64,000 nucleotides of DNA from an uncultured Paracoccaceae bacterium (lineage in GTDB: Bacteria; Pseudomonadota; Alphaproteobacteria; Rhodobacterales; Rhodobacteraceae): the NCBI GenBank assembly GCA_947496605.1, contig CANMDF010000002.1, positions 806,001 to 870,000 on the forward strand, given 5' to 3'. The notes under the pieces were generated by a model, which searched no databases, was not told the origin of the DNA, and saw only the letters and a list, made by a program, of their open reading frames with translations. A program made the position numbers and the translations under genes. Shown one piece after another: positions 1 through 64,000 of this stretch (within the stretch, counting starts at the first letter, position 1; every line of letters begins with the position of its first letter).

Positions 1-1229
1 CGTCGCAAGCCGCCAGCCGCATTCTGGAAGGTTTTAAGCCTGAGTATGAAAGCACGATCACCAGCCAGCTGTTTGATGCGGGCGCGGTCATGTTGGGCAA
101 GCTGAACATGGACGAATTCGCGATGGGGTCGTCGAATGAAACCTCTGTTTACGGCAACGCGGTTAACCCGTGGAAGCGTGACGGTGATAGCGCGGAACTG
201 ACACCGGGGGGATCCTCTGGTGGGTCTGCAAGCGCTGTTGCGGCTGACCTTTGTCTGGCGGCAACCGGCACCGACACGGGCGGGTCAATCCGCCAGCCAG
301 CCGCGTTTGTCGGCATCACCGGCCTGAAACCAACCTATGGCCGCGTGTCCCGTTGGGGCATTGTGGCGTTTGCCTCCTCCTTGGACCAAGCGGGACCAAT
401 GACAAAAGATGTGCGCGACGCTGCTATCATGTTGGGTGCGATGTCCGGTCATGATCCACTGGACAGCACCAGCGCTGATCTGGCTGTGCCTGACTTTGAG
501 GCGGCGCTGACGGGTGACATTCGTGGCAAAACTATCGGTATTCCCAAGGAATACCGCATGGACGGGATGCCAGCGGAAATCGAAAAGCTGTGGGAAGACG
601 GCACGACGATGTTGAAAGACGCAGGTGCGAATATCGCTGAGATCACGCTGCCGCATACGAAATACGCATTGCCTGCGTATTATGTGATTGCGCCAGCTGA
701 AGCATCGTCAAACCTTGCCCGCTATGACGGCGTGCGCTTTGGCCACCGTGCCAAGCTTGCACAAGGTGACGGCATCACAGAGATGTATGAAAAGACCCGT
801 GCCGAAGGGTTCGGGCCCGAAGTGCAGCGTCGCGTCATGGTCGGCACATACGTGCTGTCCGCTGGGTTCTACGACGCCTACTATAACCGCGCCCGCCGGG
901 TTCGCGCGCTGATCAAGCAGGACTTTGATAAGGTGTTTGCCGATGGGGTGGATGCGATCCTGACGCCTGCGACACCGTCTGCTGCTTTTGGATTGGGCGA
1001 AATGACGGATGCGGATCCGATCCAAATGTATCTCAACGATGTGTTCACGGTGACTGTGAACCTTGCCGGCCTGCCTGGCATTGCTGTGCCAACGGGTATC
1101 GACAAGCAAGGTCTTCCATTGGGTTTGCAGCTGATTGGGCGGCCTTGGGAAGAGGGTGAATTGTTGAATGTGGCATATAGCCTCGAACAATCTGCTGGTT
1201 TTGTGGCCAAACCCACCAAGTGGTGGTAA
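1..1229 (+). CDS. gatA: Aspartyl/glutamyl-tRNA amidotransferase subunit A (5' truncated by window edge)
   Basis: GatA is the amidase subunit of GatCAB, which converts misacylated Glu-tRNAGln and Asp-tRNAAsn to the correct Gln and Asn forms in the cytoplasm. The frame is open from base 3, so the first ATG in the ORF track (90) is internal: upstream codons read [13 protein letters not shown], as in the family. The amidase signature is intact, with [11 protein letters not shown] and [12 protein letters not shown] carrying two Ser of the Ser-cisSer-Lys triad; the Lys lies outside the window. [14 protein letters not shown] is also diagnostic. The C-terminal part ends normally with [12 protein letters not shown] and a TAA stop. 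Confidence 0.96.
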
Positions 1230-1269
1230 CCTTTGATAAAACACGATGCAGTCTAACAGGTAGCAAGAC

Positions 1270-2019
1270 ATGAAAACTGGCATTCTATTCGCAGTCGCGC
1301 TGATTGGCCTTGCCGCCTGTACACCTCGTGTTGTGCCGACAGAACGCGGCGTTGGCTTTGATGATTTTACGCGGTTTGAACTGGAACGGGCGCGTCGTGA
1401 AGCGCAACTGACCTCGCCCCGGACTACGATTGTACCGGGTGCGCAGGTCACTTCTATTCCATCGCAAGCGCCGGTCAACGACCCGCAGATCATTCCATCC
1501 AGTGAGCTTGCGCAAGCAGGGATTGGGTCTGCCACCACCAATGCCGGTGTCAGAGCAAACCCATTGCGCACCCAAGGGCTGCAAGCGTCACCCAGCAATC
1601 CTGCACCTGCATTGGTGAACTCTGGAACAGGACTGTCTGACGAGCAAAGTTTTGATGCTGTCACAGGTCGTGAATCGATTGAAAGCGATGCTCAGCGCCG
1701 TGCTGCACAAGCTGCTGCACGCGAACAGGTAGCGGTGACGGCTGTGCCTGAGCGCCCGTCGAATACCGGACCAAATATCGTTGAGTTCGCATTGGCTGCT
1801 CCAAACGTCAAAGGACAGGAATGGTATAGCCGGTCACTCTTGTCCGGGGATTCCCGTTTTCGCCGCAACTGTGCAACTTATGCGTCTGCGGATGATGCAC
1901 AGCGTGATTTCCTTGCGCGTGGCGGGCCCGAACGTGATCGCCGCGGTATTGATCCGGACGGTGACGGTTTCGCATGTGGATGGGACCCAGCACCCTTTAT
2001 TCAGGCCGTACGCAACTGA
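1270..2019 (+). CDS. Lipoprotein with C-terminal Excalibur calcium-binding domain
   Basis: A 249-residue envelope protein. The N-terminus is a lipoprotein signal peptide with lipobox LAAC (Cys17). The middle (about 30-190) is low-complexity, rich in Ala, Pro, Gln and Ser. The last 60 residues hold an Excalibur-type motif, RRGIDPDGDGFACGWDP, with a Cys pair (FRRNCATY and FACGW) and Asp residues resembling an EF-hand loop. The domain is known in extracellular proteins; its job here is unknown. The reading frame of the next gene starts inside the 3' end of this one (46-bp overlap), suggesting co-expression. The start has a lipobox at the right distance. Confidence 0.85.
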   Translation: MKTGILFAVALIGLAACTPRVVPTERGVGFDDFTRFELERARREAQLTSPRTTIVPGAQVTSIPSQAPVNDPQIIPSSELAQAGIGSATTNAGVRANPLRTQGLQASPSNPAPALVNSGTGLSDEQSFDAVTGRESIESDAQRRAAQAAAREQVAVTAVPERPSNTGPNIVEFALAAPNVKGQEWYSRSLLSGDSRFRRNCATYASADDAQRDFLARGGPERDRRGIDPDGDGFACGWDPAPFIQAVRN

Positions 2020-2711
2020 GGCTGACGACGCGACCATCACCCAATTATGGGCCACGTCGCGACGGGGCGAAACCTGACATCGTTGTCATTCACTACACTG
2101 CAATGGCGTCAGCACGGACTGCGGCCAATACGCTATGTAACCCCGATACAGAGGTCTCTGCGCATTATCTGATTGCCGAGGACGGTGAAGTCATGTCGCT
2201 TGTCCCTGAAGCAATGCGGGCTTGGCATGCTGGTGCGGGGGCGTGGGGCAATGTGACGGACGTCAACAGCCGCTCAATTGGGATTGAACTGGCAAACACT
2301 GGCTTTGCACCATTTGCAGCGGCTCAGATGGATGCGTTGGCGGATGTACTAAGGGGTATCAACGCCCGCTGGAATATCCGCCCTGAACGCGTCATCGGGC
2401 ATTCTGATATGGCGCCGGGACGCAAGATTGACCCCGGAGCACGGTTTGATTGGCGCAGATTGGCGCTGGAAAGTTTGTCGATCTGGCCTTCCCCCAGCGT
2501 TGATGCGCATTCATGGCCAAAAACCGACGAAGCCCGGTTTACTGCGATGATGGCGGCCTTTGGTTATACTGCGACGGATGATGTGGAACTGCTTTTGAAA
2601 AGCTTGCGCCTCAGGTTCCGTCCGGGCGCAGATGGCCCATTAGACGCCACAGATCTTGCCATCATCACAGACCTTGCCCGCCGTTTCCCCGTTGACGTGA
2701 ACGGCGCATGA
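1974..2711 (+). CDS. N-acetylmuramoyl-L-alanine amidase (Amidase_2, AmpD/AmiD-like)
   Basis: Zinc amidase that cleaves the MurNAc-L-Ala bond in peptidoglycan or recycled muropeptides. Zinc and catalytic motifs are visible: VIHYTAM (first His), WHAGAGAWG, and GHSDMAPGRKIDPG (second His, Lys/Asp). About 150 residues of amidase domain are followed by an 80-residue helical tail (SLRLRFRPG) that looks like a degenerate peptidoglycan-binding repeat. No signal peptide is obvious, so it could be a cytoplasmic recycling enzyme of AmpD type. The start is uncertain: ATG 1974 or 1980 both lie within the preceding gene. Confidence 0.88.
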   Translation: MWMGPSTLYSGRTQLRLTTRPSPNYGPRRDGAKPDIVVIHYTAMASARTAANTLCNPDTEVSAHYLIAEDGEVMSLVPEAMRAWHAGAGAWGNVTDVNSRSIGIELANTGFAPFAAAQMDALADVLRGINARWNIRPERVIGHSDMAPGRKIDPGARFDWRRLALESLSIWPSPSVDAHSWPKTDEARFTAMMAAFGYTATDDVELLLKSLRLRFRPGADGPLDATDLAIITDLARRFPVDVNGA

Positions 2712-2727
2712 GCCTAACCCCGCAATT

Positions 2728-3097
2728 GCGCGGATGGCTGGGTGACTGCGGCAGTGATGTCGAGGAAAGTCCGGACTCCAAAAAGCACGGTGCCGGGTAA
2801 CGCCCGGCGGGGGTAACCCCAGGGATAGCGCCACAGAAAACAGACTACCTGACCCCGGTCAGGAAAAGGTGAAACGGTGGGGTAAGAGCCCACCGCGCGA
2901 GCGGCAACGCAAGCGGCACGGCAAGCCCCACCGGGAGCAATGCCAAATAGGGACCTCGCGTCGCAAGACGGGGATGCTTGAACCCCAGACGGTCCGGGTT
3001 GGCAGCTAGAGGGCGCTTGGTAACAGGCGTTCCAGATGAATGGTCATCCAAAGTGGTTCGCCACTTGGACAAAATCCGGCTTATAGGCCATCCGCGC
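2728..3097 (+). ncRNA. rnpB: RNase P RNA, bacterial class A
   Basis: The catalytic RNA of ribonuclease P, which trims tRNA 5' leaders. The ends are set by a perfect 11-bp P1 helix: GCGCGGATGGC at 2728-2738 pairs with GCCATCCGCGC at 3087-3097. Conserved core segments are present: GAGGAAAGTCCGGACTCC near the 5' side, ACAGAA, and the 3' segment AATCCGGCTTATAGGCC. About 370 nt is normal for this RNA. ORF-track entries overlapping it (2640-2834, 2845-3267, 2978-3166, 3040-3297) are spurious. Confidence 0.96.
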
Positions 3098-3350
3098 GTA
3101 TTTACTTGGATAAGATTTTGCAGGCTTGCTTTGCCCAAACTTATGGGTCGGCATTTTTGCAAGTGACGTTTGCAGAGATACGCATCGACGCATTGCTGGT
3201 CCTTGGCTACCCTACCTTCACCGCAATCGCGACCCAAAATCAGACGACAGAACGCGCAGACGACCAAAAGGGAAACACCCTATTGGACGACGGGTGACCT
3301 GCGGCCTGATCTCTGGGACCTCACTTTGTTGCACCCATAGGAGACTTGTT

Positions 3351-3992
3351 ATGACCCTCAAAGTAATTGGAACTGGCTTAAGCCGCACTGGCACCATGTC
3401 GACGCGCATGGCCCTTGAACACCTCGGCTTTGGGCCGTGTCATCACATGATGGCCCTTTTCGCAGATCCCGCTCAAGTGGCGATCTGGACAGAGGTTGCA
3501 CGCGGCAAGACGACAGACTGGGGGGCCGTTTTTGACGGTTTTACAGCCCAGGTTGATTTCCCCGGCGGCCGCGTCTGGCAGCAAATGATTGATGCCTTTC
3601 CAGATGCGAAAGTTCTACACACCGAACGCCCCGAAGAAGATTGGTGGGCGAGCTTCAGCAAAACCGTTCTTAAGGTTTGGAAGCATCACAAAATGCTGAC
3701 CCGCAACATGCCTGCGCACATACAAGACATTTTTACAAACCTGACCCCGTTCTACATCGACGACACCTTTGGTGGATTGCCGGACAAGGCAATGGCGATC
3801 GAGGCATACCGTCGAAACAATGCGCTTGTGCGCGAACTGGTCCCTGCAAACAGACTTCTGGTCTTCACGCCCTCAGATGGATGGGGCCCACTTTGTGACT
3901 TTCTGGACGTACCTGTTCCGGCAGACCCTTTTCCACGCAGCAATGCGCGTGACGAGTTCTGGAGCAATTTTGAAGAAGAACCAGCCGATTGA
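3351..3992 (+). CDS. Sulfotransferase family protein
   Basis: The family transfers sulfuryl groups from PAPS. The N-terminus VIGTGLSRTGTMSTRMALEHLG is the 5'-phosphosulfate-binding loop, followed by FPDAKVLHTERPEEDWWASF, the 3'-phosphate-binding strand with Arg and Ser. The ORF-track start at 3126 is too early: ATG 3351 has AGGAG seven bases upstream, and the residues before it do not resemble the family. At 213 residues it is of normal size. The acceptor is unknown. It stands alone between rnpB and a small secreted protein, with no PAPS synthesis genes nearby. Confidence 0.85.
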   Translation: MTLKVIGTGLSRTGTMSTRMALEHLGFGPCHHMMALFADPAQVAIWTEVARGKTTDWGAVFDGFTAQVDFPGGRVWQQMIDAFPDAKVLHTERPEEDWWASFSKTVLKVWKHHKMLTRNMPAHIQDIFTNLTPFYIDDTFGGLPDKAMAIEAYRRNNALVRELVPANRLLVFTPSDGWGPLCDFLDVPVPADPFPRSNARDEFWSNFEEEPAD

Positions 3993-4001
3993 ACGGCACT
4001 T

Positions 4002-4045
4002 GCCCGTGGCCTGATCAGTCAGTCACGGGCCAACCCTCATTTTTA
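4002..4045 (+). terminator. Possible intrinsic terminator after the sulfotransferase
   Basis: GCCCGTG (4002-4008) pairs with CACGGGC (4024-4030). The 15-nt loop itself contains palindromic CTGATCAG. A five-T run follows only after ten more bases, so the spacing is long for a classic terminator. Confidence 0.35.
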
Positions 4046-4055
4046 GAGACTTGAT

Positions 4056-4409
4056 ATGAAACGCATACTCTTTGTGCTCATGATGATATTCATCTCACTC
4101 CCTCTTTTTGCCAATGATAGAAACCGTTCGACTCCCGTTTGGATGATGGTCGTGCATGAGATTGAAGACTACGAAGAGTGGCGTTTCGTTTTCGACAGTG
4201 GTCTTTCAACCCGGCAAAGCGCGGGTGAACTGTCTTTTGAAATCAACAGAGACCCGGGTGATCCTAGCCAAATTATCGCAATTTTCCAATGGGACACCGC
4301 AGAACGGGCGCAGGCGTTTGTGGATGACCCCACTGTCCGCAATGCGATGAAAGCGGCTGGCGTGGTATCTGATCCGATTGTGACTTTCTACAAAGGTGCC
4401 CCGCGCTAA
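4056..4409 (+). CDS. Small secreted protein with antibiotic-monooxygenase-like (dimeric alpha/beta) fold
   Basis: 117 residues with a clear Sec signal peptide (MKRILFVLMMIFISLPLFA-N). The mature part reads like a single ferredoxin-like dimeric barrel unit: VHEIEDYEEWRFVFD early, then IIAIFQWDTAERAQAFVDDP and a terminal VSDPIVTFYKG strand. This pattern is typical of ABM or DUF1330-type small domains. No catalytic residue can be assigned and the substrate is unknown. It converges on the LysR gene to its right, the stops being 9 bp apart. Confidence 0.7.
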   Translation: MKRILFVLMMIFISLPLFANDRNRSTPVWMMVVHEIEDYEEWRFVFDSGLSTRQSAGELSFEINRDPGDPSQIIAIFQWDTAERAQAFVDDPTVRNAMKAAGVVSDPIVTFYKGAPR

Positions 4410-4417
4410 GACGGAGG

Positions 4418-5314
4418 TTAGTCCAAACCTGTTAGCAATGGCTTCTTGTCTTTCAGAAACGCAACCAAAGCGTCCAAGACAACGCGCACTCGGTGAGATC
4501 CACGTGCAGATTCATGATAAAGAACCCAAGAATCCAACTGGTCGAATGGGTCGGGAAAGACCCGTTCAAGGTTCGCGCAAGTATCGCCCACTGCACAAAA
4601 GAGCGGGCCAATACCATTTCCTTGTTCAATCATGACACGCGCGGAATCAGAGTTTTCTACGCGGGTTGTTGGACGATCAGGATCGGCGAATTGTTCCAGC
4701 CAGCCAAAGCAACGTGCATGCAAAAGTGGTGTCCCGTAGCGGACCAGATTATGGCCGGTGAGGTCCTCGGGTGAATTGGGGCGGGCGTGCTGGGTAAGGT
4801 ATTCCTGCGAAGCGTAAAGCGCACTGCCCCATGTGAAAGAATAGGCAATCACGAGGCCGGGATCTTTGGGAGAAATTGTGCGGACCGCGATATCTGCGTC
4901 GCCTTTCGCCAGATCAACACCAGAAATCGCGCTCATCAGGTCAATGTGTAGGCCGCTGTGGGTTTGGGCGACTTCACCGACCAATGGGCGCAACACGTGC
5001 GCGGCGGTCGGGACACAAGCTACTTTGACTGTGCCAACAGGCTCTTCCCGCATGGAACGCACATTGTTCCGGGTCGTATTGACGGTCGTATCCATCATTT
5101 CCGCAGCGTCTGCGATCGCTAACCCCTCAGAGGTGAAGATAAAGTCACCGCCACCGCGTACAATCAGAGTCGCGCCAAACGCTTCTTCTGCTGCGGTAAG
5201 TCTGCGACTAACTGTTGATCCATCAACACCAAGGATGCGGGCAGCCCCGGCGATAGAGCCTTCATTCCGCAGGGCAAGAACAACGCGAAAATCGCTCCAA
5301 TTTGGGTCTGCCAT
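4418..5314 (-). CDS. LysR-family transcriptional regulator
   Basis: 298 residues. The N-terminal winged helix (about 5-65) contains GSIAGAARILGVDGSTVSRRL, the LysR recognition-helix region. The rest is a periplasmic-binding-protein-like effector domain. The DSSTVSRRL variant and the GGGDF wing point to the subgroup often annotated as LysR-like with a degenerate N-terminus. The effector is unknown and no divergent partner gene sits next to its start: the next gene upstream is rpmG, 330 bp away. Confidence 0.88.
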   Translation of the reverse strand: MADPNWSDFRVVLALRNEGSIAGAARILGVDGSTVSRRLTAAEEAFGATLIVRGGGDFIFTSEGLAIADAAEMMDTTVNTTRNNVRSMREEPVGTVKVACVPTAAHVLRPLVGEVAQTHSGLHIDLMSAISGVDLAKGDADIAVRTISPKDPGLVIAYSFTWGSALYASQEYLTQHARPNSPEDLTGHNLVRYGTPLLHARCFGWLEQFADPDRPTTRVENSDSARVMIEQGNGIGPLFCAVGDTCANLERVFPDPFDQLDSWVLYHESARGSHRVRVVLDALVAFLKDKKPLLTGLD

Positions 5315-5645
5315 ACGTCTTTTGTTCCATGTATAAATAGAGTTTGATGGTTTTTAAGGTCTTGGGCAAGGCATTCTAGAAACACTATGCGGCACGCGCA
5401 GTTGCAGCAATTCGTGCGCAGGCCTGCAACGCAGGCGAAAGGTCCACGCGGACACTCACAAGAGCTATATTTGTTCTTGCAAGTGGTTATCGCAGATTCG
5501 ATTGCGAGACTTCGCGGTTCGATGTCTCATAATTCCGCTGGCCTAAGCCTTTCCGGTTGACTCGGGCCCGCGCACGGGTAAAAGGCAGCTTCAACCAGAT
5601 TAACGCGATGTGCCGTACACGGCCCGCAATCAGAGGATATGAGAT
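5315..5645. other. 331-bp intergenic region between divergent lysR and rpmG
   Basis: No credible gene is seen; the ORF-track entry 5487-5783 on the minus strand is antisense to rpmG. The region must hold the divergent promoters of the LysR gene (left) and rpmG (right). A GCGCACG-type inverted repeat occurs around 5390-5420. A weak rpmG promoter candidate is listed separately. Confidence 0.6.
5557..5584 (+). promoter_or_regulatory. Candidate sigma-70 promoter for rpmG
   Basis: TTGACT (5557-5562), a 16-bp G+C-rich spacer, then TAAAAG (5579-5584), about 60 bp before the rpmG start. The -35 is good and the -10 poor; alphaproteobacterial housekeeping promoters tolerate this. Confidence 0.35.
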
Positions 5646-5813
5646 ATGGCGAAGCCAACCACGATCAAAATCCGCCTGAACTCCACTGCGGGGACCGGGC
5701 ATTTCTACGTCACAAAAAAGAACGCACGTACAATGACTGAAAAGATGGTCATCAAAAAGTACGATCCCGTTGTGCGCAAGCACGTCGAGTATAAGGAAGG
5801 CAAGATCAAGTAA
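5646..5813 (+). CDS. rpmG: 50S ribosomal protein L33
   Basis: Not in the ORF track because it is only 55 residues. Translation begins [23 protein letters not shown] and ends [18 protein letters not shown], the full L33 pattern ([12 protein letters not shown] in the middle). It lacks the two CxxC pairs of zinc-binding L33 and is therefore the zinc-independent form. AGAGGA lies at the expected distance upstream and an intrinsic terminator follows, so it is probably a monocistronic unit. Confidence 0.96.
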
Positions 5814-5840
5814 TTGATCGCCTAGCCCGAAGACTGATTA

Positions 5841-5870
5841 AGCCGCACTCTTGGAGCGCGGCTTTTTTGT
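5841..5870 (+). terminator. Intrinsic terminator of rpmG
   Basis: AGCCGC (5841-5846) pairs with GCGGCT (5858-5863), with an inner CTC/GAG helix, followed by a T6 run. It serves the plus strand only; the other side is not T-rich on the minus strand. Confidence 0.88.
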
Positions 5871-5875
5871 TTGCA

Positions 5876-6340
5876 TTAGCCCATTGGCGGGTCGGCCGGT
5901 TTGCCGTCGAGTGTATGATAAACCCGTGTCTGTGTTTCGCGATTAAAAGTCAGCCTGCGATCGTGATCTGGGTATGTAACGACATCATGCGGGCTGCGCG
6001 TGCCAACCACCAAATAAGTGACGTCCTCGTCGCTTGCGTTCTCAAGGCAGTGCCCGGCTGGATCGTTTGCGGGAAAGCAGGCGGCGTCACCCGCGCTGAT
6101 AGGAGTAACCGTATCCCCTTCATGGACCAGAACCGTTCCCGCGATCACGTAAATGAATTCATCCTCTTCGGCGTGCCAATGTTTGAACGAAGACTTCGAT
6201 CCGGGCGGCAAGGTTTCCGTGAAAGCACCGAATTGGGTCAACCCCCCTGCATCGCTAAAGAGTGCGGCACTGTAGCGACCAAGCGCATCAGGCGCTTCTG
6301 GCTCCTCTATTGGCACTTCTGATTTGCGAAGGATCGGCAT
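5876..6340 (-). CDS. Cupin-domain protein
   Basis: 154 residues forming one cupin barrel. Motif 1 is FKHWHAEEDEFIYVIAG (His-x-His...Glu metal ligands) and motif 2 is PAGHCLENASDEDVTYLVVG (the fourth His ligand). Such small cupins bind Fe, Mn or Zn and include dioxygenases, isomerases and sensors; the substrate cannot be read here. It overlaps the upstream MAPEG gene by one base (TAATG), so the two are probably translated together. Confidence 0.82.
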   Translation of the reverse strand: MPILRKSEVPIEEPEAPDALGRYSAALFSDAGGLTQFGAFTETLPPGSKSSFKHWHAEEDEFIYVIAGTVLVHEGDTVTPISAGDAACFPANDPAGHCLENASDEDVTYLVVGTRSPHDVVTYPDHDRRLTFNRETQTRVYHTLDGKPADPPMG

Positions 6341-6732
6341 TAGCCAAGGACCGTGATCAGCAAAGTGATGAGAAGTCCTATTTGGGCAAGCAGTGTCAGA
6401 GCCATGCCGAAGAAGCGAAATCGCCAGTTTACGCCGTCATGGGCAAAATAGACCCCGTGCAATATCCGCCCAACAATCAATGCGGTGGCGCAGAGGATCA
6501 GCATGAAACGGTCGCCATCCTGCACTTCTGCCAAGCCCATCAGGATGAGCGCAATAGGTAACTGTTCAACCGCGTTTGCATGACCGCGAATTGCCTTGGC
6601 CATTGACCGGCTGTCGCCATCGCCCATGACCACTCCATCGCGTCTACGAAACTGTATCACTTTGATGGTCAGCAATAGAATAATCACACCAGCCAGGACT
6701 GCTGTGATGGATGTGATGGGAAGAGTGATCAT
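6340..6732 (-). CDS. MAPEG-family membrane protein
   Basis: 130 residues and four predicted membrane helices. Internal RGHANAVEQLPIALILMGLAE is the typical bacterial MAPEG segment (Arg-x-x-x-Asn and Glu), and GRILHGVYFAH matches the third helix. The family has glutathione-dependent or unknown activities. The ORF-track start (6903) runs into the neighbouring Bax-inhibitor gene; ATG 6732 begins MITLPITSITAVLAG directly with the first helix. Confidence 0.82.
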   Translation of the reverse strand: MITLPITSITAVLAGVIILLLTIKVIQFRRRDGVVMGDGDSRSMAKAIRGHANAVEQLPIALILMGLAEVQDGDRFMLILCATALIVGRILHGVYFAHDGVNWRFRFFGMALTLLAQIGLLITLLITVLG

Positions 6733-6750
6733 GACGTGGCCTATGCGCAA

Positions 6751-6780
6751 AGAAAAAGGGCTGATGTTTCCATCAGCCCT
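6751..6780 (-). terminator. Intrinsic terminator of the Bax-inhibitor-like gene
   Basis: On the minus strand GGGCTGATG, loop GAAA, CATCAGCCC, then TTTTTCTTT. The 9-bp perfect stem lies between the Bax-inhibitor stop (6804) and the MAPEG start (6732), so these two genes are separate transcription units. Confidence 0.93.
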
Positions 6781-6803
6781 TAGATCGTTCAAAAGTTCAA
6801 CGC

Positions 6804-7541
6804 TTATTCGCGGCTGCCGAACAGTTGCAGCAGGAACATGAACATGTTGATAAAGTTCAGGTAAAGGTTCAGCGCGCCCATGATAGCGGCTTTGCCCAAC
6901 CATTCCTGATCGCCATGTGCGGCATGTGCCACGTACTCGGTCTTGATACGCTGCGTGTCGTAAGCTGTCAGACCGGCAAAGATCAAAACACCCAATGCAG
7001 AGATAGCGAACATGATCGCAGGTGACTGCAAGAAGATGTTCACGATCATCGCAACAACCAAGCCGATCACACCCATGATGAGGAATGTGCCCCAGCCAGA
7101 CAGATCTTTCTTCGTTGTATAGCCGTAGAGGCTAAGACCAGCGAAGGCGATCGACGTGATCAAAAAGATGTTGGCGATCGATAGGCCGGTAAAGGCTACG
7201 AAAATCCATGCCATGGACAGACCCATCACAGATGCAAACACGTAGAAAAAGGTTTGTGCTGCGGCGGCAGAGAATTTGTTAATCATCGCGCCGAAGAAAA
7301 AAACCATTCCGAGTGGTGCAAACATTGCGATCCAGCCGAGGATATTTGGCGCCAGTGTGACCGGGTCACGGAAGATGCCAAGCAGTGCGGGGGACGTACC
7401 CACTGCCCATGCCACAGCAAATGTCAGCAACATGCCTACGGACATTGTGCCGTAGACTTTGTTCATGTGGGTGCGCAGACCCTCGTCGATTTCGGCCGCG
7501 CGTACTCCGCCGACCGTTCTAATGAGTTGTTCTTGTGCCAT
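6804..7541 (-). CDS. Bax inhibitor-1/YccA-family membrane protein
   Basis: 245 residues and seven predicted membrane helices in the inner membrane. The BI-1 family pattern is present: HMNKVYGTMSVGMLLTFAVAW at the first helix and AYDTQRIKTEY with its conserved Asp near the last helices. Relatives act as pH-sensitive Ca2+ leak channels or modulate FtsH proteolysis; the bacterial role is not settled. ATG 7541 is preceded by GGAGG, which rules out the longer ORF-track start. The leader carries a long hairpin (see 7577-7615). Confidence 0.9.
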   Translation of the reverse strand: MAQEQLIRTVGGVRAAEIDEGLRTHMNKVYGTMSVGMLLTFAVAWAVGTSPALLGIFRDPVTLAPNILGWIAMFAPLGMVFFFGAMINKFSAAAAQTFFYVFASVMGLSMAWIFVAFTGLSIANIFLITSIAFAGLSLYGYTTKKDLSGWGTFLIMGVIGLVVAMIVNIFLQSPAIMFAISALGVLIFAGLTAYDTQRIKTEYVAHAAHGDQEWLGKAAIMGALNLYLNFINMFMFLLQLFGSRE

Positions 7542-7576
7542 GTATTGACCTCCAAAAATAAACAGCGGCGCCGCAG

Positions 7577-7615
7577 ACGGGCATCCTTGCACGAGATATT
7601 GGCAGGGATGCCCGT
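7577..7615 (-). repeat. 14-bp hairpin in the leader of the Bax-inhibitor-like gene
   Basis: ACGGGCATCC (7577-7586) pairs perfectly with GGATGCCCGT (7606-7615). The stem extends inward by a wobble and TGC/GCA to about 14 bp with an 11-nt loop. A second palindrome, GCGGCGCCGC, follows on the minus strand before the ribosome-binding site. No T run follows on either strand, so it is not a standard terminator. Confidence 0.7.
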
Positions 7616-7696
7616 TAATTCAAGGCTTCAAAGGTCCATTATGCGGATTTCTGATCATTTTGGGCGGGAATGTCGCAGGTCGGACGGTTGCCGCGA

Positions 7697-7918
7697 TTAT
7701 TTTAACCAATGATCGGGTGCATTCCAGATCGTTTGACGTCCTTCGGCCAGCGCATCATGGCGTGAAATGCCAATATCTTTCAGCATGCGGTCATCCAATG
7801 CACGCAAATGGCGACGTTGACGTGCGACAGCAATCATGTGCCCCAAAGTGCCCAGCACCGAGCGGGGCTTAGGTTGGCAGTTTCCGAGTACAGTGGCGTT
7901 TTGAATTGTGACGGTCAT
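7697..7918 (-). CDS. DUF1127 small protein (YjiS-like)
   Basis: 73 residues. The C-terminal 45 are the DUF1127 domain: an Arg-rich helix (RQRRHLRALDDRMLKDIGISRHDA) followed by an EGRQ segment. Small Arg-rich DUF1127 proteins of Rhodobacterales and Rhizobiales have been tied to RNA binding and phosphate or carbon turnover; here the role is unknown. AAAGGGA precedes ATG 7918. It is divergent from the LysR gene at 8033. Confidence 0.85.
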   Translation of the reverse strand: MTVTIQNATVLGNCQPKPRSVLGTLGHMIAVARQRRHLRALDDRMLKDIGISRHDALAEGRQTIWNAPDHWLK

Positions 7919-7963
7919 GTTATTCCCTTTCGTGATGGATTGTTGCGTTCATATTTCGATGCT

Positions 7964-8021
7964 TGATATATGAGCGATCCTACGCCATAATGAAAATGAA
8001 TGTTTTTGAATTGATATATCA
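7964..8021. promoter_or_regulatory. Paired TGATATAT sites between DUF1127 gene and lysR
   Basis: TGATATATGA at 7964-7973 and the perfect palindrome TGATATATCA at 8012-8021, 48 bp apart, in the 114-bp divergent intergenic region. The right-hand copy ends 11 bp before the LysR ATG. The arrangement fits a LysR autoregulatory or divergent operator. Function is inferred only from position and symmetry. Confidence 0.5.
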
Positions 8022-8032
8022 GGATTTGTGAT

Positions 8033-8911
8033 ATGGCTCGAAACCTAGACTTAACGGCACTGCGTTCCTTTGTAGCGGTCTCTGATGCAGGCGGCGTGAC
8101 CCGTGCGGCGGGAATGCTTAATTTGACGCAATCCGCTGTTTCGATGCAGCTAAAGCGTCTTGAAGATTCGCTTGATGTCCCGTTGCTTGACCGTTCCTCA
8201 CGCACAATCGCATTGACGCCAGCAGGCGAGCAAATGCTGGGCTACGCGCGGTCTATGTTGAAAATCAATGATGAGGCGTTGTCGCGTCTAACGGCCACCG
8301 AATTTGAAGGCGAAATCAGGTTGGGGGTGCCACATGACGTGATTTACCCGGCTGTTCCTGCAGTGTTAAAAAGGTTTGCTGCGGATTTCCCAAGAATGCA
8401 GGTACGTCTGATTTCGATGCCAACACGCAAGTTGTTGGACATGCTGGGGCGCGGCGAGGTTGATCTGATCCTAACGACCGAAGAAACCTGTGGTCCGGGT
8501 GGGCAGGCGCTTGTTGAATTGCCATTGCTTTGGGTGGGTGCAAGTGATGGCCAATCATGGCGCAAGAAACCGTTGCCCGTGGCCTTTTGCAAGAACTGTA
8601 TTTTCCGCAGCGGTGTTCTGCAGGCGCTCAACGAAGGCAGTATTGATTGGACGATGGCCGTCGATTCAGAATTGGACAACGCAGTTGAGGCGGCGGTCAG
8701 CGCTGACCTGGCAGTCCACGTCGCACTCGAAGGCAGTTTGCCACCGCATACTGTCAAGATTGATCACGGTGGGCTGTTGCCTGACCTAAAGCCGCAGAAC
8801 ATCAACCTCTACGTGCTTAAGCCCGAAGACCAGGTCAGCCAAGCGATGGCCGAGATTATCAAACAATGCTACGCCGCACCGGTGCCAAAGCCACAGTTGG
8901 TTACGGCGTAA
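8033..8911 (+). CDS. LysR-family transcriptional regulator
   Basis: 292 residues. The winged helix at about 5-65 contains GGVTRAAGMLNLTQSAVSMQLKRLE and DRSSRTIALTPAGE, closely matching the LysR consensus. The remaining 220 residues form the effector-binding domain. Divergent to the DUF1127 gene with TGATATAT sites between, suggesting control of that gene or of itself. The 3' end overlaps the convergent oxidoreductase gene by 11 bp. Confidence 0.92.
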   Translation: MARNLDLTALRSFVAVSDAGGVTRAAGMLNLTQSAVSMQLKRLEDSLDVPLLDRSSRTIALTPAGEQMLGYARSMLKINDEALSRLTATEFEGEIRLGVPHDVIYPAVPAVLKRFAADFPRMQVRLISMPTRKLLDMLGRGEVDLILTTEETCGPGGQALVELPLLWVGASDGQSWRKKPLPVAFCKNCIFRSGVLQALNEGSIDWTMAVDSELDNAVEAAVSADLAVHVALEGSLPPHTVKIDHGGLLPDLKPQNINLYVLKPEDQVSQAMAEIIKQCYAAPVPKPQLVTA

Positions 8912-9860
8912 CAACAACCTTGCCGGTTGATTTGCGTGTGCGCATCAGTTCAAGCGCATCTGCGGCTTGATCCAAGGGTAGGACGTGGCTGACATGCGGT
9001 TGCAGCTTGCCTTCAGCGTGCCATGCCATCAATTCCGCAAGGCTGTCTGTTAAAGCCTGAGGATTGAATGCGAGGTAACCACCCCAGTAGAACCCGATGA
9101 CTGTGATGTTTTTGACCAGCAGGATATTTGCAGGAATTTGCGGCACGTCCCCACTGGCAAAGCCGATGACGATAACCCGTGCCTCTCTGTTGCAAGCACC
9201 AAGAGCCGCTTTGAAAGCATCACCGCCCACAGGATCATAAACAACGTCTGCGCCACCCAGCGCTTTGACGGCGGTTTTGATATCGTCGGTGTCACTGTCG
9301 ATCAGATGATCGGCGCCCGCAGCCTTGGCCACCGCAAGTTTGTCCACACCACGCGCGACGGCAATGACCGTTGCCCCCATCGCTTTGCCAATCTCAACCG
9401 CAGTCAGTCCAACGCCACCAGCGGCCCCCAAGACCAAAAGGGTTTCGCCCTGCAGTAAGTTCGCACGTCGTGCAAGTGCCAGATGTGATGTGCCGTAAGC
9501 CACCATAAATCCCGCAGCTGTTTCATCGGACATCGTCGCCGGAACCGGACGGCAAAGTGCAGCAGGAAAAACACCCTTGTCGGCCAAGCCGCCCTGACCG
9601 CCAAAAACCGCCACGCGTGTTCCAATCTTTGGCGTTATGACATCCGGGCCCGTCGCGACAACGGTTCCGCAGACTTCCATGCCAAGGGTGAAAGGCGGGG
9701 TCGGTGTATCCTGATAGGTGCCTTTTGCCATCAAGAGATCTGCAAAGTTTAGACCGCAAGCGGCGATATCCAGCAGGACTTCTCCTTTGGCGGGCTCGGG
9801 GTTCGCCACATCTATAACAGCTGGTTTCGTTTCAAACGAATGGACTTGGAATGCGCGCAT
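8901..9860 (-). CDS. NADPH:quinone oxidoreductase family protein (MDR superfamily)
   Basis: 319 residues. An N-terminal GroES-like domain (about 25-110, LDIAACGLNFADLLMAKG) is followed by a Rossmann domain with the nucleotide-binding motif LGAAGGVGLTAVEIGKAMGA. The zinc ligands of alcohol dehydrogenases are absent, as in zeta-crystallin-type quinone reductases. VVYDPVGGDAF and the C-terminal STGKVVV segment are also family features. Likely reduces quinones or enones with NADPH; the physiological substrate is unknown. Confirmed as a single gene by its intact frame. Confidence 0.9.
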   Translation of the reverse strand: MRAFQVHSFETKPAVIDVANPEPAKGEVLLDIAACGLNFADLLMAKGTYQDTPTPPFTLGMEVCGTVVATGPDVITPKIGTRVAVFGGQGGLADKGVFPAALCRPVPATMSDETAAGFMVAYGTSHLALARRANLLQGETLLVLGAAGGVGLTAVEIGKAMGATVIAVARGVDKLAVAKAAGADHLIDSDTDDIKTAVKALGGADVVYDPVGGDAFKAALGACNREARVIVIGFASGDVPQIPANILLVKNITVIGFYWGGYLAFNPQALTDSLAELMAWHAEGKLQPHVSHVLPLDQAADALELMRTRKSTGKVVVTP

Positions 9861-9908
9861 CTTAATGAATCCTTGGTCATTTCAGCCTTTATGTTCGGTA
9901 TGGAGAAC

Positions 9909-9946
9909 AAGCGCCAGTCTCAAAAATGCGCGAAAAAGTGGCGCTT
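9909..9946. repeat. 8-bp inverted repeat AAGCGCCA/TGGCGCTT
   Basis: AAGCGCCA (9909-9916) and TGGCGCTT (9939-9946) are exact inverse complements with a 22-nt centre, in the 274-bp gap between the divergent oxidoreductase and XRE genes. Operator or structured leader; not distinguishable from sequence. Confidence 0.4.
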
Positions 9947-10049
9947 TACAGAAAAGTGAACGCACAAACCTATCCTTAAGGTAAGGACAAGGGCTGCAAC
10001 CGTTGCGTGTTCTGTGCTAATGTTGTCTTGGCATGTTCTTGTAACGTGT

Positions 10050-10067
10050 GGTCGGTAGAATCCGACC
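10050..10067. promoter_or_regulatory. Candidate operator GGTCGG-N6-CCGACC before the XRE regulator
   Basis: Perfect 6-bp inverted repeat with a 6-bp A+T-rich spacer (TAGAAT), 68 bp before the XRE start. The size and symmetry suit autoregulation by a dimeric helix-turn-helix protein. Confidence 0.4.
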
Positions 10068-10134
10068 GTGTATTTTAATGAGTGAAATCCATGGCTGGTC
10101 ACTGAAAGATTGCCAGCCGAGTGAGGAAGAGAAA

Positions 10135-10506
10135 ATGAAACACCCCGTAGATGTCCATGTTGGCAAACGAATCCGCCATCGTCGCTGGATGAATGGTACG
10201 ACACAACAGCAGTTGGCTGAGGCTGTCGGCATCAAGTTCCAGCAAATTCAAAAGTACGAAACTGGCATGAACCGCGTCAGCGCATCCCGCCTTTGGGATA
10301 TCGCTAAGGTATTGGGAGTAGAGATTTCTTTCTTCTTTGAAGGACTTGATGCCGAGCCAAATCCGAATGCGAATGCGTCGGATATGCCAGGCGATATCTT
10401 GACTGATAAAGAAGCCTTAGAACTTCTGCGTTCCTACTACGCGATCCCTGAAAACCAACGCCGGCGTTTGTTCGATCTTGCCCGCGTTCTGAGTGAGGCT
10501 GCTTAG
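10135..10506 (+). CDS. XRE-family helix-turn-helix regulator
   Basis: 123 residues. The HTH at about 10-65 reads VGKRIRHRRWMNGTTQQQLAEAVGIKFQQIQKYETGMNRVSASRLWDIAKVLG. A charged linker and a short helical tail (ALELLRSYYAIPENQRRRLFDLARVL) follow, a layout common in Alphaproteobacteria. ATG 10135 is chosen over the longer ORF start because AGGAAG lies five bases upstream and homologous N-termini usually begin MKHP. The regulon is unknown. hisN lies 77 bp downstream behind a hairpin. Confidence 0.88.
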   Translation: MKHPVDVHVGKRIRHRRWMNGTTQQQLAEAVGIKFQQIQKYETGMNRVSASRLWDIAKVLGVEISFFFEGLDAEPNPNANASDMPGDILTDKEALELLRSYYAIPENQRRRLFDLARVLSEAA

Positions 10507-10527
10507 CCCACGACTTGACCTGTCATG

Positions 10528-10565
10528 CTGCGCCGCGTTACCGCCAATAGGAAACGTCGGCGCAG
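10528..10565 (+). repeat. Hairpin between XRE gene and hisN
   Basis: CTGCGCCG-CGTT pairs with AACG-T-CGGCGCAG (12 bp, one bulge, 13-nt loop). No T run follows, so it could be a weak terminator or a structured hisN leader. Confidence 0.45.
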
Positions 10566-10582
10566 TTGAAGGGCACTCTTCC

Positions 10583-11392
10583 ATGGCAGTCTCGAAAACA
10601 ACTCAAACGGAACTTATAAAAGTGGCCCACGCGCTTGCGGACGCCGCTAGACCTGTCACGTTGGCATATTTCCGCGCATCGGGACTGGCCGCTGACAACA
10701 AAGACGCCGCTGGGTTTGATCCCGTTACGATTGCTGATCGCGATGCCGAAAAAGCTATGCGTGAGGTGCTGGCAAAAACCCGTCCCGATGATGCAATTCT
10801 GGGTGAAGAGTTCGGCCATCAAAGTGGCTCGACTGGTTTGACATGGGTCCTTGATCCGATCGACGGCACGCGCGGCTATATCAGCGGCACGCCAACTTGG
10901 GGTGTCTTGATATCGGTGGCTGATGCAGATGGTCCGCTATTTGGGCTGATCGATCAGCCGTACATCGGCGAGCGTTTTGTAGGCGGTTTCGGTGTCGCCG
11001 AAGTAGACGGCCCGACTGGTCGGACAGCTTTGTCTTGCAGACCGCCGCGCACTTTGGCCAAAGCAACAGTTCTGACGACATTTCCAGAGGTAGGGACACC
11101 CCAAGACCGCGCCGCATTTGAGGCGGTGGCAAGCCAAGCCCAACTGACGCGGTATGGGATGGATTGTTATGGATATGCTTTGTTAGCCGCTGGACAAGTT
11201 GATCTGGTGATCGAAGCGGGCCTGAATGCCTATGATATTCAGGCGCCCATTGCCGTCGTCCAAGCGGCAGGGGGCATCGTCACCAATTGGGAAGGCGGTC
11301 CTGTCCACAATGGTGGTCGTGCGCTGGCAGCGGCAAATGAGGCAATCCATGCCGAAGCGTTGGCTATTTTGCGAGAGGTCTCGCATGACTGA
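10583..11392 (+). CDS. hisN: Histidinol-phosphatase, inositol-monophosphatase type
   Basis: 269 residues. Removes phosphate from L-histidinol phosphate in histidine synthesis (known role of this subfamily). Metal-binding motifs of the IMPase fold are visible: GEEFG, WVLDPIDGTRGYISG and the C-terminal AYDIQAPIAVVQAAGG (third metal Asp). WGVLISV and YIGERFVGGFG are typical of the HisN-like branch. The ORF-track start (10493) is too early; MAVSKTTQ at 10583 matches family N-termini. It overlaps the following deaminase by 8 bp, so the two are probably co-transcribed. No other his genes are nearby. Confidence 0.8.
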   Translation: MAVSKTTQTELIKVAHALADAARPVTLAYFRASGLAADNKDAAGFDPVTIADRDAEKAMREVLAKTRPDDAILGEEFGHQSGSTGLTWVLDPIDGTRGYISGTPTWGVLISVADADGPLFGLIDQPYIGERFVGGFGVAEVDGPTGRTALSCRPPRTLAKATVLTTFPEVGTPQDRAAFEAVASQAQLTRYGMDCYGYALLAAGQVDLVIEAGLNAYDIQAPIAVVQAAGGIVTNWEGGPVHNGGRALAAANEAIHAEALAILREVSHD

Positions 11393-12725
11393 TACATTGA
11401 TCAAAGGCGCGGACGTCATTCTGACGATGGATGACGCACGACGCGAACTGCACGGTGCTGATGTGTTGCTGGAAGGTGGCGTGATCAAACAGATTGGTCA
11501 TGATCTTATCGCACCAGAGGCAGAGGTTTTTCACGCCAAAGGTAAGATCATTACCCCTGGTTTAGTGAATACGCATCATCACCTCTATCAAACGCTGACC
11601 CGCGCGGTCCCCGGTGCCCAAGATGCGTTACTCTTTGGCTGGTTGCAGCGGCTTTATCCAATTTGGGCACGCTTTGGTCCCGAAGAAATGTTTGTGTCGG
11701 CCCAAGTTGGACTGGCAGAACTGGCTTTGTCTGGCTGCACGCTGACATCCGACCATCTTTATCTTTATCCGAATGGTGCCCGACTGGATGACACGATCGC
11801 CGCGGCACAGGATATCGGTCTGCGTTTTCATGCGACGCGCGGCGCGATGAGCATCGGTGAAAGTGACGGTGGCTTGCCGCCGGACGCGCTCGTGGAAGAT
11901 GAGCATGCCATTCTTGAGGACAGCATCCGGGTTATCGATGCATTCCATGATTCCAATCCCGGCGCGATGATACGTGTCGGCGTCGCACCCTGTAGTCCTT
12001 TTTCGGTAACCCGTGACTTAATGCGCGATGCCGCCGTTTTGGCACGGGACAAAGGTGTAATGATGCACACGCATTTGGCTGAAAACGACGAAGACATTGC
12101 CTATTCGCTCGAAAAATTTGGATGTCGCCCGGGACAATACGCAGAAGACCTTGGGTGGACTGGTGATGATGTCTGGCATGCCCATTGTGTGAAGCTCGAC
12201 ACGCGAGAGATTGATCTCTTTGCACGCAGCCGGACAGGTGTTGCGCATTGCCCGTGTTCAAACTGCCGTCTTGGATCCGGGATCGCGCCCGTCCGGCAAA
12301 TGCGGGACGCGGGCGTTCCAGTTGGGCTGGGTGTTGATGGCTCGGCCAGCAATGATGTGGGCAATTTGGTTGGTGAGGCGCGGCAAGCCATGTTGTTGCA
12401 ACGCGTGCAAAACGGGGCCGATGCAATGTCTGCACGCGAAGCGCTAGAGATTGCGACGCGCGGTGGTGCGCAGGTTTTAGGCCGTAATGACTGCGGACAG
12501 ATCGCTGTTGGCAAACGCGCGGATATTGCGATCTGGGATGCACACACGATTGAAAACGCCGGATCATGGGATCCTGCCGCATTGCTGCTGGCGGGGCCAA
12601 CCCGCGTTGACGCCTTGTTCGTTGAAGGCAGGCAGATCGTATCCGAAGGAAAGGTCATCACAATCGACCTACCAAATGTTGTAGAACGCCAAAACAACCT
12701 CGCGCGGAAACTTGCCGAAGACTAA
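11385..12725 (+). CDS. 8-oxoguanine deaminase-type amidohydrolase
   Basis: 446 residues, metal-dependent amidohydrolase of the AtzB/TrzN/cytosine-deaminase-like group. Metal ligands are visible: VNTHHHLYQTLTRAVPGAQD (HxH), HTHLAEN (His), HAHCVKLD (His) and LGVDGSASND (Asp). LFGWLQRLYPIWARFGPEE and CPCSNCRLGSGIAPVR match the 8-oxoguanine deaminase subgroup, which converts 8-oxoguanine to urate. ATG 11385 overlaps the hisN stop; the ORF-track start at 11226 is inside hisN. Guanine deaminase is encoded 600 bp away. The substrate assignment is by family resemblance; an isocytosine or s-triazine substrate is possible. Confidence 0.82.
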   Translation: MTDTLIKGADVILTMDDARRELHGADVLLEGGVIKQIGHDLIAPEAEVFHAKGKIITPGLVNTHHHLYQTLTRAVPGAQDALLFGWLQRLYPIWARFGPEEMFVSAQVGLAELALSGCTLTSDHLYLYPNGARLDDTIAAAQDIGLRFHATRGAMSIGESDGGLPPDALVEDEHAILEDSIRVIDAFHDSNPGAMIRVGVAPCSPFSVTRDLMRDAAVLARDKGVMMHTHLAENDEDIAYSLEKFGCRPGQYAEDLGWTGDDVWHAHCVKLDTREIDLFARSRTGVAHCPCSNCRLGSGIAPVRQMRDAGVPVGLGVDGSASNDVGNLVGEARQAMLLQRVQNGADAMSAREALEIATRGGAQVLGRNDCGQIAVGKRADIAIWDAHTIENAGSWDPAALLLAGPTRVDALFVEGRQIVSEGKVITIDLPNVVERQNNLARKLAED

Positions 12726-12749
12726 ATTCAATCAATTTCGGCAAGTTTC
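12707..12749 (+). repeat. 13-bp perfect inverted repeat across the deaminase stop codon
   Basis: GAAACTTGCCGAA (12707-12719) and TTCGGCAAGTTTC (12737-12749) are exact inverse complements with a 17-nt loop containing the TAA stop. No T run follows. It could protect the mRNA 3' end or act as a Rho-assisted terminator. Confidence 0.7.
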
Positions 12750-12824
12750 GGTCTAAATCATGCCACATTCAAACGCGACCAAGTGGACTTCGGTTTCTAA
12801 TCCCACTCCGGAAAGGGCGTCGCC

Positions 12825-13304
12825 ATGAAAAACATTCTCACCGTGTTTTTACTCTCAGCGATGGCGGCTTGTAGCACGGCGCCCGCACCTCAGACGACCT
12901 CAGTTGCAGCAACATCAGCTGCTACTGGGGTCGCTTCTGGTTTCACCGCAGACATAAACGCATTCCGCGCCAGTCAAGGACTAGGTGCTGTTCAACCTAA
13001 CGCCGCATTGACCCGCGCGGCCCAAGCACATGCCAATGACATGGCAAGTCGCGGTTACTTTTCGCATGAGTCCCCAAACGGTCCGAACGGCCGTAATTTC
13101 GTTGAACGCGCGAAAGCAGGCGGTTGCGCGTTGCGGTCCGGTGCCGAAAACATCGCAAATGGGCAACAATCCGAAAGCGCCGCTCTAACATCTTGGCAGA
13201 ATTCTGCAGGCCACCGCAGAAACATGCTGGTCCCAAGCTACACACAATATGGGCTAGGTCGTTCTGGAAACATCTGGGTGCTAAAGCTGGCCGCTAGCTG
13301 CTAG
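12825..13304 (+). CDS. CAP/SCP-domain lipoprotein
   Basis: 159 residues. The signal peptide ends in lipobox AMAAC (Cys16), then a short Ser/Thr/Ala linker. A CAP domain follows from about 42 on: ADINAFRASQGLGAVQPN, AHANDMASRGYFSHESPNG (metal-binding His) and ENIANGQ, WQNSAGHRRNMLVPSYTQYGLG (second His). Bacterial CAP proteins are extracytoplasmic with unsettled functions. The stop codon shares the palindrome CTAG with the stop of the convergent guaD. Confidence 0.9.
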   Translation: MKNILTVFLLSAMAACSTAPAPQTTSVAATSAATGVASGFTADINAFRASQGLGAVQPNAALTRAAQAHANDMASRGYFSHESPNGPNGRNFVERAKAGGCALRSGAENIANGQQSESAALTSWQNSAGHRRNMLVPSYTQYGLGRSGNIWVLKLAASC

Positions 13305-14590
13305 GCCTGCCTGACGCCAGCCACCCAAACATCCTTTATAGCGCGATCATCCCCCATCATGATGGTAGGGAACAGCGCATCCCAAATATCATTTGCGCGA
13401 TCAGTACGCTGCGCAATTGCTGGTGTAGATTGCAGATCGATGACTGTAATGTCTGCCGCTGCACCTGTTCCCAAATGCCCGATCTCACCGGACATCTTTA
13501 GCGCCGCTGCTGACCCCTCAGTGGCCAGCCACATCAGTTGAGCAGGATGCAGCGCTGTTCCGCGCAACTGTCCAATTTCATAGGCTGCAGCCATTGTGCG
13601 CAGCATGGAAAAAGAAGACCCGCCGCCCGTGTCGGTCGCAAGCCCAATTGCCAGTTTGGATTTTGCCAAACCCATCAGGTCGAATAATCCAGACCCGATG
13701 AAGGTGTTCGATGTCGGACAGTGCACCACTGCGGCACCGACTTCGGCTAGTCTTGCGATTTCGCGTGCTTCTAGATGGATCGAATGGCCATACAAACCGC
13801 GTTCGCCCAATAGGCCGAACATTTCATAGGTGTCCAGATAATCGCGGGCTTGCGGAAACAACTCTTTGACCCACGCAATCTCGGGCAGCTGTTCGCTAAG
13901 GTGTGTTTGCATCAGGCAATTCGGGTGTTCTGACCACAAAGCGCCCAATGCGGCCAATTGATCGGGTGTAGATGTAGGTGAAAACCGCGGGGTGATCGCA
14001 TATATCGCGCGACCTTTGCCGTGCCAATGGTCTAACAGTGCTTTGCTATCGTCATAGGCCGTCTGCGCGGTATCGCGTAGCGTGTCTGGCGCATTACGGT
14101 CCATACAGGTCTTACCTGCGACAACGGCCATGTTGCGGTGGGACGCAGCTTCAAAAAATGCATCAACGCTTTGCGGGTGGATCGTGCAAAAACTGGTCAG
14201 CGTTGTTGTGCCATGCGCCAACGCCAATTCAAGCGTGCGTTCCGCCACATCATTTGCATAGGCCCGATCACCAAATCGTGCCTCTTCCGGGAAAGTGTAG
14301 GTATTGAGCCAATCGATCAGTTGCTTGCCCCAACTCGCAATTATACCGGTTTGCGGATAATGCATATGGGCATCGACAAAGCCTGCGCTGATCAGTGCGT
14401 CTTGATAGTCAGTGACAACCGCGTCTGGATGATCGTGCAGTAGGGCCGCGCCATTTCCAATTGCCGAAATCTGATCACCATCAATGAGTACGCCACCTGC
14501 GCTGTCGAAATCGACGACATCTGCCCAATCCTCCAACAAAGGATTGCCTGAAAATCCAAGGGTTTGCCCCAAAAGTAAGTGCTTGGTCAT
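13301..14590 (-). CDS. guaD: Guanine deaminase
   Basis: 429 residues, zinc amidohydrolase converting guanine to xanthine and ammonia in the cytoplasm. Family motifs are clear: FVDAHMHYPQTGIIASWGKQLIDWLNTYTFPEE, HGTTTLTSFCTIHPQS, QTHLSEQLPEI, GHSIHLEAREIARLAEVGAAVVHCPTSNTFIGSG and LATDTGGGSSFSML (metal Asp). MTKHLLLGQTLGF at 14590 is the likely start, nine residues inside the ORF-track call. Divergent from mgtE. With the 8-oxoguanine-deaminase-like gene it makes a small purine deamination cluster, although the two are on opposite strands. Confidence 0.93.
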   Translation of the reverse strand: MTKHLLLGQTLGFSGNPLLEDWADVVDFDSAGGVLIDGDQISAIGNGAALLHDHPDAVVTDYQDALISAGFVDAHMHYPQTGIIASWGKQLIDWLNTYTFPEEARFGDRAYANDVAERTLELALAHGTTTLTSFCTIHPQSVDAFFEAASHRNMAVVAGKTCMDRNAPDTLRDTAQTAYDDSKALLDHWHGKGRAIYAITPRFSPTSTPDQLAALGALWSEHPNCLMQTHLSEQLPEIAWVKELFPQARDYLDTYEMFGLLGERGLYGHSIHLEAREIARLAEVGAAVVHCPTSNTFIGSGLFDLMGLAKSKLAIGLATDTGGGSSFSMLRTMAAAYEIGQLRGTALHPAQLMWLATEGSAAALKMSGEIGHLGTGAAADITVIDLQSTPAIAQRTDRANDIWDALFPTIMMGDDRAIKDVWVAGVRQA

Positions 14591-14691
14591 AGGTTCACCA
14601 TATGGTCCCGTTTGCATGGGGTAAATCGCAGAAATCCAAGTTGTGCCGCAGGACGAAGCGGCTATGTTGAATTGAGCGCAAAGGATGTTTC

Positions 14692-16062
14692 ATGGCCGAA
14701 CCAGAGAGCACCGAAGACGAAGCATTTGGTATCACTGACAGATTGGTCAGTGATGTGCTCGATGCTGTGGGTCGCAGTGATGGTGCGTTCCTCAGCGACG
14801 CTCTCGATCCGATGCACCCGGCGGATGTGGCCCACCTACTTGAACAAGTCGACGCGCGTGATCGTCGTGCACTTTTAGTCGCGTGGCCCGGTGGTCTTGA
14901 AGGCGATGTTCTGTCCGAATTGGACGAAGAACTGCGCGAAGAGGTCATCGAACAACTCGCCCCGTCTGAGCTGGCCGAAGCGGTGCGCGATCTGGAAAGC
15001 GATGATGTTGTTGACCTCGTTGAATACCTTGATGATGCACAGCAAGAGGCGGTTCTTGATGCGCTGGATGCGGGCGATCGCGCTGTTGTTGAACAAGCGT
15101 TGGCCTACCCCGAGGAATCCGCGGGCCGTCACATGCAGTCCGAACTGGTGCGCGCGCCCGAACATTGGACCGTTGGCGAAGCGATTGATTATCTGCGCTC
15201 TGATGTGGTGCTGCCTGATCAGTTTTACCACATCATTTTGGTTGATCCACGGCTTAAGGCGACCGGCTATGTCACGCTGGGTCGGGTCCTGAGCCATGCA
15301 CGCGATACGCCGCTGCGTGCTCTGACCGAAGATACGTTCCGGACCTTCCATGTCGCGCAAGACGTGGAAGAAGTGGCACAAGCCATCAACCACTATCACA
15401 TGATCACAGCGCCGGTTGTGGATGACGACGACCGGATTGTCGGTGTCATCACAATCGACGATGCGATGGCGTTCTTGGAAGAAGAGGCAGAAGAAGACAT
15501 CCTGCGCCTTGCTGGTGTTGGCGAAGGCAGCCTCTCAGACCGTGTGATCGCAACGACCAAACGGCGCTTTCCGTGGCTTGCGGTTAATCTGGTTACTGCG
15601 ATCTTCGCCTCGATGGTGATTTCACTGTTTGAGGAAACCATAGCCGGTCTGGTGGCGCTGGCGGTCTTGATGCCCATTGTCGCGTCGATGGGTGGCAATG
15701 CAGGCACCCAGTCGCTGACGGTTGCGGTGCGTGCGCTCGCGACACGCGACCTGACCACCGCAAACGTCTGGCGCGTCATCAAACGAGAGGTGTTGGTTGG
15801 CCTGATCAACGGCTTGATATTTGCTGTCGTCATGGGCATCGTGGGCGTCGTCTGGTTCGGTTCACCCATGCTGGGTGTGGTGATCGCGGTAGCGATGGTG
15901 ATCAACATGGTGGTTGCTGGTTTTGCGGGGACTGTCATTCCGGTTGTCTTGGAAAAAATGGGCGTCGATCCCGCACTTGCATCAGGCGCTTTTGTGACAA
16001 CGGTCACAGATGTTGTCGGCTTCTTTGCCTTTCTTGGGCTCGCCGCCATGTGGTTATTGTGA
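14692..16062 (+). CDS. mgtE: Magnesium transporter MgtE
   Basis: 456 residues. The cytosolic acidic N domain (about 30-140, with DVVDLVEYL and LAYPEESAGRHMQSEL) is followed by two CBS domains (about 145-265, HYHMITAPVVDDDDRIVGVITIDDAM) and five membrane helices. The pore-family signature LMPIVASMGGNAGTQSLTVAVRAL is intact. The protein is an Mg2+-gated Mg2+ channel of the inner membrane. No Mg2+ riboswitch is recognisable in the 100 bp upstream. Its TGA is followed directly by the ATG of the next gene. Confidence 0.95.
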   Translation: MAEPESTEDEAFGITDRLVSDVLDAVGRSDGAFLSDALDPMHPADVAHLLEQVDARDRRALLVAWPGGLEGDVLSELDEELREEVIEQLAPSELAEAVRDLESDDVVDLVEYLDDAQQEAVLDALDAGDRAVVEQALAYPEESAGRHMQSELVRAPEHWTVGEAIDYLRSDVVLPDQFYHIILVDPRLKATGYVTLGRVLSHARDTPLRALTEDTFRTFHVAQDVEEVAQAINHYHMITAPVVDDDDRIVGVITIDDAMAFLEEEAEEDILRLAGVGEGSLSDRVIATTKRRFPWLAVNLVTAIFASMVISLFEETIAGLVALAVLMPIVASMGGNAGTQSLTVAVRALATRDLTTANVWRVIKREVLVGLINGLIFAVVMGIVGVVWFGSPMLGVVIAVAMVINMVVAGFAGTVIPVVLEKMGVDPALASGAFVTTVTDVVGFFAFLGLAAMWLL

Positions 16063-16602
16063 ATGGATAAAACCGCTGCACGCACCGCCGCTTTCGCCCG
16101 TCGCAAAGCAGCCCATATGCCGCATACCGCAACGGCCGGCTACCTCAGTGAAGTGCTTGCCGGATATCGCGGTGTCCCCTTGGCAGGCTATATGGCCATG
16201 CGCACCGAGATCGACCCAACCCCGACGATGGCAGAGGCCACAGCCCACGGACCTGTCGGTGTGCCGGTGATCATCGGGGCAGGGCAGCCGCTAAAGTTCC
16301 GCGCATGGGAACCTGATTGCAAGCTGATCAAAGGCGAATTCGGCGCGATGATCCCTGAAGCAGGGGCATGGATGACCCCACAAATCGTCATCGTGCCGCT
16401 TGTCGCATTCGACCGCCGCGGCGGGCGCTTAGGGTATGGGGGTGGTTTCTACGACCGGACCCTGGAAAAACTCCGCGCGGCACAACCCACAATGGCGATT
16501 GGCTTTGCCTACACCGCCCAGGAAGACGACAACCTGCCTCTGGAACCAACAGATCAGCCGCTCGACCTGATTGTGACCGAGCAAGGCATCATCACACCCT
16601 GA
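16063..16602 (+). CDS. 5-formyltetrahydrofolate cyclo-ligase
   Basis: 179 residues (MTHFS family, E. coli YgfA/Fau). Converts 5-formyl-THF to 5,10-methenyl-THF using ATP. VIVPLVAFDRRGGRLGYGGGFYDRTLEKL is the ATP/substrate-binding signature, and the Arg/Lys-rich N-terminal helix (AFARRKAAH) is also present. Starts at the base after the mgtE stop, so translation is probably coupled. No 6S RNA was recognised next to it, unlike in gammaproteobacteria. A repeat element follows. Confidence 0.92.
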   Translation: MDKTAARTAAFARRKAAHMPHTATAGYLSEVLAGYRGVPLAGYMAMRTEIDPTPTMAEATAHGPVGVPVIIGAGQPLKFRAWEPDCKLIKGEFGAMIPEAGAWMTPQIVIVPLVAFDRRGGRLGYGGGFYDRTLEKLRAAQPTMAIGFAYTAQEDDNLPLEPTDQPLDLIVTEQGIITP

Positions 16603-16606
16603 TTAT

Positions 16607-16660
16607 CTTCTTATGTTCAAAAATACCTCGGGGGAGGCCGCAGGCCGGGGGCAGAGCCCC
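16607..16660 (-). repeat. Dispersed intergenic repeat, copy A (terminator-like)
   Basis: On the minus strand: GGGGCTCTGCCCC hairpin, a GGCCTGCGGCC segment, CCTCCCCCGAGG, then TATTTTTGAACATAAGAAG. The core GAGGTATTTTT(G/A)AACAT(A/G)AGAAG matches copy B closely. It lies 6 bp downstream of the yebC stop on the same strand and probably ends yebC transcription. Confidence 0.75.
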
Positions 16661-16665
16661 AAGCA

Positions 16666-17415
16666 CTACTCTTCCGCAAACGCCGCCATCACCTCATCAG
16701 AGGCTTCAAAGTTTGACGTCACACGCTGCACATCATCGTCTTCCTCCAACGTGTCCAAAAGCTTCATGAGCTTGGTCAGGCCCTCAACGTCCAGTTCGGT
16801 CGTCATGTTAGGCTTCCAGATCAGTTTGGTTGATTCTGTCTCGCCCAGTTCTGCTTCCAACGCGGTGGATACGTCGTTCAGATCCGTATCTGCGCAATAA
16901 ATGACATGGTTCTCATCATCGCTCTGCACATCCTCGGCCCCCGCTTCGATAGCGGCCATCATCACCGTATCCGCGTCAGCAACCGCGGCGGGGTAAACCA
17001 CCTCGCCCTTGCGGTCGAACATAAAGCCGACCGAGCCGGTTTCACCAAGGTTTCCACCATTCTTAGAGAAAGTAGACCGCACTGTTGAGGCCGTGCGGTT
17101 CCGGTTATCTGTCATCGTCTCAACGATCACAGCGACGCCGTTGGGGCCATAACCTTCATAGCGGATTTCGTCATAGTTTTCGGCATCACCGCCTTGCGAT
17201 TTCTTGATCGCGCGGTCGATCACGTCTTTCGGCACCGAGCTCGACTTTGCCTCTTTCACAGCCATCCGCAAACGCGGGTTTTTATCCGGATCGGGGTCGC
17301 CCATTTTGGCGGCAACGGTGATTTCCTTGGCCAGCTTTGAAAACAGCTTGGACCGCAGTTTGTCCTGCCGTCCCTTGCGGTGCTGAATATTCGCCCATTT
17401 GGAGTGGCCAGCCAT
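16666..17415 (-). CDS. yebC: YebC/PmpR-family protein
   Basis: 249 residues, full length for the family. [25 protein letters not shown] and [13 protein letters not shown] are the signature N-terminus; [31 protein letters not shown] is the central signature. The acidic C-terminus ([17 protein letters not shown]) is typical. Long called a transcription regulator; members have also been shown to help ribosomes through difficult motifs, so the role here is best stated as a cytoplasmic expression factor. Confidence 0.96.
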
Positions 17416-17487
17416 TGGAAACCTCGTCTTTTATAGCATTAATCTGCGCCTCTATACGGCAAGCAGCCCAGCCCCCGCAACCCCGCG

Positions 17488-19269
17488 CTAGAGCGGCCAA
17501 ATGAACGGGATGACGAAGGAAACAATAGGTGCAAGCGACAGGTTTAATGGTACCCCGAATTTTAGAAAATCGCTAAACCGATAGCCGCCCGGCCCATAGA
17601 CCAGCGTATTGGTTTGATATCCAATGGGCGTCGCAAAACTCGCGCTCGCCGCAATCATGACGGCTACGACCAATGGGCGTGGATCAACGCCAAGTGCGGC
17701 TGCCAAACCTATGGCAATCGGGGTCATGACAACGGCGACCGCGTTATTCGACACCAGTTCGGTCAGAATGCTGGATAGCAAATAGACTGCCAAGACCACA
17801 AAAAACGGCGGCAAGACCAACATGACAGGCGACAACGTGTCAGCAATGATCGCGACAGCACCAGAAGACTGCAATGCCGACCCCACGCCCAACATTGCAA
17901 AAATCAACGCAAGCAAGCGGCCATCGACATAAGAAAATGCCTCATCTGCATCAATGCAGCCTGTCATCAGCACGACGGTCACGCCGATCATTGCGAGCAT
18001 CAAAATAGGGGCAACGCCCAATGCCGCAAGGACGACAACGCTTAGTAACACAGCAATCGCGACCCAAGCCCGTCCACGGCGATACGCCCGTTGTGACGGC
18101 TCTGACACATCCCCAAGGTTCATGTCTTCGCTCAGCCGTTGAATATCCTCAGGCGCACCTTCCAACAGTAACGTGTCACCAACTTTTACGATAATATCGT
18201 CAATCTGTGCACTGATATTGGCATCGCGCCGATGTACCGCCAGTGGATAGACAGCATAGCGTCTGCGCAAACGCATCGCGCCCAGTCGTCGGCCAACCAT
18301 CTTGCAGTTGGGTGTAATCAACACTTCGACGGTCGTTGTCTCAACGGCTGATACCTGATCAACAGGGCGCAGCTCCTTGTTTTCCTGCAACGACAGCAAC
18401 TCGGCCATTTCGGTGCGCAAAACCACGCGGTCTCCAACTTGCAAGCTGACGGCCTTAAGATTGCGACGCAGTGACGTGTCACCGCGCACCACATCAATCA
18501 AGCGCACACCATCACGTTTGAAGAGCGCAATGTCAGTCACTTCGCGGTCAATCAGGTTGCTTTCATGAGGGATCACGACCTCAGAAAAGAACTTCTTCTT
18601 CGACCGGTCTGACAGCATCGTTGCCATGCTTTGCCGGTCCGGTAAAAGTCGCGGGGCCATGAAATAGAGGTATGTGAATGTCCACAAAACCACGACAACG
18701 CCAATTGGAAAGATCTCTAGAATCCCAAACGGTTCCAGCCCAGATGATCGCGCAACCCCATCAACCAACAGGTTCGTCGACGTGCCCAGTAGTGTCATCG
18801 TACCGCCAACAATCGCGGCATAGCTCAGCGGAATCAAAAGCTTGGACGCAGATGTGCCTAATGTACGTGCCAGTTGCACAAAGACCGGGATCATCACGAC
18901 AACCAATGGCGTGTTATTCATAATAGCACTGGCGAAGGCCACAAAAACCAACCCGCCGCCGATCGCGCGGGCCGGGCTGACTTTGGCCTGGCGTTCCGCG
19001 ATCTGTGTCATTGCATTTAACGCGCCCGTCCGCACCAGTGCGCCGACGATGATAAACATCGCCGCAATTGTCCAAGGGGCTGGGTTTGCAAGCGCCATGA
19101 CAGCTGCTTCATAGGGCAAAACGCCCGTCGCCAGCAAAACCGACACGCCAATCATCGCGACCACTTCGGTTGGATACACTTCACGTAGGAACATCAAGAA
19201 CATGCCCAGCACGACGACCATTGTCAGGACTGCACTTTGCGTCTGCGTGAGTGAAAAGACATTATCCAT
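17488..19269 (-). CDS. SLC13-family permease with two RCK_C (TrkA_C) domains
   Basis: 593 residues. Two halves of an ion transporter, each about five to six helices (1-185 and 395-593), flank a cytosolic segment. That segment carries two TrkA_C domains (about 205-300 and 300-380): LLSLQENKELRPVDQVSAVETTTVEVLITPNCKMVGRRLGAMRLRRRY is the junction. SNNAVAVVMTPIAIGLAAALG and ASASFATPIGYQTNTLVYGPGGYRFSDF are the conserved DASS-type hairpin motifs. Members carry sulfate, dicarboxylates or arsenite; the substrate cannot be told. Overlaps the upstream EamA gene by 8 bp. Confidence 0.9.
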   Translation of the reverse strand: MDNVFSLTQTQSAVLTMVVVLGMFLMFLREVYPTEVVAMIGVSVLLATGVLPYEAAVMALANPAPWTIAAMFIIVGALVRTGALNAMTQIAERQAKVSPARAIGGGLVFVAFASAIMNNTPLVVVMIPVFVQLARTLGTSASKLLIPLSYAAIVGGTMTLLGTSTNLLVDGVARSSGLEPFGILEIFPIGVVVVLWTFTYLYFMAPRLLPDRQSMATMLSDRSKKKFFSEVVIPHESNLIDREVTDIALFKRDGVRLIDVVRGDTSLRRNLKAVSLQVGDRVVLRTEMAELLSLQENKELRPVDQVSAVETTTVEVLITPNCKMVGRRLGAMRLRRRYAVYPLAVHRRDANISAQIDDIIVKVGDTLLLEGAPEDIQRLSEDMNLGDVSEPSQRAYRRGRAWVAIAVLLSVVVLAALGVAPILMLAMIGVTVVLMTGCIDADEAFSYVDGRLLALIFAMLGVGSALQSSGAVAIIADTLSPVMLVLPPFFVVLAVYLLSSILTELVSNNAVAVVMTPIAIGLAAALGVDPRPLVVAVMIAASASFATPIGYQTNTLVYGPGGYRFSDFLKFGVPLNLSLAPIVSFVIPFIWPL

Positions 19270-20182
19270 GGGGTTCAGTTTCGCCTAAGGGTAGAGGATC
19301 AGCAACCCGCGGCTGCACGAGGCTGAGGCCAACAGCCATGAACGCCAGCGCAAGCCATATCCAAAGGCTGTAGGTTTCCCCCAGCAAAAGCATTGCCCAA
19401 AATACGCCTGATCCCGTCACGACATAACTGACTTGGCCTGCAAAAACTGATCCCGCGCGTGCGATCAACCAAACATAGCCCGCATAGACCAACACATGGA
19501 TGATCGAGCTAAGCAGCATCGTGAAATCTGCCAATAAGAAAGGTGATTGCGGCACAAAAAACTGCTCTGTCCCCAATGCTAGCGGCAAGGCGATAACTGT
19601 CCCAATGGCAGACGCACCAAAGAGTACCTGAAAGGGGTCAAGACCTGCCGTGCCCCAACGCGCCACGATATTCCCTTCGCAAGCGTAACAAAACGGGGCG
19701 ATAAGGGCTAAAGGTAGGAAAACAATCATCGCGCGTTCGGGCAAGCTGGCCTCGGGCAATGCTATGAAGGCGACCCCGATCAAGCCAAAGCACAGACCGC
19801 CCAAGCGCCGAAACGAAAACCTGTCGTTGCCAAGCGCCAACGCAATCGGAAAGGCCATCATGGGGATCGTGGCAATCACGATAGACATAATGCCAGATGG
19901 CAGATGGAATGCCGCGCGAAAACTGGTGTAGCCGGGGATCAAGGTCCCGATGGTCGCGATCATCAACCAAACAGCCAGGGTTTTGCGTGTAAAAGGCATC
20001 CGACCCATCTGACGCCACCGCAACACACCAAGCAGCACAGCACCGATCAGCATTTGCCAAAAGACGATCCCAAAGGGTTGGTATCCAGCCGTCACGGTGA
20101 TCTTGATCAAAGGCTGCGTTAGCCCCCAACCGCAGCCTAACAGCAAAAGAAAACCTGTCAGCCGCGCCCGCTCAGTGATCAT
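19262..20182 (-). CDS. EamA-type (DMT superfamily) transporter
   Basis: 306 residues, ten predicted membrane helices in two EamA repeats (about 10-135 and 155-290). The start overlaps the ymdB-like stop by 4 bp (ATGA) and the end overlaps the SLC13 permease by 8 bp, so the three minus-strand genes form an operon. The substrate is unknown; DMT exporters handle amino acids, metabolites or drugs. Confidence 0.88.
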   Translation of the reverse strand: MITERARLTGFLLLLGCGWGLTQPLIKITVTAGYQPFGIVFWQMLIGAVLLGVLRWRQMGRMPFTRKTLAVWLMIATIGTLIPGYTSFRAAFHLPSGIMSIVIATIPMMAFPIALALGNDRFSFRRLGGLCFGLIGVAFIALPEASLPERAMIVFLPLALIAPFCYACEGNIVARWGTAGLDPFQVLFGASAIGTVIALPLALGTEQFFVPQSPFLLADFTMLLSSIIHVLVYAGYVWLIARAGSVFAGQVSYVVTGSGVFWAMLLLGETYSLWIWLALAFMAVGLSLVQPRVADPLPLGETEPHG

Positions 20183-20994
20183 GCAGGGCCCGTTTGAGAC
20201 AATCGCCCGCCTTGGCGCACCATGGCGACCTTAACGGCTTTGCCTGTCAGGTTGTCGGTCTCGACATAAAGGCCAGATAGCGTGGCCTCGTCGGCCGCAG
20301 GGGTGAACCGTGACTTTGGCATGCCAGTAATAAAGCGGCGCAAAGGCTCAACCTTGTCCATGCCAATGACCGAATTGTAATCACCGCACATGCCGGCATC
20401 TGTCATATAGGCGGTGCCGCCGGGCAAGATCATCGCGTCACCCGTGGGCACATGGGTATGTGTGCCGACCACGATACTGGCGCGACCGTCGCAGAAATGC
20501 CCGGTCGCCATCTTCTCTGATGTAGCCTCGCAATGAATATCGATCAGGCTGGCGGCAACTTGGCCACCCATCGGGTATTGGCGCAAAACCGCATCGAGGG
20601 CCGAGAACGGATCGTCAAAGGGCCGCTTCATGAAGACTTGGCCCAACACTTGCGCTACCAGCACTTTGCGTCCGTCGGGCGCGTTGAACACGCGTGCACC
20701 GACGCCAGGGGCCGTTTTGGAGAAATTTATCGGGCGGATGATGCGCTGCTCTTTGTCGATAAACGTCAGCATATCTTTCTGGTCAAACGCATGATCGCCA
20801 AGGGTGACGACGTCCGCGCCTGCATCCAGCAAGATGTTCGCGTGATCGCCCGACAGCCCCATGCCAGAAGTTGCGTTCTCGCCGTTTACAACGACAAAAT
20901 CCAACTTCCACTCTGCCCGCAAGCGGGGCAGGTGGGTGGTAATCGCGGCACGCCCAGAGCGGCCCATGACATCGCCAAGAAAGAGTATTTTCAT
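20179..20994 (-). CDS. YmdB-type (TIGR00282) metallophosphoesterase
   Basis: 271 residues. Di-metal phosphoesterase motifs are in order: MKILFLGDVMGRSGR (Asp), VVNGENATSGMGL (Asn), TLGDHAFDQKDM (Asp/His), IDIHCEATSEK and VVGTHTHVPTGDAMILPGG (His pair). The B. subtilis homologue hydrolyses 2',3'-cAMP and 3',5'-cAMP. The ORF-track start (21090) is 32 residues too early; ATG 20994 starts right at the first strand. First gene of the three-gene minus-strand operon, divergent from a second EamA gene. Confidence 0.92.
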   Translation of the reverse strand: MKILFLGDVMGRSGRAAITTHLPRLRAEWKLDFVVVNGENATSGMGLSGDHANILLDAGADVVTLGDHAFDQKDMLTFIDKEQRIIRPINFSKTAPGVGARVFNAPDGRKVLVAQVLGQVFMKRPFDDPFSALDAVLRQYPMGGQVAASLIDIHCEATSEKMATGHFCDGRASIVVGTHTHVPTGDAMILPGGTAYMTDAGMCGDYNSVIGMDKVEPLRRFITGMPKSRFTPAADEATLSGLYVETDNLTGKAVKVAMVRQGGRLSQTGPA

Positions 20995-21080
20995 AACTGT
21001 GTTGTTAAGTCGTGCGGGCAGTTTCCTCCAGCGCTTTCTGTGTGCTTGCACTTGGGCGGTGAGGGTGCGACGCATGGCGC

Positions 21081-21983
21081 ATGGAAACACCTATCAATTC
21101 CCGGCCCGTCGTTGGCATCTTTTGGATGTTCTTTACCGGGTTGATGTTTGTCGCCGTGACAGCGGTGGTCAAACATGTCGGCGATGAAGTGCCCGCCGCA
21201 CAGGCGGCGTTCTTGCGGTATGTATTGGGCTTGGTGTTTCTGATCCCGATGATCAAACCGATTATGGCCGCACATCTGACAGGACGGCAGAAAAAACTAT
21301 TCTGGGCGCGGGGGCTTGTGCACACGCTGGCGGTGATTTTGTGGTTCTTTGCGATGGCACGCATTCCCATCGCTGAGGTAACGGCGATGAACTATCTTTC
21401 ACCAGTCTATGTCTCACTAGGGGCTGCGCTCTTTTTGGGCGAACGGCTACCGCCGCGGCGATTGGCTGCTGTGATCATAGCGTTGATCGGTGCGATGATC
21501 ATTCTGCGGCCCGGCGTCAAAGAGGTAGAGCTCGGCCATATCGCGATGCTCGCGACGGCGATTTGCTTTGCAGCCGGTTATTTGATTGCCAAGCAGCTTT
21601 CGGGCGAAGTTTCGGCCCCGGTTGTTGTTGGCATGTTGTCGATCACAGTGACCGTTGGCCTTGCCCCCTTTGCTTGGGCCGTTTGGGTGACACCAACGTT
21701 CGCGCAGTTGGGTTGGCTATTTCTGGTTGCCTGTTTTGCAACTGCCGGACACTATTCTATGACACTCGCATTTGCTGCTGCACCTTTGACAGTCACGCAG
21801 CCAGTGACATTCTTGCAATTGGTTTGGGCAGTGTTGTTGGGCGCCATCGTCTTTGGCGAGGCAATTGACGGATGGGTGATTTTCGGTGGGGCCGTTATTA
21901 TGGCATCCGTCAGTTTCATCACGTGGCGCGAAGCCGTTGCAAGGCGCAAAATTACACCGGCCGTGCCCGCGACCAAGGTTTAG
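21081..21983 (+). CDS. EamA-type (DMT superfamily) transporter
   Basis: 300 residues, ten predicted membrane helices with the two EamA repeats. AAFLRYVLGLVFLIPM, ARIPIAEVTAMNYLSPVYVSLGAALFLGERL and PLTVTQPVTFLQLVWAVLLGAIVFGEAID are the repeat signatures, closest to the riboflavin/S-adenosylmethionine-type DMT branch. ATG 21081 follows GGTGAGGG. Another ATG at 21074 is out of frame. Followed by repeat copy B, which provides a terminator hairpin. Confidence 0.88.
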   Translation: METPINSRPVVGIFWMFFTGLMFVAVTAVVKHVGDEVPAAQAAFLRYVLGLVFLIPMIKPIMAAHLTGRQKKLFWARGLVHTLAVILWFFAMARIPIAEVTAMNYLSPVYVSLGAALFLGERLPPRRLAAVIIALIGAMIILRPGVKEVELGHIAMLATAICFAAGYLIAKQLSGEVSAPVVVGMLSITVTVGLAPFAWAVWVTPTFAQLGWLFLVACFATAGHYSMTLAFAAAPLTVTQPVTFLQLVWAVLLGAIVFGEAIDGWVIFGGAVIMASVSFITWREAVARRKITPAVPATKV

Positions 21984-21997
21984 GACAGAACTTTCAT

Positions 21998-22030
21998 GCC
22001 TCCGGCGGAGGTATTTTTAAACATGAGAAG
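21998..22030 (+). repeat. Dispersed intergenic repeat, copy B (terminator-like)
   Basis: GCCTCCGGCGGAGGTATTTTTAAACATGAGAAG. CCTCC/GGAGG forms a short hairpin followed by TATTTTT, a plausible terminator for the EamA gene. The right half overlaps the last codons of choV (PSHV-stop) on the minus strand. Confidence 0.78.
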
Positions 22031-23030
22031 GGGCAAGCCGGACAAGGATTGAGCCTTGTGTGACGATCCCAACTGGTTCACCGCCGTCCAGTACCTGCAA
22101 GGGCGCGCCGTTGATCTGGTTCATGATCTCTTGCACAGGTGTCTCGATGTCGATTGCGGGGCCCTCAGCCGTGCCATCGGTCATCACATCGCGTGCGGTG
22201 AGAACACCCAGCGGGTTCATATGGGCCACAAATTCGGCCACATAGCCATTGGCTGGATCGGTGAAAATATCGCGTGGTGTCCCGCATTGCACGATCCGCC
22301 CACCTTCCATGATTGCGATACGGTTGCCGATCTTGAACGCTTCATCCAGATCATGGCTTACAAATATAATCGTTCTTCCCCGTTGTTTTTGCAGGTCCAG
22401 AAGTTCGTCCTGAAGGCGCGTGCGTATCAATGGATCAAGGGCCGAGAATGGTTCGTCCATCAGTAGGATCGGTGCATCGGTTGCAAAGGCACGCGCAAGG
22501 CCCACGCGCTGTTGCATGCCACCTGAAAGTTCGCCAACCAATGCGTCAGCGCGGTCGGCCAAGCCCACCATCTCAAGTTCTTGATCGACACGCTTCAAAC
22601 GGGCAGTTTTTTCAATACCGCCGAGCTCAAGACCTAACCCGACATTGTCGCGCACGGTTCGCCACGGCAGCAGCCCAAATTGTTGGAACACCATCGACAC
22701 GCATTCGCGCCGCACCCGGCGTAGATCATGGGCAGAACTTTTGCCGACACTACAGGTCCAGTCACCATCATGAATACGAACCTCACCTCGTATCACTGGA
22801 TTGAGGCCGTTAACGGCACGTAGCAAGGTAGATTTTCCAGAGCCTGATAGCCCCATCAGCACAAGGATCTCGCCCGCTTCGACATTGAGCGAGCAGTTAT
22901 GCACCCCCAGTATTTGGTCAGTTCTTTCGCGTATTTCCGGCCGTTCCAAACCTTCATCCATCAACGGCAGAGCGGTTTCCGGCTTGGCCCCGAATACGAT
23001 GGACACGTTATCAAATTCTACAGCATTCAT
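22017..23030 (-). CDS. choV: Choline ABC transporter, ATP-binding subunit
   Basis: 337 residues. Walker A is GLSGSGKSTLLRAVNGL; the signature LSGGMQQRVGLARA is followed by Walker B ILLMDEPFSALDPL and the H-loop FVSHDLDEA. The N-terminal extension (about 1-45) before the ABC core and the C-terminal CBS-like tail (about 265-330, LGVLTARDVMTDG) are characteristic of ProV/ChoV/OpuA ATPases. Third gene of choX-choW-choV; overlaps choW by 4 bp. The last codons fall inside repeat copy B. Confidence 0.92.
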   Translation of the reverse strand: MNAVEFDNVSIVFGAKPETALPLMDEGLERPEIRERTDQILGVHNCSLNVEAGEILVLMGLSGSGKSTLLRAVNGLNPVIRGEVRIHDGDWTCSVGKSSAHDLRRVRRECVSMVFQQFGLLPWRTVRDNVGLGLELGGIEKTARLKRVDQELEMVGLADRADALVGELSGGMQQRVGLARAFATDAPILLMDEPFSALDPLIRTRLQDELLDLQKQRGRTIIFVSHDLDEAFKIGNRIAIMEGGRIVQCGTPRDIFTDPANGYVAEFVAHMNPLGVLTARDVMTDGTAEGPAIDIETPVQEIMNQINGAPLQVLDGGEPVGIVTQGSILVRLAPSHV

Positions 23031-23860
23031 TTCGATTTCACCCGCAGCATCCGGTCCAGCATGATTGCGACAACCACGATGACAAAACCTGATTCAAAGC
23101 CCAGTGATGTATTGACCGTATTCAGCGCCCGGATCACTGGCACGCCTAGGCCGCTGGCCCCCACAAGGGCCGCGATGACGACCATCGAAAGTGAAAGCAT
23201 GATCGTCTGGTTCAGGCCGGCCATGATTTGCGGCAGTGCCGAGGGCAGTTCGACTTTGAAAAGAACTTGGCGTTTGGTTGCGCCAAAGGCCTGTGCCGCC
23301 TCTAAAAGCGGGGTTGGGGTCGATGATACGCCAAGGTAGGTCAGCCGGATGGGTGCCGGCAACACGAAGATCACCGTCGCGATCAATCCTGGCACCATGC
23401 CAATGCCGAAGAACACAATTGCTGGGATCAAATAGACAAAAGTTGGCAGCGTCTGCATCAGGTCTAAAACCGGCACCATCGCGCGGTAAAGCTTGGGTCG
23501 GTGGGCCGCGGCGATGCCGATAGGAACCCCGATCCCCATGCAAACCACGCAGGCTGACAAAACAAGCGTCAGCGATTGCATCGTTTCTTCCCAATAGTCC
23601 TGATTGAGAATGAACAGAAACCCTATGATGACGAAAAGGGGCGTTTTCCAGTTGCGTTGCAACACCCATGTCAGGGCAGCAAAAGCGGCAATAACAAAGA
23701 ATGGATGCGGGGTTTCAAGAACCCAAAGGATACCATCAATCAAGGCTTCCATCGCGTCTGACAACCAATCGAAGAAAAACCCAAGATTGTCGTTCATCCA
23801 GTCAAAAATGGACTTTGCCCATTTCCCAATAGGAATTTTATTCTCTGTCAGCCAATCCAT
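23027..23860 (-). CDS. choW: Choline ABC transporter, permease subunit
   Basis: 277 residues. BPD-transport permease domain (about 85-265), with PTFVYLIPAIVFFGIGMVPGLIATVIFVLPAPIRLT and the EAA loop EAAQAFGATKRQVLFKVELPSALPQIMAGLNQ that docks the ATPase. An amphipathic N-terminus (WAKSIFDWMNDNLGFFFDWL) is usual in ProW/ChoW. It forms an inner-membrane channel for choline together with choX and choV. Confidence 0.92.
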   Translation of the reverse strand: MDWLTENKIPIGKWAKSIFDWMNDNLGFFFDWLSDAMEALIDGILWVLETPHPFFVIAAFAALTWVLQRNWKTPLFVIIGFLFILNQDYWEETMQSLTLVLSACVVCMGIGVPIGIAAAHRPKLYRAMVPVLDLMQTLPTFVYLIPAIVFFGIGMVPGLIATVIFVLPAPIRLTYLGVSSTPTPLLEAAQAFGATKRQVLFKVELPSALPQIMAGLNQTIMLSLSMVVIAALVGASGLGVPVIRALNTVNTSLGFESGFVIVVVAIMLDRMLRVKSK

Positions 23861-23916
23861 GCCGCACCTTCACCCCAAGGAAAAGCAGGCCCCGAAACCG
23901 GGACCTGCTAAAATGC

Positions 23917-24840
23917 TTACATGCCCAAAGAGGCTTTCACAGCGGCCACCGCATCACCGCCGTCTTTGGTGGTTACACCGTCCAACCAGCCCATGAATGC
24001 ATCTGGATTAGCAGTGAGCCATGCAGTTGCTGCATCCGCTGGGTCTTCGCCATCGTTTAGGATCGCACCCATGATTTCGTTTTCCATCGCGAGCGAGAAT
24101 TCAAGGTTCGCCAAGAGCGCCCCAACATTCGGGCAGCTCTCTGAGAAACCAGCGGAGGTATTTGTAAATACTGTCGCGCCACCAAGGTTGGGCCCAAACC
24201 AATCATCGCCACCTTCAAGATAAGACATCTCAAAGTTCGCGTTCATGGGGTGCGGTTCCCAGCCAAGAAACACGATCGGCTCGTCCCGGCCAGATGCGCG
24301 GTCAACTTGTGCCAACATGCCTTGCTCTGAGCTTTCAATAACCTCGAAACCTTCTAGGCCAAACGCACCATCAGCGATCATATCCATGATCAGGCGGTTG
24401 CCATCATTGCCAGGTTCAATGCCGTAAATTTTGCCTTCAAGGGCATCAGCATTGGCTGCGATGTCAGCAAAGTTCGCGATCCCCATGTCGGCCGCGGCTT
24501 TGTTTACAGCCAATGTGTACTTGGCGCCTTCTAGGTTTGCCCGCACGGTATCGACTGTGCCTGCCTCACGGTAAGGGGCGATGTCGCCTTCCATCGTAGG
24601 CATCCAGTTGCCAAGGAAAATATCCACGTCGCCTTCGGCCAACGAAATATATGTCACTGGTACGGACAGCACTTTGATGTCCGTCTCGTAGCCCAAGGCG
24701 TCCAACACAACAGTCGTGGCAGCTGTTGTTGCGGTGATATCCGTCCAGCCGACGTCTGAGAATGTGATGCTGTCGCAATCGGCAAAAGCAGGCATAGCGG
24801 CCACGACGGCCAATACGGATAGCGTTGATTTCAATTTCAT
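23917..24840 (-). CDS. choX: Choline ABC transporter, periplasmic binding protein
   Basis: 307 residues with a Sec signal peptide (MKLKSTLSVLAVVAAMPAFA). Binding-protein motifs resemble ChoX of Sinorhizobium: DVGWTDITATTAATTVVLDALGYE, LGNWMPTMEGD, GIEPGNDGNRLIMDMI and FLGWEPHPMN, which supply Trp/Tyr residues of the aromatic choline box. The start is ATG 24840 with AGGGAGA upstream, 12 residues inside the ORF-track call. Divergent from betI, with a BetI-type operator in between. Confidence 0.92.
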   Translation of the reverse strand: MKLKSTLSVLAVVAAMPAFADCDSITFSDVGWTDITATTAATTVVLDALGYETDIKVLSVPVTYISLAEGDVDIFLGNWMPTMEGDIAPYREAGTVDTVRANLEGAKYTLAVNKAAADMGIANFADIAANADALEGKIYGIEPGNDGNRLIMDMIADGAFGLEGFEVIESSEQGMLAQVDRASGRDEPIVFLGWEPHPMNANFEMSYLEGGDDWFGPNLGGATVFTNTSAGFSESCPNVGALLANLEFSLAMENEIMGAILNDGEDPADAATAWLTANPDAFMGWLDGVTTKDGGDAVAAVKASLGM

Positions 24841-24860
24841 TTCTTTCTCCCTGTTTTTTC

Positions 24861-24881
24861 TTGATTGACGAGTCAATAAAG
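24861..24881. promoter_or_regulatory. Candidate BetI operator between choX and betI
   Basis: TTGATTGACGAGTCAATAAAG contains a perfect 6-bp inverted repeat, ATTGAC-GA-GTCAAT. It resembles the known BetI box (TTGATTG-ACGTTCAATAA type). It lies 20 bp before choX and 40 bp before betI, so one BetI site could govern both transcripts, with release by choline. Confidence 0.8.
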
Positions 24882-24920
24882 AACGATTTATCTGCTCAGG
24901 TCCCTATTCACGAGGAAATC

Positions 24921-25505
24921 ATGCCCAAGCTTGGAATGGAGCCTATCCGCCGCGCCGCATTAGTGAAAGCCACGATTGACGAAATCGGGGCCGTCGGCAA
25001 TTTGGATGTCACGGTCAGCAATATCGCCAAACGTGCTGGCATGTCGTCAGCACTGGCGCATCACTATTTTGGTGGCAAGGAGCAGATCTTTCTGGCGGCA
25101 ATGCGGCATACGCTGGCGCTCTATGCCGCCGAAGTTCGCGGTGCGCTGGGCGGGGCGACTGGCCACAATGCGCGGTTAGAGGCAATCATTCGCGCAGGCT
25201 TTGCGTCGTCAAATTTTCGTCCCGAGGTCATTGCAGCGTGGCTCAATTTCTATGTGCTGGCGCAAACCTCAACCCCCGCCCATGATTTGCTGCGCATCTA
25301 TCAACGTCGTCTGCATAGCAATCTGATGTATGATCTGCGGCCATTGATTGGTGTCCGAGCAGATGGAGCGGCCACACGAATCGCGGCATTGATTGATGGT
25401 CTCTATCTGCGCCAAGGCCTGTCGCGCGCAAATTCCGAACAGTCAGATGCAACCCGGCAGGCGCTGGCTTTGCTCCACATTGAATTTGAAGGGCGCATAC
25501 AATGA
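24921..25505 (+). CDS. betI: Choline-responsive transcriptional repressor BetI (TetR family)
   Basis: 194 residues, the usual BetI length. The N-terminus PKLGMEPIRRAALVKATIDEIG and VSNIAKRAGMSSALAHHYFGGKEQIFLAAM give the TetR HTH, with the BetI-typical SALAHHYFG. The ligand-binding half (LEAIIRAGFASSNFRPEVIAAWLNFYV) matches BetI. ATG 24921 is preceded by GAGGAA; the ORF-track start 24825 lies across the choX start. Overlaps betC by 4 bp. Confidence 0.94.
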   Translation: MPKLGMEPIRRAALVKATIDEIGAVGNLDVTVSNIAKRAGMSSALAHHYFGGKEQIFLAAMRHTLALYAAEVRGALGGATGHNARLEAIIRAGFASSNFRPEVIAAWLNFYVLAQTSTPAHDLLRIYQRRLHSNLMYDLRPLIGVRADGAATRIAALIDGLYLRQGLSRANSEQSDATRQALALLHIEFEGRIQ

Positions 25506-27010
25506 CGAAGCCAAACATCCTGATCATCATGGTCGATCAATTGAACGGCACGCTGTTTCTAGACGGCCCCGCCGATTGGCTGCATGCGCCAAACCTGAAA
25601 AAGCTTTCTTCTAGATCAACCCGCTTTGCCAACAGTTACACTGCCTCACCACTCTGTGCGCCTGGCCGCGCCTCATTCATGTCTGGCCTTTTGCCGTCGC
25701 GCACCGGCGTCTATGACAACGCCGCCGAATTCGCCTCATCCATCCCGACCTACGCCCACCATCTGCGGCGTGCGGGATACCAAACCTGTCTATCAGGCAA
25801 AATGCACTTCGTCGGCCCTGACCAAATGCACGGGTTCGAAGAACGGCTGACGACTGACATCTACCCGCCAGACTTCGGCTGGACCCCAGACTACCGCAAA
25901 CCGGGCGAACGGATTGATTGGTGGTATCACAACATGGGATCAGTCACCGGGGCCGGGGTAGCCGAAATCACCAACCAAATGGAATACGATGACGAGGTTT
26001 GCTACAACGCAACCCGTAAACTCTATGACCTGTCACGCGGACACGACGATCGCCCTTGGTGCCTGACCGTCAGCTTCACGCACCCGCACGATCCATATGT
26101 CGCACGCAAGAAATACTGGGACCTCTACGCGGATTGCGACCATCTGCTGCCACAGGTCGGACCCATCCCCTATGAAGACCAAGACGCCCATTCCCAGCGC
26201 ATTTTGGATGCCAACGACCGTGACAACTTCAACATCACCGAAGACCACATCAAACGTGCCCGCCGTGCCTATTTCGCTAATATCTCATATCTCGATGACA
26301 AAATAGGTGAGGTGCTGCAAACGCTCGAGGATACGCGGCAAGAGGCCACGATCCTCTTTGTGTCCGATCATGGCGATATGCTGGGCGAACGGGGGCTATG
26401 GTTCAAGATGTCATTCTTCGAGGGCTCCGCGCGCGTCCCTTTGATGATCGCCAGTGACCAAATGGAACCGGGGCTGAACACCACGCCCGTCAGCAACATC
26501 GACGTGGCTCCGACACTCTGCGATCTGGCAGGCATCGATATGTCCGAAGTCGCCCCTTGGACAACAGGCGAAAGCCTCGTCCACTTGGGCCAAGGCGGCA
26601 CACGCGATACGCCAGTCGCAATGGAGTACGCGGCCGAAGGCAGCTATGCGCCACTGGTTTGCATGCGCTACGGCAAATGGAAATACACCCGCTGCACACG
26701 CGACCCTGATCAACTCTTCGATCTGGAAGCAGACCCGCACGAGCTCATAAACCTCGCGGCAGAACCTGCCCACCAAGGCACGGTCACCCAGCTACAGGCC
26801 AAATCCGAAGCCCGCTGGGATCTCGCAAAATACGACGCCGACGTGCGCCAGTCGCAGGCCTGCCGCTGGGTAGTCTATGAGGCCTTGCGCAACGGCAGCT
26901 ATTTCCCATGGGACTATCAACCCCTGCAAAAAGCGTCCGAACGGTACATGCGCAACCATATGGACCTCAACGTACTAGAAGAAAACCAACGCTTTCCACG
27001 TGGTGAGTAA
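25502..27010 (+). CDS. betC: Choline sulfatase
   Basis: 502 residues. Hydrolyses choline-O-sulfate to choline and sulfate. Sulfatase motifs: NILIIMVDQL (metal Asp), SPLCAPGRASFMSG (Cys in CxPxR, to be converted to formylglycine) followed by LPSRTGVYDNAAEF, then CLSGKMHFVGPDQMHGF, and FVSDHGDMLGERGLW (metal Asp/His). The C-terminal choline-sulfatase extension (RWVVYEALRNGSYFPWDYQPL) is present. Shares ATGA with betI, so it is in the BetI operon. The formylglycine-generating enzyme is not in this window. Confidence 0.95.
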   Translation: MTKPNILIIMVDQLNGTLFLDGPADWLHAPNLKKLSSRSTRFANSYTASPLCAPGRASFMSGLLPSRTGVYDNAAEFASSIPTYAHHLRRAGYQTCLSGKMHFVGPDQMHGFEERLTTDIYPPDFGWTPDYRKPGERIDWWYHNMGSVTGAGVAEITNQMEYDDEVCYNATRKLYDLSRGHDDRPWCLTVSFTHPHDPYVARKKYWDLYADCDHLLPQVGPIPYEDQDAHSQRILDANDRDNFNITEDHIKRARRAYFANISYLDDKIGEVLQTLEDTRQEATILFVSDHGDMLGERGLWFKMSFFEGSARVPLMIASDQMEPGLNTTPVSNIDVAPTLCDLAGIDMSEVAPWTTGESLVHLGQGGTRDTPVAMEYAAEGSYAPLVCMRYGKWKYTRCTRDPDQLFDLEADPHELINLAAEPAHQGTVTQLQAKSEARWDLAKYDADVRQSQACRWVVYEALRNGSYFPWDYQPLQKASERYMRNHMDLNVLEENQRFPRGE

Positions 27011-27012
27011 CC

Positions 27013-27048
27013 CTCTTCATCTTGCCCCCGTAAACTCCCGCCGGAGGC
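27013..27048 (-). repeat. Dispersed intergenic repeat, copy C
   Basis: On the minus strand GCCTCCGGCGGGAGTTTACGGGGGCAAGATGAAGAG. It matches the consensus GCCTCCGGCGGGAGT-T-run-GGGCAAGATGAAG, but the T run is broken by ACGGGG. It sits between two plus-strand genes (betC and betA) in the reverse orientation and is therefore unlikely to end betC transcription. Confidence 0.72.
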
Positions 27049-27086
27049 TCCGGTGCGATCCATAAATCCAAAGGCTGAATAGAAAA

Positions 27087-28745
27087 ATGCAAGCTGACTA
27101 CGTCATCATCGGTGCAGGCTCCGCCGGTTGCGCCATCGCCTACCGGCTGGCCGAAGCTGGCAAACAAGTGCTGGTGATTGAGCACGGTGGCACGGACGCG
27201 GGGCCATTTATCCAAATGCCCGCTGCCCTCTCATATCCTATGAACATGAAGCGCTACGATTGGGGGATGAAATCCGAACCTGAACCGCATTTGGGCGGAC
27301 GCGAATTGGTGACACCACGCGGCAAAGTCATCGGCGGATCATCTTCCATCAATGGCATGATCTATGTGCGCGGGCACGCCTGCGACTATGACTATTGGGC
27401 GGAAAGCGGGGCGCATGGTTGGTCCTACGCTGACGTGCTGCCCTACTTCAAACGGATGGAACACTGGCACGACGGCGGGCATGGCGGTAACCCCGATTGG
27501 CGGGGCAAAGACGGCCCGCTGCACGTCACACGCGGCCCTCGCAAAAACCCACTGACGCGGGCCTTTGTCGAAGCGGGACGGCAAGCAGGCTATCCCGTAA
27601 CCGGGGACTACAACGGCGAACAGCAAGAAGGGTTCGGCCCCTTTGACGCGACCATCTACAAAGGCAAACGCTGGTCTGCGGCCACCGCCTATCTGCGCCC
27701 CGCGCTTGAGCGACCCAACTGCAATATCACCCGCGCGTTGGCGCGGCGCATTGTGATCGAGGACGGACGCGCAACGGGCGTCGAAGTTAGCCGAGGCAAC
27801 AAGATCGAAGTCATCTCTGCGAACAAAGAAGTCATCGTTGCGGCATCCTCGCTAAACTCGCCCAAACTACTGATGCTTTCGGGGATCGGCCCCGCCAAAC
27901 ACCTGCAAGAGCACGGCATCGACGTGATCGCCGACCGCCCCGGCGTTGGTCAAAACCTACAAGACCACCTTGAACTCTACATCCAACAATCGGCCACCAA
28001 ACCCGTCTCGCTGTTCTCGTATTGGAACATCCGGGGCAAAGCCAAAATTGGCCTTGAATGGCTCTTGTGGAAAACCGGGCTTGGCAGTTCTAATCAGTTT
28101 GAGAGTGCGGGTTTCATACGGTCACGCGCCGGTATCAAATACCCTGACATCCAATACCACTTTCTACCCATCGCGGTTAGCTATGATGGCAAGATCATCC
28201 CGGACGGTCACGGCTACCAAGCCCACGTCGGCCCCATGCGGTCGCAGTCGCGCGGGCAAGTCACGCTGCGATCCGCCGACCCCAATGACCATCCGAAGAT
28301 TGAATTCAACTACATGTCCCACCCGCAAGACTGGGAAGACTTCCGCACATGCATCCGCCTGACCCGCGAAATCTTTGCCCAACCTGCGTTTGACGAATTC
28401 CGTGGCAAGGAAATTCAGCCAGGTGAGGACGTGCAAAGCGACGACGAACTGGATGCCGTCATCCGCGAACACGCCGAAAGCGCCTATCACCCATGCGGCA
28501 CCTGCAAAATGGGCGACCCGGACGACCCAATGGCGGTCGTCGACCCTGAAACCCGTGTGATCGGGGTTGAAGGACTGCGCGTCGCCGACAGTTCAATCTT
28601 CCCGCGTGTGACCAACGGGAACACCAATGGGCCATCTATCATGGTCGGTGAAAAGGCAGCAGATCATATCTTGCAACGCAATCTGCTGGCGCCGTCGAAT
28701 GATCAGCCATGGATTCACCCCGACTGGAACACCAAGCAAAGGTAA
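27087..28745 (+). CDS. betA: Choline dehydrogenase (GMC oxidoreductase)
   Basis: 552 residues, FAD flavoenzyme oxidising choline to betaine aldehyde, membrane-associated in relatives. The FAD-binding N-terminus [20 protein letters not shown] and GMC signature 1 ([28 protein letters not shown]) are intact. Signature 2 ([21 protein letters not shown]) and the active-site region [13 protein letters not shown] follow. Downstream of betC by 76 bp (holding repeat copy C). betB (betaine aldehyde dehydrogenase), usually part of this operon, is absent from the window. Confidence 0.94.
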
Positions 28746-28761
28746 AGGGGCTGTTACGCAG

Positions 28762-28777
28762 TTAACACTTTCTTAAC
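28762..28777 (+). promoter_or_regulatory. CtrA-type binding site upstream of the secreted nuclease
   Basis: TTAA-CACTTTC-TTAACC: an exact TTAA-N7-TTAAC full CtrA site, 54 bp before the nuclease ATG. It was the only perfect intergenic match noticed when reading the intergenic regions by eye. CtrA is the alphaproteobacterial cell-cycle/motility response regulator. Confidence 0.6.
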
Positions 28778-28830
28778 CTTTGTAAATGAAATGCCTTGAA
28801 GAGAGGGTCAGCGGGAACCTACCTCAGTGC

Positions 28831-29475
28831 ATGACCCGCATTCTCTCACTACTTCTCATCTTGTTTTGCACGCCCTTAGCGGCGGCCCCCAATGGCACCA
28901 TCCGCGTCATTGACGCTGACACCATAGATGTGGGCGGAACCCGCGTACGTCTGTTTGGGATCGACGCCCCCGAAATGGGCCAGCCATGCCGGGCGGACGG
29001 ACGCGAATGGGATTGCGGCGCATGGGCGCGCGATGCAGTTAGCAACCGGTTTGAAGGGGCATATGCCAGCTGCATCACCCGCGACACCGACCGTTATGGC
29101 AGGGTCGTCGCGCAATGCAGTGTCGATGGACAAGACATGGGGCAGTTGATCGTCTATTCGGGCATGGCTTGGGCGTTCCGACGCTATTCGGAAACCTACG
29201 ACTTGGACGAAAAATCGGCAGCTGTTGCGGGACGCGGGCTTTGGGCAGTTGAAGTTGAGCTTCCTTCGGATTACCGCGCGGCTCGGTTGGCTACCGACCC
29301 GGCACCGACTGGCGATTGTGCTATCAAAGGCAACATCTCATCCGGTGGACGCATCTATCACGTGCCGGGCCAAGAACATTACAGCCGTACGCGGATCAAT
29401 CCATCCAATGGCGAGCGCTGGTTCTGTTCGCGGGCCGAAGCAGAGGCCGCTGGATGGCGGGCCGCGCGGCGTTAA
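28831..29475 (+). CDS. Secreted thermonuclease (SNase)-family protein with C-terminal sunset-type domain
   Basis: 214 residues with a signal peptide (MTRILSLLLILFCTPLAA-A). The OB-fold nuclease motifs are present: RVIDADTIDVGGTRVRLFGIDAPE (Asp, Arg), GYGR-like TRDTDRYGRVVAQC and the second Arg region. The C-terminal 60 residues (CAIKGNISSGGRIYHVPGQEHY, GERWFCSRAEAEAAGWR) form the short domain often fused to SNases. It probably degrades extracellular or periplasmic DNA/RNA. Start 28831 gives the signal peptide; the ORF-track 5' extension lacks one. Converges with the PccR-type regulator (4-bp overlap). Confidence 0.88.
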   Translation: MTRILSLLLILFCTPLAAAPNGTIRVIDADTIDVGGTRVRLFGIDAPEMGQPCRADGREWDCGAWARDAVSNRFEGAYASCITRDTDRYGRVVAQCSVDGQDMGQLIVYSGMAWAFRRYSETYDLDEKSAAVAGRGLWAVEVELPSDYRAARLATDPAPTGDCAIKGNISSGGRIYHVPGQEHYSRTRINPSNGERWFCSRAEAEAAGWRAARR

Positions 29476-30872
29476 TCCAACTGATAGGGCAGAATACCGC
29501 GGCGATCAGGATCGACGCTCAGCTGGCGTTCAAGCGGAGGCACTGACCTTTGATGGCAATTGCGCCGTTCGCAAATCCGGCATGAAATGCCGATAGGGGC
29601 ATAGGCCTCAGCGGCGCTCAAATCCATGTGATCGGCATACACCAAAGCTGGCGCATGTTTAACTTCACACCCCAATCCAATCGCATAGCGGCGTGTGGGC
29701 ACGTTATAGGCCCCGCCTGATTTGCTAACATCACGGGCAAGGCAGAAATAGCGTGCGCCATCCGGTGTCTCTGCTAATTGGCGCAGGAACTGCCCCGGCA
29801 ATTCAAACGCCTGATGCACGTTCCACAATGGACATGCCCCGCCGTAGCGGGCGAATTGCAGCGTGGTCGCCGAGTGGCGTTTGGTGATCGTGCCAGCCTG
29901 ATCGACCCGGACAAAGAAGAATGGGATGCCTTTGGCGCCAGGGCGCTGCAATGTGGACAGCCTGTGTGCCACTTGTTCAAGCGACGCACCGAAGCGGGCG
30001 GATAGGACCTCGAGATCATGCCGTGTGGCTTGTGCTGCCGAAAGAAAGGCGGCGTAAGGCATCAACGCGGCCCCAGCGAAATAGTTTGCAAGGCCAACTT
30101 TGGCGATACTGCGTGCCTCGTCTGATTGAAAGCGCGCGAGGTCCAAAGTGGCCTCTAACAATGGCTCTTGTGCAATGAGAGCGAGTTGCAGCAACAATTG
30201 AAACGTCTGCGTTGCCCCGTTTGCAAACTGCGAAATCGTAAGTGTTTTGGTTGCCGCATCATAGTGGCGCACATCGACCGCATCACGGAACACTGTCTTA
30301 ATCCCGTGACTGTCCAACATCCGCACGGCTGCATCCGCCATCGCTTCGCCCGGACTGGTGCGGCTGGCAAACCGTTCTGCTGCGCGATCCACCGCATCAA
30401 TGTAGTTGTCACAATAATGAAAGAAGTCGCGCACCTCTTCCCATGGGCTGGGTTGCAGACGGGCGTCTTCGCGGCCCAATGCCTCATCCAATGATGCCAG
30501 CCGTTCGTGGGTCTGACGGTAGGCTGCGTGCAGATCAAGAAAGGCACGCGCAAGGGTAGGCGCGTTGGCGGCAGCCAGTCGCATGTCAGCCAAAGCTGGG
30601 GCAGGACCGGTAAAGACCGGATCGGCCAGCGCTTCACGCATATCGCCGACCAGTCGTGCTTCATCACCTGATTGCAACTCGGTCACGTCAAAGCCGAATT
30701 CCTGCGCAAGACCCAAGACGACCGCCGTAGAGACAGGGCGGTTATTGTTCTCCATCTGGTTGAGGTAGGGCAGCGACACGCCCAGCTTTTCGGCGAACGC
30801 TTTTTGCGTCAGCGAAAGCCGCCCGCGCAATTCGCGCAGCTTTGCGCCAGCATAGAGTTTCTGAATGGCCAT
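29472..30872 (-). CDS. pccR: Short-chain acyl-CoA regulator (ScfR/PccR/RamB family), XRE type
   Basis: 466 residues. An XRE HTH (about 10-62, LRELRGRLSLTQKAFAEKLGVSLPYLNQMENNNRPVS) is followed by a large IrrE-like/DUF2083 region typical of ScfR regulators. The C-terminus has Cys motifs (CPLWNVHQAF; CRICERRNCHQRS). RamB, PrpC regulators and PccR of Rhodobacter sphaeroides belong here and respond to acyl-CoAs to control propionate or acetate genes. Located one gene away from pccB, with TTTGCA-type sites before both genes. The symbol is by inference from location and family. Confidence 0.82.
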   Translation of the reverse strand: MAIQKLYAGAKLRELRGRLSLTQKAFAEKLGVSLPYLNQMENNNRPVSTAVVLGLAQEFGFDVTELQSGDEARLVGDMREALADPVFTGPAPALADMRLAAANAPTLARAFLDLHAAYRQTHERLASLDEALGREDARLQPSPWEEVRDFFHYCDNYIDAVDRAAERFASRTSPGEAMADAAVRMLDSHGIKTVFRDAVDVRHYDAATKTLTISQFANGATQTFQLLLQLALIAQEPLLEATLDLARFQSDEARSIAKVGLANYFAGAALMPYAAFLSAAQATRHDLEVLSARFGASLEQVAHRLSTLQRPGAKGIPFFFVRVDQAGTITKRHSATTLQFARYGGACPLWNVHQAFELPGQFLRQLAETPDGARYFCLARDVSKSGGAYNVPTRRYAIGLGCEVKHAPALVYADHMDLSAAEAYAPIGISCRICERRNCHQRSVPPLERQLSVDPDRRGILPYQLD

Positions 30873-30880
30873 ACCGTACC

Positions 30881-30916
30881 TTTGCAGATTAGCTAAGTCA
30901 CATTAGCTACTGCAAA
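30881..30916. promoter_or_regulatory. Candidate autoregulatory PccR/ScfR operator
   Basis: TTTGCAG at 30881-30887 and CTGCAAA at 30910-30916 face each other as an inverted pair, with direct ATTAGCTA repeats between, only 9-44 bp before the regulator start (minus strand). The TTTGCA core is the same as in the pccB upstream sites and the published TTTGCAAA-type motif of this regulator family. Confidence 0.6.
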
Positions 30917-30923
30917 TTTCGCG

Positions 30924-32135
30924 TCAAGCAATCTGCTTTTCACGCCAGATGACAAACAGGACAGACAAGAACGCGCAGACGGATGTGCTTAGCATAATCA
31001 ACTGCAAAGGAAGCGTCCCTGTTTCGACTGTCAGAATACTGCCCGCAAACTGTGACAAGGCCGCGCCGCCGCCGATCATAATGGCACCACCTAATCCGCT
31101 GGCTGTCCCCGCCAGATGCGGACGCACCGAGATGGACCCGGCCATCACGTTGGGCAGAATGATGCCGTTGCCCAACCCCAAGAAGACGCAAAACCCAAAG
31201 AAGTTAAGCGGATGATTGACGCCTGAAATTGTCAAAATCGCTGAAAGGCCGAGGCCGAACAGGATCACGCAACTTCCGATGATTGCCATCCGGTTGATGC
31301 CTACTTTGACGGAAAACCGCCCCGAAAGGAAATTGCCAGCGGCATAGCCGATTGCCGGCGTGCCAAGTGCGATCCCTGTCCAAAGCGGCGAGAGGCCAAA
31401 GATCTCGGAGGCGACAAAGGATGTCCCGCCTAACAGCGCAAAGAAAGCACCAGATGCGAAAGCCGCACAAAGGACATACCCCCAAAATCGTGGTGAACCT
31501 AAAAGCTCCGGATAGGTCCTGAGTTGGTCGCGAAAGCTGGTGCCTTCGCCTTTGACTGTTTCGCCAAGGTCGAAATAGACCAAGGCCAGTGTTCCAAGTC
31601 CGGCCAGCCCCAAGAATACAAATGTCGCCTGCCAGCCAAAGGCTTGCTCTAATGCGCCACCGATCATCGGGCCGACCATGGGCACCACGGCCATACCCAT
31701 TGTCACATAGCCGATCATCGAAGCGGCCTGCGCCTCTGGCACAATGTCACGCACAATCGCACGTCCTAACGCCATCGAAGTGGCGACGGCGGCTTGTAGG
31801 ATGCGAAAGAATAAGAAGGTCTCAACCGTTGTAGCGAACAAGGTGCCAATAGTTGCCAGGACAAATATGGTCAGCGATCCAAGCACCAGAATGCGCCGGC
31901 CGTAACGGTCAGAAATCGGGCCGATAAAGACTTGTAACAGGGCAGTCGTGGCTAAATAGCCTGACAATGCGATCTGCATGATGGCATATTCTGTATCGAA
32001 ATAGATTGTCATCGCGGAAAGCGACGGCAAGAAAACAGACATGCTAAGCGCGGACATACCGGTGATCAGCACGAGTGTTAGAATATGTGGTGGTGTGGTG
32101 CGATCCAGAAACCGGATCGTGGGCAGAGTGGTCAT
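30924..32135 (-). CDS. Bcr/CflA-family multidrug efflux MFS transporter
   Basis: 403 residues, 12 predicted membrane helices. ALSMSVFLPSLSAMTIYFDTEYAIMQIALSGYLATTALLQVFIGPISDRYGRRILVLGS includes the Bcr/CflA signature and MFS motif A (GPISDRYGRR). RILQAAVATSMALGRAIVRD is motif B-like. Drug exporter by family, substrate unknown. It sits between pccR and pccB with its 5' end next to the TTTGCAAA sites, so it might share their control. Confidence 0.9.
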   Translation of the reverse strand: MTTLPTIRFLDRTTPPHILTLVLITGMSALSMSVFLPSLSAMTIYFDTEYAIMQIALSGYLATTALLQVFIGPISDRYGRRILVLGSLTIFVLATIGTLFATTVETFLFFRILQAAVATSMALGRAIVRDIVPEAQAASMIGYVTMGMAVVPMVGPMIGGALEQAFGWQATFVFLGLAGLGTLALVYFDLGETVKGEGTSFRDQLRTYPELLGSPRFWGYVLCAAFASGAFFALLGGTSFVASEIFGLSPLWTGIALGTPAIGYAAGNFLSGRFSVKVGINRMAIIGSCVILFGLGLSAILTISGVNHPLNFFGFCVFLGLGNGIILPNVMAGSISVRPHLAGTASGLGGAIMIGGGAALSQFAGSILTVETGTLPLQLIMLSTSVCAFLSVLFVIWREKQIA

Positions 32136-32182
32136 GGGTTCAGGTGTAGGCCTCTGGCGATGGCTTGTCCATTGTTGTGTTG

Positions 32183-32230
32183 TTTGCAGATTTGCAAATA
32201 CTCAAACGTGCTAAGTCTAAAGTTTGCAAA
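32183..32230. promoter_or_regulatory. Three TTTGCA(G/A)A boxes upstream of pccB: candidate PccR operator
   Basis: TTTGCAGA (32183-32190) abuts TTTGCAAA (32191-32198); a third TTTGCAAA lies at 32223-32230, 32 bp (about three helical turns) further on. TTTGCAAA is the core motif reported for RamB and PccR. The sites lie 73-120 bp before the pccB ATG and 48-95 bp before the divergent MFS start. Confidence 0.72.
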
Positions 32231-32302
32231 TATACCTATTGCCCCTTCACGTCCTCTTTGCCGCGCGGTATCCATGCGCAACAAAACGTGGGGGATGATC
32301 CG

Positions 32303-33832
32303 ATGGACGTATTGCAGGAACTGGAAACACGGCGGCAGGCGGCCCGCATGGGTGGTGGCGAAAAGCGGGTCGCTGCGCAGCACAGCAAGGGCAAGCTGAC
32401 AGCGCGTGAGCGGGTCGAGCTTTTGCTGGACGACGGATCATTTGAAGAGTTTGATATGTTCGTAGCGCACCGCTGTACTGACTTTGGGATGGAGAAAGAC
32501 CGCCCCGCAGGTGATGGCGTCGTGACGGGCTGGGGCACGATCAACGGTCGGCTTGTTTACGTGTTTAGCCAAGACTTTACCGTTATGGGCGGGTCGGTGT
32601 CTGAGACGCACGGCAAGAAGATTTGCAAGATCATGGATATGGCGGTTCAAAATGGTGCGCCAATCATCGGGATCAACGATTCCGGTGGCGCGCGTATTCA
32701 AGAGGGCGTGGCCAGCCTTGCCGCTTATGGCGAAGTGTTCCAGCGCAATATCACAGCCTCAGGTGTTGTGCCGCAGATCAGCCTGATTATGGGGCCGACG
32801 GCGGGTGGTGCTGTTTACTCGCCTGCTATGACAGATTTTATTTTCATGGTGAAAGACAGCTCTTACATGTTTGTCACTGGTCCTGACGTTGTGAAGACGG
32901 TCACAAACGAACAGGTCACGGCTGAGGAATTGGGTGGTGCCAGCACGCACACTAAGAAATCCTCGGTCGCTGATGCGGCCTTTGAGAATGATGTTGAGGC
33001 GATTGCTGAAGTGCGCCGTCTTGTTGATTTTCTGCCGTTGCACAATCGCGACAAAGCCCCTGTGCGTCCGTTCTTTGATGACGTGAACCGGGCAGAAGAA
33101 AGCCTTGATACGCTGGTGCCTGACAATCCTAACATGCCCTACGACATGAAAGAGCTGATCACCAAGTTAGCCGACGAGGGCGATTTCTATGAAATCCAGG
33201 AAGAATTTGCCAAGAACATTTTGACCGGATTTATCCGCCTTGAAGGGTCCACCGTTGGCGTTGTTGCCAATCAACCGATGGTGCTGGCGGGCTGTCTTGA
33301 TATCGATGCCTCGCGCAAAGCCGCGCGTTTTGTTCGCTTTTGCGATGCGTTTGATATTCCGATCCTGTCGTTGGTTGATGTGCCGGGCTTTCTGCCGGGT
33401 ACAAGCCAAGAATATTCAGGTGTGATCAAGCACGGTGCAAAGCTGCTCTATGCTTATGGTGAAGCGACTGTGCCGAAGGTAACAGTCATCACACGTAAGG
33501 CCTATGGTGGCGCTTATGTTGTGATGTCGTCTAAGCATCTGAACGGTGATTTCAACTATGCGTGGCCAACAGCCGAGATCGCGGTGATGGGTGCCAAAGG
33601 TGCGACCGAGATTATCCACCGTGCAGATTTGAACGATCCAGAAAAGCTGGCGCAACATACACAAGATTACGAAGACCGATTTGCGAACCCTTTCGTCGCT
33701 GCTGAAAAGGGCGTGATTGATGAAGTGATCATGCCGCAATCCACGCGCAAGCGTATTTGCCGGGCCTTTGCATCGTTGCGCACAAAGCAGGTGCACACGC
33801 CTTGGAAAAAGCACGACAATATTCCGCTGTGA
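32303..33832 (+). CDS. pccB: Propionyl-CoA carboxylase beta subunit
   Basis: 509 residues, carboxyltransferase half of propionyl-CoA carboxylase, forming (S)-methylmalonyl-CoA. [43 protein letters not shown] is the standard N-terminus and fixes the start at 32303, not the ORF-track 32165. Conserved carboxyltransferase segments: [105 protein letters not shown]. The alpha subunit is encoded 1.5 kb downstream. Likely controlled by PccR. Confidence 0.97.
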
Positions 33833-34088
33833 GCCTGGGCAGGGATCATAAGTCTGTACAATATTTGGGAACAGCACCGGTGCGCACCCAATATGTTGAT
33901 GCGTCGGCGGAAAGCCGCGGCGTTTCTGAGTCTTTGTTGCAACATTACGCGCAGTTCGCCTTGGAGGCCTTTGAGAACGCTATGTTTTTGCCTATTGTAG
34001 CCTCACGCGAAGTGGATATCGCGCTCTCGAGGTGTCAAGGTGGCGCAGATCACCCCAAACCCTGCATAAACAGAGGCAGGCAAATACG

Positions 34089-34232
34089 ATGGTACAAGGA
34101 CTTATTGCTTTCACGGTCGCAGCGCTCATGGCGCTTGTTGCCGTATCTGGCAGCCAAGACCGCGCGCCGCTGCAACTTACGTCGGATGCAGCAGCGCAAC
34201 AGCAGGTCAATTACGACCAGCTGGTTTACTAA
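34089..34232 (+). CDS. Small predicted membrane-anchored or secreted protein (47 aa)
   Basis: Translation MVQGLIAFTVAALMALVAVSGSQDRAPLQL, ending NYDQLVY. A hydrophobic N-terminal segment (residues 4-20) is followed by a short polar tail, as in a single-pass or cleaved exported peptide. GAGGCAGG lies upstream of ATG 34089, and a strong hairpin follows its stop, which supports a real gene. No recognisable family. It is one of three small genes placed between pccB and pccA. Confidence 0.6.
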   Translation: MVQGLIAFTVAALMALVAVSGSQDRAPLQLTSDAAAQQQVNYDQLVY

Positions 34233-34243
34233 CGCTCACTGTT

Positions 34244-34285
34244 TTGGACGGGCCCTTGGGTCCGTCCAACCCGCCACCTTTTTGA
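34244..34285 (+). terminator. Terminator-like hairpin after the 47-aa gene
   Basis: TTGGACGG-G-CCC pairs with GGG-T-CCGTCCAA (34244-34269, 12 bp with one G-T, 2-nt loop). CCCGCCACC then precedes a T5 run (34279-34283). The distance from stem to T run is long, so termination may be partial. Confidence 0.6.
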
Positions 34286-34297
34286 TAGGGGGCGCAC

Positions 34298-34666
34298 ATG
34301 GCTAACCTTCCTTACATGGACAAACATCGTGGGTTTCCGGGCCGCTTGCCGGGGACCGATTTTCAATTCGTTTTGCGTCGCGCCAATAAGGACGGTGCGA
34401 CCGCGCTGTCAGAGCGGATCCGTTATCCAGACCGTCGACCCCCTGATAGGCGGGCCGACGCGGGCTTTATGCAGGCCTTGTGGGAACATTTCGGCGAAGA
34501 GCCTTTTGTGCGCGGCAACCTTGATGCAGGGCGGTTGAGTTGGCTTTTTGGGCGTGAAGTGATCCCGGCTGAAGACCCGTTTGATCCGGCAAGTTATGAA
34601 GCGATGTTGCGGATTGATGTGCAGGTTGCGCGACAGACATTCCCCGAAATTCTGGGAGATGGCTAA
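34298..34666 (+). CDS. Conserved-looking hypothetical protein (122 aa)
   Basis: Soluble, basic N-terminal half (FVLRRANKDGATALSERIRYPDRRPPDRRADAG) and acidic C-terminal half (IPAEDPFDPASYEAMLRIDVQVARQ). No motif is recognised. GATAGGGGG gives a strong ribosome-binding site before ATG 34298, and codon use matches its neighbours, so it is likely a real gene. It is located between pccB and pccA; whether it takes part in propionyl-CoA metabolism cannot be told. Confidence 0.65.
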   Translation: MANLPYMDKHRGFPGRLPGTDFQFVLRRANKDGATALSERIRYPDRRPPDRRADAGFMQALWEHFGEEPFVRGNLDAGRLSWLFGREVIPAEDPFDPASYEAMLRIDVQVARQTFPEILGDG

Positions 34667-35009
34667 TGCACGCGTACAAGATGAACATTACATTAACGAA
34701 ACAATGTAAGCGGGAATCCGCTCATGTGCTTATCGATGCGCAACAATGCTATCCAGAACGTACTTCTTTTGCCAAGGTGAGAACTGTAGCAGGGCGCTCC
34801 AGCATTTGTTCTGCTGCAATTTCTCTATACCGTTACCCTTCCCCTGGTCGGCCTGCTTACTCACCAAGCAGGCCGATACCGGATTTCCGCTTGTCAGAGG
34901 CCGATAAGACGGCTGATATTGGATATCATGGTGAATTTGCTATTCATCAACGGGCAGACCGTGCCAATTCTGGGACGGCCGAAATAACAACAACGATAGG
35001 TTCAAGATT
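34667..35009. other. 343-bp gene-free stretch between pccB-side and pccA-side small genes
   Basis: No convincing gene: ORF-track entry 34666-35304 reads through intergenic structures and the lipoprotein gene in another frame. It holds an 11-bp hairpin (34848-34876) with no T run, and an A+T-richer stretch (34920-35000) ahead of the lipoprotein gene that may be its promoter. It could hide a small RNA. Confidence 0.55.
34848..34876. repeat. 11-bp hairpin in the pccB-pccA gap
   Basis: TCGGCCTGCTT (34848-34858) and AAGCAGGCCGA (34866-34876) are exact inverse complements, with a 7-nt loop. No T run occurs on either side, so it is not a typical intrinsic terminator. Confidence 0.65.
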
Positions 35010-35210
35010 ATGCAAAAGACATCAATCATCCTTGCGACAGTGGCAGTATTTGGTTTGGCAGGTTGCCTCGACAATGACGTGGAGCGTGGCGTCGCTGGCG
35101 CAGGTGCCGGCCTTGTGGCTGCAGAGGTGCTGGGCACAGACCGCACTGGTACAGCATTGGCAGGCGCCGCAGCAGGCGTCTTCTGTGACGACGTCGGCGT
35201 TTGCCGCTAA
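35010..35210 (+). CDS. Small lipoprotein with Gly/Ala-zipper segment (66 aa)
   Basis: Signal peptide with lipobox GLAGC (Cys19). The mature part (GVAGAGAGLVAAEVLGTDRTGTALAGAAAGVFCDD) has the Gly-zipper pattern seen in small outer-membrane lipoproteins. A strong terminator 41 bp after the stop separates it from pccA. It shares no visible link to carboxylation and may be an unrelated envelope gene. Confidence 0.78.
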   Translation: MQKTSIILATVAVFGLAGCLDNDVERGVAGAGAGLVAAEVLGTDRTGTALAGAAAGVFCDDVGVCR

Positions 35211-35250
35211 GATAGACAATCGCGCCCTTGCCGGGCGTACAGCTTTTTTG

Positions 35251-35288
35251 AACCGTCGTCGGGAAAACCTCCCGACGGCGGTTTTTTC
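35251..35288 (+). terminator. Strong intrinsic terminator before pccA
   Basis: AACCGTCGTCGGGA pairs with TCCCGACGGCGGTT (14 bp, one G-T wobble) and is followed by T6. Transcription arriving from the pccB side should stop here, so pccA needs its own promoter or read-through; it starts only 21 bp later. Confidence 0.92.
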
Positions 35289-35308
35289 GTTTTTGGGGAC
35301 GTAAGATC

Positions 35309-37306
35309 ATGTTCAAGAAAATCCTTATCGCCAACCGCGGTGAAATCGCCTGCCGCGTTATCAAGACCGCCCGCAAGATGGGTATTAAGACGGTTGCGAT
35401 TTATTCCGACGCTGACCGCAACGCGCTGCACGTCAAGATGGCGGATGAAGCGGTGCATATCGGCCCTTCCCCTGCGAACCAGTCATATATTGTCATCGAT
35501 AAGGTCATGGACGCGATCAAGCAAACGGGGGCCGAGGCCGTGCACCCGGGGTATGGCTTCTTGTCCGAGAACCCCAAATTCGCGGATGCGCTTGAAGCCG
35601 CTGGCGTCGCCTTTATCGGCCCTCCAAAGGGTGCGATTGAAAAGATGGGTGACAAGATCACATCCAAGAAGATCGCCCAAGACGCCGATGTGTCCACCGT
35701 TCCCGGCTACATGGGTTTGATCGAGGATGCTGAAGATGCGGTCAAAATCTCCAATCAAGTCGGTTATCCTGTGATGATCAAAGCCTCTGCAGGTGGCGGT
35801 GGTAAGGGTATGCGTATTGCTTGGACCGATGATGAAGCCCGCGAAGGGTTCCAGTCGTCCAAGAATGAGGCTGCCAATTCGTTCGGCGACGACCGCATCT
35901 TTATTGAGAAATTCGTCACGCAACCGCGCCACATTGAAATTCAGGTTTTGTGCGATGGTCACGGCAATGCGGTCTATCTGCATGAACGTGAATGCTCGAT
36001 CCAGCGTCGGAACCAGAAGGTGATCGAAGAGGCCCCAAGCCCGTTCTTGGATGAAGCCACGCGTAAGGCTATGGGCGAACAGTCTGTCGCGCTGGCCCAA
36101 GCCGTGGGCTACACCAGCGCAGGTACAGTGGAATTCATCGTTGATGGCGACCGCAACTTTTATTTCCTTGAGATGAATACCCGTTTGCAGGTGGAGCACC
36201 CTGTGACCGAGCTGATCACGGGCGTTGATCTGGTCGAACAGATGATCCGTGTTGCTGCCGGTGAAAAGCTGCCATTTGCGCAAGATGATCTGAAGATCAA
36301 CGGCTGGGCAATGGAAAGCCGTCTTTATGCCGAAGATCCATATCGCGGGTTCTTGCCGTCGATTGGGCGTTTGACCCGCTACCGTCCCCCTGTTGAAGAG
36401 GCGATGGAAACCCGCGCTGTCCGCAATGACACGGGTGTGTTCGAGGGCGGTGAGATCAGCATGTATTACGATCCGATGATCGCCAAGCTATGCACATGGG
36501 CGCCCGACCGCGCGACCGCGATTGAAGAAATGCGCCTGGCACTCGATGGGTTTGAGCTGGAAGGTATTGGTCATAACCTACCGTTCCTGGCGGCCGTCTA
36601 TGACCATCCAAAGTTCACGTCCGGCAATATGACAACAGCCTTTATCGAGGAAGAGTACCCCGATGGCTTTGAGGGTGTGACCTTGGATGAGGGCACGTGC
36701 GAGCGTATCGCCGCGGCGGCTTCCGCCATGCACCGTGTTGCCGAAATCCGGCGCACCCGCATTTCGGGTCGTATGGATAACCATGAACGCCACGTTGGTG
36801 AAGACTGGGTCGTTAAGCTGCAAGGTCACGCGCATGATGTGAAAATCAGCGCGGATAAAACCGGTGCGGATGTTGCCATCAATGGCAAATCCCTACGGGT
36901 TGAAAGCGACTGGACACCTGGCGATCCGCTGGCACGTTTGTCCGTCGATGGTTCACCGTTGGTGTTGAAGATTGGCAAAATCTCGGGTGGTTTCCGCGTG
37001 CGCTATCGTGGTGCTGATATCAAAGTGCATGTACGCACGCCACGTCAGGCTGCGTTGGCAGATCTGATGCCTGAGAAGGTCGCCCCTGATACATCCAAAT
37101 ACCTGCTTTGCCCGATGCCCGGCCTGATCGTGAAGGTTGATGTGGCCGAGGGCGATGAAGTGCAGGAAGGTCAGGCACTTTGCACCGTGGAGGCGATGAA
37201 GATGGAGAACATCTTACGCGCCGAAAAGAAGGGCACGGTGAAAAAGATCAACGCGGGCGCGGGCGATAGCCTCGCCGTTGACGAAGTGATCATGGAGTTT
37301 GAATAG
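35309..37306 (+). CDS. pccA: Propionyl-CoA carboxylase alpha subunit
   Basis: 665 residues: biotin carboxylase (about 1-450), BT linker domain, then the biotin-carboxyl carrier domain (about 590-665). Start MFKKILIANRGEIACRVIKTARKMGIKTVAIYSD is canonical. ATP-grasp motifs: IKASAGGGGKGMRIA and EMNTRLQVEHPVTELITG. The biotinylation motif is VEAMKMENILRAEKKG. It carboxylates biotin, and PccB then transfers CO2 to propionyl-CoA. A GTG-start membrane protein begins on the base after its TAG. Confidence 0.97.
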   Translation: MFKKILIANRGEIACRVIKTARKMGIKTVAIYSDADRNALHVKMADEAVHIGPSPANQSYIVIDKVMDAIKQTGAEAVHPGYGFLSENPKFADALEAAGVAFIGPPKGAIEKMGDKITSKKIAQDADVSTVPGYMGLIEDAEDAVKISNQVGYPVMIKASAGGGGKGMRIAWTDDEAREGFQSSKNEAANSFGDDRIFIEKFVTQPRHIEIQVLCDGHGNAVYLHERECSIQRRNQKVIEEAPSPFLDEATRKAMGEQSVALAQAVGYTSAGTVEFIVDGDRNFYFLEMNTRLQVEHPVTELITGVDLVEQMIRVAAGEKLPFAQDDLKINGWAMESRLYAEDPYRGFLPSIGRLTRYRPPVEEAMETRAVRNDTGVFEGGEISMYYDPMIAKLCTWAPDRATAIEEMRLALDGFELEGIGHNLPFLAAVYDHPKFTSGNMTTAFIEEEYPDGFEGVTLDEGTCERIAAAASAMHRVAEIRRTRISGRMDNHERHVGEDWVVKLQGHAHDVKISADKTGADVAINGKSLRVESDWTPGDPLARLSVDGSPLVLKIGKISGGFRVRYRGADIKVHVRTPRQAALADLMPEKVAPDTSKYLLCPMPGLIVKVDVAEGDEVQEGQALCTVEAMKMENILRAEKKGTVKKINAGAGDSLAVDEVIMEFE

Positions 37307-37678
37307 GTGAAACCGGGGCTGGCATATGTGACAGCTTTCGGGCTGGCGCTCGCGTCAGCAATGGCGGGGTATTACGTGGGCTTCTTGATCCTGATGTCCG
37401 GGTCCGGTTTTGGCATCGCAGGATTTTTTGCCGTGGTGGTCGTGCTGCCTATGCTCGCGGCCTATGGCGTCTTTGTCATCAGCTATGCCGCCTTTGCCGA
37501 TCATTGGATCGGCTGGCTGAACGGTTTGGTCGGCGCCGTGCTGGTGATACTGGCAGGCTTGTTCTTTTTCGCGTTAATCGCTCAGGATATCTTGGAAGAA
37601 GAGCTCGCAGCCATCTTGATGGTTATCACCCTATTCGCTGGCGGGTACTTCATCATGAGACGTTTGCAGCATGATTAA
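37307..37678 (+). CDS. Hypothetical inner-membrane protein (123 aa)
   Basis: About four predicted membrane helices with small residues (AGYYVGFLILMSGSGFGIAGFFAVVVVLPMLAAYGVF and LVGAVLVILAGLFFFAL). GTG start directly after the pccA stop, so translational coupling with pccA is likely. No family recognised. It converges with the DUF4174 gene 7 bp further on. Confidence 0.72.
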   Translation: MKPGLAYVTAFGLALASAMAGYYVGFLILMSGSGFGIAGFFAVVVVLPMLAAYGVFVISYAAFADHWIGWLNGLVGAVLVILAGLFFFALIAQDILEEELAAILMVITLFAGGYFIMRRLQHD

Positions 37679-37684
37679 TGCGTT

Positions 37685-38146
37685 CTATTCCCCAAGGCCG
37701 CGGCGGTCCGAAATTTCCTGCTGGCGCAACGGCATCTTGTCGATAGACCGTGACAGTTCGCGCACGCTATATGGGCTTGGTTTGCGCAAGGCGACCCGTC
37801 CGTCTTTGCCGACCAATGCCATCATGTACCCGCGTGGACGTAACGTGGTGCGCAGGTCCGACATCGCGTCGCGGTCGGTGTCTGTAATCACGATCACGTC
37901 ACGCACTGCCAGCCGTTCGATATCTTCCAGCAACAGATCCATTTGCTGTTGGAACCGTGGGTCATTGGGTGTGTCTGCAAAGATCACAAGGGGCCGTGCG
38001 ACCCAGTTCAGATCTTCCAATACAATCTCGGCCCCGTCAAAGACTTGGGTCCGGTCCTCTTCCCAGCGTTCCAGCACAGTTTGTTCCTGCGCGGTTGCGG
38101 GCAAGGCGATCAGCAGGGCAACTGCGATGTTCGTAAATATCTTCAT
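37685..38146 (-). CDS. DUF4174 secreted protein
   Basis: 153 residues with a signal peptide (MKIFTNIAVALLIALPATA-Q). The mature part (RPLVIFADTPNDPRFQQQMDLLLEDIERLAVRDVIVITDTD and GYMMALVGKDGRVALRKPSPYSVRELSRSIDKMPLRQQEISDR) is the DUF4174 domain, thought to be thioredoxin-fold-like. No redox Cys pair is visible. The start at 38146 gives the signal peptide; the ORF-track 5' extension crosses the mcm leader. Divergent from mcm, with 101 bp between. Confidence 0.82.
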   Translation of the reverse strand: MKIFTNIAVALLIALPATAQEQTVLERWEEDRTQVFDGAEIVLEDLNWVARPLVIFADTPNDPRFQQQMDLLLEDIERLAVRDVIVITDTDRDAMSDLRTTLRPRGYMMALVGKDGRVALRKPSPYSVRELSRSIDKMPLRQQEISDRRGLGE

Positions 38147-38247
38147 ATCACAGGATATAGAGGCGCTTGCGCCAAAAGCTAAGGGGCAGATGCATTTTGC
38201 TGCAAACAAATGCGTGTTACCCCAGCCAACCCCTTTCGGAGGCATCA

Positions 38248-40374
38248 ATGTCTGACAAGAAAACATGGGAAGAAATTGCCCGCAAAGAACTGCGTGGCAA
38301 GCCTTTGGAGGCCCTGACGTGGGATACGCTTGAGGGTATTCCGGTGCAGCCGCTTTATACGGCTGAGGAAACCATTGGGTTGCCGCATATGGGCGGTATC
38401 CCCGGCGAGGCCCCGTTTACGCGTGGTGTGAAGGCCACGATGTATGCAGGCCGCCCTTGGACGATCCGCCAATACGCGGGATTTTCGACGGCTGAGGAAT
38501 CGAATGCGTTCTACCGCAAGGCGCTGGCTGCCGGGCAACAGGGGGTGTCTGTTGCTTTCGATCTGGCGACCCACCGTGGCTATGACAGTGACCACCCGCG
38601 TGTTGAGGGGGATGTAGGTAAAGCTGGCGTGGCGATTGATAGCGTTGAGGATATGAAAATCCTCTTTGATGGGATTCCGCTAGATAAGGTTTCGGTGTCC
38701 ATGACAATGAACGGCGCAGTGATCCCAATCCTTGCCAACTTCATCGTGGCCGGAGAAGAGCAGGGGCATCCCCGCAATGTGCTATCCGGCACCATTCAGA
38801 ATGACATTCTGAAGGAATTCATGGTCCGCAATACCTATGTCTATCCGCCCGAACCGTCGATGCGGATCATTGCGGATATTATTGAGTATACGACCGATGA
38901 GATGCCAAAGTTCAACTCAATCTCGATTTCCGGCTACCACATGCAAGAGGCTGGCGCGAACTTGGTGCAAGAGCTGGCCTATACGCTGGCTGATGGCCGT
39001 GAATACGTGCGCACCGCAATCGCACGTGGCATGGATGTAGATCAGTTTGCGGGCCGTTTGTCGTTCTTTTTCGCTATCGGCATGAACTTTTTCATGGAGG
39101 CCGCCAAACTGCGCGCCGCCCGTTTGCTCTGGTCGCGGATCATGGCAGAGTTTGAACCAAAGAACCCAAAGTCATCGATGCTGCGCACCCACTGCCAAAC
39201 CTCTGGCGTGTCACTGCAGGAACAAGACCCATATAACAATGTGATCCGCACGGCCTATGAAGCAATGAGTGCGGTTTTGGGTGGCACACAGTCGCTTCAT
39301 ACAAATGCGTTGGATGAGGCGATTGCGCTGCCGACCGAGTTTAGTGCGCGGATTGCCCGCAATACGCAGCTGATCTTGCAGGAGGAGACTGGCGTGACCA
39401 ACGTGGTCGATCCGCTGGCGGGGTCCTATTACGTCGAAAACCTAACGCATGAATTGGCCGAGGCGGCTTGGGCCCTAATTGAGGAAGTCGAGGAAATGGG
39501 CGGTATGACCAAGGCCGTAGCCTCTGGCATGCCCAAGCTGCGGATCGAGGAAACGGCGGCCAAACGGCAGGCCGGCATTGACCGCGGGACTGAAGTGGTC
39601 GTCGGCGTCAACAAATACCGCAAGGATAACGAAGACCCGATCGACATTCTGGACATCGACAATGACGCGGTGCGTTTGTCGCAGATCGCTCGGCTTGAGG
39701 CCACCAAGGCCGCCAGAGATGATGCAGCTTGCGAGGCGGCACTAACCGAACTCACCCGCCGCGCCAACGAAGGCGGCAACCTGTTGGAGGCGGCGGTCGA
39801 AGCATCACGCGCCCGCGCCACAGTCGGAGAAATTAGCATGGCAATGGAAAAAGCATTCGGACGGCACCGCGCCGAGGTCAAGACTTTGGCAGGCGTTTAT
39901 GGCGCGGCCTATGAAGGCGATGAAGGGTTTGCGGCAATCCAATCCAGCGTCGAGGCATTCGCCGAGGAAGAAGGCCGCCGTCCGCGCATGTTGGTCGTGA
40001 AGATGGGGCAAGACGGGCATGACCGGGGCGCCAAAGTGATCGCGACGGCCTTTGCCGATATTGGGTTTGATGTCGATGTGGGGCCGTTGTTTCAGACGCC
40101 CGCAGAAGCCGCGCAGGATGCCATTGATAACGACGTGCATGTGATTGGGATCAGCTCACAGGCGGCAGGGCACAAGACGCTGGCGCCCAAACTGGTTCAG
40201 GCGCTGAAGGATGCAGGTGCCGAGGACATTATCGTGATTTGTGGGGGTGTGATCCCGCAGCAGGATTATCAGTTCCTTTATGATAGCGGTGTGAAAGCGA
40301 TCTTTGGACCGGGGACGAATATCCCGAAAGCGGCGCAGGATATCTTGGGGATCATCCGCGAGACGCGGGGCTAG
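38248..40374 (+). CDS. mcm: Methylmalonyl-CoA mutase
   Basis: 708 residues, complete single-chain enzyme: TIM-barrel substrate domain (about 1-560) plus C-terminal B12-binding domain (about 575-708). It converts (R)-methylmalonyl-CoA to succinyl-CoA. Signatures: [57 protein letters not shown], and the cobalamin motif [34 protein letters not shown] (DxHxxG). CGGAGG precedes ATG 38248. Closes the propionyl-CoA route begun by PccA/PccB. Methylmalonyl-CoA epimerase is not in the window. Confidence 0.97.
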
Positions 40375-40376
40375 AA

Positions 40377-40988
40377 ATGCTGAAACTCGATCACCTTGCT
40401 GTGGCTTGCACCGACCTTGCCGAAGGCACGGCTTGGGTTGAAGATCAGCTGGGTGTAAAGCTGCAAGCGGGTGGACAGCATGCGCGATACGGCACGCACA
40501 ATACGCTACTGGGCTTGGCGGATGGTTTGTATTTTGAGGTGATCGCGAAAGACCCCGATGCGGTGCCTGAGGCGGGACATGCCTGGTTTGGTCTGGATGA
40601 TTTTACGGGGCCTCCTCGCTTGGCCAACTGGATTTGTCAGACGGATGATTTAGCCGGGGCATTGGTCAAAGCACCCAAAGTCGCTGGCGTGCCGCGGGCT
40701 TTGACACGGGCCGATCTCGAATGGCAGATCACTGTGCCAGATGATGGAAGTCTGCCATTTGACGGTGCGTTCCCGACACTTATTGAATGGGCAAAGGGCA
40801 CGCATCATCCGGCTGATCGTTTGGCCCAATGCGGTGTGAAGCTGCTGCGCTTAGATGTGAGCCATCCTGATGCCGGACAAATCGCGGATATGATGGACCT
40901 TGATGATCACCGCGTGGCGATGGTGACGGGCCCCTTTGGTTTGCATGCCACCTTTCAGACGCCAAGTGGCGAGAAGACACTGTCATGA
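40377..40988 (+). CDS. VOC-family (glyoxalase-like) protein
   Basis: 203 residues. LDHLAVACTDLAEGTAWVEDQLGVKLQAGGQHARYGTHNTLLGLADGLYFEVIAKDP is the first beta-alpha-beta-beta-beta module of a glyoxalase_3-like domain (His, Glu metal ligands). The second half (VKLLRLDVSHPDAGQIADMM) is a second module. Starts two bases after the mcm stop, hence likely co-transcribed. It does not resemble methylmalonyl-CoA epimerase, which is shorter, though the position next to mcm is suggestive. Confidence 0.8.
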   Translation: MLKLDHLAVACTDLAEGTAWVEDQLGVKLQAGGQHARYGTHNTLLGLADGLYFEVIAKDPDAVPEAGHAWFGLDDFTGPPRLANWICQTDDLAGALVKAPKVAGVPRALTRADLEWQITVPDDGSLPFDGAFPTLIEWAKGTHHPADRLAQCGVKLLRLDVSHPDAGQIADMMDLDDHRVAMVTGPFGLHATFQTPSGEKTLS

Positions 40989-41452
40989 TCCGTGCCGCGA
41001 GCCCCGCTGACGCAACGGAGATCGCGGCGATCTGGAACCACGCAATTCGCGAGACGACGATCACCTTTAATCCGGTCGAAAAAACCCACCAAGAAGTCGA
41101 GATGCTCACCTCGCAGGATTGTCTTGTTTGGGAGGTTGGGGGCCGCATACTGGGTTTCGCCAGATACTTCCCGTTTCGTGGTGGAGAAGGGTATCGGTTC
41201 ACTGTCGAGCATACCATTATGTTGCATGAAGACGGGCATGGGCAGGGCGGAGGACGCCTGTTAATGGATGCGCTTTTTGCCCATGCAAAGGCCGCTGGAA
41301 AGCACACTATGTTCGCTGGCTGCAGCGCGGAAAACGATGGTGCAGTTGCATTTCATGCCAGTATCGGCTTTGCAAAGGTTGCAACACTGCCCGAAGTGGG
41401 GTTCAAGTTTGGGCGTTGGATTGATTTAGTCCTTATGCAAAAGACCCTTTAA
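40985..41452 (+). CDS. GNAT-family N-acetyltransferase
   Basis: 155 residues. The acetyl-CoA-binding segment EDGHGQGGGRLLMDALFAHAKAAG (Q/R-x-x-G-x-G/A-like) and ENDGAVAFHASIGFAKVATLPEVGFKFGRWIDLVLMQKTL match the phosphinothricin/methionine-sulfoximine acetyltransferase branch. IRAASPADATEIAAIWNHAIRETTITFNP is the usual N-terminus. Overlaps the VOC gene by 4 bp (ATGA). Confidence 0.88.
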   Translation: MIRAASPADATEIAAIWNHAIRETTITFNPVEKTHQEVEMLTSQDCLVWEVGGRILGFARYFPFRGGEGYRFTVEHTIMLHEDGHGQGGGRLLMDALFAHAKAAGKHTMFAGCSAENDGAVAFHASIGFAKVATLPEVGFKFGRWIDLVLMQKTL

Positions 41453-41465
41453 AAGGACCACGCCC

Positions 41466-42146
41466 TTGTCAATTTGGACACGCATGGCCGAAGCGATCGC
41501 CGCCCTTGCCAATGGTGAAGGGTTATCGACCGTCTTTGACAAACTACGCGCGTCGCCAGATCGCACTGTGGCATTCGCGATTGCTGTAATCGCGCTGGGC
41601 GCAAAGATGGCCAAGGCGGATGGGTTGGTGACCAAGGATGAGGTCGTCGCTTTCCGCGAAGTTTTCCTGATCCCACCCGAGGAAGAGGCGAACGCAGCCC
41701 GTGTGTTTAACCTCGCCCGTCAAGATATCGCTGGATATGATACCTACGCCAAACGCATCAAAGCGATGTATGCGGATGATGACGGTCCGCTGTGCGATTT
41801 AATGGAAGGGTTGTTCCATATCGCGATGGCGGACGGTGTGTATCACCCAATGGAAGACGATTTCCTACAAGAGGTTGCCGATATTTTTGGCTTTGATGAG
41901 CGCCGCTTCAAAGGCATTCGCGCGCAATTCGTCGCCGAGGCTGAACGCGATCCCTACGACGTTCTTGGGGTTGAACCATCGGCACCGATGGATGATGTGC
42001 GTGCCGCCTGGCGTGCGTTGGTGCGGGAAACCCACCCTGACCGTATGCTGGCACGCGGTGTGCCTGAAGAGGCCATCAAGCTGGCCGAGCGCCGGCTGGT
42101 CGCAGTCAATCAAGCATGGGAAGAAATCCAAGGCGCCCGTGTATGA
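41466..42146 (+). CDS. TerB-domain/DnaJ-domain protein (DjlA-like)
   Basis: 226 residues. An N-terminal TerB-like all-helical domain (about 30-145, MAKADGLVTKDEVVAFREVF and MADGVYHPMEDDFLQEVADIFG) is followed by a C-terminal J domain (about 160-226). The J domain reads DPYDVLGVEPSAPMDDVRAAWRALVRETHPDRMLARG, with HPD present. It lacks the N-terminal membrane helix of E. coli DjlA. Probable DnaK co-chaperone. TTG start at 41466 with AAAAGGA nine bases upstream; ATG 41484 is the alternative. Confidence 0.88.
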   Translation: MSIWTRMAEAIAALANGEGLSTVFDKLRASPDRTVAFAIAVIALGAKMAKADGLVTKDEVVAFREVFLIPPEEEANAARVFNLARQDIAGYDTYAKRIKAMYADDDGPLCDLMEGLFHIAMADGVYHPMEDDFLQEVADIFGFDERRFKGIRAQFVAEAERDPYDVLGVEPSAPMDDVRAAWRALVRETHPDRMLARGVPEEAIKLAERRLVAVNQAWEEIQGARV

Positions 42147-43141
42147 GGATCGCCACCTATAATGTTGAATGGTTCAATGCACTGTTCAACAATGATGGTG
42201 TGCTGATTGACGATGAGACATGGTCGGGTCGTTGGGATGTCACCAAAGCCCAGCAGACGGCAGGTGTCGGTGCAGTCTTTCAAGCACTTGATGCTGATGC
42301 GGTGATGATCATTGAGGCCCCCGATACAAGCCCAAATCGCGATACCTGCAAAGCACTGGAACATTTCGCTCAGAGATTTGGATTGCGGGCAACAAAGGCA
42401 GTCACTGGTTTTACCAATGATACGCAACAGGAAATTGCACTGCTTTATGATCCAGATGCGGTGTCAGCGATCCATGATCCAAAAGGGAATGATATCGCCC
42501 CATCCTTTGACGCTGAAATACGTATGGACGTTGATGTTGATGCGCATCCTGATCCGATCCGTTGGTCAAAGCCCCCGTTAGAGATAGCATTGACGACGCC
42601 GAGCCGATCCGTGCGATTGATCGGTGTGCATGCCAAGTCCAAAGCGCCACATGGAGCCCGCAATGATGCCGAGGCCACCCGTATTTCCATCCAGAACAGG
42701 CGCAAGCAGCTGGCCCAGTGCATTTGGTTGCGCAAGCGCGTCGCACAACATTTGGCGGATGGGGACGACTTGATAGTCTTGGGTGATTTCAATGATGGTC
42801 CGGGGCTTGATGAATATGAGAAGCTGTTTGGGCGCTCCGGCGTTGAAATCGTCTTGGGTGAAGGCGACCGTGAACGTCTGTTTGATCCGCATGCGCAGAT
42901 GGTGTTGGGACGGCGATTTGGTGCAGCGCCAGCAACGGCCAGATTTAAGCGCAAGGGCAAACCGTATCTACAAGCCTTGCTAGACTATATCATGGTATCG
43001 CCGGGTCTGCGCAGTCGTTCGCTACAATGGCAAATTTGGCATCCGTTTGATCACCCTGCATGTTACGAGGATACGGCCCTGCGCGATGCGCTCTTGGTGG
43101 CCTCGGATCACTTTCCCGTCGTTCTGGATATTGATTTGTGA
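42143..43141 (+). CDS. Endonuclease/exonuclease/phosphatase-family protein
   Basis: 332 residues. EEP motifs: RIATYNVEWFN (Asn), MIIEAPDTS (Glu-like metal ligand), VHAKSK, VLGDFNDGPG (Asp, Asn) and SDHFPVVLDID (Asp, His). It is a Mg2+-dependent phosphodiesterase; DNA, RNA or a phospholipid headgroup could be the target. No signal peptide. Starts in the DnaJ-like stop (ATGA overlap), ninth residue of the ORF-track call. Confidence 0.86.
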   Translation: MRIATYNVEWFNALFNNDGVLIDDETWSGRWDVTKAQQTAGVGAVFQALDADAVMIIEAPDTSPNRDTCKALEHFAQRFGLRATKAVTGFTNDTQQEIALLYDPDAVSAIHDPKGNDIAPSFDAEIRMDVDVDAHPDPIRWSKPPLEIALTTPSRSVRLIGVHAKSKAPHGARNDAEATRISIQNRRKQLAQCIWLRKRVAQHLADGDDLIVLGDFNDGPGLDEYEKLFGRSGVEIVLGEGDRERLFDPHAQMVLGRRFGAAPATARFKRKGKPYLQALLDYIMVSPGLRSRSLQWQIWHPFDHPACYEDTALRDALLVASDHFPVVLDIDL

Positions 43142-43177
43142 TTTGAAATTCAGCGGGGGCGTTCCTACGTCAGTGAC

Positions 43178-43558
43178 ATGAAACAGATCTTAGCATTAAC
43201 ACTTGTGGTTGGCCTGATAGCACCTGCGGCTTTGGCCGAAGACGCGCCTGAAACTGACATGGGCGAAGGCCTTAGTTTGATGGATGAGGGCGCGCGTCTT
43301 CTGCTGCGCGGTTTGATCGATGAGATGGCGCCCGCAATGGACGCCATGCGCGATAACCTAGATGAACTGGGTCCGGCATTTTCAGAGTTCGCCTAATCGG
43401 TCGGGCCCGCTTTCGGCGAATTGCTCGAAAAAGTCGATGATCTGCGGCATTACGAAGCCCCAGAGTTCTTGCCCAATGGTGATATCATCATGCGACGCAG
43501 TCCAGACGCCCCCGAGTGGGAGCCTGAGTTGGATCGTTCTGAAGAAATCGAGCTTTAA
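43178..43558 (+). pseudogene. Small secreted-protein gene interrupted by an in-frame TAA
   Basis: The ORF 43178-43396 begins with a signal peptide (MKQILALTLVVGLIAPAALA) and ends at TAA 43394-43396 after GPAFSEFA. In the same frame, reading continues to a second TAA at 43556-43558: SVGPAFGELLEKVDDLRHYEAPEF, LPNGDIIMRRSPDAPEWEPEL, ending EEIEL. This continuation is the conserved C-terminus of a small Rhodobacterales secreted family (often mislabelled as AAA+ ATPase). The first stop could come from one C-to-T change (CAA to TAA). Either a nonsense mutation, a sequencing error, or a gene pair; the first is favoured. Confidence 0.75.
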
Positions 43559-43578
43559 ACAGTCGCCTAGGCTGCACG

Positions 43579-44712
43579 CTATTTTTGACGGCGATACCAG
43601 CTGGTCAAGTCTTGTGGCGCATTCTGTGCGATCGGCATCGTGTCTTCAGGTTCTGGGGCTTGGGGTTTGTCAAAGGTCAAAGCCTTTGATGTGACCAGTC
43701 GGATGATGCGCTTTGGAGGTAGACCATTTGGATCGGGTGTTTCGGCTGCTTCTTCAACAGCTGCCGGTGCAACGTCCTCGGCCACCTCTTCCGCGACAAT
43801 TGGTTCTTCAGGCTCATCAACAACAACTTGTACGACAGGGTGCTCAGGTTTCTGATCACCGCGCAATTGAACCAGTACAGCGGATGTGTCGACGGGCGCT
43901 GCTTTTTCGGCGACCTGACGTTCGCCCAGTTTGATCACTGTGAATGCAGTGTTGTCTTGATCAGGATCAGCAAGCGCATCAACAGCGGCCAATAGCGCGT
44001 GGGAAATCTTGCTGCTGCGCTTTGACTTGTTGTCATTCAAAATTTGCGCAATTTGATCGTTCGAAAGGAACTGAAGACCGTCGCTTGCGACAATAATAAT
44101 ATCACCTGGCAAGACAGTCGTTGCATCATCGGGACAGTCGATTTTATCGATATCGATTCCGGCAATGGCGGACGTCAATGTGTTCCGGTCGGGGTGGTTG
44201 CGCCCGACTTCTTCGGTCATCGCGCCGACTTTGACCATCATGTCAATTTGGGGCGCCATAGAGTGATCTTGGTTCAATTGGCGCAGTTCGCCGTCACGGA
44301 ACAAGAATAAGGGCGAGTCACCGACGGACACCCAGAAAAGTTCGTCACCACGAATAATTGTCGCCAGAAGGGTTGAACCCATTCCGTGCGATTCTGGGTC
44401 ATTTTCAATATACTGCGTGATACGGTCGTTTGCGGCGGATGCGGTATTGTAGAGAAGACCAGAAATATCTGTGATCTGCTTTTCCAGCAGCATCTCTTTC
44501 ATCTTGATGTTGCAAAACACCTCGGACATGACCAGCGCGCTTGCGATGTCGCCGGACATATGCCCACCCATTCCATCTGCGAGAACGGCAAAGCCGGTTT
44601 CCTGTCCTTGGGGGAAGCTGGCGATCAAGCTATCTTCTTGATAGTCTCTGCCACCTTTAATTGCTGCTGTTGCAACGTCGAACCTGAGAGTGCTTTTAAC
44701 CAACTTAATCAT
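43579..44712 (-). CDS. PP2C-type serine/threonine protein phosphatase
   Basis: 377 residues. PP2C metal-site motifs: GGRDYQEDSLIASF, VLADGMGGHMSG, WVSVGDSPLFLFRDGELRQLNQDHSM, VASDGLQFLS and DNTAFTVIKLG. The catalytic domain is about 1-265. The C-terminal 110 residues are Pro/Glu/Val-rich and probably disordered (EPEHPVVQVVVDEPEEPIVAEEVAEDVAPA), ending in a basic stretch. It reverses Ser/Thr phosphorylation; no partner kinase is in the window. Lies 307 bp from ppx. Confidence 0.92.
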   Translation of the reverse strand: MIKLVKSTLRFDVATAAIKGGRDYQEDSLIASFPQGQETGFAVLADGMGGHMSGDIASALVMSEVFCNIKMKEMLLEKQITDISGLLYNTASAANDRITQYIENDPESHGMGSTLLATIIRGDELFWVSVGDSPLFLFRDGELRQLNQDHSMAPQIDMMVKVGAMTEEVGRNHPDRNTLTSAIAGIDIDKIDCPDDATTVLPGDIIIVASDGLQFLSNDQIAQILNDNKSKRSSKISHALLAAVDALADPDQDNTAFTVIKLGERQVAEKAAPVDTSAVLVQLRGDQKPEHPVVQVVVDEPEEPIVAEEVAEDVAPAAVEEAAETPDPNGLPPKRIIRLVTSKALTFDKPQAPEPEDTMPIAQNAPQDLTSWYRRQK

Positions 44713-45019
44713 CCAAACATACGTGTCGTACCAAACCTGGCGCGACGATACTCACTAAAGCGAAAGCGTCTTAGGCGTAACTTCGCTTGTACGAACAACA
44801 AAAGCTAGAAAAATGAGGCGGAAATCGGACATTTGGGTGTCAAAAAGGCGTTTGTTAATTTTGTGTTTAATTTTCTGCCCCTTATAGGCAATTTTTCAGA
44901 AACAAAAATCTATATATTGATTTATTGTTCAAATTTACGCGCGTCATTTTTGGCGAGAATGTGTCCTAGGGTCACCTATCAAATGGAATCACAGGCCCGT
45001 GACCCGATATCGCCGCGCG
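44713..45019. other. 307-bp A+T-rich intergenic region between PP2C gene and ppx
   Basis: Both flanking genes are on the minus strand, so this is the 3' flank of ppx and the 5' flank of the PP2C gene. It is clearly A+T-richer than its surroundings (44850-44940) and contains TATATATTGA-like promoter sequence and a near-CtrA site (TTAA-N8-TTAA). No ORF here is credible: the entries 44386-44808 and 44833-45030 are spurious. No terminator hairpin seen. Confidence 0.5.
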
Positions 45020-46567
45020 TTACTTCGTAAACTTGACTGTTCCTGACGCATCCATCGCTGCCGCAAGCGCATCAAAGCGCGACTGCGCGACTTCGCCGAA
45101 AAGCGGTCGCGCGTGTTCTGTCAGGCTTAACGTCAGCTCTCGCTTCTTCGGCTTCCACTGCAAGGTGCCGGGTTCTTCGTCGGCGGTTAGCCACAACATC
45201 GCACCTAACCTCATTGCTTTGCCCAGAATTTCGGCCTCTTTGATCTGTCCTTCATCCAGAAGGGCGAACAAAGGGTCAAAGCGGGGGCTAGAGGATTTGC
45301 TGGTATAGCGGTTCATCAAGGCCAAGCCTAACAAGACGCGTTCATAGTGCTTAAGACCGCCCAAGTTCGCTCGTGTCGCATTATCGAATGTCACCTCAGC
45401 GCGATAGTCGGGGTGGGCACGCCAACTGACGTCATGCAAAAGGCACGCTGCCTTGATAATCCGTTTGCGCTGCCAATTTGCACGTGGAAACAAAGGCTTA
45501 ATGAATTCATACAAGACCCGGCCAAACCCAGGAAGGCGGGCATCTTTCGCTTCGGCGAACCGGCATGCCTCGACCAAAGGATCGCGTTCGCGCAAGGCAC
45601 GCGGCATTTGTTCATAAAGCATACCTTCGCGGATACCGTAAGACGACACCGCTACGTCCTTTGGTTTAAAGGTCCGCATCAGTTCTTTGAGAACAATAGA
45701 AGCCAAAGGCACAAGCGACATACGGCTGTCGGAAATGTTACAACGGCTACGCAGGTCTTGGAGGTCGGATTTACGGATGTATTCAGCTGTCTTGCTAATC
45801 TGTCGGGCGCTCATGCGGTATTCGTGAAGCACGGTGAGCGGATAGGTGCGACGTTCCATATCCACACGCGCAATGGCCCGCCAAGATCCGCCAACAAGGA
45901 ACAGACGCATGCCTGTGGCATTGCCCATTTCATCATGCAGTTTTTCCATCGTCTCGCGCACATAGGCTTTGACGGCTTTGCGCCCACCCTTGATTTCCCG
46001 CAGCTTCAGCGGGCCAAGTGCGGATGAGAGCCGTCGACCAACACGCCCATCAGCAAGATCTGCAAGCTCCATCGAGGATCCCCCGATATCGCAGACAAGC
46101 CCATAGCTGCCGGGCCAGCCCAAAAGCACACCTTGTGCCGAAAGGCGGGCTTCTTCTTTGCCGTCGATAATCCAGAGTTTAACGCCCGTTTCGCGCAAGA
46201 CTTCGGCTTGGAAATCTGCGCCATCAGAGGCTTCACGGACGGCAGCCGTTGCAACTGCGGTCAACGGTGGAATACCCATACCTTGCGCCAGCGCCGCAAA
46301 ACGCCGGATAGCGGAAATCGCGCGCAAACGCCCTTCCGGGTTTAGATGGCCGGTCTGCGTCAGCCCTGCACCCAAGGCGCACATGATCTTTTCATTGTAA
46401 AAGTAGGCGGGGGAACGTGCGGCCCCATCAAACACCACCAAGCGAACCGAGTTAGACCCAACATCGATCACTCCGACACGGCTGAGCCGTTTGGCGGCCG
46501 CATCTTCAAAAAGTGGTCGCCCAAACGGACCCCAGTCGATCGTGTCTTCAGCTGGCGCTAGTGTCAT
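45020..46567 (-). CDS. ppx: Exopolyphosphatase (Ppx/GppA family)
   Basis: 515 residues. ASKHA-fold motifs: RVGVIDVGSNSVRLVVFD (phosphate 1), VCDIGGSSMELADL (phosphate 2) and ERRTYPLTVLHEYRMS. The C-terminal half is an HD-type helical domain (ACLLHDVSWRAHPDYRA). It splits terminal phosphate from polyphosphate or pppGpp. Directly follows ppk1 (37 bp) on the same strand, so synthesis and breakdown of polyphosphate are paired. Confidence 0.94.
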   Translation of the reverse strand: MTLAPAEDTIDWGPFGRPLFEDAAAKRLSRVGVIDVGSNSVRLVVFDGAARSPAYFYNEKIMCALGAGLTQTGHLNPEGRLRAISAIRRFAALAQGMGIPPLTAVATAAVREASDGADFQAEVLRETGVKLWIIDGKEEARLSAQGVLLGWPGSYGLVCDIGGSSMELADLADGRVGRRLSSALGPLKLREIKGGRKAVKAYVRETMEKLHDEMGNATGMRLFLVGGSWRAIARVDMERRTYPLTVLHEYRMSARQISKTAEYIRKSDLQDLRSRCNISDSRMSLVPLASIVLKELMRTFKPKDVAVSSYGIREGMLYEQMPRALRERDPLVEACRFAEAKDARLPGFGRVLYEFIKPLFPRANWQRKRIIKAACLLHDVSWRAHPDYRAEVTFDNATRANLGGLKHYERVLLGLALMNRYTSKSSSPRFDPLFALLDEGQIKEAEILGKAMRLGAMLWLTADEEPGTLQWKPKKRELTLSLTEHARPLFGEVAQSRFDALAAAMDASGTVKFTK

Positions 46568-46604
46568 CGAAAACCTCGATCGTCATTCCGGCAAAAGATA
46601 TTCA

Positions 46605-48773
46605 TTAATCATCCGTATGCGTCAACTGTGGAACATCTGATGCGCCGGCTGATCCGCGTCCAGACAGTGACGGGTTCTCCATAAAGAAGCGGTGACAATT
46701 AAATGCGAATGTACCGTCATCATAGGTGGCCCGCGTAAAACTGCCGTCTGCCGACATCACCCAGCTTTGTGCAATGTCGGCCATGTTGGCCGCCATGATC
46801 TGGCTAACAATCTGGGCTTTGACAGTCGCGTTCTTAATCTCGATCAGTGTCTCGACACGGCGGTTCAGGTTGCGCCCCATCCAATCGGCGGAACTGATAT
46901 AAACCTTGGCCTTTTTGGCAGGCAAGGCATGGCCGTTGCCAAAGCAAACAATCCGAGAGTGTTCCAAGAAACGCCCGACAATGGATTTCACCCGAATGTT
47001 TTCAGACAAACCCTTCACTCCGGGGCGTAATCCGCAGATGCCGCGCACGACAAGGCTGATTTTCACACCCGCTTGGCTGGCCGCATAAAGCGCGTCGATC
47101 ACGTCACTTTCAATAAGCGAATTCATCTTGGCCCAGATTTCGGCAGGTTTACCTGCGCGGGCGTTTTCAGCCTCGGTTGCGATCCGCTCCAACAGGGTTT
47201 GTTTGAGGTTTAGGGGTGAGATCGTGAGGTTCTCAAGCCCGTCGGGTTGAGCATATCCGGAAATGTAGTTGAATACTTTGGTCGCGTCGCGGCCCAGTTT
47301 CGTGTCACAGGTAAAAAGGCTCAGGTCCGTATAGATACGCGCTGTAATCGGATGATAATTACCTGTGCCAAAATGCGTATAGGTCACCAGTTTGTCACCT
47401 TCGCGGCGCACAACCGTACTGATCTTGGCGTGGGTTTTGTAATTCAAAAACCCATAGACAACGTGCGCGCCCGACCGTTCCAACCTGCGCGATTGTCGAA
47501 TATTTGCGGCCTCGTCAAAGCGTGCTTTCAGTTCAACCAATGCAGTCACGGATTTGCCGTCCTCTGCGGCCTCACAAAGGGCTTCGACGATGGGCGAGCG
47601 CTTGGACGTCCGGTAAAGTGTTTGTTTGATCGCGACCACATTGGGGTCGCGTGCCGCTTGGGTCAGGAACCGCACCACCATATCGAACGTTTCATAGGGG
47701 TGATGCAGCAGCATATCTTTCTGCCGGATCGCGGCGAACATATCACCATCGTGATCTTGCACCCGCTCAGGCACACGCGGCGTAAAGACAGGCCAAAGCA
47801 GGTCTGGGCGGCTATCCAGCACCAGTTCGCCAAGATCGGCGATCCCGATCAGCCCGTCGACCTCGACAACGGTATCTTCGGTTACATGCAGTTCTGACAT
47901 GATCAGCGATTTCAGCGCATTGGGTGCACCTTGTGAAATCTTAAGGCGGACAACCTCGCCACGTCGTCTGCGTTTTAATGCAGTCTCGAATTCGCGGACC
48001 AGATCTTCGGCTTCGTCTTCGAGTTCCAGATCGCTGTCGCGCAGGACCTTAAAGGCGCAATTCCCTTTGATCTTGTAGCCGGGGAACAGTCTGCCGATGT
48101 GCAACAGCAACAGCTCTTCAAGGGGCAGAAAGCGATGACCTGTTGCAGAAGGCAAAGGTACGAAACGGTCGATTTGCGCAGGGACTGGCAACAGCGATCG
48201 CAACTGACGTTTGTCGCTTGGACGTTCCAATTGCAAAGCCAGTGCAAAGCCTTCGTTAGGCAAGAATGGAAATGGATGTGCAGGGTCAATCGCGAGGGGC
48301 GATAGAACCGGAAAGACCTGATCAATAAAGACATCTTCCAGATAGTCGATGTCTTCGGGGCTGAGCGCGTGACGATCAAGGATGTGGATGTCCTGTGCTG
48401 CCATCTCGGCCTGCAAGGCAGTATACACGGCTTGCTGGCGCATCATCAAAGCGCGTGCATCTCGGTCGATCACCACCAGCTGCTCGGCCGGCGTAAGTCC
48501 ATCGAGGCCGGGTGTTACGTTACCCTCATTTGCAAGTTCACGCAGACCTGCCACGCGGACGGTATAGAATTCATCAAGGTTGGTTGCCGAAATCGACAAG
48601 AACCGCAGCCGTTCCAATAAAGGCACGCGTGGGTTTTCGGCTTCTTCCAGCACACGCCAGTTAAAGCTGATCCAGCTTAGCTCTCGGTTCACGAAGCGCG
48701 CGGGCGTTTCGAGATCGATATCTAATGTGGTGGGGGACGGGTAATCCCCCTCAAGAAAATTTGCGTCAGTCAT
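46605..48773 (-). CDS. ppk1: Polyphosphate kinase 1
   Basis: 722 residues. RFVNRELSWISFNWRVLEEAENPRVPLLERLRFLSISATNLDEFYTVRVAGLREL is the PPK1 N domain. Active-site segments HHPYETFDMVVRFLTQAARDPNVVAIKQTLYR and VYGFLNYKTHAKISTVVRREG (autophosphorylated His) are intact, with SSADWMGRNLNRRVE near the C-terminus. Makes polyphosphate from ATP. Start MTDANFLEG at 48773, 13 residues inside the ORF-track call. Confidence 0.95.
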   Translation of the reverse strand: MTDANFLEGDYPSPTTLDIDLETPARFVNRELSWISFNWRVLEEAENPRVPLLERLRFLSISATNLDEFYTVRVAGLRELANEGNVTPGLDGLTPAEQLVVIDRDARALMMRQQAVYTALQAEMAAQDIHILDRHALSPEDIDYLEDVFIDQVFPVLSPLAIDPAHPFPFLPNEGFALALQLERPSDKRQLRSLLPVPAQIDRFVPLPSATGHRFLPLEELLLLHIGRLFPGYKIKGNCAFKVLRDSDLELEDEAEDLVREFETALKRRRRGEVVRLKISQGAPNALKSLIMSELHVTEDTVVEVDGLIGIADLGELVLDSRPDLLWPVFTPRVPERVQDHDGDMFAAIRQKDMLLHHPYETFDMVVRFLTQAARDPNVVAIKQTLYRTSKRSPIVEALCEAAEDGKSVTALVELKARFDEAANIRQSRRLERSGAHVVYGFLNYKTHAKISTVVRREGDKLVTYTHFGTGNYHPITARIYTDLSLFTCDTKLGRDATKVFNYISGYAQPDGLENLTISPLNLKQTLLERIATEAENARAGKPAEIWAKMNSLIESDVIDALYAASQAGVKISLVVRGICGLRPGVKGLSENIRVKSIVGRFLEHSRIVCFGNGHALPAKKAKVYISSADWMGRNLNRRVETLIEIKNATVKAQIVSQIMAANMADIAQSWVMSADGSFTRATYDDGTFAFNCHRFFMENPSLSGRGSAGASDVPQLTHTDD

Positions 48774-48823
48774 GGGGCCTTTTCGGACCGCATTGGTGCG
48801 GTGCTGGCGCAAGTATCGCGGTG

Positions 48824-49483
48824 TCAGCTAGCGTTGTCCAGCAACTCGGCGGCGAGGGTTTTGTTGATCTTGCGCCCTTGCGCCAGGGCAGCCGCGTCAA
48901 GGCGGGCGACGATCTCTGCGGCAGCGGCAAAAGAGCGTTCAATCCGTGTCGCCAGATACTGCACCAAGGCAGGTTGCGGGTTGATCTGGCGGTCTGCAAA
49001 AAGCTTCATGATCAGTGCTGAAAGTAGCGCGTCATCGGGGTCGGCGATTTGCACGACTGCTGTGGCCTGCATACGGCTGGCAAGATCGGGTAGGGCGATA
49101 GGCCAGCGGCTGGGTGCTTGGTCAGAGGTCATCAGCAGCGTACCACCCACACCGCGCAGATTGTTGTGCAGGTGAAACACGGCTTCTTCTGCGGTGTTTG
49201 GCAGCAGCTCCATGTCTTCAATGACGACAGTCGTCGCATCGGTTTGAAAGCCAGAAGCAATGTCTGCAGCTGCAATCAATAACGCGTCGCTTTGAGTTTG
49301 AAACACCCGCGCCAAATGGCTTTTCCCGCATCCCTTTGGTCCGATGACCGCTATTTTGTGTTCCGGCCACGTTTCAGGTGCTGCAAGCATCGCAAAGGCC
49401 TGCGCGTTTGCTTCAGAGACAAAGAAATCATCCGGCCCCAGCGCAACGCCCGTTGGCCAGTCAAATGCAAGCTGATCTGACAT
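48824..49483 (-). CDS. hdaA: DnaA-related regulator of replication initiation HdaA
   Basis: 219 residues, DnaA domain III-like AAA+ module. MSDQLAFDWPTGVALGPDDFFVSEANAQAFAML matches the Hda N-terminus with the clamp-binding QLAFDW motif. Walker A is GPKGCGKSHLAR; Walker B region is VVIEDMELL. It promotes hydrolysis of DnaA-ATP together with the sliding clamp. The 3' end is 50 bp before ppk1 and the start abuts the permease stop, suggesting a four-gene minus-strand unit. Confidence 0.92.
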   Translation of the reverse strand: MSDQLAFDWPTGVALGPDDFFVSEANAQAFAMLAAPETWPEHKIAVIGPKGCGKSHLARVFQTQSDALLIAAADIASGFQTDATTVVIEDMELLPNTAEEAVFHLHNNLRGVGGTLLMTSDQAPSRWPIALPDLASRMQATAVVQIADPDDALLSALIMKLFADRQINPQPALVQYLATRIERSFAAAAEIVARLDAAALAQGRKINKTLAAELLDNAS

Positions 49484-50587
49484 CTATTCGCCCCCGGATT
49501 GCCCACGGTACAGTAGGCTTTGGCGGTATTGTCCGATGCCCCAGCGTGCCACGACGCCGATAATGGCAGCGATAGGTACGGCGACTAGCATACCGACAAA
49601 GCCAAACAGGGACCCAAAGACCGACAGCGCAAAAAGCAGCCAGACAGGGTGCAAGCCTACGGATTCACCGACAAGCTTGGGCGTCAGAATGTTGCCCTCT
49701 AGAAACTGGCCAAGGCCAAAGATCCCCGCGACAATCCCGATCCGCAGCCAGTTCGTGACGTAGGATACAGTCTCGCCATCGACGACCTCAACGGCGCCCC
49801 AAAACTGGAACAACGCCAAACCGACGGCGAGAACACCACCGACCAATGCGCCAACATAAGGGATGAAAGTAATCAGCCCTGCGATGAATCCAACAATCAA
49901 GCCAAAGTTCAGCCCGGCCAACATCAGCGCGACGGCATAGTAAGTGCCCAAGACCAAACACACAGTGCCTTGGCCCCGAATAAATGATGCCAAGGTCGCG
50001 TCAATCTCACGCGCCAGCATACGGACCGTTTCAACGTGGTCGCGCGGCAGCATTTCATCGATCTTGGCAGTCATGTTGTCCCAGTCCAACAGCATGTAAA
50101 CCGCGACAACGGGAACAACGACGATCAGCACAAGGATGTTGATCAGCCCAAGCGCTGATGACAGCAGTCCGTTCACCAACTCACCGCCTTTGGACTGGAT
50201 CGTCTCACCAATCGCCAAAAGCTGTTGGTAAGCGACACTTTGGTTGTCCATCAACTGCGGAAAGCGTTCGGTCAGGCCTGTGCGCAAGCGGTCAAAAAGT
50301 TCGGGTGCTGTGTTAATCAGGGCTGCGGTTTGCTGCACCAATGTAGGGATGACCAGCAGAACCAACAGCACAAAGATCAGGATGGCAGCCAAGGTAATAA
50401 TTGCGACGGCCGCCATCCGGCTGCACCCGGCGCGTTCTAATCTGTCAGCGACCGGATCAAGGCAATAGGCAATGGCCCCGCCCAGAACAAATGGCAGGAT
50501 CACATCGCCCAAAAACCACAAGGCCGCCAGAAAGACCGCCGTGGCAATGCCCCAATATTTCGCTTGTTGTCCGACAGGAAGTGCCAT
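49484..50587 (-). CDS. AI-2E-type (PerM) membrane permease
   Basis: 367 residues, about eight predicted membrane helices. The PerM/UPF0118 pattern is seen: VILPFVLGGAIAYCLDPVADRLERAGCSR, AVYMLLDWDNMTAKIDEMLPRDH, LGTYYAVALMLAGLNFGLIVGFIAGLITFIPYVGALVG and GQFLEGNILTPKLVGESVGLHPVWLLFALSVFG. Family members have been linked to autoinducer-2 export and Na+/H+ antiport. The stop codon directly touches the hdaA start. Confidence 0.9.
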   Translation of the reverse strand: MALPVGQQAKYWGIATAVFLAALWFLGDVILPFVLGGAIAYCLDPVADRLERAGCSRMAAVAIITLAAILIFVLLVLLVIPTLVQQTAALINTAPELFDRLRTGLTERFPQLMDNQSVAYQQLLAIGETIQSKGGELVNGLLSSALGLINILVLIVVVPVVAVYMLLDWDNMTAKIDEMLPRDHVETVRMLAREIDATLASFIRGQGTVCLVLGTYYAVALMLAGLNFGLIVGFIAGLITFIPYVGALVGGVLAVGLALFQFWGAVEVVDGETVSYVTNWLRIGIVAGIFGLGQFLEGNILTPKLVGESVGLHPVWLLFALSVFGSLFGFVGMLVAVPIAAIIGVVARWGIGQYRQSLLYRGQSGGE

Positions 50588-50656
50588 GCATGATCCGTTT
50601 CTATTTGTTTTAATAGATGCGGTATGCGGCTGGTTGGTGCAAGGGTGGCACGCAAA

Positions 50657-51244
50657 TTACTGCGACTGCGCGACTCGCGCTGAGATATCAAGCTGGATGG
50701 TGTCGTCGACAATATCGCTATAGCCCGACGCGCCAAAGGCCGAGCGGCTGACAGCCCCACTGATGCGAAAGCTCAGCTGGCTCAGGTCCCCCTCTGCGGT
50801 TCCTTGCTGGCGGAAAACAGCTGCGTTCAATGTGACGGGCAGCGTTACGCCGCGGATCGTCAAAAGCCCTTCGATGTCACCGCCTTCTGACAGATTGCGA
50901 GGGTTATTGGCACGGATGGCGGTGGACCTGAACCGGATTGTCGGATGGTTGCGTGCATCCAGCACACTGTTGGCTTTCAACGCTTCGGTCGCAAAGATCA
51001 GACCCGTTCGCGCGCCGCTAACATCGACGGTCACATCAACAGATGACGCCCCGAACTGTTGAAAATCAATTGCGATATCGGCGTTCAGCACTGGCATCGT
51101 GCCGCGGTTTTCAACACCCGTCAGCGTATAGACAAAGCCAACCTCAGAGCGGTCCTTTTGCAAGGCATAGGCGGTTGGTGCTGCAAAAACTGTCAGCGGA
51201 AAGAGCAAAAGCAATGCAGTGGTCAGAAAGCGAAGGCGGGTCAT
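50657..51244 (-). CDS. YceI-family periplasmic protein
   Basis: 195 residues with a signal peptide (MTRLRFLTTALLLLFPLTVFA-A). The beta-barrel lipocalin-like YceI domain is recognisable: SEVGFVYTLTGVENRGTMPVLNADIAIDFQQF, FATEALKANSVLDARNHPTIRFRS, EGLLTIRGVTLPVTLNA and GASGYSDIVDDTIQLDISA. It probably binds a polyisoprenoid such as a quinone. AAGGA fits the second ATG (51244) better than the ORF-track start (51253). Confidence 0.9.
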   Translation of the reverse strand: MTRLRFLTTALLLLFPLTVFAAPTAYALQKDRSEVGFVYTLTGVENRGTMPVLNADIAIDFQQFGASSVDVTVDVSGARTGLIFATEALKANSVLDARNHPTIRFRSTAIRANNPRNLSEGGDIEGLLTIRGVTLPVTLNAAVFRQQGTAEGDLSQLSFRISGAVSRSAFGASGYSDIVDDTIQLDISARVAQSQ

Positions 51245-51401
51245 ATGGGTCATCCTTGGAGTGCGTTGATCATAAGGTGTCTACGCACCAGCCTGCGATA
51301 TTATTCGCTGCTCTCGCGGATCTGTGATGTCAGTGCTTGCGAGGGCGCACGCTGCCGCTTACACCGTTGCCCAACACATCCATCCAAGAAAGTCATTAAC
51401 C

Positions 51402-52742
51402 ATGCGTCTCAGCCGCTATTTCCTACCCGTCCTCAAAGAAACGCCGCGCGAAGCGCAGATCGTCAGCCACCGCTACATGTTGCAGGCGGGGATGATCAAG
51501 CAGGCCTCGGCTGGAATTTACTCATGGCTGCCGCTTGGTTTTAAGGTGCTGCGTAAGATCGAGAACATCGTACATGAAGAACAGGCCCGTGCGGGTCATA
51601 TCGCAATCCAGATGCCGACGATCCAATCGGCTGATCTTTGGCGCGAAAGTGGTCGTTACGATGCTTACGGTGAAGAAATGCTGCGCATCAAGGATCGTGG
51701 TGGGCGTGACATGCTGTTTACCCCAACGGCTGAGGAATTGGTCACAGATATTTTTCGCGCCCATGTGAACTCTTACAAAGATTTGCCGCTGACGCTTTAT
51801 CAAATCCAGTGGAAATTCCGCGACGAAGTCCGCCCACGCTTTGGCGTGATGCGCGGCCGCGAATTTTATATGAAAGACGGCTACAACTTTGACCTAACCA
51901 AAGAAGACGCGCTGCATGCGTACAACCGTCATTTGGTCAGCTACTTGCGCACCTATGAACGTATGGGCCTGCAAGCCATCCCAATGCGCGCCGACAGTGG
52001 CCCGATTGGTGGTGACGATACCCACGAGTTCCTTGTGCTGGCTGAAACGGGCGAGAGCGAGGTTTTCTATGACAGTGAGATCACCGATTTGAAATTTGGC
52101 GATCGCCAGATCGATTATGACGATAAGGCTGCTTGTCAGGCTGTGCTTGAAGAATTCACCAGCCGCTATGCCCGTACTGATGAAACTCACGATGAGGCGT
52201 TGTTCGCAGCGATTCCCGAGGAGCGGAAGCTCACGGCACGCGGTATCGAAGTTGGTCAGATTTTCTATTTCGGCACGAAGTACTCTGAAAGCATGGGTGC
52301 GTTGGTCGATGACGGGCAGGGCGGCAAGGTTCCTGTCCATATGGGTAGCCACGGTATTGGTGTGTCCCGTCTGCTGGGTGCTATTATTGAAGCAAGCCAC
52401 GACGACAAAGGTATTATCTGGCCTGAAGGTGTGACCCCGTTCCACTGCGGTATCCTGAACATGCGTTCAGGTGACGCCGCAGCCGATGCTGCGTGTGAGG
52501 CGCTTTATACGTCTCTGACAGCACTAGGCCTTGAGCCGCTGTATGATGACCGGGATGAGCGGGCAGGGGCCAAGTTTGGCACAATGGATATGATTGGCCT
52601 GCCTTGGCGGATCACTGTTGGCCCTCGCGGTCTGAAAAACGGTGTCGTTGAAGTGACCTGCCGCCGCACTGGCGAGAGCGAAGAGATGCCGCCCGAAGAC
52701 GCCGTGACGAAGATTGCGAAGATCTACGAAGGCATTGCATGA
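51402..52742 (+). CDS. proS: Prolyl-tRNA synthetase
   Basis: 446 residues, class II synthetase charging tRNAPro. [60 protein letters not shown] (start) and [34 protein letters not shown] (motif 2 region) are typical. The C-terminal anticodon domain is [16 protein letters not shown]-like. It is a short type and lacks the editing insertion found in long bacterial ProRS. The start at 51402 is chosen by family match; the ORF-track start is 26 codons earlier. Confidence 0.95.
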
Positions 52743-53311
52743 GCCTGACTGAGGTTGATTGGTCGCTCATCCCGGCACCTGCCGATGATGGCAGGGCGGC
52801 GCATTTGGAGGGGCTGTCGCTGCCTGATGTGACGTTGCAAGCAACGACGGGACCAGCGGTCACCTTAGCTAACCTGCGCGGTCTTGTTGTTTTCTACGTC
52901 TACCCAATGACGGGTCGCCCTGATCGTGATTTGCCCGATGGATGGGATCAAATTCCGGGTGCGCGGGGATGTACGCCGCAATCCTGCGCATTTCGTGATC
53001 ACTATGCCGAATTGCGTGAATGGGGTGTCACAGCCCTTTTTGGCATCTCGACCCAAAGCCGCGATTATCAAATGGAAGCAGCCGCGCGGCTGCATTTGCC
53101 GTTTCCGCTGTTGTCAGACGCAGATCAATTGCTCGGCAAGGCCATGAATTTGCCCGGTATCGAAGTTGAAGGCGTGCATTTGCACAAACGTCTGACGATA
53201 ATCGTGCGGGACAGTGTGATAGCGAAAACATTCTACCCGGTGTTTCCCCCCGATCAAGACGCTGCGACTGTCATCGAATGGCTACGCGCAGACGCGGAAG
53301 AACGCGCATAG
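52739..53311 (+). CDS. Peroxiredoxin-like (AhpC/TSA) protein
   Basis: 190 residues, thioredoxin fold. The segment [38 protein letters not shown] holds the peroxidatic-type Cys (CTPQSC; the second Cys 5 residues on). It probably reduces peroxides. The sequence [22 protein letters not shown] in place of the usual PxDFTFVCPTE means it is a divergent BCP-like member. It overlaps proS by 4 bp (ATGA). Confidence 0.85.
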
Positions 53312-53414
53312 ACGTTTGAGGCGTTAACAAATTCGCCTAAACCTGCTATCGTGGAAAAAAACAAAACGTCACGAGGCAGCAGATGACGATAACTTCCCTG
53401 AATGGGGTTCTGAT

Positions 53415-54011
53415 ATGATCAGGGCCCTTTGTTTGATGTGTGGCTTGTCCGGTGCGGCTGGCCTATCGCAATTCCCAGAATTTTCGCAGCAGTACATGCA
53501 GCGCCTTGGCGGCCAAGTAGATGAGTTGACGCGGCAGGTCGTTGATTTTGACCAAACCGCCTTGGCTGATGGCATGGGCCGCGAAGAGATGTTGCAGGCG
53601 ATGGCGCAGACACCGTTGGTAGCATCCCAAGAACCGATGTGGCGACGTACGTTTGCACGGCATGCGCGGCTCAGTGAAAACCTGATGATCCTGCGTGATG
53701 CGTCTCCGATGGAGCGCTTGGCGATGCCGCACCGTATGGCTGATCCAGCGACGGTGGAGGCGGTCTGGCGTGATTTTATACCCGCTATGCCGCTGAGCGC
53801 CGCTGGCGCTGTGGCCGCTGGTACGGGGTTTTTGGGTGGTTGGGCAGGTCTTGCTGTGATCATATCTGCGCTGCGGATGCCTTTCCGACGCGAAAGACCG
53901 GTCAAAGCACAGGTTTCAAAACGCAAAGAGCCAGCGATGAAGGGTGAGCCCCCCGTGAACCGTCCTGCATTGGTCAGTGCTGTTCCGCGGCTGGCGGGTG
54001 CGCGTCGTTAG
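53415..54011 (+). CDS. DUF2937 protein
   Basis: 198 residues. MIRALCLMCGLSGAAGLSQFPEFSQQYMQRLGGQVDELTRQVVDFDQTA is the diagnostic DUF2937 start. A second hydrophobic segment, LSAAGAVAAGTGFLGGWAGLAVIISALRMPF, lies near residue 140. The C-terminus is a basic tail of about 40 residues. Probably an inner-membrane protein of unknown function. Followed by repeat copy D. Confidence 0.85.
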   Translation: MIRALCLMCGLSGAAGLSQFPEFSQQYMQRLGGQVDELTRQVVDFDQTALADGMGREEMLQAMAQTPLVASQEPMWRRTFARHARLSENLMILRDASPMERLAMPHRMADPATVEAVWRDFIPAMPLSAAGAVAAGTGFLGGWAGLAVIISALRMPFRRERPVKAQVSKRKEPAMKGEPPVNRPALVSAVPRLAGARR

Positions 54012-54041
54012 CAGATGCTAAATTGTACTGATCGGGCAGGT

Positions 54042-54076
54042 GCCTCCGGCGGGAGTTTTTTTGGGCAAGATGATGA
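54042..54076 (+). repeat. Dispersed intergenic repeat, copy D (terminator-like)
   Basis: GCCTCCGGCGGGAGTTTTTTTGGGCAAGATGATGA. CTCC-GGC-GGAG-like hairpin followed by T7, suited to terminate the DUF2937 transcript. Same consensus as copies A-C. Confidence 0.78.
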
Positions 54077-54147
54077 TCAGGACCTGTGGGCCTTGACCAT
54101 TGCGCCCCCGCGCACCACGTTGCGCCACACCCCAAGCAGGAGCTTTT

Positions 54148-55413
54148 ATGGCCGAGGTTAGGACGACACGTCCCTTTGCAAAATTCGAGTGGATGATCGC
54201 GTGGCGTTATATTCGTGCCAAACGCGCTGAAGGCGGCGTGAGCGTGATGACGTGGATCAGTCTGATCGGTGTCACATTGGCGGTCTTTGCTTTAATTGCG
54301 ACGCTGGCTGTGCGGTCGGGGTTTCGCGCCGAATTCATTGACACGATTGCCGGAGCAAACGCCCATGTGACCGTTGTGATGCCGCGTTCTGTTATTGACG
54401 AATTTGAAGGTGTTGCCGAGAATATTCGCGCCGTGGAAGGTGTCCAGTCTGTTGCCCCTTTGGTGCGCGGGCAGGCGATGGCCTCGGGATCTGGTAGGAT
54501 TGGGCTGGCCGATATTTACGGGATTCGTTTAGAGGACCTCAAAGCCTCTGATGCGATTGTGCAAAGTGAACGTACGGTCGGTAATATTGATGATCTGCCC
54601 AATGGCATCGCGATTGGATCTGCGCTGGCGGAGAATCTAGGCCTTGGCATTGGTGACCGGATTGAGATCACGACCCGATCAGGCGCGGCCACGCCGATGG
54701 GTCAGGCGACCCGGCGCAACGCTTACGACGTAGTCTATATCTTTTCCACAGGGCGTTTTCAGATTGATGAAGTCCGCGCTTATCTACCCTTCGATGTGGC
54801 GCAGCTGATCTTTAACCGTGACGGTGTCGCAGACGAGCTTGAGATCAGGTTGGATGACCTCAATCAGTCTGAAGTGCTCAAGCAAGAGATTGCGAATGCC
54901 GCAGGTGCCGGCTTCTGGGCCTATAGCTGGCAAGACCGCGTTGGTCGTTTTCTAAGGGCGCTGACGATTGAAGATAATGTGATGTTTATCATCTTGTCGA
55001 TCCTCGTGTTGGTGGCGTCGATGAACATTATCAGTGGTTTGATTATGTTGGTGAAAAACAAGGGCCGAGATGTTGGGATATTGCGCACGATGGGTCTGAC
55101 AGAAGGGTCTATTTTGCGTATCTTCTTTATCTGTGGTGCAGGTATCGGCACGATTGGAACCGCGCTGGGCGTGATCCTTGGGTGCCTTTTCGCGATCTAT
55201 ATCGACACCATCTTTAGCTTTGTGAATTACGTTGCGGGTGGCGGTGTTTGGGATCCGTCCATCCGGGGTATCTACAATATTCCTGCTGAACTGCGCCTGA
55301 TCGACGTGATCAAAGCCATGTCTTTGTCACTGGGTCTGTCATGGATCATCACGATCTTTCCGGCACGCCGTGCCGCCCGCATGAATCCGGTCGAGGCGCT
55401 GCGCTATGAGTGA
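54148..55413 (+). CDS. lolC: Lipoprotein-releasing ABC transporter permease (LolC/LolE)
   Basis: 421 residues. N-terminal helix followed by a periplasmic domain and three more helices near the C-terminus. [55 protein letters not shown] and [65 protein letters not shown] are the LolC/E signatures. It helps release outer-membrane lipoproteins to LolA. The CAGGAG site sets start 54148. Overlaps lolD by 8 bp. A single permease gene is present, as in many alphaproteobacteria. Confidence 0.93.
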
Positions 55414-56089
55414 TTTTACCCTTCAGGTCGCAGATCTTGCCAAGTCATACAACGCAGGCAAACCGAACGAAGTCCGCGTGCTGCAAGGGGTGTCATTAGA
55501 CGTGAAACCGGGCGAGGTTGTTGCATTGGTCGCACCCTCTGGCGCTGGTAAATCAACATTGCTGCATATTGCGGGCTTGCTGGATACGCCTGACCAGGGA
55601 ACGGTTCAGATCGAAGGCACAGACATGACCCGTTTGTCTGATCGCAAAAGGACGGCTGTCAGGCGGTCTACTGTCGGGTTCATCTACCAATTTCATCATC
55701 TTTTGCCAGAGTTCACGGCGTTAGAGAACATCGTCCTGCCGCAGTTGGCGAACGGTGTGTCTGATCAAGCTGCAAAAGACCGCGCGATGTCTTTGCTGGA
55801 CCGCGTCGGGATAGGTCAGCGTGCATCGCATCGCCCTGCGGCGTTGTCTGGGGGCGAACAGCAGCGAGTTGCTTTCTGCCGAGCGTTAGCAAATGAACCA
55901 TCGTTGCTGTTGGCGGATGAGCCAACGGGTAATCTGGACCCTGATACATCTGACCGAGTATTTGATGCGTTGATGACGTTGGTGCGTGATACTGGCTTGG
56001 CGGCTGTGATTGCGACACATAATCTTGAACTGGCGGCCCGTATGGATCGCCAAGTGCGCCTGAATGGCGGCGTATTGGAGACGACATGA
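55406..56089 (+). CDS. lolD: Lipoprotein-releasing ABC transporter ATP-binding protein LolD
   Basis: 227 residues. Walker A is [18 protein letters not shown]; the Q-loop region [23 protein letters not shown] is LolD-typical. Signature motif [36 protein letters not shown] includes Walker B. It supplies ATP hydrolysis to the LolC-type permease. Overlaps the following dehydrogenase gene by 4 bp. Confidence 0.95.
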
Positions 56090-57060
56090 AAGTACACATA
56101 ACCCAGATTGAAGCGCAAAGCCGTGCCGCACTTTTGGCGCATGGGGCTGGTGAAATGCAGGCCGCCGCTGTTGCCAAAGCGGTTGCACGCGCCGAAGCTT
56201 TAGGAAATGTGATTTGCGGTCTTTACTATCTGGAAAGCTATTGCACGCAGTTGCAATCGGGTCGGGTCAACGGGACCGTCACGCCTGAGGTCAGCCGCCC
56301 ACGCCCAGCAGCTGTGCTGGCAGATGCGAAATTTGGCTTTGCTCAACCTGCTTTTGCGGCCGCCTTGCCTGAAGCCGTTGCCGCTGCGCTTGAGAACGGT
56401 GTAGCGACCTTGGCCGTTGCACATGCGCATACCTGCACCTCACTTGGGTTTTTCACAGAACAGATTGCGGCTGCGGGGCTGATCGGGATTGGCATGACCA
56501 ATGCATCCCCCGTGGTGGCCCCTCCGGGTGGCAACAACCGTGTGATTGGTACGAACCCGATTGCGATGACTGTTCCGGGCGAAGATGCGCCTGTGATGCA
56601 TTTTGACTTTTCGACATCTGCGGTCGCCTTGGGCAAGATCACGATGGCGAAAGCCGCAGGTGAGACTATTCCCCTTGGCTGGGCCGTTGATCAGAACGGT
56701 GAACCAACAACTGATCCTGATGCAGCGCTGGGTGGCGCTTTGGTCAGCGCGGGCGGCTATAAGGGCTGGGGCTTTGGCCTGATGGTTGAACTTTTGGCCG
56801 CTGGCATGACCGGGTCGGTCAATTCCTTGGATGTGGCAGGCCTGAAGGTCGCCGAAGGCAAGCCACATGATTTGGGCCAGTTTTACATACTAATGGATCC
56901 GGGCACATATCATGCTGATTTTGGCGCACGGTTTGCGCGGGTGGCCGATGCGGTCGCAGAACAAGACGGTGCACGCATCCCCGGTGTAAACAGGCAAGCG
57001 ATGACAGAAGTTGATGTGCCTGATGCACTTTGGGAATTGGTTGGGAAACTGGCCGGATAA
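56086..57060 (+). CDS. Ldh-family (malate/L-lactate dehydrogenase-like) oxidoreductase
   Basis: 324 residues. Family motifs: [65 protein letters not shown] (NAD(P)-binding loop and active-site His) and [27 protein letters not shown]. The group includes ureidoglycolate, 2,3-diketogulonate and delta-1-piperideine-2-carboxylate/pyrroline-2-carboxylate reductases; substrate not resolvable. Linked to lolD by ATGA overlap, though the functions look unrelated. Confidence 0.88.
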
Positions 57061-57146
57061 ATCGCGCAGTATCTCGCTGATATGATCCAGGTCATTGCCG
57101 GGTGTTCCTAAACTCCGCTACGCTTGTCCCAAAACAGGAGGCGAGA

Positions 57147-57530
57147 ATGCGGTATTGGATTGTTTTGGCAGCACTTGGGCTAGGGGCTTGTGTCGAAGAA
57201 CCCATCGATGGACGGACGGCCTATTTGGAAAATTGTGCCAGTTGCCATGGAGCAAGCGGGATGGGCGATGGGCCTGCTGCCCGTGGGCTGGCGGTAGTAC
57301 CCCCTGACCTCACTCAGATTGCGGCACGCAATGAGGGGGTCTTTCCGCGGAACCAAGTCATGAGCACGATTGACGGGTTGGACCGCGGTACGCATTTCAG
57401 TGCTGCCATGCCAGAATTTGGTGCGGGCGACTTGGGCGAAACGGTGATTGTCGAAGACCAAGGGCTGGGCACGCCTGTGCCGATGAAGCTGCTGGTTCTG
57501 ACAGAATACCTCGAAAGCATCCAACAGTAA
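57147..57530 (+). CDS. Class I c-type cytochrome lipoprotein
   Basis: 127 residues. Lipobox GLGAC (Cys15), then one haem-binding motif CASCHGASGMGDGPAARGL. A distal Met ligand candidate lies in SAAMPEF (about residue 87). The strong AGGAGG precedes ATG 57147; the ORF-track start (57102) has no signal. Anchored on the periplasmic side of a membrane; electron partner unknown. Confidence 0.92.
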   Translation: MRYWIVLAALGLGACVEEPIDGRTAYLENCASCHGASGMGDGPAARGLAVVPPDLTQIAARNEGVFPRNQVMSTIDGLDRGTHFSAAMPEFGAGDLGETVIVEDQGLGTPVPMKLLVLTEYLESIQQ

Positions 57531-57626
57531 CCAAAGCTGACATTCGCGTGAAATCAGCAGTTCAGAGGTTTCTGACAGGCCGTGGTGCGGTAGGGCTATG
57601 ACAAATAGCTCTTAAAGGATGCCATC

Positions 57627-58268
57627 ATGCGATTTCTTCTTTCTACCGTGCTTGCCCTGACAACGGCGATGAGCGCACAGGCTGGGCCTGTGAATTTTGC
57701 CAATGGATGGCAGGAACAGCGCCTGTCGCTGTTCAGTTCAAACGATTACAGTTTTGGCCAGAACCTTGGGCTCGTGTCTGAAGGGTCTGTGTCGATCGCT
57801 TGGTCCCGTGTGAACCGGGCCGAATGGGGCACGGACGGGGCGTCCTGGAACTGGACTGTTGAGCAATCGGTGCCCGCAACTGACCTTAGCATAAAGGGCG
57901 GGGATGACCGCAATATCTCGCTCTATTTTGTGTTTGTCCCTGAGGCCCTTGCCCCCGGCTTGGAAGGCGCGAACATCCGCAGTCTTTTGGGCAATGAAGA
58001 CGTACGCATCATGCAATACGCATGGGGGGGCAACCATGCGCGGGGGCAGGTGATCCGCTCGCCTTACGGTCCCAGCGGCCAGGGTGTGACGATTGCGCTG
58101 CGCCAAGCGGGCACCGGATCTTTCAGCGAAAGCGTTGATTTAGCTGCAGATTATGCCCGTGCCTTTGGTGGCGAAAAGGGTGCGCTGGTGGGGTTAGCGG
58201 TGTCGGGTGACAGCGATGATACCGATACAGTGATCCGTGCCGCGATTGGCGGCCTGACCCTGCGCTAA
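57627..58268 (+). CDS. Secreted DUF3047 protein
   Basis: 213 residues with a signal peptide (MRFLLSTVLALTTAMSAQA-G). NFANGWQEQRLSLFSSNDYSFGQNLGLVSEGSVSIAWSRV and LSIKGGDDRNISLYFVFVPEAL match DUF3047, a predicted jelly-roll fold. Function unknown. AAGGA precedes the start. Its stop overlaps the convergent DUF1194 stop by 4 bp. Confidence 0.82.
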   Translation: MRFLLSTVLALTTAMSAQAGPVNFANGWQEQRLSLFSSNDYSFGQNLGLVSEGSVSIAWSRVNRAEWGTDGASWNWTVEQSVPATDLSIKGGDDRNISLYFVFVPEALAPGLEGANIRSLLGNEDVRIMQYAWGGNHARGQVIRSPYGPSGQGVTIALRQAGTGSFSESVDLAADYARAFGGEKGALVGLAVSGDSDDTDTVIRAAIGGLTLR

Positions 58269-58972
58269 TCTGACAACAGGGCGATGGCGAGGGGGCTTTC
58301 CATCGTCACGCCTGCGATTTCCAAGATCAGCTTGCGGCGCACGGCGTCGGTGAACTCTGGCCCTGATTGGGCAGGCATGACGAAGGCGTTGGGCCCGCCG
58401 ATGATGTTCTGCTCATAGGCGGCGGGTAGATCGAAGTTCTGGAACGTCTCATTGCGCAGAATTGGCAGCGCGTTGATGGTGATGCCAGCGGCGACAACCT
58501 CATCCCTAGCCACGGTGATCGGCGGTCCATAGCTGTTGCCCATCGTGTCGCCGGAAAAGTCGATGACGCGGCGGAAGCCTCTGATATCATTACCTTCTAT
58601 CTGGTCTTTGCCATACAGCAACGCCGACCCGATGGCGTTACGCCCGGTGGCTTGGCGGGGTGGGCCGATCAGGGCCTCGGCGAAACGGGTCGCACTTTCC
58701 ATATCCGCGATGATGGTCCAATCGACGACCGTGGCTTGGGTCTGGGCCCACTCGACATAGGTGACCGCGATAGAGCCGTAGAGGGTGTTTTCGATGGCCG
58801 AAACCACCGCCGGATCGGTGATCGCGATGGCGTAGGATTGGCGTTGGAACAGCAATTCATCCGCGTCGATTGAGCCGGAGGCGTCGGCAAGAAGGACGAG
58901 TTCGAGGTCAGTTTCGACCTCTTGTGCGGCGAGGGGTGAGGCGAGGAAAAGGGCGAGGATGACGTGGCGCAT
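58265..58972 (-). CDS. DUF1194 secreted protein (VWA-like)
   Basis: 235 residues. Signal peptide MRHVILALFLASPLAA-Q, then VETDLELVLLADASGSIDADELLFQRQSY, a von Willebrand A fold with a MIDAS-like DxSxS. IDFSGDTMGN and the conserved end match DUF1194. Function unknown; probably periplasmic. The start 58972 gives the signal peptide; the ORF-track extension of 50 residues is unsupported. No clear ribosome-binding site. Confidence 0.82.
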   Translation of the reverse strand: MRHVILALFLASPLAAQEVETDLELVLLADASGSIDADELLFQRQSYAIAITDPAVVSAIENTLYGSIAVTYVEWAQTQATVVDWTIIADMESATRFAEALIGPPRQATGRNAIGSALLYGKDQIEGNDIRGFRRVIDFSGDTMGNSYGPPITVARDEVVAAGITINALPILRNETFQNFDLPAAYEQNIIGGPNAFVMPAQSGPEFTDAVRRKLILEIAGVTMESPLAIALLSD

Positions 58973-59020
58973 GAGAGAGAGATAGGGCGGATTTGGCGGC
59001 GGGAAAGGGGTGTATGGATT

Positions 59021-59053
59021 ACGTACAGATGCTGTACATATGTTGTACGTACA
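59021..59053. repeat. GTACA/TGTAC palindrome cluster
   Basis: ACGTACAG-ATG-CTGTACATATGT-TGTACGTACAG: GTACA (59023-59027) faces TGTAC (59033-59037), and TGTACGTACA (59044-59053) is a perfect 10-bp palindrome. Located between the AAA ATPase stop and the DUF1194 start. Operator-like in form. Confidence 0.6.
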
Positions 59054-59061
59054 GCGTGTGT

Positions 59062-59079
59062 GTCGGGGCAGGCCCCGAC
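59062..59079. repeat. GTCGGGGC-AG-GCCCCGAC hairpin
   Basis: An exact 8-bp inverted repeat with a 2-nt centre, 18 bp below the AAA ATPase stop. Resembles a GTCGGGGC...GCCCCGAC element seen often in Rhodobacterales intergenic DNA (recalled, not checked). No T run follows on the minus strand, so terminator function is doubtful. Confidence 0.6.
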
Positions 59080-59096
59080 CTACGGGGTCACAAAAA

Positions 59097-60371
59097 CTAT
59101 GTAGGAAAGCTTTCGTCGCCAAGCGGGACGTTCTCCCGCTCCGCCATTAACCTAACGTAACTCCTGAACATGGGGTCGACAAAGCTGTACCATCCAGACT
59201 TTCCCTTATGTAGGTAGTTCCTTTTGTGAAGGCTATTGAGCGCATTTCTCAAATCAATGGCGTTTTTCTTAGAAGTATCAAACCCGCTTCGATGAGGCCG
59301 ATTGTCCATGATTTTCTCATAGTCCGATACAATGTCCTTAAACTGTCGGTCTAGGTGCTGATTGTTGGCTGTGGCCCAAAGCAACTCAACGTATCTATCA
59401 GTTCCTTGCCTGATTGCTTTCTCATACGCAGACTTTAGGCGGGTAGCTGCCTGCTCAGCTGATCGGTGAATTCCTAACTTGTAAAGTTCATCGGAGATAT
59501 CGCTCTTCATGAAGTTTTCTTCGAATGCTGCGAGCAAGATGTTCTTTAGGATTAGGTGAGTAAAGCCAGCATAGCCAGACGAAATCTGGGCAATTCTTAT
59601 TTGTTGGCCTCTGTGGAAGGACACATCAAACTCTGCTTCGATGTCTGCAATTATTTCAATTACGGCCTCAAAAGACAATGGAGCTAGTTCTACCCCATAT
59701 ACATATCTTTCAACTGACTCATGTGCACCCAGCAGTCCATCTAAGTCTTTTGCAACGCCACAAAAGATGAACTGAACTCTGATATCGTCTACCGTCATTT
59801 GCTTAAGCAGGCTCGACAGCAACTCGAGAGTTTCTTGGTTTTCGAGCAAGTCAAACTCGTCTATTACGACTACCGGAAACTCGTTCGGAAAATTGCTATA
59901 TGAGAAAATCGTATTCAGCAGTGCGCTGGCCGCATTCACGTTTTCAATCATAACTTCATTCATCATGGCGGGCATGCCACCTTCAAAATTAAACCCAAAA
60001 CCTTCGAAGCTGGCCTTCAATTGTTTTTGGGATAGTGGCAACTTGTTCGCGTGAATTACCTTCACGAAAATGTCGTTCATCAGTTGGGAAAAAGATGTCG
60101 ATTTTCCGCACGAAATTGCTGCTGAGATTTTTACCAGTTCCTTGTGAACCTCGCAGGCGGTATGTCCTAAAGACGTTTTTCCAACACCACGAGGTCCCCA
60201 GATAAACGCTTGCGCACCACGCGTTTCAAAACAGTCCTGCATTTGCCTGAGGGGTTCGATCCGGCCCTTAAGTTGTGCAGGTAGCGATACGTTGCCACTT
60301 GGATGCAGGAAATGATCTAGTCGGTTCCGAAATTCACTACGATCAAGTGCATAGAAATTATTCTCTTTCAT
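59097..60371 (-). CDS. AAA ATPase with C-terminal winged-helix-like domain, probably acquired
   Basis: 424 residues. Walker A is FIWGPRGVGKTSLG (about 57-70) and Walker B is FPVVVIDEFDLLENQ (about 165-178), followed by a sensor-1-like region (IRVQFIFCGVAKDL). The C-terminal segment (ALNSLHKRNYLHKGKSGWYSFVDPMFRSYVRLM) looks like the winged helix that closes archaeal-type ATPase_2/ORC-like proteins. Base and codon use are visibly A+T-richer than both neighbours, a sign of transfer. TGAGGG seven bases upstream selects ATG 60371 (the ORF-track TTG start overlaps parE). Function unknown; no partner gene is beside it. Confidence 0.8.
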   Translation of the reverse strand: MKENNFYALDRSEFRNRLDHFLHPSGNVSLPAQLKGRIEPLRQMQDCFETRGAQAFIWGPRGVGKTSLGHTACEVHKELVKISAAISCGKSTSFSQLMNDIFVKVIHANKLPLSQKQLKASFEGFGFNFEGGMPAMMNEVMIENVNAASALLNTIFSYSNFPNEFPVVVIDEFDLLENQETLELLSSLLKQMTVDDIRVQFIFCGVAKDLDGLLGAHESVERYVYGVELAPLSFEAVIEIIADIEAEFDVSFHRGQQIRIAQISSGYAGFTHLILKNILLAAFEENFMKSDISDELYKLGIHRSAEQAATRLKSAYEKAIRQGTDRYVELLWATANNQHLDRQFKDIVSDYEKIMDNRPHRSGFDTSKKNAIDLRNALNSLHKRNYLHKGKSGWYSFVDPMFRSYVRLMAERENVPLGDESFPT

Positions 60372-60382
60372 CTGAAATACCC

Positions 60383-62341
60383 TCAAACATCCAACTCCTC
60401 CACAAACCGCGCGTTTTCTTGAATATACTGGAACCGCAGTTCGGGCTTTTTCCCCATCAGACGTTCTACCAAATCCGCCGTATCCCCCGGCTCATCATCT
60501 TGCACGGTGACGCGGATCAGTTTGCGTGTTGCCGGGTCCATTGTTGTTTCTTTCAGGTCCTTGGCGTCCATTTCGCCCAAGCCTTTGAACCGTTGCAGGT
60601 CGATTTTACCTTTGCCGCCCAAGCCCTTGGCCATCACCGCGTCTTTTTCCGCGTCGTCGGCCACATAGACCCGTTTGGCCCCTTGCGTCAGACGGTAGAG
60701 CGGTGGGCAGGCCAGATAGAGGTGCCCTTGGTCGATCAGCGGCCGCATTTGCGTGAAGAAGAAAGTCATCAACAAAGACGCGATATGTGCGCCGTCGACG
60801 TCGGCGTCGGTCATGATGATGATCTTGTCGTAGCGCAGGTCATCGACGTTGAATTTGGTGCCCATGCCAACGCCAAGTGCTTCGCAGAGGTCGTTGATTT
60901 CCGCGTTGGTGTTCAGCTTGGAAGACGCAGCGCCGAGCACGTTGAGGATTTTACCTTTGAGCGGCAGAAGCGCTTGGGTTTTCCGGTCGCGCGCGCCTTT
61001 GCCGGAGCCACCCGCAGAGTCGCCCTCGACGATGAATAGCTCGGTCCCGACCCGGTCTTTGGATGTGCAATCGGTCAGCTTGCCGGGCAGGCGCAGTTTT
61101 TTGGTCGCAGACTTGCGTGCGGTTTCTTTTTCCTGACGGCGGCGCAGCCGTTCTTCGGCCCGTAGCACAAGGAAATCAAGGATCGCGCCTGCAGATTTCG
61201 TGTCATTGGCCAGCCAGTTGTCAAAGTGGTCGCGTACAGCGCCTTCGGTCATTTTGGCAGCCGCTTCGGTCGATAGCCGGTCTTTGGTTTGCCCCACAAA
61301 GGCAGGATCACGGATAAAGCAGGACACCAGCGCACAGCCCCCCGACATCAAATCGTCGCGGGTGATTTGGCCTGCCTTTTTGTTGCCCGACAGTTCGCCA
61401 TACGCCTTGATGCCCTTCAGGATCGCCGCCCAAAAGCCGCTGACATGCGTGCCACCTTCGGGCGTGGGCACGGTGTTACAGTAGGATTGAATGAACCCAT
61501 CGCGCACAGGCGTCCAGTTGATCGCCCATTCGACCTTGCCGGGCTCGCCGAACTTTTCATTGAAATCAACCGTGCCCGCGAAGGGTTTGTCGGCGTAGGT
61601 TGTGGCCGTACCCAGCGTTTCTTTGAGGTAGTCGGACAGGCCGCCGGGGAAGTGGAATGTGGCCTCGGTCGGGGTCTCATTGTCGTCGATCTCAGACTTC
61701 CAGCGAATTTCGACGCCGGAAAAGAGATAAGCCTTGGATCGGATCGATTTGAACAGACGTGCCGGCTTGAACCGGTGGGTGCCAAAGATTTCGGCGTCCG
61801 CGTGGAAGGTAAACGTCGTGCCCCGCCGGTTCGGGGCGCTGCCCACCTTTTCGACCGGACCCAAAGGGATGCCGCGCGAAAAGCGTTGTTCGTAGATTTC
61901 CTTGTTGCGGGCGACTTGCACCACAAGGCTGTCGGACAGCGCGTTGACCACTGATGCGCCAACACCGTGCAGACCGCCGGAGGTTTGATAGGCTTTGCCG
62001 CTGAACTTGCCGCCTGCGTGCAGCGTGCAGAGGATGACCTCGAGTGCGGATTTATCAGGGAACTTTGGGTGTGGGTCGATGGGGATGCCGCGCCCGTTGT
62101 CTTTGATGGTCACCGAGTAGTCGGCGTGCAGTTCCACCTCGATCCGGTTGGCGTGCCCTGCGACGGCTTCGTCCATCGAGTTGTCCAGCACTTCGGCCAC
62201 AAGGTGGTGTAGTGCCCGTTCATCCGTGCCGCCGATATACATGCCGGGGCGTTTGCGCACGGGTTCCAGCCCCTCGAGCACTTCAATGCTGTCGGCGTTG
62301 TAGTCGTCGGGGGTGCCCCCGGAAAGAAGGTCATTGGCCAT
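60383..62341 (-). CDS. parE: DNA topoisomerase IV subunit B
   Basis: 652 residues. GHKL ATPase: YNADSIEVLEGLEPVRKRPGMYIGGTDERALHHLVAEVLDNSMDEAVAGHA, KDNGRGIPIDPHPKFP and HAGGKFSGKAYQTSGGLHGVGASVVNALS. TOPRIM domain: FIVEGDSAGGSGKGARDRKTQALLPLKGKILNV and IIIMTDADVDGAHIASLLMTFFF. Decatenates replicated chromosomes with ParC. MANDLLSG at 62341 matches ParE starts; the ORF-track call is 19 residues longer. Its stop overlaps the ribosome-binding site of the AAA gene. Confidence 0.95.
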   Translation of the reverse strand: MANDLLSGGTPDDYNADSIEVLEGLEPVRKRPGMYIGGTDERALHHLVAEVLDNSMDEAVAGHANRIEVELHADYSVTIKDNGRGIPIDPHPKFPDKSALEVILCTLHAGGKFSGKAYQTSGGLHGVGASVVNALSDSLVVQVARNKEIYEQRFSRGIPLGPVEKVGSAPNRRGTTFTFHADAEIFGTHRFKPARLFKSIRSKAYLFSGVEIRWKSEIDDNETPTEATFHFPGGLSDYLKETLGTATTYADKPFAGTVDFNEKFGEPGKVEWAINWTPVRDGFIQSYCNTVPTPEGGTHVSGFWAAILKGIKAYGELSGNKKAGQITRDDLMSGGCALVSCFIRDPAFVGQTKDRLSTEAAAKMTEGAVRDHFDNWLANDTKSAGAILDFLVLRAEERLRRRQEKETARKSATKKLRLPGKLTDCTSKDRVGTELFIVEGDSAGGSGKGARDRKTQALLPLKGKILNVLGAASSKLNTNAEINDLCEALGVGMGTKFNVDDLRYDKIIIMTDADVDGAHIASLLMTFFFTQMRPLIDQGHLYLACPPLYRLTQGAKRVYVADDAEKDAVMAKGLGGKGKIDLQRFKGLGEMDAKDLKETTMDPATRKLIRVTVQDDEPGDTADLVERLMGKKPELRFQYIQENARFVEELDV

Positions 62342-62459
62342 GATACTGCTACTTCTTAGTGTTTTCATCATCATGGCAGGCCCTTGGACAAGGGGCAATC
62401 GCGAATGCTTGCGGTCTGTGTTGGGCAGGCTAGTTTAAGGCCAAACAAAGGGGATGATG

Positions 62460-63344
62460 ATGCGCGTATTTTTTACAGGCGGCAGCGGCAAAGCGGGCCG
62501 ACATGCGATTGGGTATTTGCAGGCACAAGGCCATACCGTCGTGAATGCCGACCGCATGCCATCAGGGTTGGATGTCTCTGAGTTGCTGATTGATCTGTGT
62601 GATGCCGGCCAGGTGATTGGTGCGATGTCGCAATATGCTGACTTTCATGAACTGGAGCCCGGAACAGGCGTTCCGAAATATGATGCGGTGGTTCATTTTG
62701 CGGCTGTACCGCGTGTCATGATCGGCACGGATGGTGAGTGTTTTCGCCAGAATACCCTCAGCACATACAATGTGATTGAGGCGGCAGTGAAACTGGGCAT
62801 TCCCAAAGTGATCTTTGCCAGTTCCGAGACGACCTATGCCGTATGCTTTGCTGATGGCGAACTAAAGCCTGACTATGTGCCCATTGATGAAGACCATCCA
62901 ACGCTGCCCCATGACAGCTATGCGATGTCGAAGGTATGCAATGAAGCAACGGGGCGATCGTTTCAGGCCCGTAGCGGCATCGATATCTACGCGTTACGCA
63001 TCAACAATGTCATTGAACCGCATGAATATGCCGAACAGTTCCCGGCCTTTATGGATGACCCCGCGCTGCGGCGGCGCAATATCTTTGCTTATATCGATGC
63101 GCGTGATCTGGGCCATATGGTTGACTGTTGCCTGCAAACTGATGGGTTAGGGTACGAGGTGTTTAACGTCTCAAACGATGACATGTCCGTGGGCATTACG
63201 TCAGATGAGGTGATTGCGCGGTTTTATGAGGGGGTCCCCGTAAAGCGTCAGATGCGCCCTGACGAAACATTCTATGCCAACGACAAAGCCAAGCGCATGG
63301 TGGGATTTGCGCCCAAGCATTCCTGGCGCGAGGTCTTGGGATGA
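62460..63344 (+). CDS. NAD(P)-dependent epimerase/dehydratase family protein (extended SDR)
   Basis: 294 residues. Rossmann motif is FFTGGSGKAGRHAIGYLQAQGH; the catalytic region is FASSETTYAV followed by YAMSKVCNEATG (Tyr-x3-Lys). LRINNVIEPHEYAEQF and DARDLGHMVDCCLQ are typical extended-SDR segments. The substrate is unknown. Three ATG codons in a row (62454, 62457, 62460); AAAGGGG directly before the first favours the third. Overlaps the next gene by 4 bp. Confidence 0.85.
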   Translation: MRVFFTGGSGKAGRHAIGYLQAQGHTVVNADRMPSGLDVSELLIDLCDAGQVIGAMSQYADFHELEPGTGVPKYDAVVHFAAVPRVMIGTDGECFRQNTLSTYNVIEAAVKLGIPKVIFASSETTYAVCFADGELKPDYVPIDEDHPTLPHDSYAMSKVCNEATGRSFQARSGIDIYALRINNVIEPHEYAEQFPAFMDDPALRRRNIFAYIDARDLGHMVDCCLQTDGLGYEVFNVSNDDMSVGITSDEVIARFYEGVPVKRQMRPDETFYANDKAKRMVGFAPKHSWREVLG

Positions 63345-64000
63345 GTTTCCCCCGTTTTGATTTGGCAGCGTTTGAGGCCGCGCATCAAGATGGACGCCTC
63401 GATTTAGCACGCGAATTGGACAGCATATGCCGTGATACCGGATTTTTGGTGTTGGAAGGGCATGGCGTGCCACCGGAGGTGATCGAAGGTGTTTGGCAAG
63501 CGGCCAATACATTCTTTACGCAACCCCCAGAACAGAAGCAGACAGTTACGCCGCCCTATCAAGGTTATCCTTATGGCTATCTTGGCCCAGACGCCGAAGC
63601 GTTGGCGCGCTCAAAAGGTCAGGACACCCCACCTGACCTGAAAGAGAGCTTCAATGGCGGTCCATTGCGTGTCCCGAATGGTGCCCCAACCGCTGCGATG
63701 GATTTTTGTTATCAACCAACGCTTTGGCCGGATGTTCACGGGTTTCGCCCAGCGTGGGAGGCATATTACGCCGCGATGGAGGATCTTGCCGCCCGTGTGA
63801 TGCGTGCGTTTGCGTCCGCTTTGGCATTGCCGGAGGATCATTTTGATCCTTTCATTGCCAATCCCATTTCCGCGCTGCGTGCATTGCATTACCCCGCCAC
63901 GGTCGATGTGCCTTTGGACAAACAACAACGTGCTGGTGCCCATACGGATTATGGGTCGTTGACAATTCTGTTGCCACAGCCCGGCAGCCAAGGGCTGCAG
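63341..64000 (+). CDS. Isopenicillin N synthase-like 2OG-Fe(II) oxygenase (3' truncated by window edge)
   Basis: The window holds 220 residues; not in the ORF track because the frame is open to the end. MSFPRFDLAAFEAAHQDGRLDLARELDSICRDTGFLVLEGHGVPPEVIEGVWQAANTFF is the DIOX_N module. GAHTDYGSLTILLPQPGSQGLQ contains the iron-binding HxD; the distal His and Arg are beyond the edge. It shares ATGA with the SDR gene, so the two may act in one pathway. Confidence 0.9.
   Translation, partial: MSFPRFDLAAFEAAHQDGRLDLARELDSICRDTGFLVLEGHGVPPEVIEGVWQAANTFFTQPPEQKQTVTPPYQGYPYGYLGPDAEALARSKGQDTPPDLKESFNGGPLRVPNGAPTAAMDFCYQPTLWPDVHGFRPAWEAYYAAMEDLAARVMRAFASALALPEDHFDPFIANPISALRALHYPATVDVPLDKQQRAGAHTDYGSLTILLPQPGSQGLQ

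Follow-up and report, generated by a model that had tools for sequence, protein, structure and literature searches.

A conserved box operator likely ties a PccR-type ScfR regulator to pccB and to its own promoter in Rhodobacteraceae, with the adjoining Bcr/CflA-type gene probably outside direct control

The PccR regulator of Rhodobacter (Cereibacter) sphaeroides is cited as an activator of propionyl-CoA carboxylase expression which is required for propionate assimilation, and R. capsulatus PccR is likewise cited as being required for growth on propionate (PMC10370305, PMC12632250). In Paracoccus denitrificans, deletion of a putative pccR left growth and pathway reporters unaffected under the conditions tested (PMC10370305). 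Control of pccB by PccR has already been published for R. sphaeroides and the system described here is a further case: in both, an ScfR regulator is found near pccB, we found no functional difference from the R. sphaeroides system as it is cited in these sources, and the operator anatomy given here is one read across the family.

Three other ScfR systems bear comparison. PrpR of Mycobacterium tuberculosis footprints on TTTGCAAA-N-TTTGCgAA (PMC3420887) and resembles our regulator in its domain order after the HTH, in its CX2CX4C cluster motif and in its paired TTTGCAAA-type boxes (PMC3420887, PMC6765138), but PrpR controls the methylcitrate cycle, its boxes are 1 bp apart and it has Phe155 where our protein has Trp144. 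Class 2 RamB of P. denitrificans is an ScfR activator whose target promoter is preceded by two near-identical boxes (PMC10370305); it differs in its 18-bp spacer and its glyoxylate-cycle targets, and our regulator scores under the RamB cut-off. Class 1 RamB of Corynebacterium glutamicum shares the TTTGCAAA core within its site (AA/GAACTTTGCAAA), whereas its sites are asymmetric, 13 bp long and mostly repress acetate metabolism genes (PMC4448153). A literature search for the regulator name PrpQ found nothing relevant.

We analysed a 64,000-nucleotide stretch from an uncultured Paracoccaceae bacterium (the window), the relevant features of which are listed in Table 1. The regulator gene pccR is genetically linked to pccB, with a Bcr/CflA-type MFS gene lying between them; this gene and pccR share a strand and are separated by 51 bp from MFS stop to pccR start. 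Downstream of pccB lie pccA and mcm, and between pccB and pccA (34090-35211) there are three small frames of unknown role, including a short glycine-rich lipoprotein-like frame. The MFS gene adjoins pccB in 45 of 58 family loci, the window included, and pccR and pccB are directly divergent without it in L013, L049 and L057 and also in rhizobia and Azospirillum. Seven loci (L008, L028, L032, L039, L046, L053 and L054) carry an extra stretch of approximately 400-500 bp, apparently a small gene, separating the MFS gene from the pccB operator; in all seven the operator stays at pccB.

Table 1 Features of the pccR-pccB region (positions within the window)
Feature	Position	Strand	Evidence or remark
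pccR, ScfR-family regulator: HTH, IrrE-like domain, ScfR C-terminal domain with CX2CX4C at 431-439	29472..30872	-	PF09856 1.5e-69, PF06114, PF01381
pccR operator start-site element TTTGCAGATTAGCTAA	30881..30896	.	predicted span on the pccR transcript about -3 to +13; R2 best genome match, 30875-30923
pccR operator spacer element, TTTGCAG on the pccR strand (CTGCAAA as listed)	30910..30916	.	between pccR -35 and -10
Bcr/CflA-type MFS gene, between pccR and pccB	30924..32135	-	TIGR00710 213 bits vs cut-off 200.9; judged no consistent PccR target
Predicted MFS promoter: -35 TGGACA (32166-32171), 17-bp spacer, -10 TACACC, ~7 nt from ATG (near-leaderless)	32142..32171	-	pattern seen in 35/47 loci, genomes without boxes included
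pccB operator element A: tandem TTTGCAGA-TTTGCAAA	32183..32198	+	positions -40 and -32 relative to box 0; sequence, conservation, profile
pccB operator element B (box 0) TTTGCAAA	32223..32230	+	sequence, conserved alignment
Predicted pccB -35 TTCACG	32246..32251	+	CTT(TG) block conserved at +22 (counted from box 0); columns C88 T98 T92; putative promoter role
Predicted pccB -10 TATCCA, 17-bp spacer	32269..32274	+	conserved TA at +46 (T82, A84); promoter role inferred
pccB, propionyl-CoA carboxylase carboxyltransferase subunit	32303..33832	+	PF01039 1.4e-197

The first-pass annotation had described a tandem TTTGCAGA-TTTGCAAA and a third TTTGCAAA between pccB and the divergent MFS gene, and we found these boxes with the sequence and at the coordinates it gave. 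The halves of element A occupy 32183-32190 (TTTGCAGA) and 32191-32198 (TTTGCAAA). Relative to the predicted pccB start site, element A lies at about -98 to -83 and element B at about -58 to -51. The third box of element A is absent from the window, and element B there has a degenerate second half (TATAC) compared with the family consensus TTTGCAAATTTGC.

Within the window alone, these words could be read as a functionless chance cluster of A/T-rich sequence: single TTTGCAAA words are not enriched (5 against 2.7 expected, with at least 5 in 15 of 100 shuffles), and three boxes within 48 bp, seen once in the window, arose in 16 of 400 shuffles (4%). Two perfect TTTGCAAA words no more than 40 bp apart were found in 2 of 400 shuffles. 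The chance reading is refuted by family-wide ungapped conservation and by a unique genome-wide profile match, both described below, and we give it practically no credence.

Phylogenetic footprinting, which had been proposed as a check on the boxes, was carried out on the regions upstream of pccB from 80 contigs encoding PccB relatives. With the last TGCAAA box as anchor, the window and 49 loci aligned without gaps in the following layout: TTTGCAnnTTTGCAATTTGC, approximately 20 unconserved bases, TTTGCAAATTTGC, nine bases, CTT(TG), 18 bases and TA(tgnT). A MAFFT alignment was likewise gap-free for the 45 sequences taken further. The boxes are thus kept ungapped in 45 other loci, nearly all from Rhodobacteraceae, with the three boxes of the window corresponding to positions -40, -32 and 0. 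As box 0 was the sole anchor, the conservation seen at -40 to -21, +8 to +12, +22 to +24 and +46/47 is independent of how the loci were selected. The conserved blocks at +22 and +46 are as far apart as a -35 and a -10 would be.

We also built two profiles from which the window was left out. The first (R1), made from the 45 pccB loci, gave a single match in the 3.47-Mb genome, which was the window operator itself (32182-32248, 41.2 bits, E = 3.5e-10; 150 of 1,188 first-look candidates scored). The second (R2), made from 32 pccR promoters of other genomes, ranked the pccR promoter of the window first (E = 0.006) and the pccB operator second (E = 0.012), the next match having an E value of 0.1. 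The remaining R2 matches in the genome (E = 0.1 and above) were judged to be background. A whole-genome pattern search allowing mismatches returned 168 matches and no signal.

The facing TTTGCAG and CTGCAAA sites which had been noted before the regulator gene at 30881-30916 are also present, at 30881-30887 and 30910-30916 respectively. They form part of something larger than two hexamers, an inverted pair of 16-bp units (TTTGCAGATTAGCTAA / TTAGCTA-CTGCAAA). The predicted pccR -35 (TTGACG, 30922-30927) overlaps the MFS stop codon and is followed by a predicted -10 (TAATGT, 30900-30905) and then by TTAGCTAATCTGCAAA across the predicted start. Most pccR orthologues have the same arrangement, with TTTGCAAA inside the spacer between -35 and -10 and GCAAAnCTGCAAAGG near the start site.

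The regulator carries the full ScfR domain set, with the HTH, IrrE-like (PF06114) and ScfR C-terminal (PF09856) domains all scoring above curated cut-offs. It aligns with the M. tuberculosis PrpR structure 6cyy over residues 60-464 (405 residues, E = 4.5e-88) and has the CX2CX4C motif of a predicted [4Fe4S] cluster (C431-C434-C439), with C347 as the fourth cysteine. The bulky aromatic W144 aligns with PrpR F155 (the F of PFEEVRDFF), a position at which R. sphaeroides PccR has Trp (PMC6765138). Against the RamB model NF038139 it scored 437.4 bits, below the equivalog cut-off of 700.

We then compared the distribution of regulator and operator across 101 family genomes, tallied by hand, taking a PccR orthologue as a match with E below 1e-150 and an operator as an R1 match. 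The operator was found in 80 of the 101 genomes, and a PccR orthologue was present in 78 of these 80 compared with 2 of the 21 genomes lacking the operator (Fisher P = 2.6e-16, from counts uncorrected for phylogeny). A conserved TTTGCAAA-type pccB operator therefore co-occurs with the regulator. The exceptions were G028 and G033 (86% and 74% complete), in which the operator but not PccR was detected, and G004 and G078, in which a PccR-like gene (in G078 at E = 6e-159) but not the operator was detected. Two loci with a broken pccR (remnants or split pieces), L025 and L040, have poor operator scores of 12.8 and 10.7 bits; a link between the two conditions is suggestive only.

It could be argued that the boxes are bound not by PccR but by another ScfR paralogue of the RamB or MccR type, since related TTTGC motifs are bound by ScfRs (PMC4448153, PMC6765138) and the window's own genome has a second ScfR-domain gene (G000:C1:21044, L003). 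However, the operator follows the distribution of the PccR orthologue, genomes which hold no ScfR other than distant paralogues do not have it, and this second copy is itself distant and adjoins a response-regulator gene, much as Pden_1785 of Paracoccus is reported to lie next to a two-component system. We regard binding by a paralogue as highly improbable. The data support the regulator being a PccR-type ScfR, with the boxes as its likely operators, one set before pccB and the other within the promoter of its own gene.

The window-blind profiles, the co-occurrence with the PccR orthologue and the promoter layout together make the PccR-pccB part of the first-pass reading well supported at the level of sequence comparison. 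At pccB the boxes lie upstream of the -35, which is the layout expected of an activator. At pccR they lie in the spacer between -35 and -10 and over the start site, a layout indicating autorepression, most likely through blocking of RNA polymerase. It should be noted that ScfRs can also act as repressors, as Corynebacterium RamB does at most of its targets (PMC4448153), and PccR might accordingly be a repressor of pccB when no ligand is present, and not an activator. This is improbable, given that the pccB boxes do not cover the promoter and that the citing literature describes an activator role for R. sphaeroides PccR (PMC10370305).

It is very likely that the boxes form a PccR operator in a two-promoter circuit which activates pccB and autorepresses pccR, with the MFS gene probably outside it; binding, ligand and direction of regulation are inferred. 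PccR would act as a short-chain acyl-CoA-sensing ScfR regulator, binding at pccB to two groups of TTTGCAAA-type half-sites at 8-bp spacing, which lie directly before the -35, such that a build-up of propionyl-CoA (or a related CoA ester) would lead it to activate the propionyl-CoA carboxylase gene. At its own gene, binding of PccR to the boxes would most likely keep out RNA polymerase, an autorepression which is read from the layout alone. The MFS gene would be served by its own promoter and most likely lies outside direct PccR control.

The first-pass annotation had proposed that the regulator controls itself, pccB and possibly the MFS exporter. Control of itself and of pccB is supported by the footprint, the profiles and the co-occurrence, but the exporter does not follow, owing to its variable spacing from the boxes and its own promoter. 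A pattern of the form TRGACW-N15-18-TA no more than 45 bp from the MFS ATG, picked post hoc, was found in 35 of 47 loci compared with a mean of 0.11 and a maximum of 2 in shuffles. The promoter is also present in L048, L050, L052 and L060, all of which lack both the boxes and a PccR orthologue. Across the 38 loci in which an MFS gene is present and the last box is perfect, this box lies 74-87 bp from pccB in 33 (MAD 1-2 bp). The distance from box to MFS gene had a MAD of 22, or of 14.5 (range 80-233 bp) once loci of 250 bp or more were left out, exceeded 500 bp in some loci and showed no helical phasing across the 38. The operator thus has no fixed position relative to the MFS promoter.

The alternative, that the boxes are a shared bidirectional operator which also controls the divergent MFS gene and so links the exporter to propionate physiology, draws on the frequent pairing of this gene with pccB and on the location of element A, which in the window genome lies approximately 11 bp ahead of the predicted MFS -35. 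We consider it unlikely, because the distance between boxes and gene ranges from 80 to more than 500 bp without a helical phase, some loci have an insert between them, a 25-bp difference from the window is seen even in the close relatives L004 and L006, and the promoter is retained in genomes that have neither boxes nor PccR. The fixed distance to pccB, the variable distance to the MFS gene and the persistence of its promoter without boxes indicate that the gene is tied to pccB by position and not by the PccR switch. The exporter is therefore probably not under direct PccR control, although the boxes may have a species-specific effect on it in the window genome, where element A is so close to its -35. 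Beyond the conserved position beside pccB we found nothing tying the exporter to propionate, and no literature was found which pairs Bcr/CflA with propionyl-CoA carboxylase. As a separate observation, a conserved near-leaderless promoter (TGGACA-N17-TA, approximately 7 nt from the ATG) was noted in the window and in the MFS-type loci among L004-L079, and the Bcr/CflA-type gene to which it belongs keeps its place next to pccB in the majority of Rhodobacteraceae loci.

In some other genera the operator also stands before other genes. Second strong R1 matches were found upstream of a gene for a predicted propionate-CoA ligase (prpE) in L153 (G003:C1:2568996) and L154 (G069:C182:8366), with the same spacing to the -35 and -10 as at pccB; the best NCBIfam models for these ligases were NF007815 and TIGR02316, at approximately 680-720 bits and under the curated cut-offs of 955 and 827. 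A further second strong R1 match precedes a BioY-family biotin transporter gene (PF02632) in G083 (L155, G083:C12:89531), biotin being the cofactor of propionyl-CoA carboxylase, and a weaker one lies ahead of a chemoreceptor gene in G087. In the window's own genome the boxes are absent from the region upstream of prpE (G000:C4:132156, 78% identical to that of L153), the only nearby TTTGCAAA being approximately 300 bp upstream, within an apparent preceding gene.

We tentatively suggest, as a possibility that is less likely than not, that the two-element operator is a movable activation module (at pccB, at the ligase gene in G003 and G069 and at bioY in G083) through which PccR coordinates propionate activation, carboxylation and biotin supply, and that the pccB-adjacent Bcr/CflA transporter may, outside PccR control, serve to export a propionate-related compound.

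These results map the operators of the main propionate switch in a family of marine and soil bacteria and separate the supported targets (pccB and pccR) from an unsupported one (the exporter). They also lead to the predictions that the same boxes would have opposite effects at two promoters and that prpE and bioY would be additional targets in some genera.
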